From a virus, in IMG/VR virus record IMGVR_UViG_3300021197_001905, positions 1 through 39,272 of that record: 39,272 nt of DNA. The stretch is one strand, 5' to 3'. How positions within the stretch are numbered: the stretch's first letter is position 1; the number at the start of each line of letters is the position of its first letter. Positions 1-39,272 of the stretch are shown here, one piece after another. The notes under the pieces were generated by a model that searched no databases, had not been told where the DNA came from, and saw nothing but the letters and a program-made list of their open reading frames with translations. A program made the translations under genes and the position numbers.

Positions 1-46
1 GTTTCAGGCAGGGCCCGGGCGGCGGGCCGGGGCAAGGTTAACGCGT

Positions 47-75
47 AAAAAAAACCCCGGGGCGGAACCCCGGGG
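47..75 (-). terminator. Rho-independent terminator after the 63-aa gene
   Basis: On the minus strand two copies of CCCCGGGG (55-62 and 68-75) form a perfect GC-rich stem around a 5-nt loop, followed by eight T residues (A-run 47-54 on the plus strand). It closes the leftmost leftward operon. Bases 1-46 to its left are very GC rich and hold no recognisable gene. Confidence 0.9.
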
Positions 76-98
76 CGTCGTGTGCGGATCGGATCCGA

Positions 99-290
99 TC
101 AGCTATGGGTATAGCCGTCGGACTCTATCCCAAGCCACATGCCGCACCATGGGACCATGATGCAATCATCGAACGGCGGGCGCTGCGCGGTGCGCCGCCA
201 TGCCAGATAGGACGGCTTAGGGTATTTGTACCAATCCCGATGATAGACGCTGAGCAGGGCGACGCGCTGGGCTCTCGTGAGGGGGCGCAC
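99..290 (-). CDS. Small hypothetical protein (63 aa)
   Basis: Unrecognised small protein rich in Trp, Tyr and Arg, with motifs such as HRDWYKYPKPSYLAWRR and CIMVPWCGMW. I chose the GTG at 290-288 because its G is shared with the TAG stop of the upstream 29-aa gene (TAGTG) and a GGGAG ribosome binding site lies about 9 nt upstream. A longer reading from a TTG at 368 would run across the whole 29-aa gene and is less likely. It is the last gene of a leftward group of three (175 aa, 29 aa, 63 aa) that ends at the terminator at 47-75. Function unknown. Confidence 0.6.
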   Translation of the reverse strand: MRPLTRAQRVALLSVYHRDWYKYPKPSYLAWRRTAQRPPFDDCIMVPWCGMWLGIESDGYTHS

Positions 291-379
291 TAGCAATCTC
301 TCCCGAGTTCTGCCGCGACCCAGACAATGACGAGCGCACCGACGCCCGACAATGCCAATATGATCCAATCGCCTAGCAT
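290..379 (-). CDS. Tiny predicted single-pass membrane protein (29 aa)
   Basis: A short gene lying between two others. It reads MLGDWIILALSGVGALVIVW and then a short polar tail ending in GRDC. Residues 5-23 are almost entirely hydrophobic, giving one predicted membrane helix with an Asp near the N-terminus and a charged C-terminus. Its ATG shares one base with the TGA stop of the upstream 175-aa gene (TGATG), and its TAG stop shares one base with the next GTG start (TAGTG). This two-sided coupling is good evidence of real translation. No holin or spanin is recognisable elsewhere, so a membrane role in lysis or superinfection control is possible, but that is inference from topology alone. Confidence 0.55.
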   Translation of the reverse strand: MLGDWIILALSGVGALVIVWVAAELGRDC

Positions 380-906
380 CAAATCAGGTCCACGCTAGCA
401 ACGAGTTCATCGCGGATCACCTGCCGGGCGGCTTCGGCGGCGGCTTCGCCGGCCCGTTCTTCGATCTCCAGCCAAATCGCGTCGGCGTCGATTACGGCGT
501 CGGCTTCGGATACGGCTTCTTCCACGGTATCCCTAACGTAGTCTCCGATACCTTCAATGCAGGCATCGTCTAGCTCGCGCCGGATCACCGACAGTTCGGC
601 TTTAAGACCGTTCAACTCGTCGTCGAGCCTTTCGACCATGTCGAACTCGTGCGCCGCCGACGTTTGTGCGGCACGCGCGACCGCATTGTAAAGTTCAAGC
701 GCGGCGCTGGTCGTCGGCGACTGCGCATCTTTTTGCAACGCATCCCGCTCGTTCGTGATCTGGGCAAGATGCGCCTCAATTTCCGCGACGGTGCCGGTGC
801 CGAATCCGGCGACGGTAATACGCGTATGATTCCGCATCTCCGGACCAATATCGGCGGCGGGCGTCAGCGGCAGGTCGGCGGTGGTGGTGTCGTTTTCGTC
901 TCTCAT
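379..906 (-). CDS. Hypothetical acidic, Ala/Glu-rich helical protein (175 aa)
   Basis: Unrecognised protein. The N-terminal 25 residues are polar and Thr rich. From about residue 40 the protein is dominated by Ala, Glu, Asp and Arg with heptad-like spacing, predicting long helices or a coiled coil, and the last 60 residues are strongly acidic (stretches such as EEAVSEADAVIDADAIWLEI). The ATG at 906 has an AGGAG site 8 nt upstream. It is the first gene of a short leftward operon with the 29-aa membrane protein and the 63-aa protein. Its leader carries the paired TCGC motif at 949-963, so it probably has its own promoter downstream of the terminator at 979-1003. Confidence 0.7.
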   Translation of the reverse strand: MRDENDTTTADLPLTPAADIGPEMRNHTRITVAGFGTGTVAEIEAHLAQITNERDALQKDAQSPTTSAALELYNAVARAAQTSAAHEFDMVERLDDELNGLKAELSVIRRELDDACIEGIGDYVRDTVEEAVSEADAVIDADAIWLEIEERAGEAAAEAARQVIRDELVASVDLI

Positions 907-948
907 TGTTTCGTCTCCTATGGTCGGGCGGAATTGCCCGCCGCGATA

Positions 949-963
949 CTCGCATAACGTCGC
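949..963 (-). promoter_or_regulatory. Operator-like motif with paired TCGC elements
   Basis: Plus-strand CTCGCATAACGTCGC lies between the terminator at 979-1003 and the start codon at 906. Closely related 15-mers occur at 2213-2227 (CTCGCATAATGTCGC) and in the divergent promoter at 19827-19841 (CTCGCTTAATTTCGC). In all three, two TCGC units are 10 bp apart, one helical turn. I infer a binding site for a phage or host regulator; no clear consensus -10/-35 pair is visible here. Confidence 0.45.
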
Positions 964-978
964 ATATATTACAACAAT

Positions 979-1003
979 AAAAAGGGCGGCCCGAAAGCCG
1001 CCC
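979..1003 (-). terminator. Rho-independent terminator after the DUF932 gene
   Basis: GGGCGGC (984-990) pairs with GCCGCCC (997-1003) around a 6-nt loop. On the minus strand the hairpin is followed by five Ts. It lies 27 nt beyond the stop of the 375-aa gene. Confidence 0.88.
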
Positions 1004-1029
1004 CTTGTCGTCGTTTATGTCGCCGGGTT

Positions 1030-2157
1030 TTAAGCGGACATTAGTTCGAGCGCCGCCTTGTGTGCGCGAGATTTCAACACGCCGCCCGTGCCATCGCCGA
1101 ACAGATTGCTAGCGACGTTGTGCGCGGTGCCGCGATTTTTGACGGGCCGCTGATCGGCCAGCCATGTCACGGTATTTAGTGCGCCCCATACTGTGCCGCG
1201 TGTCGTTACCAGATCGTGACCGGGGTTGATATCGGCGGCGGGCGGGGCCGTGATATCCTCCGGCAGTCCGGCGGCGACGCTGCGCCCGATAGCATCAAGC
1301 CGGGCCGAGACATAGCGGGCCGCGTCGGACTCGTCTTCCTTACCTATCGCGACGAAATCCTGCCCGGTGTAATAGGCAAAGGCTTTCCGGACGCCCTCCG
1401 AATGGATCACGCGCCCGCCGTCGGTGGTTTTTTCCGTGCCGCGCATAACCGCCCGGAAATAATCAAGCGCCTCGCCATCGGTCAAAGCGCGGGCGGCCAT
1501 GGCTTTCGCCGCGCCAACAAAAGACCCGAACGATTCCGCATTTAAACCCAGCGCGGTTTCGACGGCTTCGGGGTCCAGTGCTACGCGGTGATCGTGCCGG
1601 AATATATCCGCCTCTTTTTCGGACATGGCAAACGTGAGCGTATTATTGCAAACAACGCGAGTTTGAACGCTGGCAAACGTGTTAGCGTCGCGGCCCGTAT
1701 GCCGGACGGTAAACAGGGGGCGACTGGTCACGGTGTCCCCGTCGCCAATATCGGCGGACAGTCCCGCCTCCAATTGCACCCAAGCCGCCGCGCCGCCGAA
1801 CAACGCCCCCGCCGTTATGATGTCGTGCCCGTGTTTTGCCCGGATATCGTCAGCTACTTCAAGTATGGCGCGATTTTGCACCGGTTGCCATTGCCCGGCG
1901 ATATAGGGGCCGGTTACGTGTTTATTATCGGTGCGCTCTATATAGAACGAATCCGGAATCGGCGTGCCGTCGGTGCGATGGTTCGGGCGGCACTCGACGG
2001 TGTAGTTTAAACCGGCGGCCTTGGCCCATGTGTCTATAGAAGCGCCCGCCTCTACAGTTTGCGGGTTGGTCTCGGGGGCATGCCATGGGGCGGCGTCGCC
2101 TGCCCGGTAAGCCATCGCAATGGTGCCGTCTGCTTGTGTTGCTAGTTCGTGAGCCAT
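1030..2157 (-). CDS. DUF932 / phage-plasmid-like protein (TIGR03299 type, 375 aa)
   Basis: The whole protein resembles the DUF932 family of phage and plasmid proteins, whose biochemical role is not established. The family look is clear in the N-terminal layout (PWHAPE motif near residues 24-29), the central VQTRVVCNNTLTFAM segment, and the C-terminal WGALNTVTWLADQ and SNLFGDGTGG segments. Family members are usually 250-400 residues, so this is full length. The ATG at 2157 has a GGAG site 10 nt upstream. The gene stands alone between two terminators. Its leader contains an intrinsic terminator only 20 nt before the start codon, so expression may be controlled by attenuation. In related phages such genes sit in early accessory regions. 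Confidence 0.82.
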   Translation of the reverse strand: MAHELATQADGTIAMAYRAGDAAPWHAPETNPQTVEAGASIDTWAKAAGLNYTVECRPNHRTDGTPIPDSFYIERTDNKHVTGPYIAGQWQPVQNRAILEVADDIRAKHGHDIITAGALFGGAAAWVQLEAGLSADIGDGDTVTSRPLFTVRHTGRDANTFASVQTRVVCNNTLTFAMSEKEADIFRHDHRVALDPEAVETALGLNAESFGSFVGAAKAMAARALTDGEALDYFRAVMRGTEKTTDGGRVIHSEGVRKAFAYYTGQDFVAIGKEDESDAARYVSARLDAIGRSVAAGLPEDITAPPAADINPGHDLVTTRGTVWGALNTVTWLADQRPVKNRGTAHNVASNLFGDGTGGVLKSRAHKAALELMSA

Positions 2158-2176
2158 TGGTTTAGTTCTCCATGAT

Positions 2177-2206
2177 AAAAAAAACGGGGCGAGATTACCC
2201 CGCCCC
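2177..2206 (-). terminator. Rho-independent terminator or leader attenuator
   Basis: GGGGCG (2186-2191) pairs with CGCCCC (2201-2206), followed by eight Ts on the minus strand. It ends transcripts from the 241-aa gene. Because it sits between the only nearby promoter-like sequence (TTGACA at 2234-2239) and the DUF932 start at 2157, it could also act as an attenuator. Confidence 0.8.
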
Positions 2207-2212
2207 AGTGTT

Positions 2213-2239
2213 CTCGCATAATGTCGCGTACAGTGTCAA
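2213..2239 (-). promoter_or_regulatory. Operator-like TCGC motif next to a -35-like TTGACA
   Basis: CTCGCATAATGTCGC at 2213-2227 nearly matches the sites at 949-963 and 19827-19841. Seven bases beyond it on the minus-strand upstream side is a perfect TTGACA (2234-2239). No good -10 lies 16-18 bp downstream of that hexamer, so I call this a candidate control site and not a defined promoter. Confidence 0.4.
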
Positions 2240-2248
2240 TGGTTTATT

Positions 2249-2974
2249 TTATGCCGCGTTAACCCGTCCGATATCGCCCGCTATGTGGGGGCGCAAAACG
2301 GTATGCGGTCGCAGTGTTTTGACGAATGCCCGATGCGCGGCGGCGTCGGATTGTTTCGGCTTTTCGCGATTAGATAAGCCGCGCCAGTGTAGCGCGACGT
2401 TTCCGCCGCCCGCGTAACATCCGCCGCGTTCGGCATTGTCTCCGGCTTTTCTTTTCGATGCGCCGTGCGCGGTGAATACAATGAAATAATCACGCTCGGC
2501 GCGAGAACATAATGGACGCCCGCCGCCGCAACTAGCGCAACCGATTCCGGTTTTTTCGTCTGGGCAACGTACGCCCCGGACGCCATGCGCCGTTGTTACC
2601 TTGTCGCTATCGCGCCCGTTCCAATAATCGGCGGGCACAACGACGACGCTGGCATTGCCTAGCGCGGTCTCGTTCGCGGCGGCTTCAAGGGTCGGAGCGG
2701 AATAATTAAAAGTACACTGCGCCCGGCTGCCGGTGTTGCGTTCGGCCCATAAATGCGGGGCGAAATGCGTGAACAAAAACGCCAGCCCGCGTTTTGGTAC
2801 GGAATGCCGAACGGCGGTTTCGTAATCGCGGTCTATCTCGCGGGTTTTAGTTTGCACGGGTTTTAGTGGGCAAGAGTCGGGACACGTTCCGTACATTTCG
2901 CCGGATGCGGCGCGATACGTCACAGCGATTCCGGCGGTTTTTTTGGCGCGACTCGCGGCGGTACAATTAAGCAT
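2249..2974 (-). CDS. Conserved cysteine-rich phage protein, DUF7227-like (241 aa)
   Basis: The protein resembles a conserved phage family I know as DUF7227, of unknown function. Recognisable segments are GTCPDSCPLKP near the N-terminus, VVVVPADYW in the middle, then RCPDEKTGIGCASCGGGRPLC, which carries clustered cysteines able to bind zinc, followed by FTAHG and GGCYAGGGNVALHW. The ATG at 2974 is chosen over an in-frame TTG at 3001 because AAGGGG lies 7 nt upstream and the ATG overlaps the stop of the 50-aa gene by 8 nt. The two genes form a short operon that ends at the terminator at 2177-2206. The family assignment is from memory; the cysteine pattern is directly visible. Confidence 0.68.
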   Translation of the reverse strand: MLNCTAASRAKKTAGIAVTYRAASGEMYGTCPDSCPLKPVQTKTREIDRDYETAVRHSVPKRGLAFLFTHFAPHLWAERNTGSRAQCTFNYSAPTLEAAANETALGNASVVVVPADYWNGRDSDKVTTAHGVRGVRCPDEKTGIGCASCGGGRPLCSRAERDYFIVFTAHGASKRKAGDNAERGGCYAGGGNVALHWRGLSNREKPKQSDAAAHRAFVKTLRPHTVLRPHIAGDIGRVNAA

Positions 2975-3119
2975 TTCTTTTCCCCTTGCGGATGCGTTCA
3001 ATCAACAAGCGTTGCGTTGTGGCGGCGGATGGTTTCGGGTACTGGCCGAACCGGGCCGGGCCGTTTTTCTTCGACCGGGTGCGGTAGCGGTTAACAAATT
3101 TCGAGTAGCTCTTATACAT
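2967..3119 (-). CDS. Small basic protein (50 aa)
   Basis: A 50-residue, very basic protein beginning MYKSYSKFVNRYRTRSKK and ending ERIRKGKRNA. About a third of its residues are Arg or Lys and there is one Pro-rich turn (FGQYPKPS). A GGAGAG site lies 7 nt before the ATG at 3119, and an in-frame ATG at 3134 would add five residues but has a worse site. Its TAA overlaps the next ATG (ATGCTTAA). Nucleic acid binding is possible from charge alone. It follows a palindromic operator-like sequence at 3136-3155. Confidence 0.6.
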   Translation of the reverse strand: MYKSYSKFVNRYRTRSKKNGPARFGQYPKPSAATTQRLLIERIRKGKRNA

Positions 3120-3135
3120 TTGGTTTCTCTCCATG

Positions 3136-3155
3136 GTATGGGTTAACTCCCATAC
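3136..3155. promoter_or_regulatory. Inverted repeat GTATGGG-N6-CCCATAC, operator-like
   Basis: Perfect 7-bp arms flank TTAACT directly upstream of the small basic protein gene. Half-sites recur at 12024-12030 (CCCATAC, inside a promoter spacer) and 7913-7919 (GTATGGG, next to a -10 element). This suggests binding by a dimeric phage regulator; ribbon-helix-helix proteins are encoded nearby. Confidence 0.45.
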
Positions 3156-3165
3156 ATTAGCGCAA

Positions 3166-3192
3166 GAAAAAGCCCGGCGTCAATACCGGGCT
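3166..3192 (-). terminator. Rho-independent terminator after the 70-aa gene
   Basis: AGCCCGG (3171-3177) pairs with CCGGGCT (3186-3192) around an 8-nt loop, with a run of T on the minus strand (A-run 3166-3170). A T-rich tract at 3198-3203 would also allow some function on the plus strand. Confidence 0.85.
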
Positions 3193-3201
3193 CAATCTTT
3201 T

Positions 3202-3414
3202 TTAATTATGAACTATCACACTATGGTCCGGAGGAAACCCGTACGCGCCCTCCGTTGTGTCCACACGGACGCAACCGGAGGTTTCCCAGTTTATCCCAAC
3301 AACCTCCGCCAGTTCGTACTCCAGCGTGGCACTGCTTCGATCAGGGTCAGCGTATCTGTCACCCTCTAGATCAACTTTCATGCCGGGGGTCAGTTGGCGT
3401 ATTAAAATCTCCAT
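3202..3414 (-). CDS. Hypothetical small protein (70 aa)
   Basis: Unrecognised soluble protein with alternating hydrophobic and polar residues (MEILIRQLTPGMKVDLEGD; later ELAEVVGINW and GCVRVDTTEGAYGF), suggesting a small beta-rich fold. A very strong GGGGGAGG site precedes the ATG at 3414. It is the last gene of the TerS-led leftward group, just before the terminator at 3166-3192, and is separated from the 36-aa gene by only 18 nt. No function assigned. Confidence 0.7.
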   Translation of the reverse strand: MEILIRQLTPGMKVDLEGDRYADPDRSSATLEYELAEVVGINWETSGCVRVDTTEGAYGFPPDHSVIVHN

Positions 3415-3432
3415 AAACCGCGCCTCCCCCTG

Positions 3433-3543
3433 TTAATATCGCCGTCGCGTTCGTCGCCGCATCGCACGAGGCGGTTTGGCGTTCGCGTACTTTTTCCAAT
3501 CGGGGCCGTATAACAGGCGACCTAAAAGGCTAAACAGAAACAT
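3433..3543 (-). CDS. Small protein with hydrophobic start and Arg-rich tail (36 aa)
   Basis: Reads MFLFSLLGRLLYGPDWKKYA, then a short Pro/Ala stretch, and ends in an Arg-rich tail (MRRRTRRRY). The ATG at 3543 shares one base with the TAA stop of the upstream 83-aa gene (TAATG), a coupling seen throughout this window. The hydrophobic first 12 residues followed by strong positive charge suggest a membrane-surface or nucleic-acid-associated peptide. No homologue is recognised. The coupling and position inside an operon support it as a real gene. Confidence 0.5.
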   Translation of the reverse strand: MFLFSLLGRLLYGPDWKKYANAKPPRAMRRRTRRRY

Positions 3544-3794
3544 TACGCGGCCTCCGTCTGACGGACAACGGCGCAATCCTCAATATACCGGTCTTGGGTT
3601 TCAACCCAAGTCCGAACTTCATCTCGGTCTTCAAGCAACGCCGCCAAAAGATCACAATGGTCCGCGTCGGGCAAAAGGGTTCCGTACAGGTCAAAAAACG
3701 AAGCGAACCGTTCTTTGTCGTCAGGGTCGGATAAATCGATGATACTGTAAGTTCCCTCTAAATTAAGTTCAGTCACGTCTATTCTAATCTTCAT
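3543..3794 (-). CDS. Hypothetical acidic protein (83 aa)
   Basis: Starts MKIRIDVTELNLEGTYSIID and continues as a Asp/Glu/Leu-rich, probably helical protein (FASFFDLYGTLLPDADHCDL, then LLAALLEDRDEVRTW). The ATG at 3794 has GGAGA upstream at normal spacing; a longer in-frame reading to 3845 would run well into the preceding membrane-protein gene. The start overlaps the stop of the 46-aa membrane protein by 11 nt. No family recognised. The strong negative charge could reflect a DNA mimic or a protein-binding module, but this is speculation. Confidence 0.68.
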   Translation of the reverse strand: MKIRIDVTELNLEGTYSIIDLSDPDDKERFASFFDLYGTLLPDADHCDLLAALLEDRDEVRTWVETQDRYIEDCAVVRQTEAA

Positions 3795-3924
3795 CGCTAA
3801 ATTTCTCCGTGGTTTTGCGATTGATGCAGGATTGAACGAAAGCAATGCCCGCGAATATCACGAATCCCGTCCACGCGATAATCAGATAGTCAACGGCAAA
3901 GCCGGTAATGGCGTCATACTCCAT
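3784..3924 (-). CDS. Small predicted membrane protein (46 aa)
   Basis: Begins MEYDAITGFAVDYLIIAWTG and continues FVIFAGIAFV, giving one predicted membrane helix from about residue 8 to 31, then a polar C-terminus ending in EKFSDED. A GGAGG site lies just upstream of the ATG at 3924, which overlaps the end of the nuclease gene by 11 nt, and its own end overlaps the next gene by 11 nt. The charged tail would be cytoplasmic if the N-terminus is outside. The length and topology would fit a small holin-like or host-takeover protein; no family match is recognised. Confidence 0.6.
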   Translation of the reverse strand: MEYDAITGFAVDYLIIAWTGFVIFAGIAFVQSCINRKTTEKFSDED

Positions 3925-4303
3925 GTCTTAGTTCCTCCGTAAGGTTTATAGACTCGCCGTTTATATGCGACCTTATCGGACATATCAACCCCATAATTTC
4001 GTCCCAGTTATAGGGCGCTTCGACAAACAGGTCTGGCGGGCAGTCGGTGCCTTCCATCCTAACGTCGATAGCCTTAGACGCGTGATAAACTCGAACGATA
4101 TCGGTCTGCTTCGCTTTCGACTGTCGCACCAGTATCCACGCGCTACCGTTCTTGTGCAGGTCCAGCCACGTAACTTGATGCGGCGATAGCTCCACGGCCC
4201 TACCGCCCGTGTGTTTTAGCTCAACAAAATGAAAGAGGCCTAGCTCGTCTTGGATTACGATATCAGGAACCCCGGGCGTCGCCCACGTCTCCAGCCTCGT
4301 CAT
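3914..4303 (-). CDS. PD-(D/E)XK / VRR-NUC-like nuclease (129 aa)
   Basis: A small nuclease-like protein. WATPGVPD (residues 7-14) followed by VELK (27-30) provides the D14 ... E28-x-K30 active-site pattern of the restriction-endonuclease fold, as in VRR-NUC and small Holliday-junction-resolvase-like phage proteins. Residues 39-45 (LSPHQVT) and ILVR match the usual downstream helix and strand. The start chosen is the ATG at 4303; upstream in-frame codons lie inside the terS gene. It overlaps terS by 41 nt. Being next to TerS suggests a role in resolving replication branches before packaging or in recombination. Family assignment is from motif reading; substrate is inferred. Confidence 0.72.
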   Translation of the reverse strand: MTRLETWATPGVPDIVIQDELGLFHFVELKHTGGRAVELSPHQVTWLDLHKNGSAWILVRQSKAKQTDIVRVYHASKAIDVRMEGTDCPPDLFVEAPYNWDEIMGLICPIRSHINGESINLTEELRHGV

Positions 4304-4925
4304 CGTCAGTTTCCGGCTGCTCTTCGATATCCCCTCCTTCATCGTCTTCCACAAGCCGCTCTCGCGCTTTGCTGCGGTTTGCGGAATTGTCCGGCTCTTC
4401 GGGAGTGATGTCGATTGTGATCGGGGCATAGCTTTGTTTTATATCCTCTAAAGCTTTCAGTACTTCGTCCTTCGACATGGAGTCGATTGACCCATGACGA
4501 ATCTCGCTTTTGCTGACGTAGATGTCGCCCTGCGCCTGACCGCGTCGGTACTCGGCTTGGACCGCCGCGCTATAAGCGCCGTTCTGCAACGCCATATCGC
4601 GGATCGTTTGCAGGTCACGCAGGTGCCGTTGATAGGTGACGCCGAATTTAACGTCCAGTTCGTCCCTGTAAGCTCGAATAGCGGCTACAACGTGCGGAGA
4701 GCGGTCAGGGTTGGTAAGTTCGTACGCCCGGCTATGGGCACTGCTGGCAGGGTAGCCCGCGTTTATGGCGGCCTCCCGGAGCGTTATCTGCCCATCCTTA
4801 CTGACCAGTTCTTTGACAAACAGTTCCTGCTTGCGGGTCAGGGTGGTCTTGGTGCTGACCTTTTTCCGGCCCCTCGTTTCAACCCAATCCGGGTCGTCAG
4901 ATTTGCGGACAGTCTTGCGCGGCAT
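4263..4925 (-). CDS. terS: Terminase small subunit
   Basis: The protein resembles small terminase subunits that recognise phage DNA and recruit the packaging motor. Residues 28-60 (LTRKQELFVKELV ... ITLREAAINAGYPASSAHSRA) form a helix-turn-helix-like DNA-binding region typical of the family. A helical oligomerisation region follows (ELDVKFGVTYQRHLRDLQTI ... AVQAEYRRGQAQG), and the C-terminal 60 residues are highly acidic (DDEGGDIEE ... DDDEAGD), as in many TerS proteins. Length (220 aa) is normal. The large subunit is not adjacent and not in the window, which is unusual for terS position. The gene faces away from a repeat-rich non-coding region that could hold its recognition site. Confidence 0.75.
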   Translation of the reverse strand: MPRKTVRKSDDPDWVETRGRKKVSTKTTLTRKQELFVKELVSKDGQITLREAAINAGYPASSAHSRAYELTNPDRSPHVVAAIRAYRDELDVKFGVTYQRHLRDLQTIRDMALQNGAYSAAVQAEYRRGQAQGDIYVSKSEIRHGSIDSMSKDEVLKALEDIKQSYAPITIDITPEEPDNSANRSKARERLVEDDEGGDIEEQPETDDDEAGDVGDARGS

Positions 4926-5247
4926 GGCGGGTATCTTTCAATAGTTAATCCGCACTAGTCTTGCCACAAAACCGCTTATATATATAGGGCCAAAATCAGG
5001 TTTTTTTCGAAAACAAACTGCTCGCGCGGGTCACGTGGAATATTCAATGGAACCCATGGAACCTTTTTGGCTCTCCATGGAACCTCTTTTATCTTTGGTT
5101 CTCAGTGAGTTACGCGAAAAGGTTCCACGGTTCCACGGGTTCCACGCTAAAAATTTTTTTTTCAGAAAAAAATAATTTCAGCCCTATATATATAGGGAGA
5201 ACTAGAACTGATCTCTGAGAAGAACCGTGGGCCGTGATTGGTGGTCT
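4926..5247. other. Repeat-rich non-coding region beside terS: candidate ori, pac site or promoter region
   Basis: This 322-bp stretch has no credible gene. It contains three ATGGAACC copies (5047-5054, 5056-5063, 5077-5084) and, after a 36-bp gap, three copies of the inverse GGTTCCAC (5121-5128, 5129-5136, 5138-5145), so the array as a whole is an inverted structure. A/T-rich tracts follow (5148-5177). A perfect 16-bp palindrome CCCTATATATATAGGG occupies 5182-5197, and a related TATATATATAGGG lies at the left end near 4977-4989. Iterons beside AT-rich DNA are typical of replication origins; the terS neighbour also allows a packaging site. It must also carry the promoter for the terS group. 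Confidence 0.6.
5225..5245. repeat. 21-bp direct repeat, copy 1 (copy 2 at 5539-5559)
   Basis: CCGTGGGCCGTGATTGGTGGT here and CCGTGGGCCGTGATTAGTGGT at 5539-5559 differ at one base. Each copy lies 3-8 nt beyond the stop codon of a leftward gene (73 aa and 133 aa). The repeat may mark a duplicated 3-prime end or a transcript-processing site. Confidence 0.6.
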
Positions 5248-5469
5248 TTATCCCCTAGTGAGAGAAGATATTTCCGTTAGGTAGTTGTGTAGGTATTCCC
5301 CCAAATGCTCGGTTACCTCGGTGTCGTCCAGACCGAAATAAGGCATCTCGTCGTACTCGGCGCTAAACGTCCATGTTTTAGGGCCCGTTTCCTCAAGTTC
5401 ACAAACTTTATGTCGTTTGCCGTTCTTTATTTTAATTAGTTCGTATCTTTCGAGTTCGTATTTTTCCAT
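5248..5469 (-). CDS. Hypothetical acidic protein (73 aa)
   Basis: Unrecognised small protein starting MEKYELERYELIKIKNGKRH, then VCELEETGPKTWTFSAEY and an acidic helical end (YLHNYLTEISSL). The ATG at 5469 has AAGGAG at ideal distance; a longer in-frame reading to 5511 lacks a site. It is preceded by a 96-bp spacer that includes one copy of a 21-bp repeat, and its stop is followed by the other copy. It lies at the end of a transcription unit before the 322-bp non-coding region. No function assigned. Confidence 0.65.
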   Translation of the reverse strand: MEKYELERYELIKIKNGKRHKVCELEETGPKTWTFSAEYDEMPYFGLDDTEVTEHLGEYLHNYLTEISSLTRG

Positions 5470-5565
5470 TGGTTTTCTCCTTATGAAAAGCCCACGTCTC
5501 ATCTCAGGCATCGTTTTAACTCCAACCTGTTAAGAGGCCCGTGGGCCGTGATTAGTGGTTACTGA

Positions 5566-5967
5566 TTAAGCTGCGTTCTCGTTCTTTTCTATCCAGTACG
5601 CGACATCCTCTTCAATGTCGCTAGCTGTCTGGTCCATCCATTCTTCGTGGTCTGGATGGTCTGGATTGATGTCGCCTTTTTTCATTGGCTTGATGGTCCG
5701 TCCTTTACAGAAGAACAACCCTATCGGGGTTGGCCTGTTTTCCGGCGTGGCTTCGTAGGTGAAGCCGCCCAGCGGGCCGCAGTTTAGCGTCTCGCTTGGG
5801 CCGTACATTACCATGACGGCGACGCCGTTTTTGGTGGCTTGGCCCCCGCTGTTTGACGCCGCGTCTTTGATAGCGGTGATCGGGTCGCGGGCCTTGGCCC
5901 AGCCTCCGTAGCTCCCGCCTGTGATGGCAAAGAAGGTACGTCCGTTTTTAAGTGTGTGGTCTGTCAT
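5566..5967 (-). CDS. Hypothetical protein (133 aa)
   Basis: Unrecognised soluble protein. The N-terminal half is Gly rich with beta-strand character (FFAITGGSYGGWAKARD, NGVAVMVMYGP), and the C-terminal half contains DINPDHPDHEEWMDQTASDI followed by an acidic helix. A GGAG site lies 7 nt upstream of the ATG at 5967. It is preceded by a leader of about 170 bp with an A/T-rich segment and a palindrome at 6100-6114, so it probably has its own promoter. No enzymatic motif is evident. Confidence 0.68.
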   Translation of the reverse strand: MTDHTLKNGRTFFAITGGSYGGWAKARDPITAIKDAASNSGGQATKNGVAVMVMYGPSETLNCGPLGGFTYEATPENRPTPIGLFFCKGRTIKPMKKGDINPDHPDHEEWMDQTASDIEEDVAYWIEKNENAA

Positions 5968-6099
5968 TGAGTTACTCCATGGTTAATGGTCCACGGGCCA
6001 CTCAACAGGTCGGTGTCGTATTTACAATGAGAAAGAGCCGGGCGCTTTTGTGCCTCTTTATTATGTATTATAATAAAGCATCTTATCCCATATGTACAT

Positions 6100-6114
6100 G
6101 CGACATAGTGTCGC
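6100..6114. promoter_or_regulatory. Palindrome GCGACATAGTGTCGC, operator-like
   Basis: GCGACA and TGTCGC form perfect 6-bp arms around TAG in the leader of the 133-aa gene. Its reverse complement (GCGACACTATGTCGC) resembles the minus-strand form of the TCGC motifs (GCGACATTATGCGAG at 2213-2227), so the same regulator might bind. An A/T-rich block with TATAAT on the minus strand lies just downstream near 6067-6075. Confidence 0.4.
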
Positions 6115-6134
6115 ACCCTAAGTCGCTGATTTCA

Positions 6135-6278
6135 TTACGTTTTATCTGATCTTAGGTGCCTAAGATAATCATACATTTTTTTCGAGAGTCCGCACTTTTC
6201 GCAAGTCGGAAATTTTTTGCCGTACCGGTCGGACACTTCCCGTCCCGTGAAACCGCAGGTCGTCTCTTCTGTTTTCAT
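6135..6278 (-). CDS. Small zinc-finger-like protein (47 aa)
   Basis: Begins MKTEETTCGFTGREVSDRYG and continues KKFPTCEKCGLSKKMYDYLR, ending HLRSDKT. The CEKC pair with an upstream Cys could form part of a small metal-binding site. The ATG at 6278 lies 4 nt after the stop of the upstream 42-aa gene, consistent with translational coupling, although the ribosome site (GAAAGA) is weak. It is the last gene of the leftward group that begins with the zinc-ribbon and oxygenase genes. Function unknown. Confidence 0.5.
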   Translation of the reverse strand: MKTEETTCGFTGREVSDRYGKKFPTCEKCGLSKKMYDYLRHLRSDKT

Positions 6279-6282
6279 AAGT

Positions 6283-6411
6283 CTATCTTTCTTTTCGAGG
6301 GAATAATGCCTGCCACCACATGGCGGGAGGGAACATGTAAAACACGCGCCAAATTTCGTCCCAAGTGTGGAACTGAGAACGCCGCCGTCGGCTTATAAGC
6401 CCGTTACTCAT
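6283..6411 (-). CDS. Small aromatic-rich protein (42 aa)
   Basis: Begins MSNGLISRRRRSQFHTWDEI and continues WRVFYMFPPAMWWQALFPRK. It has an Arg-rich N-terminus followed by a Trp/Phe/Pro-rich hydrophobic segment, which would suit a membrane-surface association. Its ATG overlaps the stop of the 179-aa oxygenase gene by 8 nt (ATGAGTAA), and the next gene starts 4 nt after its stop, so the three genes look translationally linked. No family recognised. A gene here is supported by the overlaps and absence of any better reading. Confidence 0.5.
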   Translation of the reverse strand: MSNGLISRRRRSQFHTWDEIWRVFYMFPPAMWWQALFPRKER

Positions 6412-6943
6412 TTTTCGGTTTCCATTTGTTAGGGTTGACGTTCATCGTCCAGTTGAAAGCTAGGGTCATGCGTTCGTCGGGAGCCGCGGGCACCGAATGC
6501 CGCAGCGAGGACGGTAAGGTGAGGACGTGGCCTCTGAGATTGTTAAAAAGAACGTCGCCCGCGCTTATCTGACTGGGGCCAAAATATATTACCGTGGCGT
6601 AATCCGTCCCTTCGGCAACGTGTGCGTGTTCGGTGACGCTTTCCCCCGGCTTCAAAAGGTTGCCCCAAGCGTCGAGGATGTTGATGCCGGTAAAATTAGG
6701 GTCGTTAAATATATTCGACGACAGAAGTTGCTCCCCGAACATTCCGACATATTCGTGGAAAACCGGATCGTTGTTAAAGTGCCTGAAGTCGGTCATCTGG
6801 CCCTTTACGTTTGTGGCGTAATCCATCGGTCCGACGCCCTCGCGGATAGCTCTTTCAAAATGTTGAAGATGGGGCTCTGATGGAACGTAAGCTCGAACTA
6901 CCTCGGTAGGCGCGTTGATCCAGTGCTTTTCAATAACTTCCAT
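6404..6943 (-). CDS. 2-oxoglutarate/Fe(II)-dependent oxygenase-like protein A (179 aa)
   Basis: A double-stranded beta-helix oxygenase by motif reading. EHAHVAEG (residues 105-112) supplies the proximal iron-ligand region (His106/His108 and an acidic residue), GDVLFNN follows, and LRHSV with His149 plus Arg158 (DERMTLAFNW) give the distal His and the Arg that binds 2-oxoglutarate. The architecture resembles the 2OG-FeII_Oxy_5 type. The ATG at 6943 is chosen because AGGAGGT lies 4 nt upstream; an in-frame extension to 7135 would add 64 residues of unrelated character. One of four oxygenase-like genes within 5.2 kb. The proximal motif is HxH/E, not classic HxD, so catalysis is not assured. Confidence 0.72.
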   Translation of the reverse strand: MEVIEKHWINAPTEVVRAYVPSEPHLQHFERAIREGVGPMDYATNVKGQMTDFRHFNNDPVFHEYVGMFGEQLLSSNIFNDPNFTGINILDAWGNLLKPGESVTEHAHVAEGTDYATVIYFGPSQISAGDVLFNNLRGHVLTLPSSLRHSVPAAPDERMTLAFNWTMNVNPNKWKPKNE

Positions 6944-6963
6944 TTTACCTCCTGTAGAGTTGA

Positions 6964-6991
6964 GGGGAGGGCCAGTAAGTAAACCCTCCCC
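6964..6991 (-). promoter_or_regulatory. Hairpin in the leader of oxygenase A
   Basis: GGGGAGGG (6964-6971) pairs perfectly with CCCTCCCC (6984-6991) around a 12-nt loop, 21 nt before the oxygenase start codon. There is no T-run after it on the minus strand, so it is more likely an RNA structure affecting translation or stability than a terminator. Confidence 0.4.
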
Positions 6992-7011
6992 CCGATAGTG
7001 CGGTTGCAGCC

Positions 7012-7089
7012 TTAACCTCCAAATGCGCCAACGACACGGCGGGAACCCGGGGCTTTGACGGAGACGTTTAATCCGCAGGACTGCTTCAT
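7012..7089 (-). CDS. Possible micro-gene (25 aa)
   Basis: A short reading frame, MKQSCGLNVSVKAPGSRRVV followed by GAFGG, in the 202-bp gap between the 62-aa gene and oxygenase A. It is Gly, Val and Arg rich with one Cys. There is no clear ribosome binding site, so support rests on occupying otherwise empty space in a compact genome and on protein-like composition. It may instead be leader RNA for oxygenase A. Report as tentative. Confidence 0.3.
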   Translation of the reverse strand: MKQSCGLNVSVKAPGSRRVVGAFGG

Positions 7090-7145
7090 CGCTTTCGCAC
7101 CGCTCGGCGAAAGCTGAGTATGTGGGCTCCTCCAATTCTCCTTAT

Positions 7146-7334
7146 CTAAACAACCCATTCAACCTTTGAACATTTCTGTTCCAGTTCCGTGGCCCGTGAG
7201 CGGAGGCGCTCGGCCTCTGCTTCGTCGCCCCCGGTCCACTCCACGTCTGCTGCACGTTCGCGCAGCTTACGGACTAGGTACTCGTTCGTTACGAGATCCA
7301 GCCCGAGGATGTCTGCCGCACTTCTATTCGACAT
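7146..7334 (-). CDS. Hypothetical helical protein (62 aa)
   Basis: Starts MSNRSAADILGLDLVTNEYL and continues with charged helical sequence (VRKLRERAADVEW, then GGDEAEAERLRSRATELEQK) that has coiled-coil character. The ATG at 7334 overlaps the stop of the zinc-ribbon gene by 11 nt and has GGTGG just upstream; a longer reading to 7370 would overlap that gene further. Third gene of the leftward group begun by the ribbon-helix-helix protein. Function unknown. Confidence 0.65.
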   Translation of the reverse strand: MSNRSAADILGLDLVTNEYLVRKLRERAADVEWTGGDEAEAERLRSRATELEQKCSKVEWVV

Positions 7335-7602
7335 ATTCCACCAGCCAATCGTTTTTATCGTTTGTTGCATCGCAGGCCTGACACTTCAACCGTGACCAAG
7401 CAAAGTGATATACCTCGGTCCACGTGCCGCAGTCCGGGCAGTATATTTTTTTGGGCTTCTTACCGGCTCGGGTGTACCTGTTTACGTTCGTAAATTTCTT
7501 CGGCTCTTTTTCCAGAAACTCGGAAAGCGCCGCGCCGCGCTTATCGTCGTCAAACGATAAAACGCGGTTTAGCATCTTCCGCCAAAAACGAAGCGGGTCC
7601 AT
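7324..7602 (-). CDS. Zinc-ribbon protein (92 aa)
   Basis: The C-terminal half carries CPDCGTWTEVYHFAW followed by CQAC, two CxxC knuckles about 18 residues apart, which is the layout of a zinc ribbon. The N-terminal half is a basic helix (MDPLRFWRKMLNRVLSF) and a Lys-rich linker (RAGKKPKKIY), fitting nucleic-acid binding. Its ATG shares a base with the TAA stop of the upstream ribbon-helix-helix gene (TAATG). The pairing of a ribbon-helix-helix protein with a zinc ribbon at the head of an oxygenase-containing operon suggests regulatory roles, which is inference. Confidence 0.68.
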   Translation of the reverse strand: MDPLRFWRKMLNRVLSFDDDKRGAALSEFLEKEPKKFTNVNRYTRAGKKPKKIYCPDCGTWTEVYHFAWSRLKCQACDATNDKNDWLVEYVE

Positions 7603-7889
7603 TACACGCGCCCTCTTGCCCGGTCAATCATCTCGCTCGTTACTTCAAGGGCCTCCCTCGAAAAGTCGGCAACGCGAGTTTCTTGCGTTGGTGGGAGACT
7701 TTCTGCCGGTGCAATTTCGGCGACGTGGTAGAGCGTTTCCATCTTCTGGGATATGAGCGACTCAATTACCTGCCGACGACTAAGTTTGACGATCCCGGTT
7801 TTAACCTCAAGGTTGGTGCGGATTTCGTCTAGCATTTCTACTGTCGCCGTGGGCAGAACAATCGTTGTTCCCGCATATTTCTTGTCCAT
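7602..7889 (-). CDS. Ribbon-helix-helix-like DNA-binding protein (95 aa)
   Basis: Residues 7-48 match the CopG/Arc pattern: a short beta strand (GTTIVLPTATVEML), helix A (LDEIRTNLEVKTG), a turn, and helix B (LSRRQVIESLISQKM). Such proteins bind operators as dimers. The C-terminal half is polar and Glu rich. It is the first gene after a good promoter-like sequence (7920-7948), whose downstream edge carries a GTATGGG half-site that also occurs in two other leaders, so autoregulation is plausible. The fold call rests on pattern and not on alignment. Confidence 0.6.
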   Translation of the reverse strand: MDKKYAGTTIVLPTATVEMLDEIRTNLEVKTGIVKLSRRQVIESLISQKMETLYHVAEIAPAESLPPTQETRVADFSREALEVTSEMIDRARGRV

Positions 7890-7919
7890 AATAATCTCCG
7901 TGGTTGGTTGAGGTATGGG

Positions 7920-7948
7920 ACATTACTGGACATGTACAACCCCGTCAA
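7920..7948 (-). promoter_or_regulatory. Sigma70-like promoter for the ribbon-helix-helix operon
   Basis: On the minus strand TTGACG (7943-7948) is followed after exactly 17 bp by TAATGT (7920-7925). It lies 31 nt before the start codon at 7889, and a GTATGGG half-site (7913-7919) abuts the -10 element, where a bound regulator would interfere with promoter opening. Confidence 0.55.
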
Positions 7949-7958
7949 CAGAAAACGA

Positions 7959-8525
7959 CTAAAACGGAATCCAATTAAAATTTATGACTCGCCGGTACGG
8001 CACGTCGGTCGCGGTCCAAGATCCGTGGCGCACGAAGGCGGGGAAGGTAACCAGTCGGTTAGCTACGGCGTCTACTTTTTTTCCGCCTTCAAACTCGGTA
8101 GGACCGTCGCACGTGTCTAGGTACAGAATACCGGTCACGCATATATCTTCCCGATGAGTGTCTGTGTGAAACCCGCCGAAAAAAGAAGTTTCCCCGGAGT
8201 ACGTCAACAAATTTACTTTAGCGCGAACTAAAATAAAGGGGTCAATTTTTTGTAAAACCGGCGCAATAATTTTTGCAGGCTGCGGACAGTCTTCCCGCGC
8301 CCGGTCTCCTAGCTGACCCATAACATCAAACGGTATTTCTAGCGGCTCATGTTGGTATAAAACGTGAGAAAACTGGTTGTTTCGTAAGTGAGTCTCAGGG
8401 CCAAGTTCCGCGACGTTTGAAAGGTGAAAACGCCACGGAAATCCACCACCCGGATGAAGGGCGCTTTTTAAATCAAAGAAAACCTCGTCATTCAAAAAGT
8501 TTTCAAAGATTTTAATCTCCGTCAT
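7959..8525 (-). CDS. 2-oxoglutarate/Fe(II)-dependent oxygenase B, prolyl-4-hydroxylase-like (188 aa)
   Basis: Clear P4H-type oxygenase motifs: GGFHTDTH places His120-x-Asp122, ILYLDTCDGPTEFEGG is the usual central strand, VTFPAFVRHGSW supplies distal His167, and YRRVINFNW supplies Arg179 for 2-oxoglutarate. Length is normal for a single-domain phage enzyme. The ATG at 8525 overlaps the stop of oxygenase C by 14 nt. It is the last gene of a run HD protein - oxygenase C - oxygenase B. Such enzymes hydroxylate protein side chains, nucleobases or small molecules; this sequence alone does not tell which. Confidence 0.82.
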   Translation of the reverse strand: MTEIKIFENFLNDEVFFDLKSALHPGGGFPWRFHLSNVAELGPETHLRNNQFSHVLYQHEPLEIPFDVMGQLGDRAREDCPQPAKIIAPVLQKIDPFILVRAKVNLLTYSGETSFFGGFHTDTHREDICVTGILYLDTCDGPTEFEGGKKVDAVANRLVTFPAFVRHGSWTATDVPYRRVINFNWIPF

Positions 8526-9318
8526 TTTTATCGACTACTTGCTCTTTCGTAAAAAGGGCGACGTTCCCTGCGATTGATCTGCGGTCCCGTTCCGGCTGCT
8601 GGTCGGAGTTGATTGTTTCCTTGTACGGATAGACCATGTGGTTGAGCCAATGCGGGAATATAACGAACCGGCCCGGCTGCGGGTCCATGGTCATCACTTT
8701 CGAGGTTCTAAATTCAGCGTGTGAGGTTTGAAGCGTGGGACCGTTAACAAAGGTCAGGCACCCGTCCAGTTGCCGCGAGGCGCTCTTCAGGTTAACGGCT
8801 TCCGAGTTACGCATATTTTCCGGCACTCGCGTCCAGTAAACAAAGCTTAACCCGGCAGCGGTGCGCTTGCCGTGATCGTGAATTGGGTTGTAGTCCCCGG
8901 GCAAACTGTCAACCACCCAAGCTTCGTAGCAGTTCGCCGCGACGTAAGGACAGTTAGGGTCTTCTTGCGAGGCGTAGAACTGCTGAACGTACTGCATAGC
9001 CATGGACTCGGCGACCCCGTAAACACCGTGAAACGGGTCGCAGTAATCTTTGTCGAGATATATCTGCTCGCCTTCGTTAATTTGACCAACCAGTTGGTCT
9101 GAGAAATCTACTTGCTCCTTTTGAAGCTTTATCTCATCAATCTCATGGTTAACTCCTTGGTTAAACCAAAAAGGTAATGTGGTCTCCAACACAAAAAAAT
9201 CGATAATCGAATGTGCTTTTAGGTCGGCAGAAATATTACCCTTGTAGTTACGATGCGCCTGTCCGACGTCGCGCCTACCCACCTTCCGTGCGTCAGCGGA
9301 CGCTTGAGCCCTATCCAT
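8512..9318 (-). CDS. 2-oxoglutarate/Fe(II)-dependent oxygenase C, 2OG-FeII_Oxy_5-like (268 aa)
   Basis: Resembles the 2OG-FeII_Oxy_5 family found in many marine phages. DYNPIHDHG (residues 142-150) is the proximal iron-binding segment, GLSFVYWTRVP the following strand, PGRFVIFPHWLNHMVYPY carries distal His227, and RDRRSIAGNVAL the 2-oxoglutarate Arg. The ATG at 9318 has GGGAG 9 nt upstream and overlaps the HD gene stop by 8 nt (ATGGATAG). About 90 residues precede the expected catalytic core and include a conserved-looking LETTLPFWF start of the family. The proximal motif is HDH, common in this family. Likely co-translated with the HD protein. Confidence 0.8.
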   Translation of the reverse strand: MDRAQASADARKVGRRDVGQAHRNYKGNISADLKAHSIIDFFVLETTLPFWFNQGVNHEIDEIKLQKEQVDFSDQLVGQINEGEQIYLDKDYCDPFHGVYGVAESMAMQYVQQFYASQEDPNCPYVAANCYEAWVVDSLPGDYNPIHDHGKRTAAGLSFVYWTRVPENMRNSEAVNLKSASRQLDGCLTFVNGPTLQTSHAEFRTSKVMTMDPQPGRFVIFPHWLNHMVYPYKETINSDQQPERDRRSIAGNVALFTKEQVVDKNDGD

Positions 9319-10063
9319 CGTTTTGTTCTCCCATGTCTTTTTCGTAGCATTCTAAAAAAAGGTTTTTAGCCGTGCCAGCGCCAGCGAAAATTGTTTCAAA
9401 TTCCCTGTCCAAGTCTGCGGCGTAGTTTGAAGCGAGGGACAGGACTGCTTGAGCCGTCATTACTCTTGCAATCTCTTCCGCGGTGTCGGGGTCTTCCTTA
9501 AAATCCAGAGTAAGCGCTTCGACTAACTTCCTTGCCCAATGAGCTTGTACTGATTGGTGCAGGCTTGTCTTCACATCGTCCATAAAGCACTGAAAAAACG
9601 GTCCAGACAGGTCCAAGTGGTCGTGCGGCTCTACCTTCACCTCGTCTTGAAAATCCCTCAAGCGTATGACGTTGTCGAGAGGCACGGTGTCGTTGTCTTC
9701 TTGGTTGGCGACATGAATCGCCATCAAGGCTCTTTGGAGTTCAAGGTCTGATATCTTCAAAATGTTTTCTTCACGCGGAAGCGGCATCGTCCCAAACTTA
9801 AACGCTAGCTCTTCCGCTTTTTGCCCTATCAAATCCTGAACGCGGAAGCGGTCCTCTTCGTTTATAAGTGGAAAAGGGTAGCTCGTTGTGCCGTAAACGG
9901 CATGAAAGAGCCCGGCAAGCGCAATGTCGAAAGGTTGGTCATCCCTAAGCAGAATGTTGTACGTCCCCACAAGGTGGTCATACAGGGACTGTTCGCCGTG
10001 AGAATGTTCCTTACACCCCAACTCGTCTAAAAAACCAAACAGTTTTTTTTCTGTTTTCCCCAT
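9311..10063 (-). CDS. HD-like protein of the DUF6817 type (250 aa)
   Basis: The N-terminal half reads HSHGEQSLYDHLVGTYNILL then IALAGLFHAVYGT, matching the pattern of DUF6817, a predicted HD-fold family in which His and Asp residues bind metal (His of HSHG, His-Asp of YDHLVGT, His of LFHAVYGT). Such proteins are often encoded beside oxygenases; the reaction is unknown, and HD enzymes range from phosphohydrolases to di-iron oxygenases. The rest is helical (AHWARKLVEALTLDF). The ATG at 10063 has GGAG 8 nt upstream; a GTG at 10072 is possible. It directly precedes and overlaps oxygenase C, strongly suggesting joint function. Confidence 0.68.
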   Translation of the reverse strand: MGKTEKKLFGFLDELGCKEHSHGEQSLYDHLVGTYNILLRDDQPFDIALAGLFHAVYGTTSYPFPLINEEDRFRVQDLIGQKAEELAFKFGTMPLPREENILKISDLELQRALMAIHVANQEDNDTVPLDNVIRLRDFQDEVKVEPHDHLDLSGPFFQCFMDDVKTSLHQSVQAHWARKLVEALTLDFKEDPDTAEEIARVMTAQAVLSLASNYAADLDREFETIFAGAGTAKNLFLECYEKDMGEQNDG

Positions 10064-10068
10064 CACAG

Positions 10069-10221
10069 TCACTCCATGTCAACAGTGTCGCTGGCCCACA
10101 CCGCCTCCTCTTGAATAGGCTCGTGGTCCGCGGGCCGGTCTGTATAGATCACGGCCATTACCTTTTCAGTAGAGCCGTCTTTGCCAATGACCGTTATTGG
10201 CAGCCTCATCCTTACGCTCAT
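10069..10221 (-). CDS. Hypothetical small protein (50 aa)
   Basis: Begins MSVRMRLPITVIGKDGSTEK and continues VMAVIYTDRPADHEPIQEEA, ending DTVDME. Two short beta strands followed by an acidic tail are predicted. An AAGGAG site lies 7 nt before the ATG at 10221, which is near ideal, and its stop is 5 nt before the HD protein start. It overlaps the end of the zinc-finger gene by 56 nt, more than usual here, but the ribosome site argues that it is translated. Function unknown. Confidence 0.55.
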   Translation of the reverse strand: MSVRMRLPITVIGKDGSTEKVMAVIYTDRPADHEPIQEEAVWASDTVDME

Positions 10222-10429
10222 TTTTAATCTCCTTTATTAATTCAGCGTCGGGATAATCCAGACGAACATCCTCGACAGTTTCGTACATTGTCTCGAAAAA
10301 CATTTCCTGCCCTTCGCCGCAGCAGACTGGGCACTCGCGAGATATTTCGAGCGTTTCGCTAGCCATGTGAACTAACCGTCCAAAGCCTTCACACTCTCGG
10401 CAGATGATCGTTACCTCAAACACGGGCAT
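10166..10429 (-). CDS. DnaJ-type zinc-finger protein without a J domain (87 aa)
   Basis: Contains CRECEGFGR (residues 10-18) and CPVCCGEGQ (33-41), two CxxCxGxG-like units as in the DnaJ cysteine-rich domain or TRAP-like zinc fingers, which bind zinc and may hold unfolded peptide. The C-terminal 45 residues are acidic and helical (MYETVEDVRLDYPDAELI). There is no J domain, so it is not a co-chaperone in the usual sense. The ATG at 10429 shares its A with the TAA of an 18-aa peptide gene (TAATG). It lies in the operon between oxygenase D and the HD protein. Confidence 0.65.
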   Translation of the reverse strand: MPVFEVTIICRECEGFGRLVHMASETLEISRECPVCCGEGQEMFFETMYETVEDVRLDYPDAELIKEIKNERKDEAANNGHWQRRLY

Positions 10430-10485
10430 TAGCCGAAAACGACGCGGATAAAGTTTTGAAGAAAAATAGTGATAAGCTGCTCCAT
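10429..10485 (-). CDS. 18-residue peptide gene
   Basis: Reads MEQLITIFLQNFIRVVFG. A perfect AGGAGG lies 7 nt before the ATG at 10485 and the TAA is joined to the next start as TAATG. The peptide is amphipathic and hydrophobic, with one acidic and one basic residue. It could be a leader peptide that drives translation of the zinc-finger protein, or a functional membrane-active peptide. Its place between an oxygenase and an HD protein gene is notable because such enzymes could modify a short peptide, although nothing shows that they do. Confidence 0.45.
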   Translation of the reverse strand: MEQLITIFLQNFIRVVFG

Positions 10486-10494
10486 GTCTTCCTC

Positions 10495-11628
10495 CTATTT
10501 AAATGCGGGCCCGGTCACCCACCCCACAAGTGAGTGTCTGGTGCCCTTAGTTACGGGGGTTACTTCGTGCAGCGAATAGCTTGGAAAGAACGTGATAGCG
10601 CCTTGGTCGCGCTCTATCCGCTGAGGGTTAGGACTATCGTGTATAAGCAAGTCGCCCCCTTCGTAGCTTTGCGACGGGGATAATTGAACGCTAAAACTTA
10701 ACTTTCGATGCTCCAGAGTTCTAGGGTCAGAACTGGACCCGTCTACGTGTTTTCCGTAAAACCCGCCATCGCCACAATAGGTGGTGAATTGAAGAGATTG
10801 AATATTACAAAGGTCGAAACAAAAAAAACTTTCGTTAGTTTCAACGACTTCCCCGCACAACAACTCAAACAACCAATGGTTTTTTTCGTTGCTTGAATAG
10901 AGAAACTGTGTCGTTGAGGTTCGAACATTGTGGTTGACGCTTCCGTTTCCGTTTCCCACGGCGGCGTCTTGGGGCAGAGAAGCGCGGTCCTCTTGAAGAC
11001 AAGAAGAGATGATTTCCTCGCATTGAGTAGCGCTTAAAACCCCTCTTTTTTGACTGATAAAAGCAGTTGAGGTAGAGGATAAAGCCCAGCTAAAAGCATG
11101 GTTCTCAGCCCTTTGTTTGGGGCCCTCTTCTTCTAAAGCCTCTTCTTCTTTAAACGCAATTACGCACTCAAAATGCCAGCCTTGCGATACAGGACTCCTT
11201 TTATACGTAAACTCGTCGTTAAAAAAAATTGCGGTTCCGGGCCGCATAGCTATTTGTCCGCCGTGTTCGGTTTCTATTATCCAGTCCGTCCAGACGCCAG
11301 CGCAGTAGCTGGCAAGACAGACTTTAAGCCAGTACAATTTTTCCCCCTTCGGGGATCGCGGCCTCTTATCAGCGGGGTTTTTAGAATCGTACAGAAAACA
11401 TTCAGTCGAGACGACCGAAAGAGCCTTCTGCCTCTCAGGAAAAAGCGTTTTTCCCAACTTTTCCGCTGCCTGCTCAGCGTACGGCAAAACTTCAGGAGCG
11501 TTCAATATTTGAGGAGAGCGCATTTCAGCGTTACCACCCCCAGACACAGACAAAAGCTGTCGAACAAGATTTCCGCGCTCATCACTTTTGATGAGTTCCT
11601 GCATTTCAACTATAAGAGTCTCGGTCAT
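10495..11628 (-). CDS. Two-domain 2-oxoglutarate/Fe(II) oxygenase D, PKHD/prolyl hydroxylase-like (377 aa)
   Basis: The C-terminal domain (about 190-377) is a P4H-type oxygenase of the PiuC/YbiX-like kind: YGKHVDG gives His294-x-Asp296, FSVQLSPSQSYEGGDLLIHD the central strands, ITFFPSYSLHEVTPV distal His354, and TRHSLVGWVTGP Arg364. The N-terminal domain (about 70-160) looks like a second beta-helix barrel (EHGGQIAMRPGTAIFFNDEF) but I see no complete iron triad, so it may be a degenerate copy used for substrate binding. An Ala/Glu linker joins them. The ATG at 11628 overlaps the preceding gene stop as ATGA. The largest of the four oxygenases here. Confidence 0.8.
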   Translation of the reverse strand: MTETLIVEMQELIKSDERGNLVRQLLSVSGGGNAEMRSPQILNAPEVLPYAEQAAEKLGKTLFPERQKALSVVSTECFLYDSKNPADKRPRSPKGEKLYWLKVCLASYCAGVWTDWIIETEHGGQIAMRPGTAIFFNDEFTYKRSPVSQGWHFECVIAFKEEEALEEEGPKQRAENHAFSWALSSTSTAFISQKRGVLSATQCEEIISSCLQEDRASLPQDAAVGNGNGSVNHNVRTSTTQFLYSSNEKNHWLFELLCGEVVETNESFFCFDLCNIQSLQFTTYCGDGGFYGKHVDGSSSDPRTLEHRKLSFSVQLSPSQSYEGGDLLIHDSPNPQRIERDQGAITFFPSYSLHEVTPVTKGTRHSLVGWVTGPAFK

Positions 11629-11807
11629 TCGTCCGGCTTTCCGGGTTCGATGCTGACGTTTAGCACGGCCAGCTTTGCCGCCATGCGCCCGTGATCCAAG
11701 ATCATCTTGCGGACCATCTTACGCGGAACGCCGACACTTTTTGAACGGCCCTTTTGCGTAATGGCAGCTAACTCGTGATATTCGTCTTCACTTGTGTAGA
11801 GCTTCAT
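11625..11807 (-). CDS. Small putative DNA-binding protein (60 aa)
   Basis: Starts MKLYTSEDEYHELAAITQKG and continues SKSVGVPRKMVRKMILDHGR. The order strand, basic loop, then helix (VPRKMVRKMILDH) resembles small phage regulators, though I cannot assign a family. The ATG at 11807 joins the upstream stop as ATGA and its own TGA joins the oxygenase D start in the same way, so the three genes are translated together. The alternative longer reading to 11828 is less likely. Close link to oxygenase D suggests common regulation. Confidence 0.6.
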   Translation of the reverse strand: MKLYTSEDEYHELAAITQKGRSKSVGVPRKMVRKMILDHGRMAAKLAVLNVSIEPGKPDE

Positions 11808-11986
11808 CCTCTTTGAATCCTCTTCCAAGCAGCCCGGAGAGCCTCGGCTTTAAGAAAACTTTCAGGGTCTTTCAGCCCCCCGTGATCCTGTAGGCGCTCG
11901 GCCTCCGTGCGTACCGCCTTATCGACCCACCTCAAGGCGGTAGACCAGTCTTGGACCTCTTCCGTTGCGTTTAAGTAGTCGCTCAT
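11804..11986 (-). CDS. Hypothetical helical protein (60 aa)
   Basis: Begins MSDYLNATEEVQDWSTALRW and continues VDKAVRTEAERLQDHGGL, ending AAWKRIQRG. Mostly helical, with conserved-looking Trp residues. AAGGAG lies 6 nt before the ATG at 11986; a longer in-frame reading to 12028 would cross the promoter -10 element and is rejected. It is the first gene of the leftward oxygenase D operon, immediately after the promoter at 12014-12042. Function unknown. Confidence 0.68.
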   Translation of the reverse strand: MSDYLNATEEVQDWSTALRWVDKAVRTEAERLQDHGGLKDPESFLKAEALRAAWKRIQRG

Positions 11987-12013
11987 ATCAATCTCCTTGG
12001 TTAAAGACCACCC

Positions 12014-12042
12014 CTTATAAACTCCCATACAAAGACCGTCAA
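12014..12042 (-). promoter_or_regulatory. Sigma70-like promoter for the oxygenase D operon
   Basis: Minus-strand TTGACG (12037-12042) and TATAAG (12014-12019) are separated by 17 bp. The spacer contains CCCATAC (12024-12030), the same half-site as in the palindrome at 3136-3155. It lies right after the terminator at 12044-12083, a classic operon boundary. Confidence 0.62.
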
Positions 12043-12043
12043 C

Positions 12044-12083
12044 AAAAAAAACGCCCCCGCACAGATGGGACGGTGCGAGGGCG
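12044..12083 (-). terminator. Strong Rho-independent terminator
   Basis: CGCCCCCGCAC (12052-12062) pairs with GTGCGAGGGCG (12073-12083), an 11-bp stem with one G-T pair and a 10-nt loop, followed by eight Ts on the minus strand. It ends the leftward hydrolase/zinc-ribbon operon. Confidence 0.9.
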
Positions 12084-12157
12084 CTTCAACCACGGAGAGA
12101 CGGGCAAGAACTACACTTCTTAACCCGGACAAAAGGTATGCGATAACCTCGCGTGAG

Positions 12158-12325
12158 TCAATTACTAAGACCGCCAAAAATTTCGGAGTCTTTACACTCG
12201 GGGCAAATGAACATGCCTTTTTCAACAACCCTTATCTCTAGGCAAGTCAGGCATCTTCGACGCTCGTGTGTGCCCCTCTCTATCTGGGTATCTTTAAGTC
12301 TTTTTTGTTTTTCGGCTGAGACCAT
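12158..12325 (-). CDS. Small zinc-ribbon protein (55 aa)
   Basis: CLTCLEIRVVEKGMFICPEC contains two CxxC pairs 14 residues apart, a compact zinc ribbon. The N-terminus is basic (SAEKQKRLKDTQIERG, then HERRR). The ATG at 12325 is the most plausible start, although no strong ribosome site is visible; it overlaps the end of the hydrolase gene by 46 nt. A longer TTG reading to 12379 is possible. It is the last gene before a 74-bp leader-like stretch and the terminator at 12044-12083. Function unknown, possibly nucleic-acid binding. Confidence 0.55.
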   Translation of the reverse strand: MVSAEKQKRLKDTQIERGTHERRRCLTCLEIRVVEKGMFICPECKDSEIFGGLSN

Positions 12326-12729
12326 TTGTAAAACACGTGCTGGTTTATTTGAACGACGCGGGATTTTGTTGACGCCCAACTAGGTAGCACATAGTCGGCA
12401 TGATAGAAAGTTGAACCCTCGGTAGGGTCCATAATTGTACGGGACAAAACCAGTTCCGAGATCCGTGTGGCGCGGAGCTTGGCCGCCCTGTCGCGCATCC
12501 TGTCGCTCTTGCCGTCGCAATAGAACGAGAACTGGCATTTGTGGCGAACGGGCGCACCTGACCGGTAGAGCGGTCCCTGCTTAACTACGCTACAAACGTC
12601 GTTCGGAAATCGTCGGTCTTCGACCCGGTTCATAACGACCGCCGCGACGGCCACTTGGCCGACGGTAGGTTCTCCCCGTGCCTCGAAATACACCGCGGTA
12701 GCAAGACACAACAAGGCCGCGGAAAGCAT
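12280..12729 (-). CDS. Cell wall hydrolase, SleB/Hydrolase_2 type (149 aa)
   Basis: A lytic transglycosylase-like endolysin candidate. Residues 8-45 (CLATAVYFEARGEP, then GQVAVAAVVMNRV) are the family signature, with Glu16 as the expected catalytic acid. Downstream, FPNDVCSVVKQG and QFSFYCDGKSDRM match the rest of the SleB domain, as does STFYHADYVLPSW. Length is typical of stand-alone phage and alphaproteobacterial versions. The N-terminus is hydrophobic and may serve as a membrane-export signal, although it overlaps the catalytic signature. Its ATG shares a base with the previous stop (TAATG). A second wall enzyme, an M15 peptidase, is encoded at 21298-21750. Confidence 0.88.
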   Translation of the reverse strand: MLSAALLCLATAVYFEARGEPTVGQVAVAAVVMNRVEDRRFPNDVCSVVKQGPLYRSGAPVRHKCQFSFYCDGKSDRMRDRAAKLRATRISELVLSRTIMDPTEGSTFYHADYVLPSWASTKSRVVQINQHVFYKWSQPKNKKDLKIPR

Positions 12730-12863
12730 TACCGCCCCTGTCCGCGATACTTTTTAAAGTTCCGCTTCTTGTGCTTGTTCTTGGGCCGCGAAAAATGGCT
12801 AGAGCCTATGGCCGTCCGTTTCTTAATCGGCTTATCGCGAAAATCGGCTGCGACCTTAGCCAT
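12729..12863 (-). CDS. Small, very basic protein (44 aa)
   Basis: Begins MAKVAADFRDKPIKKRTAIG and continues SSHFSRPKNKHKKRNFKKYR, ending GQGR. More than a third of residues are Lys or Arg, so RNA or DNA binding is likely. The ATG at 12863 overlaps the upstream stop by 8 nt and its TAA joins the hydrolase ATG as TAATG. No family recognised. Confidence 0.62.
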   Translation of the reverse strand: MAKVAADFRDKPIKKRTAIGSSHFSRPKNKHKKRNFKKYRGQGR

Positions 12864-13035
12864 CCAATATCACCTGCGAGGCTTCCATCGGGTAGCTTTT
12901 CCGAAAGGCTTCGGATTCGGCAATGTGTATCTGAAGCTGACCGCTGATACTGCGGCCCTCCTTCTGGGATCGCTGCTTTACATCTTGATAAGTTTGGATC
13001 GGCACAAGAATGCTTTTCCACTTAGTCGTGTCCAT
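12856..13035 (-). CDS. Ribbon-helix-helix-like regulator (59 aa)
   Basis: The start MDTTKWKSILVPIQTYQDVK followed by RSQKEGRSISGQLQIHIAES has the strand-helix-turn-helix pattern of a ribbon-helix-helix DNA-binding protein: strand KSILVPI, helix TYQDVKQRSQKEG, turn RSIS, helix GQLQIHIAE. A GGAG site lies at normal distance before the ATG at 13035. It heads a leftward operon with the basic protein, the SleB hydrolase and a zinc ribbon, directly after the terminator of the replication operon, so it may control lysis gene timing (inference). Confidence 0.6.
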   Translation of the reverse strand: MDTTKWKSILVPIQTYQDVKQRSQKEGRSISGQLQIHIAESEAFRKSYPMEASQVILDG

Positions 13036-13091
13036 AACTGATCTCCTTTAAACTATACGGGAACATATAAGAGTTACTGCGGCTATGCAAC

Positions 13092-13127
13092 AAAAAACCC
13101 CGCCGGAGAGGTCAATAACCGGCGGGG
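13092..13127 (-). terminator. Strong Rho-independent terminator after the polymerase gene
   Basis: CCCCGCCGG (13098-13106) pairs perfectly with CCGGCGGGG (13119-13127) around a 12-nt loop, with six Ts following on the minus strand. It lies 33 nt after the DNA polymerase stop. Confidence 0.93.
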
Positions 13128-13159
13128 TAAGTTTAGGGAGGTCACAAGCGGAGAAGGGA

Positions 13160-15052
13160 TCACTCCGCTTCGCCCCAGCTAGCGCCAATCTCAATGTCGC
13201 ATCGACTGGGGACGTCCAAGTCTATCGCATTTGTCATTATGCTTGCAATAGACCGAGCCTCTTCCTTTCCGGTAACAGAAACCGCTAGCTCATCGTGAAT
13301 CTGGATAAGCGGGATCTTTCCGGTCCGGTACACGTCCACCATGGCCTGCTTCGTCATGTCCGCCGCGGACGCCTGAATAAGCCTGTTAAGCGCCTTATAG
13401 GTATAGGCCCGCTTCAGCCGAGTGGTTTGACCGTACTGGCGCACCGCCTCGTGGTATGGCAGTGCCTTGTTCATCTCAAACGAGTCGGGCTCCCACAGGT
13501 CAAAGCGACACTTACGACCCTTTAAGGAGCGGATAGCCCCGAAACTACCTTTGTCGTTAAGGCGATCTGTCACGCCGCGCATCAACATTTTCACAAAGGG
13601 GACGCGTTGGTGATATTGGTTTATAAGCTCCTTCGCCTCTTCTAGAGGGATATCTAACTGGTCTGCCATCTTCTTGGCACCCATGCCGTACATCATTCCG
13701 AGATTGATCGTTTTCGCCTGCTTACGACTGATCTGAGCCATGTCGGCGACCATAGTGTGAAAGTCCATTGTCGGGTCGTTGCGATAGCCGTCCACGAACT
13801 CTTCGACGCCGCGCAGGGGAAGACTGCGGCTTTTACCAAACACCGAGGCATAGTGGACCAAGATTCGTGGTTCCTGTTGCGAGAAATCAATGGAGGCCCA
13901 CTCTTCGCCCTCTTCCGGTAAAAACAGGCTACGGATCATCGGCCCTAGTTCAGGGTCTCGCGCCGGGATTTGCTGAAGGTTTGGATTATTCATCGATATG
14001 CGACCCGAGACCGTGCCTCCGTCGTCGGACCGAATCTGGTTTATGTGACCGTGGATACGACCGTCGTCTCCGACGTGCTTCATAATGCTGCTGATAAACG
14101 TACCCTGAATCTTGTTCAAGGCCCGTGCATCGACAACCATCTTAGCCAGAGGGTGTTCGTGTGCGGTTAAAAACGCTTTCGTAAAGCTGGGAGCGCCGGT
14201 CGCCGTCCTTGGATACGACACTGAAAGTTTATCAAAGGCGTCCGCCAGACTTTTGGCTGCCCAAATTTCAACATGATTTCCAACCAGTTTTTTAATTTCA
14301 CTGACGACGTTCTTTTCCCGACGGATCAGGGCGTCTCTCGTTTTTGCCGCGGCATCCAGATCAACCCGCACTCCTCGCGAGGTCATATCTACTAGGCAAG
14401 GGAGAAGCGCTAGTTCCAAATCAACAATTTCTTGAAGCCCCTCCTGCCCTACCTTTACCTTGAAAAAGTTCCAGAGTTCCAAGGTCAATTCAGCGTCCGT
14501 CTGGGCATAGGGCCCGACGTGCATGGCGGGGAGCTTCCACATCTCGGCCTTCGGGTCTAGCCCAAACTCTCTCGCCGCAGCGATAAGGTCTTTCTCAGAC
14601 TTAACCTTATCCAGATAGTCATAGGCGACAGAGTTAAGTGAGAACGAACGACGGTTCTCGTCAAGCAGGCTAGCGACCACCATCGTATCGATGATGCGAC
14701 CGTTGACCTCAATACCGTGCGCCCGGAGCCAGCCCACGTCGTATTGGGCGTTATGAAAAACTTTGTCCGCATCGGTGGCGCAGACTTTCTTCATCCAGTT
14801 CTCAACCAGCCGACGGTCTAGATTACCTCCTCCGGTGTGGCCTATAGGGTAGTAAGCGCACCAACCGTCTACCGCGACCGCGTATCCGACGACCTCGCCG
14901 TTGTTAACGGGCCAGCCGGGGCCACGTTTCATAAGGTCCGGGTCGCGTGTTTCAAGATCGATTGCGATCTGCTTAGCGCCCGACAAGTCCGGAAACTCGG
15001 ACGGGGGAACCCACTCGCTATCCGGCGCAAACATAGCCATCTGTAAACTCAT
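13160..15052 (-). CDS. polA: DNA polymerase, family A, with proofreading exonuclease
   Basis: Replicative polymerase. The N-terminal 3-5 exonuclease has IAIDLETRD (Asp32, Glu34), FHNAQYDVGWL and YAQTDAELT. The polymerase domain has motif A WASIDFSQQEPRI, motif B RKQAKTINLGMMYGMG and motif C IQIHDELAV (His586-Asp587-Glu588). There is no 5-3 exonuclease, as usual in phage enzymes; 630 residues is slightly short. In motif B the residue equivalent to E. coli Phe762 is Leu (about residue 451), a known viral variant linked to slower, more accurate synthesis. GGAGAG precedes the ATG at 15052, which overlaps the upstream stop as ATGA. It is the last gene of the leftward replication operon. Confidence 0.96.
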   Translation of the reverse strand: MSLQMAMFAPDSEWVPPSEFPDLSGAKQIAIDLETRDPDLMKRGPGWPVNNGEVVGYAVAVDGWCAYYPIGHTGGGNLDRRLVENWMKKVCATDADKVFHNAQYDVGWLRAHGIEVNGRIIDTMVVASLLDENRRSFSLNSVAYDYLDKVKSEKDLIAAAREFGLDPKAEMWKLPAMHVGPYAQTDAELTLELWNFFKVKVGQEGLQEIVDLELALLPCLVDMTSRGVRVDLDAAAKTRDALIRREKNVVSEIKKLVGNHVEIWAAKSLADAFDKLSVSYPRTATGAPSFTKAFLTAHEHPLAKMVVDARALNKIQGTFISSIMKHVGDDGRIHGHINQIRSDDGGTVSGRISMNNPNLQQIPARDPELGPMIRSLFLPEEGEEWASIDFSQQEPRILVHYASVFGKSRSLPLRGVEEFVDGYRNDPTMDFHTMVADMAQISRKQAKTINLGMMYGMGAKKMADQLDIPLEEAKELINQYHQRVPFVKMLMRGVTDRLNDKGSFGAIRSLKGRKCRFDLWEPDSFEMNKALPYHEAVRQYGQTTRLKRAYTYKALNRLIQASAADMTKQAMVDVYRTGKIPLIQIHDELAVSVTGKEEARSIASIMTNAIDLDVPSRCDIEIGASWGEAE

Positions 15053-15282
15053 TTTTCTCTCCGGGGGCGACGCTGTACCCTTTTTCGTTGAACGCGAACT
15101 TTCGGCTTTACAGTCTCGTCTCGGGGTATTCGTCTACGGACGGCTTTCAAAAGATCTTCGGCTATAATCACCGCAGTGCTTGTTGAAATAGGCACCAAGA
15201 AATCGATACCCTTGTTTTTATCAATCACCCGAAACTGAATGGGCTCTTCGGGACTCGTGTCGTAAGGAATTATTAATGTCAA
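15049..15282 (-). CDS. Hypothetical protein with basic tail (77 aa)
   Basis: Begins MTLIIPYDTSPEEPIQFRVI and continues with a beta-rich then helical middle (IDFLVPISTSTAVIIAEDLL). The last 25 residues are almost all Lys, Arg and Pro, suggesting DNA or RNA contact. The start is a TTG at 15282 overlapping the helicase stop (TTGA), with GGAGG 10 nt upstream; the downstream end overlaps the polymerase ATG. Its position between helicase and polymerase suggests a replication accessory factor. No family recognised. Confidence 0.65.
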   Translation of the reverse strand: MTLIIPYDTSPEEPIQFRVIDKNKGIDFLVPISTSTAVIIAEDLLKAVRRRIPRDETVKPKVRVQRKRVQRRPRREK

Positions 15283-16838
15283 AACGAGTAGGCCTCCTTT
15301 GATGATTCCGGCGCAACCAGAAAGAGGTTTTCCTTCGTACGGGTGACCCCAACGTAAAAAGTCCGATGCAGGTCGTTACTGCCCGCCACGTCCCTTGCTG
15401 CCTCACGAAGAGCGGCATAGCTACAGTCCGTGTACAAGACCACGTTTCGGGCCTCCCCGCCCTTAGCTCCGTGGATTGTTGAAACGGTAATCCGAGGTTT
15501 TTGCGACAACTCTTCTCCTCGCCGCTCAGCCGCTTGAAGGTAAACAAGCTGGTTCTCTGGCGCTTTTGTCAGGACCGCGGGCCACGGTTCGTCTTTCGAA
15601 ACCATAAGCCCCTGTGCCTCGACCAGTTCATTATAGTCGATTTCGTCGTCGTCTTCGACATTAGGTAGTGTTTTAAAGCCCCTCCGAACCCCGTGGCCGA
15701 CGTCAAGGAATGAGTACATCTTTCGCGCCTCCGAACCCGCCACCCGTTCTCCTTGCTGTAATGTTTTCCAACAAAGAACCGCATCAATCAGCTTCTGGCT
15801 AAACCGCGTCTTGCCGTTCTTAGTGTCAAACAGGTAGCCGGAAGACCGAAGCAAATTAATTGCGGACTCCAGCATGTAATTGCACTGGCCGAGAACGAGC
15901 CAGTCACCATCAGCCATGTCAGTCAGTATCGACTCGATACCGTTAATGTACTGCACGGAGCCTTCAATGCCCTGCGGCTGGTATACCTTGGGGAGCCGCC
16001 CTTCTACCCGCGAAACGACATTCTCGGCAAGGGCGTGGACCTTTCGCGGAATCCGCCAGCTTGTCGCCAAAACCTCGGACGCCCCTTCAAGCCCTAAGAA
16101 CTGCTCAACATCAGCCCCGGCCCATCGGAATATGGCCTGATCGTCATCCCCCGCCACAATTACGCGGTTAGCGGTTTTCTCGGCGATCTTATTGACGACG
16201 TGCCACTGAATTTTGGATAAATCCTGCGCCTCGTCAACGAAGACTGTATCAAAGGTCGGGCAGGTACTGTCCGCCAGTTCAAGAAACAGCAGGAGCATAT
16301 CCGTAAAATCAAACCGGCGTTCTCCAGACTTGTAGTCCTCGTAAGCTCGGCTGAGGTAATCGACCAGCGGCCAAGGTTGGTTATTGGTAATCCCCCACTC
16401 CTCGTACGCCTGTCGCAATGGGATCTCTTTGACCTTCGCCATATTTATCAGGCCTATGACCGTTTCCTTGTTCGGCAGCGCAAGGCCAAAGTTTTCGGCG
16501 TCGGGGTTAGTCGAAGTTGCTTCGAACTCAAACCCCGTAAGGGCGGTCATGTCCCGCCAGTTTTCTTTATCCATCAACTGATCTTTTTTGATCCCGCTGT
16601 ACATAAAGCAAAAACTGTGAAGCGTCCGAAAATAAGGCAGGTCGTCGGGGCCCATGTTGAGCCGCTCTAGCGCCCTGTCGCGAGCCTCGTAGGCCGCCTT
16701 CTTGGTAAACCCAAAATAGCCGATGCGTCCGGGGGCTACGCCGCTATCAATAAGGTCGGCAACCATGTTTATCAAATGAGTGGTCTTGCCCGTGCCGGGA
16801 GGCCCGAACACGCGTAAAAATTTAGAATGGGATGTCAT
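15279..16838 (-). CDS. Superfamily 1 DNA helicase, UvrD/Rep-like
   Basis: ATP-dependent DNA helicase. Walker A GPPGTGKT (residues 12-19), motif Ia-like GYFGFTKKAA, motif II VFVDEAQDLS, motif III AGDDDQAIFRWAGA, motif IV-like SWRIP, motif V TVSTIHGAKGGEARNV and motif VI YVGVTRTKENL are all present in order. At 519 residues it is shorter than bacterial UvrD (about 700), lacking the large 1B/2B insertions, as in small phage versions. The ATG at 16838 has GGAGAG just upstream and overlaps the primase gene by 17 nt. It probably unwinds DNA for the polymerase encoded two genes downstream. Confidence 0.93.
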   Translation of the reverse strand: MTSHSKFLRVFGPPGTGKTTHLINMVADLIDSGVAPGRIGYFGFTKKAAYEARDRALERLNMGPDDLPYFRTLHSFCFMYSGIKKDQLMDKENWRDMTALTGFEFEATSTNPDAENFGLALPNKETVIGLINMAKVKEIPLRQAYEEWGITNNQPWPLVDYLSRAYEDYKSGERRFDFTDMLLLFLELADSTCPTFDTVFVDEAQDLSKIQWHVVNKIAEKTANRVIVAGDDDQAIFRWAGADVEQFLGLEGASEVLATSWRIPRKVHALAENVVSRVEGRLPKVYQPQGIEGSVQYINGIESILTDMADGDWLVLGQCNYMLESAINLLRSSGYLFDTKNGKTRFSQKLIDAVLCWKTLQQGERVAGSEARKMYSFLDVGHGVRRGFKTLPNVEDDDEIDYNELVEAQGLMVSKDEPWPAVLTKAPENQLVYLQAAERRGEELSQKPRITVSTIHGAKGGEARNVVLYTDCSYAALREAARDVAGSNDLHRTFYVGVTRTKENLFLVAPESSKEAYSF

Positions 16839-18354
16839 CCATCTCTCCAGTGGCAACGGGGGATGCGACCGCGGCGGGTTGAACCGAGAACGCAGGGATT
16901 TTGTAGACGTTTACCGACTCTCCGCTAATCTTTAACTTAGACGCCTCTCCGCCAATTTCGCGGAGCCTTTGAGCCAACTTGTGGCGCTTATACTCAAAAA
17001 ACTTATTTCGTTGCAAAAAACTTTCGAGATCGCGAAGCCGAAGATAGGTAACCGAACTGGTTTCATCGGTCCACGGCTTGCCGAGATGTATCTCGTCCCG
17101 AGACTGTGCCGTCTGATGGTTGATGCAGAAATCGCGGAGATATTCGTAAAAGATACCCCGGGTCGATTCCTCCTCGGCTACCGGAATAACCGCGGCGCTG
17201 TTGTCGCGAAGCTCTCCCAACAGGGCCGCGATCCGCGATTCCCACGTGTTCTTCGTGGACGACGGCGGCAGAAAGTTTATCTGCTCCATGCAAGCCTTCT
17301 GAAAGGCGGGCTGCGACAGAAGGCCGTCGCTATCCAGTTCGATGGGCACCCCGTTCACGTCCAGAAACCAGACCGGGGGCTGGCTATCGTACTTACGCAA
17401 GTTTGCCATCGCTGCCGACGCCGCGCCGCCGACGCCGAACTTCCGGGTCAGACACGTGGGCCGGTCGCAGTACGAGTTTATCGGCGCGTCATTGCACTTG
17501 TATGCGTAGTCTTTCTTTTTCAACTGATTGACGACTATGCCAATTTCCGTCAACCCAAGCGGCGGGTTCAGATAAGCCATGTTCCACTGCATCAACTCCG
17601 TCTCCCAGCTATCAGGGTACGCTTTCTGCAAGTAGACCCCAATGTTAAACAGGCCGTTGTTTCGTCCCCCCTCAGAGATTTTCTGGGGTAGGAGGGTCTG
17701 TAGGCACGGCGGGCCGTCCACCAAAAAGTCTTTCTTCTCGGTCACCGAAATCGCGGTAACCTGCTCCGGGGTCTGGCCGCGCTCTTCGCAAAGAGCAAGA
17801 AACTCCTCCAACGTCGCGGCGCTTCCATCAACATTAAAAGCGTGGCGTAGGCTATCTTCGTGCCCGAAATACGGCAGGTTAATTGCTGAACCTACGTCGC
17901 CGCGCTCTACGTTGATAACCTCCTGCTTTGGGAATATCTCCGCATCGCCCCACCCCATCGCCGCTGCGATTTTCCGCAACGCTTCTCTCATCTTGGATGC
18001 GGGCATCCACTCTTTACAAAAAAGATAGCAGTGCGCTCCGCCGCTTTTTGAGCGGTCCACGATTAGCGGCAGCTTCTTCTCTTCGAAAAAATCAATCAGC
18101 TTTTTGTGGTCGAGGGGGTACTTGTCGATGTCAATGCACCCAAACCGCACGTTCGATTCCGCGTTCAGCAGAAAGACCCCGATACTTGTTTCCCCATCCA
18201 GATGACCGCGGTATTGCTCCTCGGTCAGCGGCTCTCTTTTCGTTTGATATGACGCTTCGTTCTTTCCCGAACCATTGACGGCTTTGGGCACCATTTCCAA
18301 ATATACGGAATCGAGGCCTGAAAAGAACGACGCAAATTTCTTTACGTGTTCCAT
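16822..18354 (-). CDS. Archaeo-eukaryotic-type primase, TOTE-like (510 aa)
   Basis: Primase or primase-polymerase. The AEP core has FGCIDIDKYP (Asp75-x-Asp77, metal binding) and RSKSGGAHCYLF (Ser104-Gly-Gly-Ala-His108), plus EIFPKQ further on; this layout matches the TOTE conflict-system AEP domain. A middle helical region and a Cys cluster (YKCND, then YCDRPTCLTRKFG) suggest a PriCT-like or zinc-binding segment. The C-terminus ends MDDIPF, the same tail as bacterial SSB. The ATG at 18354 has AGGA upstream. Encoded immediately before the SF1 helicase and after a terminator, it likely primes phage DNA synthesis and replaces the DnaG/helicase protein of T7-like phages. Confidence 0.85.
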   Translation of the reverse strand: MEHVKKFASFFSGLDSVYLEMVPKAVNGSGKNEASYQTKREPLTEEQYRGHLDGETSIGVFLLNAESNVRFGCIDIDKYPLDHKKLIDFFEEKKLPLIVDRSKSGGAHCYLFCKEWMPASKMREALRKIAAAMGWGDAEIFPKQEVINVERGDVGSAINLPYFGHEDSLRHAFNVDGSAATLEEFLALCEERGQTPEQVTAISVTEKKDFLVDGPPCLQTLLPQKISEGGRNNGLFNIGVYLQKAYPDSWETELMQWNMAYLNPPLGLTEIGIVVNQLKKKDYAYKCNDAPINSYCDRPTCLTRKFGVGGAASAAMANLRKYDSQPPVWFLDVNGVPIELDSDGLLSQPAFQKACMEQINFLPPSSTKNTWESRIAALLGELRDNSAAVIPVAEEESTRGIFYEYLRDFCINHQTAQSRDEIHLGKPWTDETSSVTYLRLRDLESFLQRNKFFEYKRHKLAQRLREIGGEASKLKISGESVNVYKIPAFSVQPAAVASPVATGEMDDIPF

Positions 18355-18363
18355 GGCTGTCCT

Positions 18364-18389
18364 AAAAGGGGCGACCCGAAGGCCGCCCC
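18364..18389 (-). terminator. Terminator-like hairpin with UUCG loop between ssb-like and primase genes
   Basis: GGGGCGACC (18368-18376) pairs with GGCCGCCCC (18381-18389) through a four-base loop that reads TTCG on the minus strand, a very stable tetraloop. Only four Ts follow, so termination may be partial and would lower primase relative to SSB expression. Confidence 0.75.
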
Positions 18390-18395
18390 GTATTT

Positions 18396-19175
18396 TTAAA
18401 AGGGAATGTCGCTAGAAGCGGAAGGCGTATCGCCCTCGTGCTTGACGACCACGTCACCGCTCATCACGGTATCGTGAAAATCCTTTGCGCGAGCAAAGAG
18501 ACCCTGCGAGTCGATCAAGCCTTCCCGGCTAATTTCCCAGCCATGCCACGAGCCTTTACTATTCTCTTCCGAGATAGTCTTCAGTTCGTACACGTAGGCG
18601 TAGCGTGGTGGAGAAAAGACGTTACCGTTCGCCCCCTTCTCCTGCGCCGCGGCAGCCATAGAGTTCCACTTACGCGACTTCTTCAACTGAGTTGATTTCA
18701 TCGCAATAAGCGCGGTCTCCGCGGTCCCGTCTTCACCAATTACCAGAACAAAATGCTGGTGAGTTTCTTCGATATAGTCACCGTCACCGCCGACAACGTA
18801 CTCCTTGTTGTCCTCGGATGACCGCTCCGTCTTCGGTAACGCGTCGTTGGGCGTATAGATATTCAGCGGAGCGCCGGAGCCTTGGCCGCGAGGAGCCCAC
18901 TGAATAAAACGCTTCTGGTAGGCGCACGGGACAACCCGGATGCCTTCTTTGCCCTTGTACACTTGTCCGGAAACGGTGTTGTACAAGTCGCCCTTTCGAG
19001 CGTCTTCACGCTCGTCCAAGATCGGATCAAGCCCGCTCAATATCTTAATGAACGGTAGCGCAAGATCGTCCTGCGTCAGGTTTTCAAGACCCGAACCAGA
19101 CTCGGCCTCAAACATGGACAAGAGATCGTTTGTTGCGACCTCCTGCTTCTTCTTCGTAGCAACCGTATTCGCCAT
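18396..19175 (-). CDS. Putative single-stranded DNA-binding protein (259 aa)
   Basis: No close family is recognised with certainty, but several features point to a phage SSB. The core (about residues 35-225) is beta-rich with conserved-looking segments (LPFIKILSGLDP, GIRVVPCAYQKRFIQWAPRG, NVFSPPRYAYVYELKT), and the C-terminus is a Ser/Asp-rich tail ending SDIPF, the signature tip of bacterial SSB that binds partner proteins. AGGAGGT precedes the ATG at 19175 within the end of the upstream gene. Placed between a DUF7173-like gene and the primase in the replication operon. Assigned by context and tail. Confidence 0.65.
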   Translation of the reverse strand: MANTVATKKKQEVATNDLLSMFEAESGSGLENLTQDDLALPFIKILSGLDPILDEREDARKGDLYNTVSGQVYKGKEGIRVVPCAYQKRFIQWAPRGQGSGAPLNIYTPNDALPKTERSSEDNKEYVVGGDGDYIEETHQHFVLVIGEDGTAETALIAMKSTQLKKSRKWNSMAAAAQEKGANGNVFSPPRYAYVYELKTISEENSKGSWHGWEISREGLIDSQGLFARAKDFHDTVMSGDVVVKHEGDTPSASSDIPF

Positions 19176-19177
19176 AG

Positions 19178-19765
19178 TTATTTACCTCCTTTTATGACTG
19201 CGCGTTGACCTACCCAAGCTCCGAAAAGATCGGTAGGAAATTCGTCCCCATTCTCGACACGCTCTTTTACAAACGCTCGTAGCGTCGAGGGGTGAACTTC
19301 AGTTTTGGCTTCGGCGACGTAACCTTTTTGTTCGGCCATGTCAAAAAACGCCTGCGCCTTGTTGTCTTCGTTTTGACCGAAGCTGCATGAGACAGTGTTC
19401 TTGATGATGTCACCGTAGCCGTTTTGCCTTAGCCACTCATAAACTTGCGGGCGGTCGTCACGTCGGGGTTGAGCAGAGTAAGTCTGCTTCACCGAAAGTT
19501 CGGAGCCGTCGTCAAGCTTGAAAGACTGAAGACCGAGTTCTGAAAACAAAGACGGCATTGCCTCGTCAGTAAGCCTGCGAAGTTCTGCTTTTTGATTTTT
19601 CAGATTTTGCTCGGTGGCTTCAATTTCTTGTTCTTGAAGCCTGATTTGACGAGCGCATTCTGATACGCTAGCCAAAGCATTTTGACCTATCCGTTCAACA
19701 GAAGAGGACTTCTCTTCTTCGTGCTGTTCTTCAAGGGCGTTGAGGATGTCAAACTTTTCGTTCAC
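19178..19765 (-). CDS. DUF7173-like phage protein (195 aa)
   Basis: A conserved protein of marine phage replication regions, of unknown activity. Residues 1-65 are a charged coiled coil (IRLQEQEIEATEQNLKNQKA). The rest contains FSELGLQSFKLDDGSELSVK, then NGYGDIIKNTVSCSFGQNED and VHPSTLRAFVKERVE with DLFGAWVG, which resemble the pattern I associate with DUF7173. It is the first gene of the leftward replication operon after the divergent promoter, with the SSB-like gene only 2 nt beyond its stop. A role as an SSB partner is plausible from position. The family name is recalled, not computed. Confidence 0.62.
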   Translation of the reverse strand: MNEKFDILNALEEQHEEEKSSSVERIGQNALASVSECARQIRLQEQEIEATEQNLKNQKAELRRLTDEAMPSLFSELGLQSFKLDDGSELSVKQTYSAQPRRDDRPQVYEWLRQNGYGDIIKNTVSCSFGQNEDNKAQAFFDMAEQKGYVAEAKTEVHPSTLRAFVKERVENGDEFPTDLFGAWVGQRAVIKGGK

Positions 19766-19809
19766 AGTTTTCTCCTTTCGTGTTTCGTGATACGACCCCG
19801 TTTCCGGGG

Positions 19810-19838
19810 TTGACTGGTCTTATGTACTCGCTTAATTT
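19810..19838 (+). promoter_or_regulatory. Rightward promoter of the SNF2 helicase gene
   Basis: TTGACT (19810-19815) and TAATTT (19833-19838) are 17 bp apart, 23 nt before the start codon at 19861. The -10 region overlaps the paired TCGC motif CTCGCTTAATTTCGC (19827-19841), so a protein bound there would block it. Confidence 0.6.
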
Positions 19839-19849
19839 CGCATAGTCAA
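19821..19849 (-). promoter_or_regulatory. Leftward promoter of the replication operon, overlapping the rightward one
   Basis: On the minus strand TTGACT (19844-19849) and TACATA (19821-19826) are 17 bp apart. The CTCGCTTAATTTCGC motif fills nearly the whole spacer. The two promoters face apart and share the same DNA, so one regulator could control both replication units. Confidence 0.6.
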
Positions 19850-19860
19850 CAGGGAAAAAC

Positions 19861-21309
19861 ATGACCTACTCTTTTCAGACAGAACCCTTTGCTCACCAGC
19901 TTACCGCCCTGCAAGATTCGTGGTCCGCGGACTATCACGCTCTCTTCATGGAGATGGGCACGGGCAAGTCAAAGGTGATTGTAGATACCATGGGCAAGCT
20001 TTTCGAGTCCGGCAAAATAAATGCGGCGCTGGTCGTAGCACCAAAGGGCGTCTATGACAACTGGGTTCAGAAAGAGATACCGGCGCACCTGCCAGAGCGC
20101 ATTGCTCGAAAGGTTGTCCGCTGGCGGCCCGCCAAGACAAAGTCTTTTGAAGAAGAGCTTTATGATCTGGTGGTTAACCCGTTCGACGGGCTGAAGGTAT
20201 TCGTCGTTAACATCGAAGCGTTTAGCAGTGGCCGAGGTGCCGAGGCGGCGTACGTGTTTTTAGAACAGAACCCGGACAACCTGATGGTTGTAGACGAATC
20301 GACTACGATCAAGAACCGCAAGGCGATGCGGACAAAGAACGTGGTTAAGGCTCGACAGATATCCAAATATCGTCGTATCCTTACCGGTTCGCCCATCACA
20401 AAAAGCCCAATGGATTTGTTCGCGCAGTGTGAGTTTCTGGACCCGTCGGCTTTAGGTATTCGGTCGTACTACGCTTTTCAGAACCGCTACGCCATCATCC
20501 AGCGACGGCAAATGGGCCACAAGTCTTTTCAGGAGATAGTGGGATACCGGCGCTTGGACGAATTGTCGGAAAAGCTGGACGACTTTGCTACGCGAACCTT
20601 GAAGAAAGACTGCCTTGATTTGCCGGATAAGCTGTACATCCGTCGCCAGATTCCGCTGAGCGCTGAGCAGAAAAAAGTTTACGACCAGATGAAAAAGCTG
20701 GCGCTCGCCGCCTTGAACGACAAGTCTGTAGCTACTACGCAAAGCGTCCTGACACAGATCATGCGTCTTCAGCAGATTTGCTGCGGGTTTTTTCAGCCGG
20801 ACGACAAGCCCGTTGAAGACATCGACAACGGCAGGTTTCAAGAACTGCTCGACGTTCTGGAAGACGCGCAAGGCAAAGTCATAATTTGGGCGACGTTTAC
20901 GCATAGCCTCCGCAAGATCCGTGATGCGATATCCGAGGCCCACGGTCCGCGTTCCGTGGCTACTTATTACGGGGAGACGCCGCAGGATGAACGGCAGGAA
21001 ATTGTAAACCGGTTCCAAGACCCGGACGACGAGCTACGTTTCTTTGTCGGTCAGCCGCGGACCGGGGGCTACGGCATCACGCTAACGGAGGCGACCACCG
21101 TAGTTTACTTCTCTAACAGCTACGACCTAGAAATTCGCCTACAGTCCGAAGACCGCGCCCATCGAATCGGTCAGAACAAGCCTGTGACGTATATCGACCT
21201 CGTGTGCCCTGACACGGTAGACGAAAAGATTCTACAGGCCCTAGAAGACAAAAACATACTGGCCGGTAAGGTTCTTGGAGAAGAGGTGAAAGGCTGGTTA
21301 GGCGGATAA
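19861..21309 (+). CDS. SNF2-type superfamily 2 helicase (482 aa)
   Basis: ATP-driven DNA translocase or helicase. Walker A MGTGKS (32-37), motif Ia VVAPKGVYDNW, motif II VVDEST (143-148; a DEST variant of DEAH), motif III LTGSP (174-178), motif V GGYGITLTEATTVVYFSNSY and motif VI QSEDRAHRIGQ (428-438) are all present. It has the minimal SNF2 core found in many phages and no extra domain. It is the only plus-strand gene in the window, with its own promoter and AGGG 6 nt before the ATG. Its 3-prime end overlaps the convergent M15 gene by 12 bp. Likely functions include fork remodelling or replication initiation. Confidence 0.93.
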   Translation: MTYSFQTEPFAHQLTALQDSWSADYHALFMEMGTGKSKVIVDTMGKLFESGKINAALVVAPKGVYDNWVQKEIPAHLPERIARKVVRWRPAKTKSFEEELYDLVVNPFDGLKVFVVNIEAFSSGRGAEAAYVFLEQNPDNLMVVDESTTIKNRKAMRTKNVVKARQISKYRRILTGSPITKSPMDLFAQCEFLDPSALGIRSYYAFQNRYAIIQRRQMGHKSFQEIVGYRRLDELSEKLDDFATRTLKKDCLDLPDKLYIRRQIPLSAEQKKVYDQMKKLALAALNDKSVATTQSVLTQIMRLQQICCGFFQPDDKPVEDIDNGRFQELLDVLEDAQGKVIIWATFTHSLRKIRDAISEAHGPRSVATYYGETPQDERQEIVNRFQDPDDELRFFVGQPRTGGYGITLTEATTVVYFSNSYDLEIRLQSEDRAHRIGQNKPVTYIDLVCPDTVDEKILQALEDKNILAGKVLGEEVKGWLGG

Positions 21310-21750
21310 GCCTTTTGAGTAACCTACACCCTTGGTGTAGGTGAGCGTCTCGCCGCGCAGTGTATCGGCTATGCTACAATGCACCCACCCGGAGTTTGGG
21401 TTTCCCGGCATGTAGCATTCCAAGATAAGCTGGTCAAACTTGAGGTTTTCTTTAACCCACTCGGCTAACACCAAGTTGTCAATGCCGGGTACTTCAAAAT
21501 CCGCCGCTTGCCCTTTTGCATGTTGGGACTTTCGACTACTGCCGATTGCTTCGCAAAGCTCCGGTGACCGGTATCCTGACGACGGCGAGAACGCAACACC
21601 GTAATGCTCGCGAACAGGCTCCAGTATATCTCGGCACAACCTGTCTAGATAAGCCAAGGCGAAGGAGTCTGGAGTATTGTCAATACCCATCCGGGCGGCG
21701 GTCTGGCTCTTAACAAGTTCGCGCAGCGTAAAGTGTTCGGACAGATTCAT
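21298..21750 (-). CDS. M15-family D-Ala-D-Ala carboxypeptidase-like endolysin (150 aa)
   Basis: Peptidoglycan peptidase. The zinc site of the Peptidase_M15_3 type is visible: SQHAKGQAADFEV (His77, Asp84) and GWVHCS (His124), with the preceding SSGYRSPELCEAIG segment typical of the family. The N-terminus (LSEHFTLRELVKSQTAARMG) is the usual short helix. No signal peptide, so a holin would be needed. The ATG at 21750 is joined to the preceding stop as TAATG. Last gene of the virion module; convergent with the SNF2 gene. Acts with or alternative to the SleB-type hydrolase at 12280-12729. Confidence 0.9.
   Translation of the reverse strand: MNLSEHFTLRELVKSQTAARMGIDNTPDSFALAYLDRLCRDILEPVREHYGVAFSPSSGYRSPELCEAIGSSRKSQHAKGQAADFEVPGIDNLVLAEWVKENLKFDQLILECYMPGNPNSGWVHCSIADTLRGETLTYTKGVGYSKGLSA
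21322..21342. other. Perfect hairpin near the SNF2/M15 convergence
   Basis: ACCTACACC (21322-21330) and GGTGTAGGT (21334-21342) form a 9-bp stem with a 3-nt loop, 13 nt beyond the SNF2 stop and inside the M15 coding sequence. No T-run follows in either direction, so termination is uncertain. Confidence 0.4.
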
Positions 21751-22403
21751 TATTTTTTTCCGTAAAGAGACCCGATTCCATTTTGCAGAGGGACCGCACC
21801 TCCGCGAGCGTAAAGACCCGCTTGACCGGCAATTCCACCAGTAACATCAACCCCGGTTTCTTCTTCAACGGCACCCGTAAGCCCTGTTACGTCCGATAAA
21901 GCGGAAAGTCCCCGAGACGCAATTACGCCACCCAACGGGCCCAAGCCCAATACGCTCGTTGCGAGACCAATCGGAGAAGGGTCAATTAAACCGGTAAGCG
22001 CTTGACTGGGAGTGACCCCGAAAGTTTCAGAAAAACTGGCGTGGCTCTCCACAGGGCTGGCGGGATCAATGAAACCGGTCTCCGGGTCTTCTAAGCCAAT
22101 AAAACCGGTCCCAAAATCTTCTGCCTCATCCGCCCCCGGCAGGCCGGACACTCCCCACCCTTCAAAACCGGCTCGGCCCGCCGCCGACTGAGCCTCCGCC
22201 GCTTCTGCCGCTTCTGCGGCGTTAGCGTCGGCTTCGTCTTGAGCCTCTTGGCTAGTCGCTGCGCCCTCGTCAACGCCGCCGCCTCCGCCGCCTCCGCCGC
22301 CTCCGTCGCCGCCAAAGCACCACCGGAATTGATCCTGCCACTCGCCACTTACGTGGTGACGGCTTTTCTTATATGCTTTTTCAAGTAGCCAGAGCGCGTC
22401 CAT
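21750..22403 (-). CDS. Glycine-rich, low-complexity virion-region protein (217 aa)
   Basis: Residues 30-43 are a run of Gly and Asp, followed by an Ala/Glu repeat (AAEAAEAAEAQSAAG), then a middle with Phe/Gly/Asp repeats (FIGLEDPETGFIDPASPVES) and a hydrophobic segment (PIGLATSVLGLGPLGGVIAS) that could insert in a membrane. The C-terminus (LYARGGAVPLQNGIGSLYGK) resembles ends of other phage structural proteins here. The ATG at 22403 overlaps the acyltransferase stop by 23 nt. Its close link to the HlyC-like gene makes it a candidate substrate, although it has only a few Lys residues, mostly at the two ends. Function unknown. Confidence 0.68.
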   Translation of the reverse strand: MDALWLLEKAYKKSRHHVSGEWQDQFRWCFGGDGGGGGGGGGGVDEGAATSQEAQDEADANAAEAAEAAEAQSAAGRAGFEGWGVSGLPGADEAEDFGTGFIGLEDPETGFIDPASPVESHASFSETFGVTPSQALTGLIDPSPIGLATSVLGLGPLGGVIASRGLSALSDVTGLTGAVEEETGVDVTGGIAGQAGLYARGGAVPLQNGIGSLYGKK

Positions 22404-22860
22404 TTTCTTTTCTCTTCTTTATAAGTTTGAATACACCCGGCGTCCAACGCGCATGACCGCCTTTAGCAGGCCGCCGCCAAAGAGCGCCGTCTTTAGGGTA
22501 AAGATGAAGATACCTGTCCGTCAAATCGTCTTGAACTTTACGAGCTATTTTTGCGGCGTTACTGAACGGAGCAACAAAATCGATGACCCACAAAGTGCCT
22601 TCCCCGCAATCCGTGGCCCAGTCGCTAGGCTGGAGCTTTCTCGTGCCGTCAAGATAACCCTGCTGCGCGACGTCGGTCAGAAACGTGTGCGAGTACAGGC
22701 CTTCTATTGCCCCAACGTCATTGTAAAACAGTACCATACGTTTGTTTCTCAGAGCAGGAAAGACAAGCCGCTCAAGATCCTTCAGGTAAAAGTTTCGATG
22801 AAGCTCGGACTCCAGAAGCAAGTCTATGGCGTCACAGAAAGACTTCCTGTCTTGGAACAT
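22381..22860 (-). CDS. HlyC-like toxin-activating lysine acyltransferase (159 aa)
   Basis: Resembles RTX-toxin acyltransferases, which move a fatty acyl group from acyl carrier protein to Lys of a target protein. The start SELHRNFYLKDLERLVFPAL parallels HlyC (SSPLHRNW...VLPAI) with catalytic His21, and LQPSDWATDCGEGTLWVIDF then VAPF parallels EDW..GD..WFIDWIAPF with Asp94. Both catalytic residues are kept. Length fits (HlyC about 170). The ATG at 22860 is joined to the 1483-aa gene stop (TAATG). It lies inside the virion gene block, so its target may be a virion, lysis or host-membrane protein. No RTX toxin is in the window. Confidence 0.78.
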   Translation of the reverse strand: MFQDRKSFCDAIDLLLESELHRNFYLKDLERLVFPALRNKRMVLFYNDVGAIEGLYSHTFLTDVAQQGYLDGTRKLQPSDWATDCGEGTLWVIDFVAPFSNAAKIARKVQDDLTDRYLHLYPKDGALWRRPAKGGHARWTPGVFKLIKKRKENGRALAT

Positions 22861-25800
22861 TAGCCCACGTTCCTACCTGCGCCCAGTATTGGGTCATTCG
22901 GGAACAACGTCGCCAAGCCTTGCCGCTGTTTTGGATTAGCTTGGCCCGTGGGCCGCGGAGAGGGGGCCGAGGCGGCGTACTCGGTAAGGCGCTGAGCCAA
23001 GGGCTTGAACTGCGGAGCGTCGAGAGAGGACTGATCTCTTATGGGCGGCTTTTCTCCATAAGGATCGAGTCTTCGTTTGAGCGCGGGCGCGGGTTCAACC
23101 GGCGTACGCTCACGGCCCGGCTCTGCTTCTCGGACCCTAATAGCACCGGCCCTTGGCACGTTTATGACCTGCATTTGAGTTAAGAGGTTAACAAACGTCC
23201 GCGCATCGCCCGTTGAGAACTTCGCTTTTGGGTCCACTCCTTTTTTGGTTAACCTCAAAAGTCGAGCGATTTCCGCGGGGTTGTCCATCATCAGCTTAAC
23301 GAGGCCGTCTTGCACGGCTGCTGCCCGGGCATTTATGAAAATGTTCTGGGCCGCCGACGCGCCTGCGCCTGCCGCGGTAATGCCGCCCGTTCCACCTAGA
23401 AAGCCCCCCGTAAGGCGCGAAAGAGTTTTGTGCAGGCCGCCACCAACCGCTGAGCCGAAAACACGAGCGGTGGCTTTTGCAACGGGGTTCGTCCCTTCGA
23501 ATACGTCCGGATAGTTCTTCGCGAGTTCATCCGCGAAGGCGGCGTAGTTATCTAGGCTGGTTTTCAGGTTCTTAGCCTGATCGACGGTCATCAAATCGCT
23601 TTCTCGCATCCAATCTACGAGAGAGGGCATTCTTACCTGTGAGCCGGGAACGCTAGGAGCCTCGAAAAGTGTGCGGCGAAGCTGATTGTAATCAACACCG
23701 CTTGTTTTTTCTGCTCCGGAAGCTGTTTTTGCATAGTCGAGGACTAGCTCTTTTAAGCCTCTTTGCGCCGATTGCCGGGCCTGTATAAGAAGACGCTTGA
23801 CGCCGATGTCGCTCAGGTCATCAATATCGAGGCCTTTTGCTCCATCAAAAAGCTCTTCTTGTTGAAGTGCTTTTAAAAACTCCCGAGGGTTTTCTCTCGA
23901 CTTCTTGTCCATAATCCGGATCGGTTCAAGAAGATTATCATAGACTGGGCGCACGCCCGTTTTTGCCCTGTTTGCCGCCGTGTAAGCTTTTCCCATTATC
24001 GAAATAAAGTCCGCGTCGCGGCCTCCACTCGCCATGGCATGCCAAAGATTCTGGTCGGCATATTTTTTGCGATTATCGGCGACTGTTTTTTGGAAAGAGG
24101 TATAAGACCGGCCTTCTGTTAGCAGGTTTTCAAGGTTTTGCTTCAGGCTCGGCAGAAGGTCTAGGCCGTTGTTTTGAGAGTTATCCAGCACTTTCTGAAT
24201 AGCGTTAGACTCAGCCTTAGTTATACCAAGTTCTTTAGAGGCTTCGGTAACGTCCTCAACGTCCGCCGGGTCTATAACCGCTCTTTTGGTCCCGGGAATT
24301 TCTCGGTTCGCCGCAATTAGCGACTCAACTTCGCTGAGGATGCGGTGTTCAAGCGCTTGAGCGCTAGGAGGCGCGTCAACCGGTTCAACCAAGTCATCTA
24401 TAATTTGAGACTCAAACGGGCGCAAGTCTACATCATCTCTTGCGGCGGCAGCGCCGGGGCGAAGGGTAGGCGCGCCAATCGGTTCCATGGTGAAACGAGA
24501 TGCTCTCTGAAGGTCTTCGATGTAGGCGAGTGTCGGAGACCCCAGAGTCTTCATCTTATCCCGCAGAAGTTCAACCGACCGAGACGCGCCCTGCTTGGTT
24601 GTCTTCGCGACCTCGGCAAAGATACCGTCGTTAAAGATATTTTGCCGTGCTTTATAGTAAGCGTTTGCGGCCAAGCGGTCTGGTATAAATTTTACCATTT
24701 CTTCCTCTGGAAGATCACGTTGCGCGTTTTCATCAATAAGTTGTCTTTCAAACGCATCTGCAAGCTCTGATGCGCGGTTCTTATTTCTGCGGCTGACATT
24801 GGGGTCTCTGGCTATGTCCAGTAGTTCTGTTCTGAACTCGCTTAGTGTCCGAGCGTCTATGCCCCCCGCCGGGACAGGTGCGGCGGACGCCGCTTCGGTA
24901 GCTCGCGTTACCGCAGCTTTCCTCTCGTTCAATAGCTCAACTTGCTGTTTAAGGAGGTTTTTAGTGCGGGTGGCCGCAGCGCCCTTAGCGCCAAAGCGCC
25001 CCTCATAGCCGTCCGTTATGACCTTGTTTATTTTTTCGACAGCATCGTCAGCGTCTAAGTCAATGCCAGCAATTTTCTTGCGAAAAGTGTCGGCAGTTGG
25101 GCCTTCGCTGTCAGCGAGAGCTTTTGAAAACTTCTGTTCCGTGGTTTGTAGTGCCTTGTCGTTACGAACCAAGTCACTAATCGCAGGGCGTCCCTGCAAG
25201 AAGGCATCATGGTCGGTCCGAATATCCTCGACGTAGTTGATTATCTTTTTGAGACCGTCGGGCAGCATCTCCCGGACACGCGGGTCTTTGGGGATAAGCT
25301 CACTTTCATCCAAGGCCTTGACTGGGATAGGGGTGTCGTCGCCAAACAAAACCCGATGCTCCGGAAACCTTTTGTACAGATTAGAGGCCGTGTCTGACGT
25401 GGCCTCAATAAGCGGGTCTATGGCCCGGAACAAAGCTTCGGAGGCGTGGTTTGAATCGAACTGGTCGCTTCCTACTACTTGTTTATAGGCGGAGAAAACC
25501 TTGCCTGCGCGGTCAGCAACCTTTTCCGCCATGCCCGCCTCAAATGTCTTTTGCGCCAAAGTAGACGCTAACAGGTAGCCGTCGCGAGAGTTGGACATAA
25601 TACCGGCCTGAATGATACCCGTTACGGCATTTACTTCGTCGGCTACGTCAGCGTCGGTGGCCGCCTGCGCGGCTTTCGCCTGAGCCGAAAAATCAACGCC
25701 CTGCCTCTCAAACATTTGACGCATCTTTGCAAAGCTTGGCTCGGTAAACAGCGGGCGAACGTCCCCCCGGGCAAAGCGCTCAATGATGCCGTTAAGAGCG

Positions 25801-27311
25801 GCCTCTATGGCCTTCGGGTCTTCGCCCGCTTCCGACATCGACCTGTAAAAGTCGTCAACCAAGACCTGCGCCGCCTGTTGCTCCCGACGAGCGGCAATGC
25901 TTCGTGGGACATTTGCCAAGCGTTTTATAAGCCCCGGGGCCTCAATTAACTCGTACGTGCCGCCCGGCATTTCTTTAAGGTTGAAGTCTTCCGGCTTAGC
26001 GTCAGGATTTTGTGATTTTGCCGCTTCGTATTTCGGCACCGCTTGGTCAAGCTCTGTCTGCGCCGCTGCTTTTTTGCCGACGACAGGCGTCAAGGCTTGA
26101 TAAACTCGTGACAGAATCAGGCGAGACGGGCTTACGGCGTAGAGCGCTGATCCGAATATGGGTGCGCCCGTAGCGTAGATTGCTCGGCGAGTGGTATCTC
26201 CGGGATCAGTCTCTTCTGCATAGGCCGCGCCACCAAGACTAGTCGCCCCTAAAGCCGCTTCTGTGCCGTAAGTCAGCGCGGGCTTTTGAGCCGCCGTCGC
26301 CGCTGTTTTTCCAATTATCTTCTCAAATCCCCGCAAGGCCTTCAGGCTTGTCGGGATATTGGGATTGGTGGCAATATCATTGATACCCTTCATCATGGCA
26401 ACGCCAGCAAGCCCCGCGTCAGGATTATATCCTCTAAGCGGCACGTCAATTCCACCCGCTGCTATGCGGGCCTTCTTGTAGAGAGAACGCTTTAAAAGCT
26501 CTAGTCCTCCAATACCTTCTAGGACGTTTGCGGCTTCCTCTCCCAGAACAACATTAATACGAGACCGAGGCGTGTAAGGAGAAACCTCTCCAAAAACTTG
26601 GTCTTTCAGAAAATTACCGAAAACATCGGAACCGAGCATCATTCCGGTAAGTGTGCCACCAGTTAACACAATAGGAGCCGCATAAGGCCCGACGACGGGA
26701 ACCCTAGCAACCTTTCTAGCCAAAGGAGCCGATACTTCCGCCCCCATTTGAGCGCCTGCCAACGACCCCGCCACGCGAGGCGCTTCTAAGGCCAACTGTT
26801 CAAAGAAGCTTCGGTCTTCCGCGTTGGAAAATTCCCGGACGATGTCGCTAAAATTAAGTTTGCGCTGGTCGGGCCTAAGGTCTCTTGTTTCCGAATTAAG
26901 GTCAAAGTATGGGGCGGTGCCGTCTAGAAGGCTCTCTACCGTCATTAGGCCTTCAGTGCCGTCTTGCCCTAAAATGTCGTCTACAACCCGATGAGCAAGG
27001 ACGGCGGAGGTGGAAGCACCCCACCGCTCAAAGGTGTCGTCTATTTCTTTTTCGCCAAATTTAACGGCGGTGAATCCCCCGGACGTGCCCCCGAAATCAC
27101 CCTCAGTAAAAGCAACGTCTTCGTCTTCGTCTTCGTCTTCGTCTTTTGGCGGTCGTATGGTTACCATAAGACGACCCTGTTCATCAAATAGGTCCCCCGT
27201 TCCGCCGCCTGCACGAACTTGTGCCGGAGATTCCGCCGAAGGGAAAGAGGGTGTGGAAGACTGAACCCCATCAGGGTTCCACGGGGTCAGTTTAATCGGT
27301 TCGTCAACCAT
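22860..27311 (-). CDS. Very large internal virion / ejection protein (1483 aa)
   Basis: By size, position and composition this resembles the giant internal proteins that podoviruses eject with DNA, though no catalytic domain is seen. Residues 60-70 have an Asp/Glu repeat (DEDEDEDED). A hydrophobic stretch around 185-230 (AGSLAGAQMGAEVSAPLARK, VVGPYAAPIVLTGGTLTGMM) could cross the membrane. Long Lys/Glu/Ala helices fill the middle (about 400-1150), and another Gly/Ala hydrophobic patch (TGGFLGGTGGITAAGAGASA) lies near 1330. The C-terminal 100 residues are Pro/Arg rich. The ATG is 6 nt after the preceding stop. Probably forms part of the DNA-ejection conduit. Confidence 0.72.
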   Translation of the reverse strand: MVDEPIKLTPWNPDGVQSSTPSFPSAESPAQVRAGGGTGDLFDEQGRLMVTIRPPKDEDEDEDEDVAFTEGDFGGTSGGFTAVKFGEKEIDDTFERWGASTSAVLAHRVVDDILGQDGTEGLMTVESLLDGTAPYFDLNSETRDLRPDQRKLNFSDIVREFSNAEDRSFFEQLALEAPRVAGSLAGAQMGAEVSAPLARKVARVPVVGPYAAPIVLTGGTLTGMMLGSDVFGNFLKDQVFGEVSPYTPRSRINVVLGEEAANVLEGIGGLELLKRSLYKKARIAAGGIDVPLRGYNPDAGLAGVAMMKGINDIATNPNIPTSLKALRGFEKIIGKTAATAAQKPALTYGTEAALGATSLGGAAYAEETDPGDTTRRAIYATGAPIFGSALYAVSPSRLILSRVYQALTPVVGKKAAAQTELDQAVPKYEAAKSQNPDAKPEDFNLKEMPGGTYELIEAPGLIKRLANVPRSIAARREQQAAQVLVDDFYRSMSEAGEDPKAIEAALNGIIERFARGDVRPLFTEPSFAKMRQMFERQGVDFSAQAKAAQAATDADVADEVNAVTGIIQAGIMSNSRDGYLLASTLAQKTFEAGMAEKVADRAGKVFSAYKQVVGSDQFDSNHASEALFRAIDPLIEATSDTASNLYKRFPEHRVLFGDDTPIPVKALDESELIPKDPRVREMLPDGLKKIINYVEDIRTDHDAFLQGRPAISDLVRNDKALQTTEQKFSKALADSEGPTADTFRKKIAGIDLDADDAVEKINKVITDGYEGRFGAKGAAATRTKNLLKQQVELLNERKAAVTRATEAASAAPVPAGGIDARTLSEFRTELLDIARDPNVSRRNKNRASELADAFERQLIDENAQRDLPEEEMVKFIPDRLAANAYYKARQNIFNDGIFAEVAKTTKQGASRSVELLRDKMKTLGSPTLAYIEDLQRASRFTMEPIGAPTLRPGAAAARDDVDLRPFESQIIDDLVEPVDAPPSAQALEHRILSEVESLIAANREIPGTKRAVIDPADVEDVTEASKELGITKAESNAIQKVLDNSQNNGLDLLPSLKQNLENLLTEGRSYTSFQKTVADNRKKYADQNLWHAMASGGRDADFISIMGKAYTAANRAKTGVRPVYDNLLEPIRIMDKKSRENPREFLKALQQEELFDGAKGLDIDDLSDIGVKRLLIQARQSAQRGLKELVLDYAKTASGAEKTSGVDYNQLRRTLFEAPSVPGSQVRMPSLVDWMRESDLMTVDQAKNLKTSLDNYAAFADELAKNYPDVFEGTNPVAKATARVFGSAVGGGLHKTLSRLTGGFLGGTGGITAAGAGASAAQNIFINARAAAVQDGLVKLMMDNPAEIARLLRLTKKGVDPKAKFSTGDARTFVNLLTQMQVINVPRAGAIRVREAEPGRERTPVEPAPALKRRLDPYGEKPPIRDQSSLDAPQFKPLAQRLTEYAASAPSPRPTGQANPKQRQGLATLFPNDPILGAGRNVG

Positions 27312-27316
27312 GCTGA

Positions 27317-30307
27317 TTACCTTCCGGTAATGTTGTTTTGTTCGTCAAGAGCGTCCATAAGGTCCTGAACGCCTTTTTCCGTGGCGTAAAGTTCGTTAAG
27401 CGCTGTCAGGTTTGACTGCAAGTCCTTCGCCGTGATGGTGGGAACCTTAGAGGCCTCCTCAAGACGGTTAATGCTTGACCGAAGCGACCCTAAATACACG
27501 GCAGACTTATTGTAAAACGCCGCGGGCGAGCTAACAGCTAGCATGTTCCCGGTCATAACCGACGACAAAAGCTCCTGAATTTTGACGTTTTCTTTTCCGG
27601 GAAGCGCAGAAAGGGCGGCCTGTAGGCCGTCTACATAAATCCGGCGGCCTATAAACGACCCGCGGTCCGCGGCGCTCACCGTATCTATGTCAACAAATCT
27701 TTTCGCAGTGCTAAGTGCCCGTGAAGTCAGACCGCTTAGCCCCATAGCCGCTTTCAGATCGGAAGCCGCCTTGCTTACGGTCGTTTGCGGATCTTCTCTG
27801 TATGTCTTGCCCATGCCGTCGAACATGGAAACAACGTTGGTTTGCATTGTATTCATTTTTTTCTTCAGGGCGTCTTTATCTCCTGAAATCAACTGAAGCT
27901 CAGCCCTTGTCGCGACCCTCGGGCTTACATCGCTGTTCGGCAGGGTATACCTCTTGACGATAGCCCTGTTGATTTCTGGGCTGAATCGGGTTTCAGGTTT
28001 AAGTACATATCCTTGATCGGGGCCTCCGTAGACAACGCTGCCGCCCGACGCACCTTCCAGCATCGTGGAGAGCTGCAGGGCTGTTGGGTCGTTTTTAGGA
28101 ACTTGGCCCGAGGCCCAGAGTTTGTAATACACCTCTTCACCCGTCTCTTTTGAAGGCGCGTCCATATCACTAACGGCGGGCACTACCCTCGTATACGGAA
28201 CTTTTTCATTCAGTAGCGCCGGAACAAAAGCTCCGGGCTTTTCGTACTGTTTGGCCTTGTCCGATATTTTCTTCAAATCTGCGGCATGCCGCTTGATTGA
28301 GAGTTCCTCCTCTTTGACCTTCGCCAACCTCTCTTCAATTTCGCGTCTTCTTTTCGCGTCGGCATTCTTCGCTTCGGCGATAAGTTTGTCCTGCTGAAGT
28401 TTGTTACTCGCAATTTTTTCGGCAGAATCTATGCGCTCCTGCTGCAATCGAGCCTGAGAACCGAGGGATTGGTCGAGTTTCTCAAGATCGTACGTCTGGG
28501 TCAGACCAAGCAGATCAACGGCCTTCTGATGTTTTAGTTCTATTGTGTTTTTCTCAAAAGCCTGATTTAGCTTCGTCCGTGCCGTGTCTAGCTGGTCTTT
28601 CATTTGAAGAAGCTTGGCCTGAGACATGAAGCCTATGCCCGCATTGTACTCCGCCTGTAACTGGTCAATAGCCGCTTTTTGTTCAGTCAGCGCTACGTTC
28701 TGGTCGAAAGCGTTCTCCATATCAACAATTTTTTGTTGACGACCTGTAAGCGCCATCACGCCCTGATTAAACATGGTGTTTCGCGTTAATTCGCTAGTGC
28801 GCCTCGCTGCCTCCTCCGCCTCCAGTTCTTTTTCAGCGCCCTCAAATGCTCTCAGTTTAAGCGCCCGCTCAGTTGCCTCTCGACTAGCGGCAAGCTTCGC
28901 GGCATTTTCAGCAATGCCGGAGCCCGCTACCGAAGCGGCAAGCTGAGATAGAACGGACTGGCCGGGTTTGCCCGGTTGCGCGAAGGCGGCACCTGCTTTT
29001 GCAAGGTCAGAAAAAAACTGTATCTGTGCGGCGTCTTTACCGCCGCCGTCGGTTATCTGTTGAAGCAGCGGCAGCCTTTGCTGGTATGCTTCTTCAAGAG
29101 TGCGCTGGGGTTTATATGCTGCCGCAAAGTCGGTCATCTTCGGGGCAGCAACAGCGGCCTTTAACGTCGGAGATGTAACCACTGGCATGTCCCCGGCTAC
29201 AACCTGACTATAATCCGGAACCACCTTACCTTCGCTAAAGCGGAGGACTTCTCCGCCTTGGCTAAAATTTACGGGGGGCACTCCCCCTTCCGGAGGTGGG
29301 GGTGGCGCTGCCGCCATCTGCATTATACCTCCGGCCATGTCGCCCGAGACCGGTACGTTCATAGTGTCCTGCGCCATCGGGCCAATACCACCAGTATCCA
29401 CCTCGGTTTCCATGGCACCTTGAGCGCCCATCAGGAGCATAAGCGGCTGCACCATCGCCAGAACGGAATCCGGTGTCGCTGCGGCATCTTCCGGGCCTAC
29501 AACGCCTGCCAGTTCTTCGCGGCGCTCCTCTTCCGTGGCCCGTGTTCCGCGGACCGCGTCCATCATGCCTTCAAGCGACTCCGCCTGTTCCGGGTCGCCA
29601 AAGTTGTTGGCTGCACCCTGCATAATGGCTACCACTTCCGGGTCCATCTGCGAGGCGATACCGGCAGTGTCCATAGATCCGAGGTCCGCGGGCGACGGAG
29701 CGGCCATCGCGGCCATCGGTTCGGCAGGCATGGCACCCTGTTCCATGGCCGCGGCCATCGGCTCGCCGCCCATTTGCAACCGCGTAAACGGCGGGGCTTC
29801 AGGCATTTCTTCCATAACGCCGGGCGGGGGCTGGGGAATAAGCATCTGGTTGCCCTGCTCACGCTCTTCCATTTGACGCATTCGATCCAAGGCGTCGTCA
29901 AACTCTTCGCGGCTTGTGTCCATGTTCGGCTGCATCGGAGCAAAGCTTTCCGGGCTCTGACCGTACTCCGGCGGGAAGTATTCCTGCATCGGCACTTCCG
30001 ACGTAACCTTAAAGCCTTCGTTAATCATCGCGGCCATGTTCGGGTACATCTTCGCAATGTCGGAAAGATCTTGGGTGTTTCCCCGAACATAAGCGGCAAC
30101 GTCTTCCTTGGAGCCGCGCATCGACTCAACAAGACCTTGGAAGATGGCCCGTACGTCACCCGGCACCTCGCCCCCATCGGCCATGGGCACAACGCCTCGG
30201 CCCATCAGGATATCTTTCTGAGTGACCTTGCCGTCTCCGCTAAGATCAGGGAACGCTGCTCCGCCTTTAGCAAACATCTGACGGCCCATTACACTTCTGT
30301 TCATCAT
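27317..30307 (-). CDS. Large coiled-coil virion protein with EF-hand/dockerin-like motif (996 aa)
   Basis: Near the N-terminus (about 19-39) FPDLSGDGKVTQKDILMGRG has the DxSGDGxVTxxD layout of a calcium-binding dockerin/EF-hand loop, a motif also seen in other marine phage structural proteins. Residues 110-370 are Met/Pro/Glu-rich low complexity. From about 480 to 700 the sequence is Lys/Glu/Gln-rich with long coiled-coil stretches (RRREIEERLAKVKEEELSIK). The C-terminal 250 residues are helical with some hydrophobic segments. ATGA overlap with the preceding gene. Likely an internal or tail-channel protein; exact role unassigned. Confidence 0.68.
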   Translation of the reverse strand: MMNRSVMGRQMFAKGGAAFPDLSGDGKVTQKDILMGRGVVPMADGGEVPGDVRAIFQGLVESMRGSKEDVAAYVRGNTQDLSDIAKMYPNMAAMINEGFKVTSEVPMQEYFPPEYGQSPESFAPMQPNMDTSREEFDDALDRMRQMEEREQGNQMLIPQPPPGVMEEMPEAPPFTRLQMGGEPMAAAMEQGAMPAEPMAAMAAPSPADLGSMDTAGIASQMDPEVVAIMQGAANNFGDPEQAESLEGMMDAVRGTRATEEERREELAGVVGPEDAAATPDSVLAMVQPLMLLMGAQGAMETEVDTGGIGPMAQDTMNVPVSGDMAGGIMQMAAAPPPPPEGGVPPVNFSQGGEVLRFSEGKVVPDYSQVVAGDMPVVTSPTLKAAVAAPKMTDFAAAYKPQRTLEEAYQQRLPLLQQITDGGGKDAAQIQFFSDLAKAGAAFAQPGKPGQSVLSQLAASVAGSGIAENAAKLAASREATERALKLRAFEGAEKELEAEEAARRTSELTRNTMFNQGVMALTGRQQKIVDMENAFDQNVALTEQKAAIDQLQAEYNAGIGFMSQAKLLQMKDQLDTARTKLNQAFEKNTIELKHQKAVDLLGLTQTYDLEKLDQSLGSQARLQQERIDSAEKIASNKLQQDKLIAEAKNADAKRRREIEERLAKVKEEELSIKRHAADLKKISDKAKQYEKPGAFVPALLNEKVPYTRVVPAVSDMDAPSKETGEEVYYKLWASGQVPKNDPTALQLSTMLEGASGGSVVYGGPDQGYVLKPETRFSPEINRAIVKRYTLPNSDVSPRVATRAELQLISGDKDALKKKMNTMQTNVVSMFDGMGKTYREDPQTTVSKAASDLKAAMGLSGLTSRALSTAKRFVDIDTVSAADRGSFIGRRIYVDGLQAALSALPGKENVKIQELLSSVMTGNMLAVSSPAAFYNKSAVYLGSLRSSINRLEEASKVPTITAKDLQSNLTALNELYATEKGVQDLMDALDEQNNITGR

Positions 30308-31302
30308 CCGAATAATCCTGCTTTGTTAGCTCCGGCAACCGTACTACCGACGGCAGTGAGTCCGCCGACAAGTTGCTGGAAGGGCGAAGCCTGTGGCACG
30401 GAGGCTCCCGTCAAAGACTGCTGCGTTGTCGGTGCGCCTTTGTAAATGTCGCTCAAGAAACCAATACGCTGGAAGGGCTCGTAAGCCTCTTCTATCGCAC
30501 TTTTACGGCTAGCGTCTAGTGTCTGCTGGTCAAGCTGACGTTGCCGCTCACCAAGATCGAACCCAAAGCCGGTTTCTTTCTGACCAAGGTTCTGGAACAC
30601 TTCGCCCACGCCCGCTTCGCGCAAGCCGAGATTACTAAACGCTTCGCCCTGACCCAGAGCCGTTCGAGCCAAGGTTTCCCCGGCCCCAACGTTCAGGGTT
30701 CCAATTCCCTGCCCTGCGCTTAGCTCGCGAGCCCGCTGAGCAGAAAGCTGCTGCTGAGCGTTCAGGAAGTTCTGCGCCTGCGCTTGAGCAAGGGCACTTG
30801 CCCGGTTCCTGTCGATTTCTCTTTCGGCAATCTCAGCGCGGCTACCGCCGAACGCGCCTGCGCCCGTAGCCTGACCTCGCACTTGGTTCTGCTGAATGTC
30901 GTAGCTTCGGTTGATCTCGTCGGCAACGGCCTGCTGAAACGGGTTCATATACTGAGCAATGCCCTCGCCCGTGGCGGCACCCGCGCCGCTCTGCATAAGC
31001 GCTGTTCCTGCCTGCACTCCGCCCGATATCAAAGGCTCTGCCAAACCAAACGACGCGGCAGCCGGGGCTCTCGCCTCGCCAAGAAGTCCGGCGGCGCGAT
31101 CTAGATAAGCCTCGTAACCTCCTATCCCCGTTATGGCGCGGTCTTGCGCCACCCTTTGAAGGTCTGAAAAATCGGCTACCTGATAGTCGGGTAGATCAAC
31201 CGGAGTCCCGGAAAGCTCTTGGGCGTCCTTGAGAAGGGCCAGCTTAATGGCCTCAATCTCCGGGGCTTCCCGGACTATCTGTTCTGTAACCTGAGTAGCC
31301 AT
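30304..31302 (-). CDS. Virion protein rich in Ala/Gln/Gly (332 aa)
   Basis: Alanine-, glutamine- and glycine-rich protein of the kind found between giant ejection proteins in marine podovirus-like phages. The central IQQNQVRGQATGAGAFGGSR followed by AEIAEREIDRNRASALAQAQ is a pattern I recognise from uncultured marine phages, and the rest is predicted helical. A hydrophobic C-terminus (FQQLVGGLTAVGSTVAGANK) may embed in membrane. It joins the neighbours through ATGA and TAATG overlaps. Probably an internal virion protein; function not demonstrated. Confidence 0.66.
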   Translation of the reverse strand: MATQVTEQIVREAPEIEAIKLALLKDAQELSGTPVDLPDYQVADFSDLQRVAQDRAITGIGGYEAYLDRAAGLLGEARAPAAASFGLAEPLISGGVQAGTALMQSGAGAATGEGIAQYMNPFQQAVADEINRSYDIQQNQVRGQATGAGAFGGSRAEIAEREIDRNRASALAQAQAQNFLNAQQQLSAQRARELSAGQGIGTLNVGAGETLARTALGQGEAFSNLGLREAGVGEVFQNLGQKETGFGFDLGERQRQLDQQTLDASRKSAIEEAYEPFQRIGFLSDIYKGAPTTQQSLTGASVPQASPFQQLVGGLTAVGSTVAGANKAGLFG

Positions 31303-33206
31303 TACGCCATCCTCGCGCCGCGGGCTTCAAGATTCCGCATTACACCGTACATGTTGTTTATACCTTGCTGCAAATCCCCGTTTCCGGCACCCTTTACAGC
31401 GTTCGTCGTAAAGATGAACTCCCCGGGCATGACCAAAGCTTTTACGCTGTCTTTGCCGGGAATACCCTCGTCGGGCATTATGCCACCTGTCCGCCTCGGG
31501 AACACTTCACCGCCCTCCGCCGCCGCAATCGGGGCACTGAATATCTCAGGGAAACGTTCACGAAGACTCTGATTAAATCCTTGAGAGCCGAGAGCCACAG
31601 GTACGCGGGTTTGCCTTGGAGACGTCACTCTAGGAGTAAGGGCCCCCGGAGGTAACCGGTTAGCCGCGACCAACGCCTCACGCTCCTCGTCGCTAATCCT
31701 TGGGATCAGGTTCGGCTCTTCCATTTCAGGTACTTCCATTAAAGAGGGAAGTGCCGCTGCTCCGGCTATGCCGCCAGCGAGCAGGAGACCTCGGTTCTTA
31801 CCAAAGAAACCGGGCTGCGCGTCTGCAACCTGCTGTTTCGCGGCATCCAAAGCTAGTTTTTGAACGTCAGCCGGAGGCAATGTCGGATTTTCGGCTCTAA
31901 TTTTTGGGGCTATTTCGCCAGCGAGTTTGCCAGTTGCAACCGCCTGTTGGGCGGAGGTTTGGGTTTCTGCTCCAGAAAGGAAGCCTACCGGGTCGTCAAA
32001 AGCCTCAGTTACCGACTTAGTCATCTCAGGGAAGTTCCGTCCAAAGAAGCCGGTGTCAGGATCGGTGTAAGTACCTTTAAAATCAGCGCCTTCAAAGTCA
32101 GACCCCAGCGCACTGGGTGCGGCGTCTGAGAAAGATCCCGCTCTAAACACACCTGTTGAGTCGTCATAGTAATCGGGCGCGGGAGGTGAGGGTGCGCCTG
32201 TAGCGCTCGTCCTTACCAAGAGGTCTGGCGCTTCCGTTGGAGCGGCGGTAGGCGTCACGGGGGCACCGGAAAGAGGCTTCGCTGCAAAATCGGTTCCAAA
32301 GGTTGTGTCAAACTCGGCTACGCTTGGTTGTAGCGCGGTGCCTAAGCCGTCTGAACTGGCGGTCGTAAAGAAGTCAGAAGTTTTATCGAAATCAGCCGTA
32401 AGGTCTTGTAGTCCGCTGGTAGGGGACGTCGAGCCGCCGAGTAACCGATTGACGGAGGGGCCTGCTACCTTACCAAGGGCCGCGCCGCCCGCGCCCATCG
32501 CGCCGCCAAGCAGGATGTCTTCCATGTCACCGCCGCCTACCGCGCTGCGCGCCATGCCGCCAAGTGCGCCTGACGCTACGCTGCCAATAGATTTCGAAAG
32601 TCCCCCAGTAGCCCCGCCAATAGCTGCACTAAACAAGGCGTCTTTTACACTTCCGCCGCCAACCAAAGTACCAATACCGCTGGAAATAGCGCCCGCTGCA
32701 ATGGTGCTTAGGCCTAGACCAGCAGGCCCAAGAAGCGCGGCCCCCGCGATGGTAATAATTGTCGGAGCAGCTTTTTTAAGAAACTTGCCGACGCTCTTGA
32801 CGGCTTTCTTTATGCCTCGGAAAATGCTTTTGAAGAAAAACTCCAGAGCCCCGGTTTCGGGGTTTATGGCGTTAGAACCGTCACCGACAATATAGCGCTC
32901 CGGATCTTCGACGCCCATGTCCCGTAGATGACCAAGAATGGACTCTTTGAGTTCCGGCATCTTGTCCAGAAGAGGCTTTGGTACAACCAGTTCGCCGGTC
33001 TCAACGTGGGCTAGCGCGTCGTCTCCAAAGCGGCCCATCTCCTCCATCCGCGCACGGATAGCTCCGAGATCAGCAATGCCCCCGACATCTCCGATACTCT
33101 TTTCATATGCTTCAATTTCGGCGTTATAGGCTCTAGTCTCGTCGTCGTTCAGCGCAAAACTACCAAGACCGGAGGCGGCAGAGCTAATACTCATGTTTTT
33201 TCTCAC
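31302..33206 (-). CDS. Virion protein with membrane-spanning central region (634 aa)
   Basis: Residues 65-100 (HVETGELVVPKPLLDKMPEL, ILGHLRDMGVEDPERYIVGD) and FFFKSIFRGIKKAVKSVGKF are widely repeated in marine phage structural proteins. They are followed by a long Gly/Ala/Ile-rich hydrophobic segment (about 150-250) that could form several membrane helices. The C-terminal end (GIPGKDSVKALVMPGEFIFT) recalls tape-measure or tail-end motifs. A GTG at 33206 overlapping the preceding stop (GTGA) is assumed; an ATG at 33194 is also possible. Likely part of the ejection channel. Confidence 0.7.
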   Translation of the reverse strand: MRKNMSISSAASGLGSFALNDDETRAYNAEIEAYEKSIGDVGGIADLGAIRARMEEMGRFGDDALAHVETGELVVPKPLLDKMPELKESILGHLRDMGVEDPERYIVGDGSNAINPETGALEFFFKSIFRGIKKAVKSVGKFLKKAAPTIITIAGAALLGPAGLGLSTIAAGAISSGIGTLVGGGSVKDALFSAAIGGATGGLSKSIGSVASGALGGMARSAVGGGDMEDILLGGAMGAGGAALGKVAGPSVNRLLGGSTSPTSGLQDLTADFDKTSDFFTTASSDGLGTALQPSVAEFDTTFGTDFAAKPLSGAPVTPTAAPTEAPDLLVRTSATGAPSPPAPDYYDDSTGVFRAGSFSDAAPSALGSDFEGADFKGTYTDPDTGFFGRNFPEMTKSVTEAFDDPVGFLSGAETQTSAQQAVATGKLAGEIAPKIRAENPTLPPADVQKLALDAAKQQVADAQPGFFGKNRGLLLAGGIAGAAALPSLMEVPEMEEPNLIPRISDEEREALVAANRLPPGALTPRVTSPRQTRVPVALGSQGFNQSLRERFPEIFSAPIAAAEGGEVFPRRTGGIMPDEGIPGKDSVKALVMPGEFIFTTNAVKGAGNGDLQQGINNMYGVMRNLEARGARMA

Positions 33207-33424
33207 GTTTCGCCGCTAATTGCTTGCGGCATTGTCACACATATTACTGCATCCTGACGCTCGTTTCCAGTCCAAGGATTACCGCAGTCCGGGCAGTTTC
33301 CTTCAGGGTACGAGGCTATTTCATCGGCGGTATCTACAATATTGCCGCATGTGACGCATTTCACGGTTTCTGTAGCCGTAGACGGTAGCCAACGACCGCC
33401 ATCAGGCATGACTATAATGCTCAT
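33203..33424 (-). CDS. Small zinc-ribbon protein in the tail region (73 aa)
   Basis: CVTCGNIVDTADEIASYPEG followed by NCPDCGNPW places two CxxC knuckles about 20 residues apart, a rubredoxin-like zinc ribbon. Flanking sequence is hydrophobic and polar without other motifs. The ATG at 33424 is joined to the previous stop as TAATG and its TGA to the next GTG start. A structural zinc ribbon in the virion module is uncommon; it could be a small tail component or a folding factor. Confidence 0.65.
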   Translation of the reverse strand: MSIIVMPDGGRWLPSTATETVKCVTCGNIVDTADEIASYPEGNCPDCGNPWTGNERQDAVICVTMPQAISGET

Positions 33425-33720
33425 TATGTTACCACCGTAACTGACCCAAGGCCGGTTGCGGCGGACACGCCACTTGGGTGGGGGTTAAAAGACCGGCTAA
33501 TTTTAACAAAGCCGTTCGACTCAAAAAGGCCGCCTACCTCTAATCCGCTATCGTTGTCGGGTAAGTTCGTCATCACGAAGGTCGTTGCGCGGCCCTCGCC
33601 CGGTTGCTGAGTTTGCTCTACGAAAAAGCTAAAGGCTCTTAGGGTGTCTGCAAAGTAAGTCTGGCGATACTCCGCGGGCGGAATCGCAAACTGCGGCGGA
33701 ACAAGAGACCTACCGGTCAT
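33424..33720 (-). CDS. Small conserved tail-region protein (98 aa)
   Basis: Begins MTGRSLVPPQFAIPPAEYRQ and continues with beta-rich sequence (FSFFVEQTQQPGEGRATTFV, VGGLFESNGFVKISR). No family name is available to me, but the size and position next to a tail protein fit a tail completion component. The ATG at 33720 overlaps the upstream stop as ATGA and its stop joins the next ATG as TAATG. Confidence 0.65.
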   Translation of the reverse strand: MTGRSLVPPQFAIPPAEYRQTYFADTLRAFSFFVEQTQQPGEGRATTFVMTNLPDNDSGLEVGGLFESNGFVKISRSFNPHPSGVSAATGLGSVTVVT

Positions 33721-35537
33721 CGTCTGCCGTCCTGTCGTATGTCAACGCGGGGCGAACCAAGTCGCCACGTTACGCCTGCGTTAGCAGATTCTATTCTAAG
33801 CCCCAAGCCACGCCCCCGAATACGTACATGGTTTTGAGTTTCGTCTGCCGTGACGGTTGAGGCGTAACTCTGAGTAAAACCAGTTCCCGGAAAGTCTTCC
33901 GCCTTCAATGTAAACGTAACCTCCTTGGAGGCGGTGTTTGGCGTTGTAAGAAAACTAATGTCAGGTAAAAGCCTGCGAATAAACCCGAATTTTTCGCCCT
34001 CTGAAATGTCTATCGGGCTAGATTCAATGTGCGCGGAAAGGGCGGACCCATCGTCATCTGCGCCAACCTCGTGGTTAAACAAATATTGACTATTTGAGCT
34101 AGCTGCAATTGGGTTGGACTTTAAGCCGCGATCTAGCCACGCGGACCTTTGTAGGTTTCCGAAGTACCAGACTTTCTCATCATAATTGTAAATTACGTAC
34201 TTGTCGTTGTTCTCGGACCCGGCGGAAGAGTAGAACCAGATAACTTCTCCAAATTCCGAGTTTACTCCAGCAAAGACTTTGTCTGATTGTGTTTCGTTAA
34301 AATCGTCAAAAACTGTGTCGCGAACAGTGCAGGGCAAGTCTTGAACTTGACCGTCGTAAACATAAAAGCGGTTTTTACCCATCCAGAAAACAGAGTCGTT
34401 AACCGCAACGGCGGATCTTGCACCCATGATAGTGGTGTTAGCCGCAAGCTGGTTTATTCCAAAGGTAAACGGCGGACCGATAAACTGCATGGAATGCGTA
34501 GACGCGTCAGTAAAAATCAAAATTTCACGTCGAGTTTCAACCGCTTGAATTATTTCAGAGCCTGACCCTACTACCAAATCCCCCGCCGTGTTGGTAGCGG
34601 TAGGCTCCCACGTCGTGGCGCTTTCTTGATCCGAAAACCGAACAAGAAGTTTGTCCTGATCCGCGCTCCCCAACGCGTTACAACCAAACGCAATGACGTG
34701 TCGGTCTCGGTCTGAAACAATAATCTGTCGGGCAACGGTAGGCGCATTCGAGTCCAAGGTGGTTATGTTTACTGCTCTAGCATTAGTCCCAGTGCTTTTG
34801 TCCCAATAAAAAATAGAAGAGTCCCGAAGATTAAGGATTAAATCTTCGCCAAAGTTGTCCTGACTCCATACCCGCAGGGAACCTCCCCCGGCGGTGGTGG
34901 TCGCGGCGGAGCCCCAAGTACCGCGGCCCCAAGTACCCGCACCCCAGCCGGTTCCGGGCACCACGGTGTTAATACCCGTGTTTAGCTGATACTGAGAAGT
35001 AACCGACCCGCCGCCGTTACCTGTATCTGACGAGTTTGCTGTAGCTGTTGCGGTGATCGTAAAGGCGTTCGTAGACGGAACAGTCTTAACTTCGTACTCT
35101 TGGTTTAGAACTTCGGCGGTAATGTTTCCACCCAGCGTGGCCGCGCTGCTAAAAGTAACGAAGTCTCCGACAATCGCACCGTGACTATTGTCGGTCACGG
35201 TTACCGTAGTGGACCCATTTGAAGCTGCAAAAGTAGTGGACCCCGCTGTTGTCTTCCTTAACGGAGTTATGTCGAAAAATGTTTCGCCCTCTTCAACATA
35301 AAATTTAACATTAGTGCCTATTCCTAGAAACCTAGAATTATCTATGGCCCTCCACGCGTGTAGGGAGCGACACGTCCCAAGAATTGTATTCTGAGAATAT
35401 TTTTCCCACCCGCCTATTTTTTCAGGGAAACCAAACCGGAACCTAATCTTGTCGCAGTCGTTCCAGCCGCCTTCATTCGTGTAAGAGGTAACCTCTGTAT
35501 TTATACCGGGTTTAAATTGGAGCTTACTTAACGGCAT
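33717..35537 (-). CDS. Podovirus-type tail hub / stabilisation protein (606 aa)
   Basis: The N-terminus (LQFKPGINTEVTSYTNEGGW, then NDCDKIRFRFGFPEKIGGWE) is a pattern I recognise from marine podovirus-like tail proteins. The body is beta-rich with repeated WxxG-type segments and LAANTTIMGARSAVAVNDSV, suggesting a propeller-like or beta-sandwich tail tube or hub structure. Length is within the usual range of 550-800. The ATG at 35537 overlaps the preceding stop by 14 nt. It probably links the portal to fibres; no enzymatic motif is seen. Name assigned by pattern and context. Confidence 0.7.
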   Translation of the reverse strand: MPLSKLQFKPGINTEVTSYTNEGGWNDCDKIRFRFGFPEKIGGWEKYSQNTILGTCRSLHAWRAIDNSRFLGIGTNVKFYVEEGETFFDITPLRKTTAGSTTFAASNGSTTVTVTDNSHGAIVGDFVTFSSAATLGGNITAEVLNQEYEVKTVPSTNAFTITATATANSSDTGNGGGSVTSQYQLNTGINTVVPGTGWGAGTWGRGTWGSAATTTAGGGSLRVWSQDNFGEDLILNLRDSSIFYWDKSTGTNARAVNITTLDSNAPTVARQIIVSDRDRHVIAFGCNALGSADQDKLLVRFSDQESATTWEPTATNTAGDLVVGSGSEIIQAVETRREILIFTDASTHSMQFIGPPFTFGINQLAANTTIMGARSAVAVNDSVFWMGKNRFYVYDGQVQDLPCTVRDTVFDDFNETQSDKVFAGVNSEFGEVIWFYSSAGSENNDKYVIYNYDEKVWYFGNLQRSAWLDRGLKSNPIAASSNSQYLFNHEVGADDDGSALSAHIESSPIDISEGEKFGFIRRLLPDISFLTTPNTASKEVTFTLKAEDFPGTGFTQSYASTVTADETQNHVRIRGRGLGLRIESANAGVTWRLGSPRVDIRQDGRR

Positions 35538-35826
35538 TTTCTAACTCTTCTTTTGGAAGGCTTACGGTAAGCCCCAGCATGGCGTCATTAGTACAAAACA
35601 CTTTCCCGTCTGGGCTAAAAAACAAGGTAAAAGTTTTTTGTCCTGCAAACAGATAAAGAGCGTGGTCTACATTATTTACCCCTAAAAATACTACGGATTC
35701 ACCCTGCTCTTGTGCAAGTGTTTTAACACTTTCCCACCCTGTAAGGCATACAAGTTCGGCACTGACGCTAAACGGCCATAGGCAAAAGCCTACGACCGCC
35801 AAAAAATAATTTACCGCTTTAACCAC
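35524..35826 (-). CDS. Predicted secreted small protein (100 aa)
   Basis: Starts with a classic signal peptide: MVKAVNYFLAVVGFCLWPFS then VSA, with likely cleavage before ELVC near residue 23. The mature part is about 77 residues, with beta-rich sequence (GESVVFLGVNNVDHALYLFA) and two Cys that could bond in the periplasm. The GTG start at 35826 has AGGAG immediately upstream. Overlaps both neighbours. An exported protein inside a tail module is unusual and might modify the cell surface after infection (superinfection exclusion) or help lysis; this is inference. Confidence 0.65.
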   Translation of the reverse strand: MVKAVNYFLAVVGFCLWPFSVSAELVCLTGWESVKTLAQEQGESVVFLGVNNVDHALYLFAGQKTFTLFFSPDGKVFCTNDAMLGLTVSLPKEELENAVK

Positions 35827-36610
35827 CTTCTCCTAGAAGCTCCATGCCCTTGGCGGACCAATCTCCTCTATATGTATATGTTTCGGGGTCTGCTGCGGAA
35901 CGCCACCGACCGTATTGACCCGCCTCTTCAAAAATTGCGTCAAGCTCCGCGCCGGTTAAATCTGTTCTCTGCTTTCTTACATCGGAGTAAAGAACGGGAA
36001 GGGAGTACCTGTTTCCTGTTCCGGGGTCTACAAAAAGAGAACACACCGCGTCAGGGAGGGCTTCGTACTGTTCAAAGCGGCCCTTTAAAGTTGTTGCAAC
36101 CGTGTCGTAGTCGAAATCAGAGCCTTTCTGCATCTCAGAAAAGTTGCCCGTTCCCGCTAAATAAACGGCTACGCCGTCAACCTCTATTTCCGTCCGAAGC
36201 CTGTCATGGTTGTCGGTAGCGGTATTTTCTAAGGAAATACCCACAACAATACCGTCATACGATCCCGTATCTAATAGCTGCCGATACCCGCGGTAGCGAG
36301 GCGCAATGATTCCGACGTCCACCCTTACTTCAAACCCTTCTCGAATAGGCTGCATGTCCTCCGCATAAGAAACCGGCCATGAAGTTGTGCTGTACTCAAA
36401 ATCTCGCACGTTGCTTTTCAACCAAGAAACTATAGCGTCGGCAGCGGTTTTCTGAGAAAGCTCTTTTTCAGAAGCGTTTGAAAACTTGCTCTCCAGCCAC
36501 GTTTCTGTGGAATATACGGCTGTAATGTTGTGGGTTGTATTAGAAAGCCAATTCCACAAAGCGTACGTACTGTTAATTCCACCTGAATAAGGAATGAGTA
36601 TATTAGCCAT
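35819..36610 (-). CDS. PP-loop ATPase family protein (263 aa)
   Basis: MANILIPYSGGINSTYALWN is a PP-loop (SGGxNS) of the N-type ATP pyrophosphatase superfamily, as in QueC, GuaA or asparagine synthetase, which adenylate substrates. The canonical Asp of SGGxDS is Asn here. Downstream, VYSTETWLES and IIAPRYRGYRQLLDTGSYDG with GISLENTATDNHDR resemble the substrate-binding half of nucleotide-activating enzymes. There is no neighbouring queuosine or deazaguanine gene. The gene lies between a fibre-like Gly-rich protein and an exported protein, so it is likely an accessory enzyme. Whether it still hydrolyses ATP is open. Confidence 0.72.
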   Translation of the reverse strand: MANILIPYSGGINSTYALWNWLSNTTHNITAVYSTETWLESKFSNASEKELSQKTAADAIVSWLKSNVRDFEYSTTSWPVSYAEDMQPIREGFEVRVDVGIIAPRYRGYRQLLDTGSYDGIVVGISLENTATDNHDRLRTEIEVDGVAVYLAGTGNFSEMQKGSDFDYDTVATTLKGRFEQYEALPDAVCSLFVDPGTGNRYSLPVLYSDVRKQRTDLTGAELDAIFEEAGQYGRWRSAADPETYTYRGDWSAKGMELLGEGG

Positions 36611-36613
36611 AAT

Positions 36614-37327
36614 CTACGCCGTCTGCCCTTGAACAGTTCCTTGGTTAGTCACCGTCACCGTCCGACTGTTCTTGCGAACAGCGAAACCCGCCGCGCCTCC
36701 AGCGCCACCCGACCCCGCGGGCGTAATTATCGGGCAGCCGTTGGGATCGGAGGGAACGGAGCCCGACGCACCCGACGCACCCGCTTGACCGAACCCGCCT
36801 TGAGCCCCGGGTGAGCCGTTACTGCCAGTAAGAGCTTGGCCCGCCATCGTACAAATAATGCCTTTACCGTCATCAATCCCACGTCGCCTAGAGCCTGCGG
36901 TGCCGCCGCCGCCACCGCCGCCACCGCCCGAGCGAACCGTGCCCTGCGAACCTACCGCCACAGCATAGGTACCCGTTGCGGGGGTGCTTGTGTTAAAATG
37001 AATAGCATCGCCGCCAGCAGCGCCCGCTTGGGCAGTACCGCCCGTGGCCCCCGTATATCCGGTGACCGTCCCGTTTACCGTTACTGTAAGCGGAGAAGCT
37101 GCGTTAAGCGCCCCGGTTTGAAGGGCCGGGTTTGTCATTGTGGCGGTAACTGCTACGCCAGAATTTACCGTAACAAAAATAGGCGTATCGTCAGAGCCCG
37201 CGCTATAACCATTCTGGGCCGCCACGGTAGCGATGTTATAGTTTGAAGTGTTTCCCGATATCGTAAGGTTCAAGTCGAGCTTCTGGTGCCCGCCTTGAAC
37301 TATCGGCATTAATTCTCCAGTTCCCAT
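36614..37327 (-). CDS. Glycine-rich tail fibre or adhesin-like protein (237 aa)
   Basis: A beta-rich N-terminal region (about 20-100, Thr/Val/Asn rich) is followed by Gly-rich repeats: nine consecutive Gly near residues 134-143, then NGSPGAQGGFGQAGASGASG and GSGGAGGAAGF, which resemble the polyglycine segments of T-even gp38-type adhesins. The C-terminus (RTVTVTNQGTVQGQTA) is beta-rich. A ready inference is a receptor-binding or fibre protein. No ribosome site stronger than typical; the ATG at 37327 is 13 nt beyond the preceding stop. Confidence 0.68.
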   Translation of the reverse strand: MGTGELMPIVQGGHQKLDLNLTISGNTSNYNIATVAAQNGYSAGSDDTPIFVTVNSGVAVTATMTNPALQTGALNAASPLTVTVNGTVTGYTGATGGTAQAGAAGGDAIHFNTSTPATGTYAVAVGSQGTVRSGGGGGGGGGTAGSRRRGIDDGKGIICTMAGQALTGSNGSPGAQGGFGQAGASGASGSVPSDPNGCPIITPAGSGGAGGAAGFAVRKNSRTVTVTNQGTVQGQTA

Positions 37328-37339
37328 TACGCATTTCCT

Positions 37340-38386
37340 TTATTGCAGTGCTTTAACCGTTAATAGAGAGAAGGTGGAGGAACCGTCATTTACTCGTGTA
37401 ATGTAAAAGAAAAACTCGTGTCCGTTAGTGGTAGTTATACTGTCACCGTCAACTATAGTGTATCCGGAAGTTGTGATAGTTCCAGCGGATGCGTTATTTT
37501 TGTACAGGATGACCAAAGTAGCGTTTTTTGCAGGCACCGCTAGCGTGTGGGCCCCACCATTTACGGCCTGCTGAAAGTTTCCGTCGTCCACATCAGGGGT
37601 GTACGTCCCGGAGCTTTTTGTCCCCGCATCGTGAATTGCGGCGCTAAAACCCGCTGTCAATTCGTCAGCGGTATCGGCCTTGAGTGTGTCGGCATCAAAA
37701 GCTTGAACATCACTCCCAATCGCCACGCCCATTGAAGTTCTAGCGGTCGAACCCGATTCCGCAACAAAGTTGGTGCCGTCACCTACAATAAAATTTCCGT
37801 CGGTTACGGCAAGACCCGCAACATCAGCTAGCTGAGCGTCAAAAGCCTGAACATCACTCCCAATCGCCACCCCGAGGTTCGTGCGGGCGGCAGACGCCGT
37901 AGAACCACCCGTTCCACCGTCGGCTATCGCAAGATCCGTAATTCCGGTTACTGTGCCGCCCGTTATAGCGACACTGTCAAACAGATCAGAGACGGCTGCG
38001 CCTGACCCCGCGCCGTCAGCATAAATAATCTTTGTCGCACCGTTTGGAACCGTCGCGTTCGACCCCGTGCCTTGACTGAATACCGCGCTTTGGCCGCTGC
38101 CGTTTCGAACAAAGTAAAGCTTGTCCTGATCGTTAGGACTGATTGTAACGGTGTTTGTTCCAGTTGGGCTGCCGCCTAAAACTAGAACCTTAAACATACC
38201 GTCAGAAAGAGTACCGTCGCTAGTTGTTAGCGTATGGCTCGTGCCGCTAAGGGTGACAGACCCTACGCCATTGAGCGTTCGGTCTATAATGTCCATGTTC
38301 AGGTTCGTGGTGTCGCCCCACGTACCGGACTGGTCGCCTGTAGCCGGTTTTTCTATGCCGGTATTTGCTGTATAAGTAGATACCAT
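37340..38386 (-). CDS. Tail fibre protein (348 aa)
   Basis: Begins MVSTYTANTGIEKPATGDQS then GTWGDTTNLNMDIIDRTLNG, the shared N-terminus of many phage fibre proteins. The middle is Thr/Ser/Gly-rich beta structure (TLSGTSHTLTTSDGTLSDGM). Two copies of a phage tail repeat unit (TNLGVAIGSDVQAFDAQL and TSMGVAIGSDVQAFDADT) fall at about 170-190 and 217-237, and IADGGTGGSTASAARTNLG is another common fibre signature. C-terminal 90 residues form a distinct beta domain likely to bind the host surface. Neighbours are also fibre-like. Confidence 0.85.
   Translation of the reverse strand: MVSTYTANTGIEKPATGDQSGTWGDTTNLNMDIIDRTLNGVGSVTLSGTSHTLTTSDGTLSDGMFKVLVLGGSPTGTNTVTISPNDQDKLYFVRNGSGQSAVFSQGTGSNATVPNGATKIIYADGAGSGAAVSDLFDSVAITGGTVTGITDLAIADGGTGGSTASAARTNLGVAIGSDVQAFDAQLADVAGLAVTDGNFIVGDGTNFVAESGSTARTSMGVAIGSDVQAFDADTLKADTADELTAGFSAAIHDAGTKSSGTYTPDVDDGNFQQAVNGGAHTLAVPAKNATLVILYKNNASAGTITTSGYTIVDGDSITTTNGHEFFFYITRVNDGSSTFSLLTVKALQ
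37693..37870. repeat. Direct repeat inside the tail fibre gene
   Basis: A segment of about 34 bp containing AACATCACTCCCAATCGCC occurs at about 37693-37726 and again at about 37836-37870, 143-144 bp apart. It encodes the duplicated VAIGSDVQAFDA units. Confidence 0.7.
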
Positions 38387-38398
38387 TCTTCTGTCCTC

Positions 38399-39272
38399 TT
38401 ACGCGGCTAATTCTTCCCACGTAGCTGTCTGGTCCGGTGTTATAGCGCTATACGAACTCGTCTGATCCGGCGTTATGGCGCTATACGAACCTGTCTGATC
38501 CGGTGTTATAGCGCTATAAGAAGCCGTCTGGTCCGGTGTTATAGCGCTATAAGAAGCCGTCTGGTCCGGGGATATTATACCCCAAACAGTTACATTTCCA
38601 ATAGAACTTATTGCTTCCGCGCCTGCCGGAGAAATTACCGCCCTACCGGTTGCAACCACCGTGCCGACGCCGCCGGTTGCAGATAGGCCGGTAGTGGGGA
38701 CTTCAGCGTTACCGGTAGCGGTAGCGGTTCCAAGCGCAGTGGTTCCGGCAACTCCTGTGGCGCTAACCGTCGTGCCCAAAATTATAACGGGGCTGCCCAC
38801 CGCAGTGGTTCCGGCAACTCCTGTAGCGCTAACCGTCGTGCCCAAAATTATAACGGGGCTGCCCACCGCAGTGGTTCCGGCAACTCCTGTAGCCGCTACA
38901 ACAAAATCAGTTACGACTGTCTCATTGCCCACCGCGGTCGTTCCGGCAACGCCAGAAACAGACACAACAAAATCAGTTACGACTGTCTCGTTGCCCACCG
39001 CAGTGGTTGCAGACAAGCCTGTCTCGGGAACTTCGGCCCCGCCGGTTGCAACGGCGGTTCCAACGGCGGTCGTTCCGGCAGAACCAGTGACCGCTACGAC
39101 AAAATCAGTTGTGACTGTCTCATTGCCTACCGCAGTGGTTCCGGCAGAACCAGTGACCGCTACGACAAAATCAGTTGTGACTGTCTCATTGCCCACCGCA
39201 GTGGTTCCGGCAGAACCAGTGACCGCTACGACAAAATCAGTTATGACTGTCTCATTGCCCACCGCAGTGGTT
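38399..39272 (-). CDS. Repetitive fibre-like protein, 5-prime end missing (at least 291 aa)
   Basis: The reading frame stays open to the right edge, so the true start lies outside; a GTG at 39262 is not accepted as the start because the repeats continue upstream. The visible part is made of 22-residue repeats of the type AGTTAVGNETVVTDFVVAVT, ten or more copies, Ala/Thr/Val/Gly rich and free of Cys, then a different short repeat (ITPDQTASYSA, 11 residues, four to five copies) at the C-terminal end. Such arrays form elongated beta fibres or adhesins. It would be a large, probably variable virion-surface protein. Confidence 0.75.
   Translation of the reverse strand, partial: TTAVGNETVITDFVVAVTGSAGTTAVGNETVTTDFVVAVTGSAGTTAVGNETVTTDFVVAVTGSAGTTAVGTAVATGGAEVPETGLSATTAVGNETVVTDFVVSVSGVAGTTAVGNETVVTDFVVAATGVAGTTAVGSPVIILGTTVSATGVAGTTAVGSPVIILGTTVSATGVAGTTALGTATATGNAEVPTTGLSATGGVGTVVATGRAVISPAGAEAISSIGNVTVWGIISPDQTASYSAITPDQTASYSAITPDQTGSYSAITPDQTSSYSAITPDQTATWEELAA
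38428..38569. repeat. 33-bp tandem repeats at the 3-prime end of the repetitive fibre gene
   Basis: Four complete 33-bp units (38428-38460, 38461-38493, 38494-38526, 38527-38559) and a partial fifth. Most units contain TATAGCGCTATA, a 12-bp palindrome. They encode ITPDQTASYSA-type units. Confidence 0.9.
38737..39272. repeat. 66-bp tandem repeats in the repetitive fibre gene
   Basis: Phrases such as CAGTGGTTCCGGCA recur every 66 bp (for example 38737, 38803, 38869). Units near 38737-38868 are almost identical to each other and those near 39070-39270 form another near-identical group. The array runs off the right edge. Confidence 0.88.

Follow-up and report, generated by a model that had tools for sequence, protein, structure and literature searches.

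In the 39,272-base IMG/VR fragment of a marine virus that we analysed (hereafter the window), the 322-bp gap that separates the terminase small subunit gene terS (4263-4925, minus strand) from a small ORF at 5248 holds a repeat array (4976-5197) that is very probably the iteron-type origin of replication of the phage, or an indispensable part of it, read by the phage's own AEP-type primase. The primase appears to recognise the start site itself, since the word that is repeated in the array changes in step with two residues of the DNA-binding domain of this protein. Sequence recognition by the primase is supported by this covariation, and the opening of the DNA, priming and origin firing are steps that we infer. 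The features on which this proposal is built are collected in Table 1.

Table 1. Features of the array and of the genes discussed in the text (window coordinates)
Feature	Position	Strand	Basis or remark
Terminase small subunit (TerS), array neighbour, not discriminating reader	4263..4925	-	phrog_51 7e-11; Terminase_2 7.6e-5, below Pfam cut-off
Outer flank element TATATATATAGGG, distal copy adjoining terS	4977..4989	.	TATATA(GGG) flank recurs in relatives
A/T-rich tract beside loose iteron cluster, candidate unwinding element	4991..5018	.	4976-5018 is 72% A/T
Iteron copy (T)GGAACC	5048..5054	+	sequence
Iteron copy (T)GGAACC	5057..5063	+	sequence
Iteron copy (T)GGAACC	5078..5084	+	sequence
36-bp centre	5085..5120	.	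varies between relatives
Tight iteron triple GGTTCCA (GTGGAACCCGTGGAACCGTGGAACC in terS orientation), spacing 8/9 bp, most conserved part	5121..5144	-	
A/T tract, candidate unwinding element	5146..5181	.	88% A/T over 5148-5181; recurs in relatives
Perfect palindrome CCCTATATATATAGGG, proximal flank element	5182..5197	.	
Family A DNA polymerase (PolA), replisome; putative partner	13160..15052	-	
UvrD-family SF1 helicase, overlaps primase gene; likely origin partner (putative)	15279..16856	-	
AEP-type primase, 510 aa, proposed initiator	16822..18354	-	Pfam AEP-TOTE 8.3e-19; phrog_21866 primase 5e-91; Foldseek CAPP Prim-Pol 1.5e-10
Codons of C-terminal winged helix (residues ~430-492), proposed origin-binding domain	16879..17067	-	AlphaFold2 models; TcpK match
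Codons of wing residues 473-475 (K-L-K), tracking word bases 2-3 and 5-6	16930..16938	-	

An opposed iteron array lies next to terS

An earlier sequence-only reading had described this gap as three TGGAACC and three inverted GGTTCCA units that symmetrically flank a 36-bp centre and are followed by A/T-rich DNA and a perfect 16-bp palindrome. Each of these parts was found at its claimed place: the three TGGAACC copies are on the plus strand, the inverted copies start at 5121, 5129 and 5138, the centre is exactly 36 bp long, the palindrome is perfect and the DNA that follows the repeats is 88% A/T (5148-5181), compared with 47% in the window. The claimed symmetry did not survive measurement, the copies being spaced by 9 and 21 bp on one side and by 8 and 9 bp on the other, and the gap is not the largest non-coding stretch of the window, as two other gaps (5968-6403 and 12730-13159) are longer. 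A triple of TGGAACC with gaps of at most 30 nt is found twice in the window, one for each orientation, but in none of 100 dinucleotide shuffles; TATATATAGGG, with at most one mismatch, occurs three times, always inside the array, when 0.14 occurrences are expected. Moreover, the two halves of the array form a 64-nt imperfect inverted repeat (4977-5040 and 5131-5194, 73%), so that an TATATAGGG element is found on both outer sides. The array is thus real and far beyond chance. As in known iteron origins, a short motif is directly repeated several times in non-coding DNA that adjoins an A/T-rich region, and A/T tracts recur in the relatives; the third hallmark of such origins, a cognate initiator that recognises the motif, is indicated by the covariation described below.

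Other features of the window were also recorded. The 21-nt element CCGTGGGCCGTGATTRGTGGT is present at 5225-5245 and 5539-5559, each time after a small gene, and recurs in intergenic gaps of relatives. For positions 6404-7135, Pfam returned a 2OG-Fe(II) oxygenase at 3.7e-4, a weak match that does not reach the cut-off; by eye, the ORFs at 7959-8525 and 10495-11628 look similar to this one. Positions 38419-39272 hold tandem 33-bp and 66-bp coding repeats in a gene that is cut by the contig end.

The architecture of the array is conserved while its word changes

Searching IMG/VR with terS returned more than 500 relatives, of which 80 were kept; searches with PolA were added, and both together gave 110 distinct upstream regions, each 300 nt or longer. 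The sequence-only reading had proposed that the same array be looked for in related genomes: a tight triple, defined as a G-initial hexamer at 8-9 bp spacing, was present upstream of terS in 101 of the 110 distinct marine phage sequences, when 0.1 are expected from shuffles. The frame that is kept consists, in order, of a TATATAG element, an A/T tract, the triple, a variable centre, opposed copies, T-rich DNA, a second TATATAG element and terS. The opposed cluster is not strictly inverted in every relative, and the tight triple is the constant part. Within this constant architecture, the word differs from phage to phage and agrees within each array, which amounts to concerted change; GGAACC, GGAACA, GTAACC, GTAACA, GTTACC, GTTACA, GGTACR, GTAAT, GGTAT and GTGTC were all seen. 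A blastn search of the array region against cultured phages gave no match. Cumulative GC skew, which had been suggested as a check, was monotonic around the array in long relatives and uninformative, marking no origin.

The cultured Pelagibacter phage HTVC023P (L086/L379, 11320-11865) has an array of its own upstream of terS, made of CTAGGAAA repeats with A/T tracts, and a differently built primase tail. Separately, the exact canonical bacterial parS 16-mer TGTTTCACGTGAAACA was found at 72 of 394 loci, some of which overlap. It usually lies 4.4-5.8 kb beyond terS, some tens of bases ahead of a conserved gene of ~486 aa (probably terL), and often has TGTTCCACGTGGAACA beside it. Examples on TerS-oriented contigs are G011 (44347), G021 (9683) and G025 (48492), and in L252, L255 and L256 the 16-mer is upstream of terS; the window stops short of such a position. 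The presence of these 16-mers suggests that host ParB may be used by such phages.

The word covaries with two residues of the primase

A swapped reader cassette was sought by gene-by-gene identity tables, in which no whole gene followed the word, and the signal was found at the level of residues. We searched seven conserved proteins (SNF2, p195, p259, primase, UvrD, PolA and TerS; 2,821 aa), among which residue 475 of the primase was the sole column that split base 6 of the word without overlap and residue 473 of the primase was the sole column that did so for base 3. The rule was drawn from 52 marine records whose array could be read, 51 of them with an aligned primase. In these records, K475 goes with C5 followed by a pyrimidine at base 6, R475 with C5 followed by A6, and A475 with T5 (GTAAT, L241); V473 goes with A3 (GTA), K473 with GGA, and L, Q or T at 473 with T3 (GTT), and a VTLK tail accompanies GTGTC (L211). 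The primase gene is located 12 kb from the array in the window, and 7-13 kb from it across the records, and neither PolA nor UvrD, which are encoded between the two, contains a column that tracks the word.

Using a primase tree that was built without the tail, independent pairs were counted on well-supported branches: residue 475 followed base 6 in four of four pairs and residue 473 followed base 3 in 4/4 pairs. With four pairs per position, a sign test cannot reach 0.05; the covariation draws its strength from the uniqueness of the columns, from the agreement of two positions and from the tests on unused data presented below. Switches can be seen between close relatives: the sister phages G010 (TVLK, GTAACC) and L219 (TTIR, GTTACA) have near-identical primase bodies and differ at both positions, and the window (SKLK, GGAACC) differs from G001 (SKLR, GGAACA) at a single one.

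The rule holds on data outside its derivation

Three contigs (L252, L255 and L256) had no array at terS, and a scan of these contigs located it ~5.6 kb upstream, in the same frame. In this clade, an LQIR tail is found with GGTACA or GGTACG, and the LQIS tail of a close relative with GGTAT or GGGAT. Judged by their words, these moved arrays fit Q473 with T3 and extend the rule, R475 then going with a purine and small residues (A, S) at 475 with T5.

The primase family also reaches cultured Acinetobacter, Klebsiella, Salmonella, Providencia and Pseudomonas phages, at 27-29% identity. An array was present in the gap directly upstream of the primase gene in 15 of the 15 cultured phages examined, many of which are close relatives and do not represent 15 separate events. 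Kokobel2 (TKLK) has GGAACC six times, four Klebsiella, Salmonella and Pseudomonas phages combine TKLR with GGAACG, Barton and JeffCo combine SVIR with GTAACA, and cultured phages with GALK, GAIK or GSIK tails have C at base 6. Across these six wing types, base 6 is always C where residue 475 is K and a purine where it is R, and the extended rule (for base 6, a pyrimidine with K475 and a purine with R475; GGA with K473 and GTA with V473) holds in the cultured set. The primases of HTVC027P, 023Pt_psg01 and Nanhaivirus, which have different tails, were left out of this test. Three of the cultured phages carry a second array with the same word near the genome end: SH-Ab 15497 (L398 43039-43138), where it is directly before terS, VLCpiS6a (L397 1670-1899) and Barton (L396 42651-42816).

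Both residues map to the wing of a predicted winged helix

Pfam matched the AEP domain to residues 34-184 in the N-terminal part of the primase, with a Foldseek alignment of about 220 columns, and found neither a PriCT-1 domain nor a helicase domain in the 510-aa protein, of which residues 284-399 were modelled mostly with low confidence. At the C-terminus, AlphaFold2 predicts a winged helix with a recognition helix at 457-466 and wing strands at 470-476 and 479-487, the confidence of this model being moderate (pLDDT ~70-85, pTM 0.54). Residues 473 and 475 are both on the first strand of the same predicted beta-wing and, being two apart, they should point the same way. Among solved folds, the best match for this domain was that of TcpK (VIA Z 8.0 over 90 residues, ~15% sequence identity), although a fold match at Z 8 can reflect a common arrangement. 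TcpK, from plasmid pCW3, recognises the 9-nt tandem boxes of a transfer origin mainly through its beta-wing, placed in the major groove, and not through its helix (PMC6137059). The array here has a spacing of 8-9 bp and residues 473 and 475 are carried by the predicted wing, but TcpK acts at a transfer origin and lacks a primase domain, whereas the phage protein is a primase.

Known initiators share parts of this design. The alpha protein of P4 is a primase with a C-terminal winged-helix origin-binding domain that binds origin repeats (PMC4234260). The phage protein likewise joins a primase to a C-terminal winged helix (here a predicted fold), but in P4 alpha the primase is of Toprim type and is fused to a helicase, whereas the primase here is of AEP type and an SF1 helicase is encoded by a separate neighbouring gene. 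The P4 alpha domain was not among the Foldseek and VIA matches listed, which is not evidence against the likeness. P4 replication needs two repeat sites, ori and crr, a layout that resembles the two arrays of SH-Ab 15497, VLCpiS6a and Barton. ColE2 Rep, RepE/RepS and PrimHYQ combine an AEP domain with a C-terminal HTH or winged helix, and the ColE2 and RepE/RepS initiators have an AEP domain without a fused helicase, as here (PMC5862659); initiators of the ColE2/RepE type also carry PriCT-1 before the HTH, a domain for which Pfam gave no hit in the phage primase. The pRN1 replication protein also has an AEP domain with a C-terminal HTH or winged helix, but its site is a stem-loop instead of iterons. 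For AEP plasmid initiators, we found in the papers searched no description of an opposed, multi-copy iteron array in which single residues switch the specificity. In the system of PLE satellites and the ICP1 Odn nuclease, the iterons of the origin vary together with the DNA-binding domain of the initiator RepA_N (PMC8263062). The exchange there involves entire RepA_N domains, whereas one or two wing residues change in the phage primase.

In the proposed mechanism, several primase molecules would dock on the repeats, each inserting the beta-wing of its C-terminal winged helix in the major groove; bases 5-6 would be selected by residue 475 and bases 2-3 by residue 473. The flanking A/T tracts would open with the help of the neighbouring UvrD-type helicase, the AEP domain would lay primers that the phage PolA would extend, and the opposed orientation of the repeat clusters would let primases load on both strands.

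Alternative explanations for the array

The sequence-only reading had proposed a replication origin or a packaging start, and these two halves fared differently: the origin half was strongly supported by the covariation of the word with the primase winged helix, while the half that relied on packaging read by TerS was not supported. It is very unlikely that TerS binds the array beside its gene to begin DNA packaging (a pac or cos site), even if the array is directly upstream of terS in most relatives and if the second, same-word array of cultured SH-Ab 15497 precedes terS. Two fragments without a primase gene, L005 and L007, encode TerS proteins that are 100% identical to that of the window and yet have GGAACA and GGAACC, respectively. 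Because identical TerS proteins are found beside different words, TerS was rejected as the discriminating reader, and the seven-protein column search found no TerS column that tracks the word, so that the sequences give no sign of the recognition by TerS that a pac or cos site implies. The array is, moreover, 5.6 kb from terS in one clade and adjoins the primase gene in the Acinetobacter, Klebsiella, Providencia, Salmonella and Pseudomonas phages. A ribbon-helix-helix-like ORF (7602-7889) was also considered as a reader and discarded, as it is missing from most relatives.

The primase, or a protein that shares its wing, might instead bind the array as an operator that regulates terS or other genes, and not replication. 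The location of the array in a promoter-sized gap before terS and a VRR nuclease gene, or before the primase gene itself in cultured phages, would be compatible with such a role, which we consider unlikely given that the reader carries a primase domain, that triple iterons, flanking A/T tracts and opposed clusters make up the anatomy of an origin, and that the form of the array was kept when it moved. Both features are also common to related phages, with four strongly supported independent pairs per position and no more, and the covariation could then have arisen by chance, through common ancestry or through the recombination of entire blocks of the genome. This explanation is largely refuted and hardly credible, considering the distance between gene and array, with PolA and UvrD in between that lack any such column, the switches between sister phages and the transfer of the rule to phages with 27-29% identical primases.

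Implications for origin specificity

An iteron origin with a primase as initiator is of a known kind; what is new is the reader that combines an AEP domain with a wing, the base-by-residue rule and the repeated switches of one or two residues. The papers searched on HTVC023P-type and CRP-901-type phages mention no iteron or replication origin, and no initiator of the group was met with in the papers searched. A bolder proposal, which we consider possible but somewhat short of probable, is that the primase wing is a near-digital reader, in which residue 475 picks bases 5-6 and residue 473 picks bases 2-3, and that origin types are mutually exclusive within a population. Such a reader would make origin specificity switchable by one or two mutations together with the concerted conversion of all iterons, and this switching is perhaps driven by satellites, rival phages or origin-targeting nucleases.

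For an abundant marine group related to HTVC023P-type pelagiphages, sequence alone thus allows us to propose an origin, its initiator and a rule by which residues predict bases, and the pairing of primase and array is directly testable in the cultured Acinetobacter and Klebsiella phages that share it. Origin specificity in these phages would be rewritable by single residues, which would provide a natural series of matched protein-site pairs for the study of how DNA recognition evolves.
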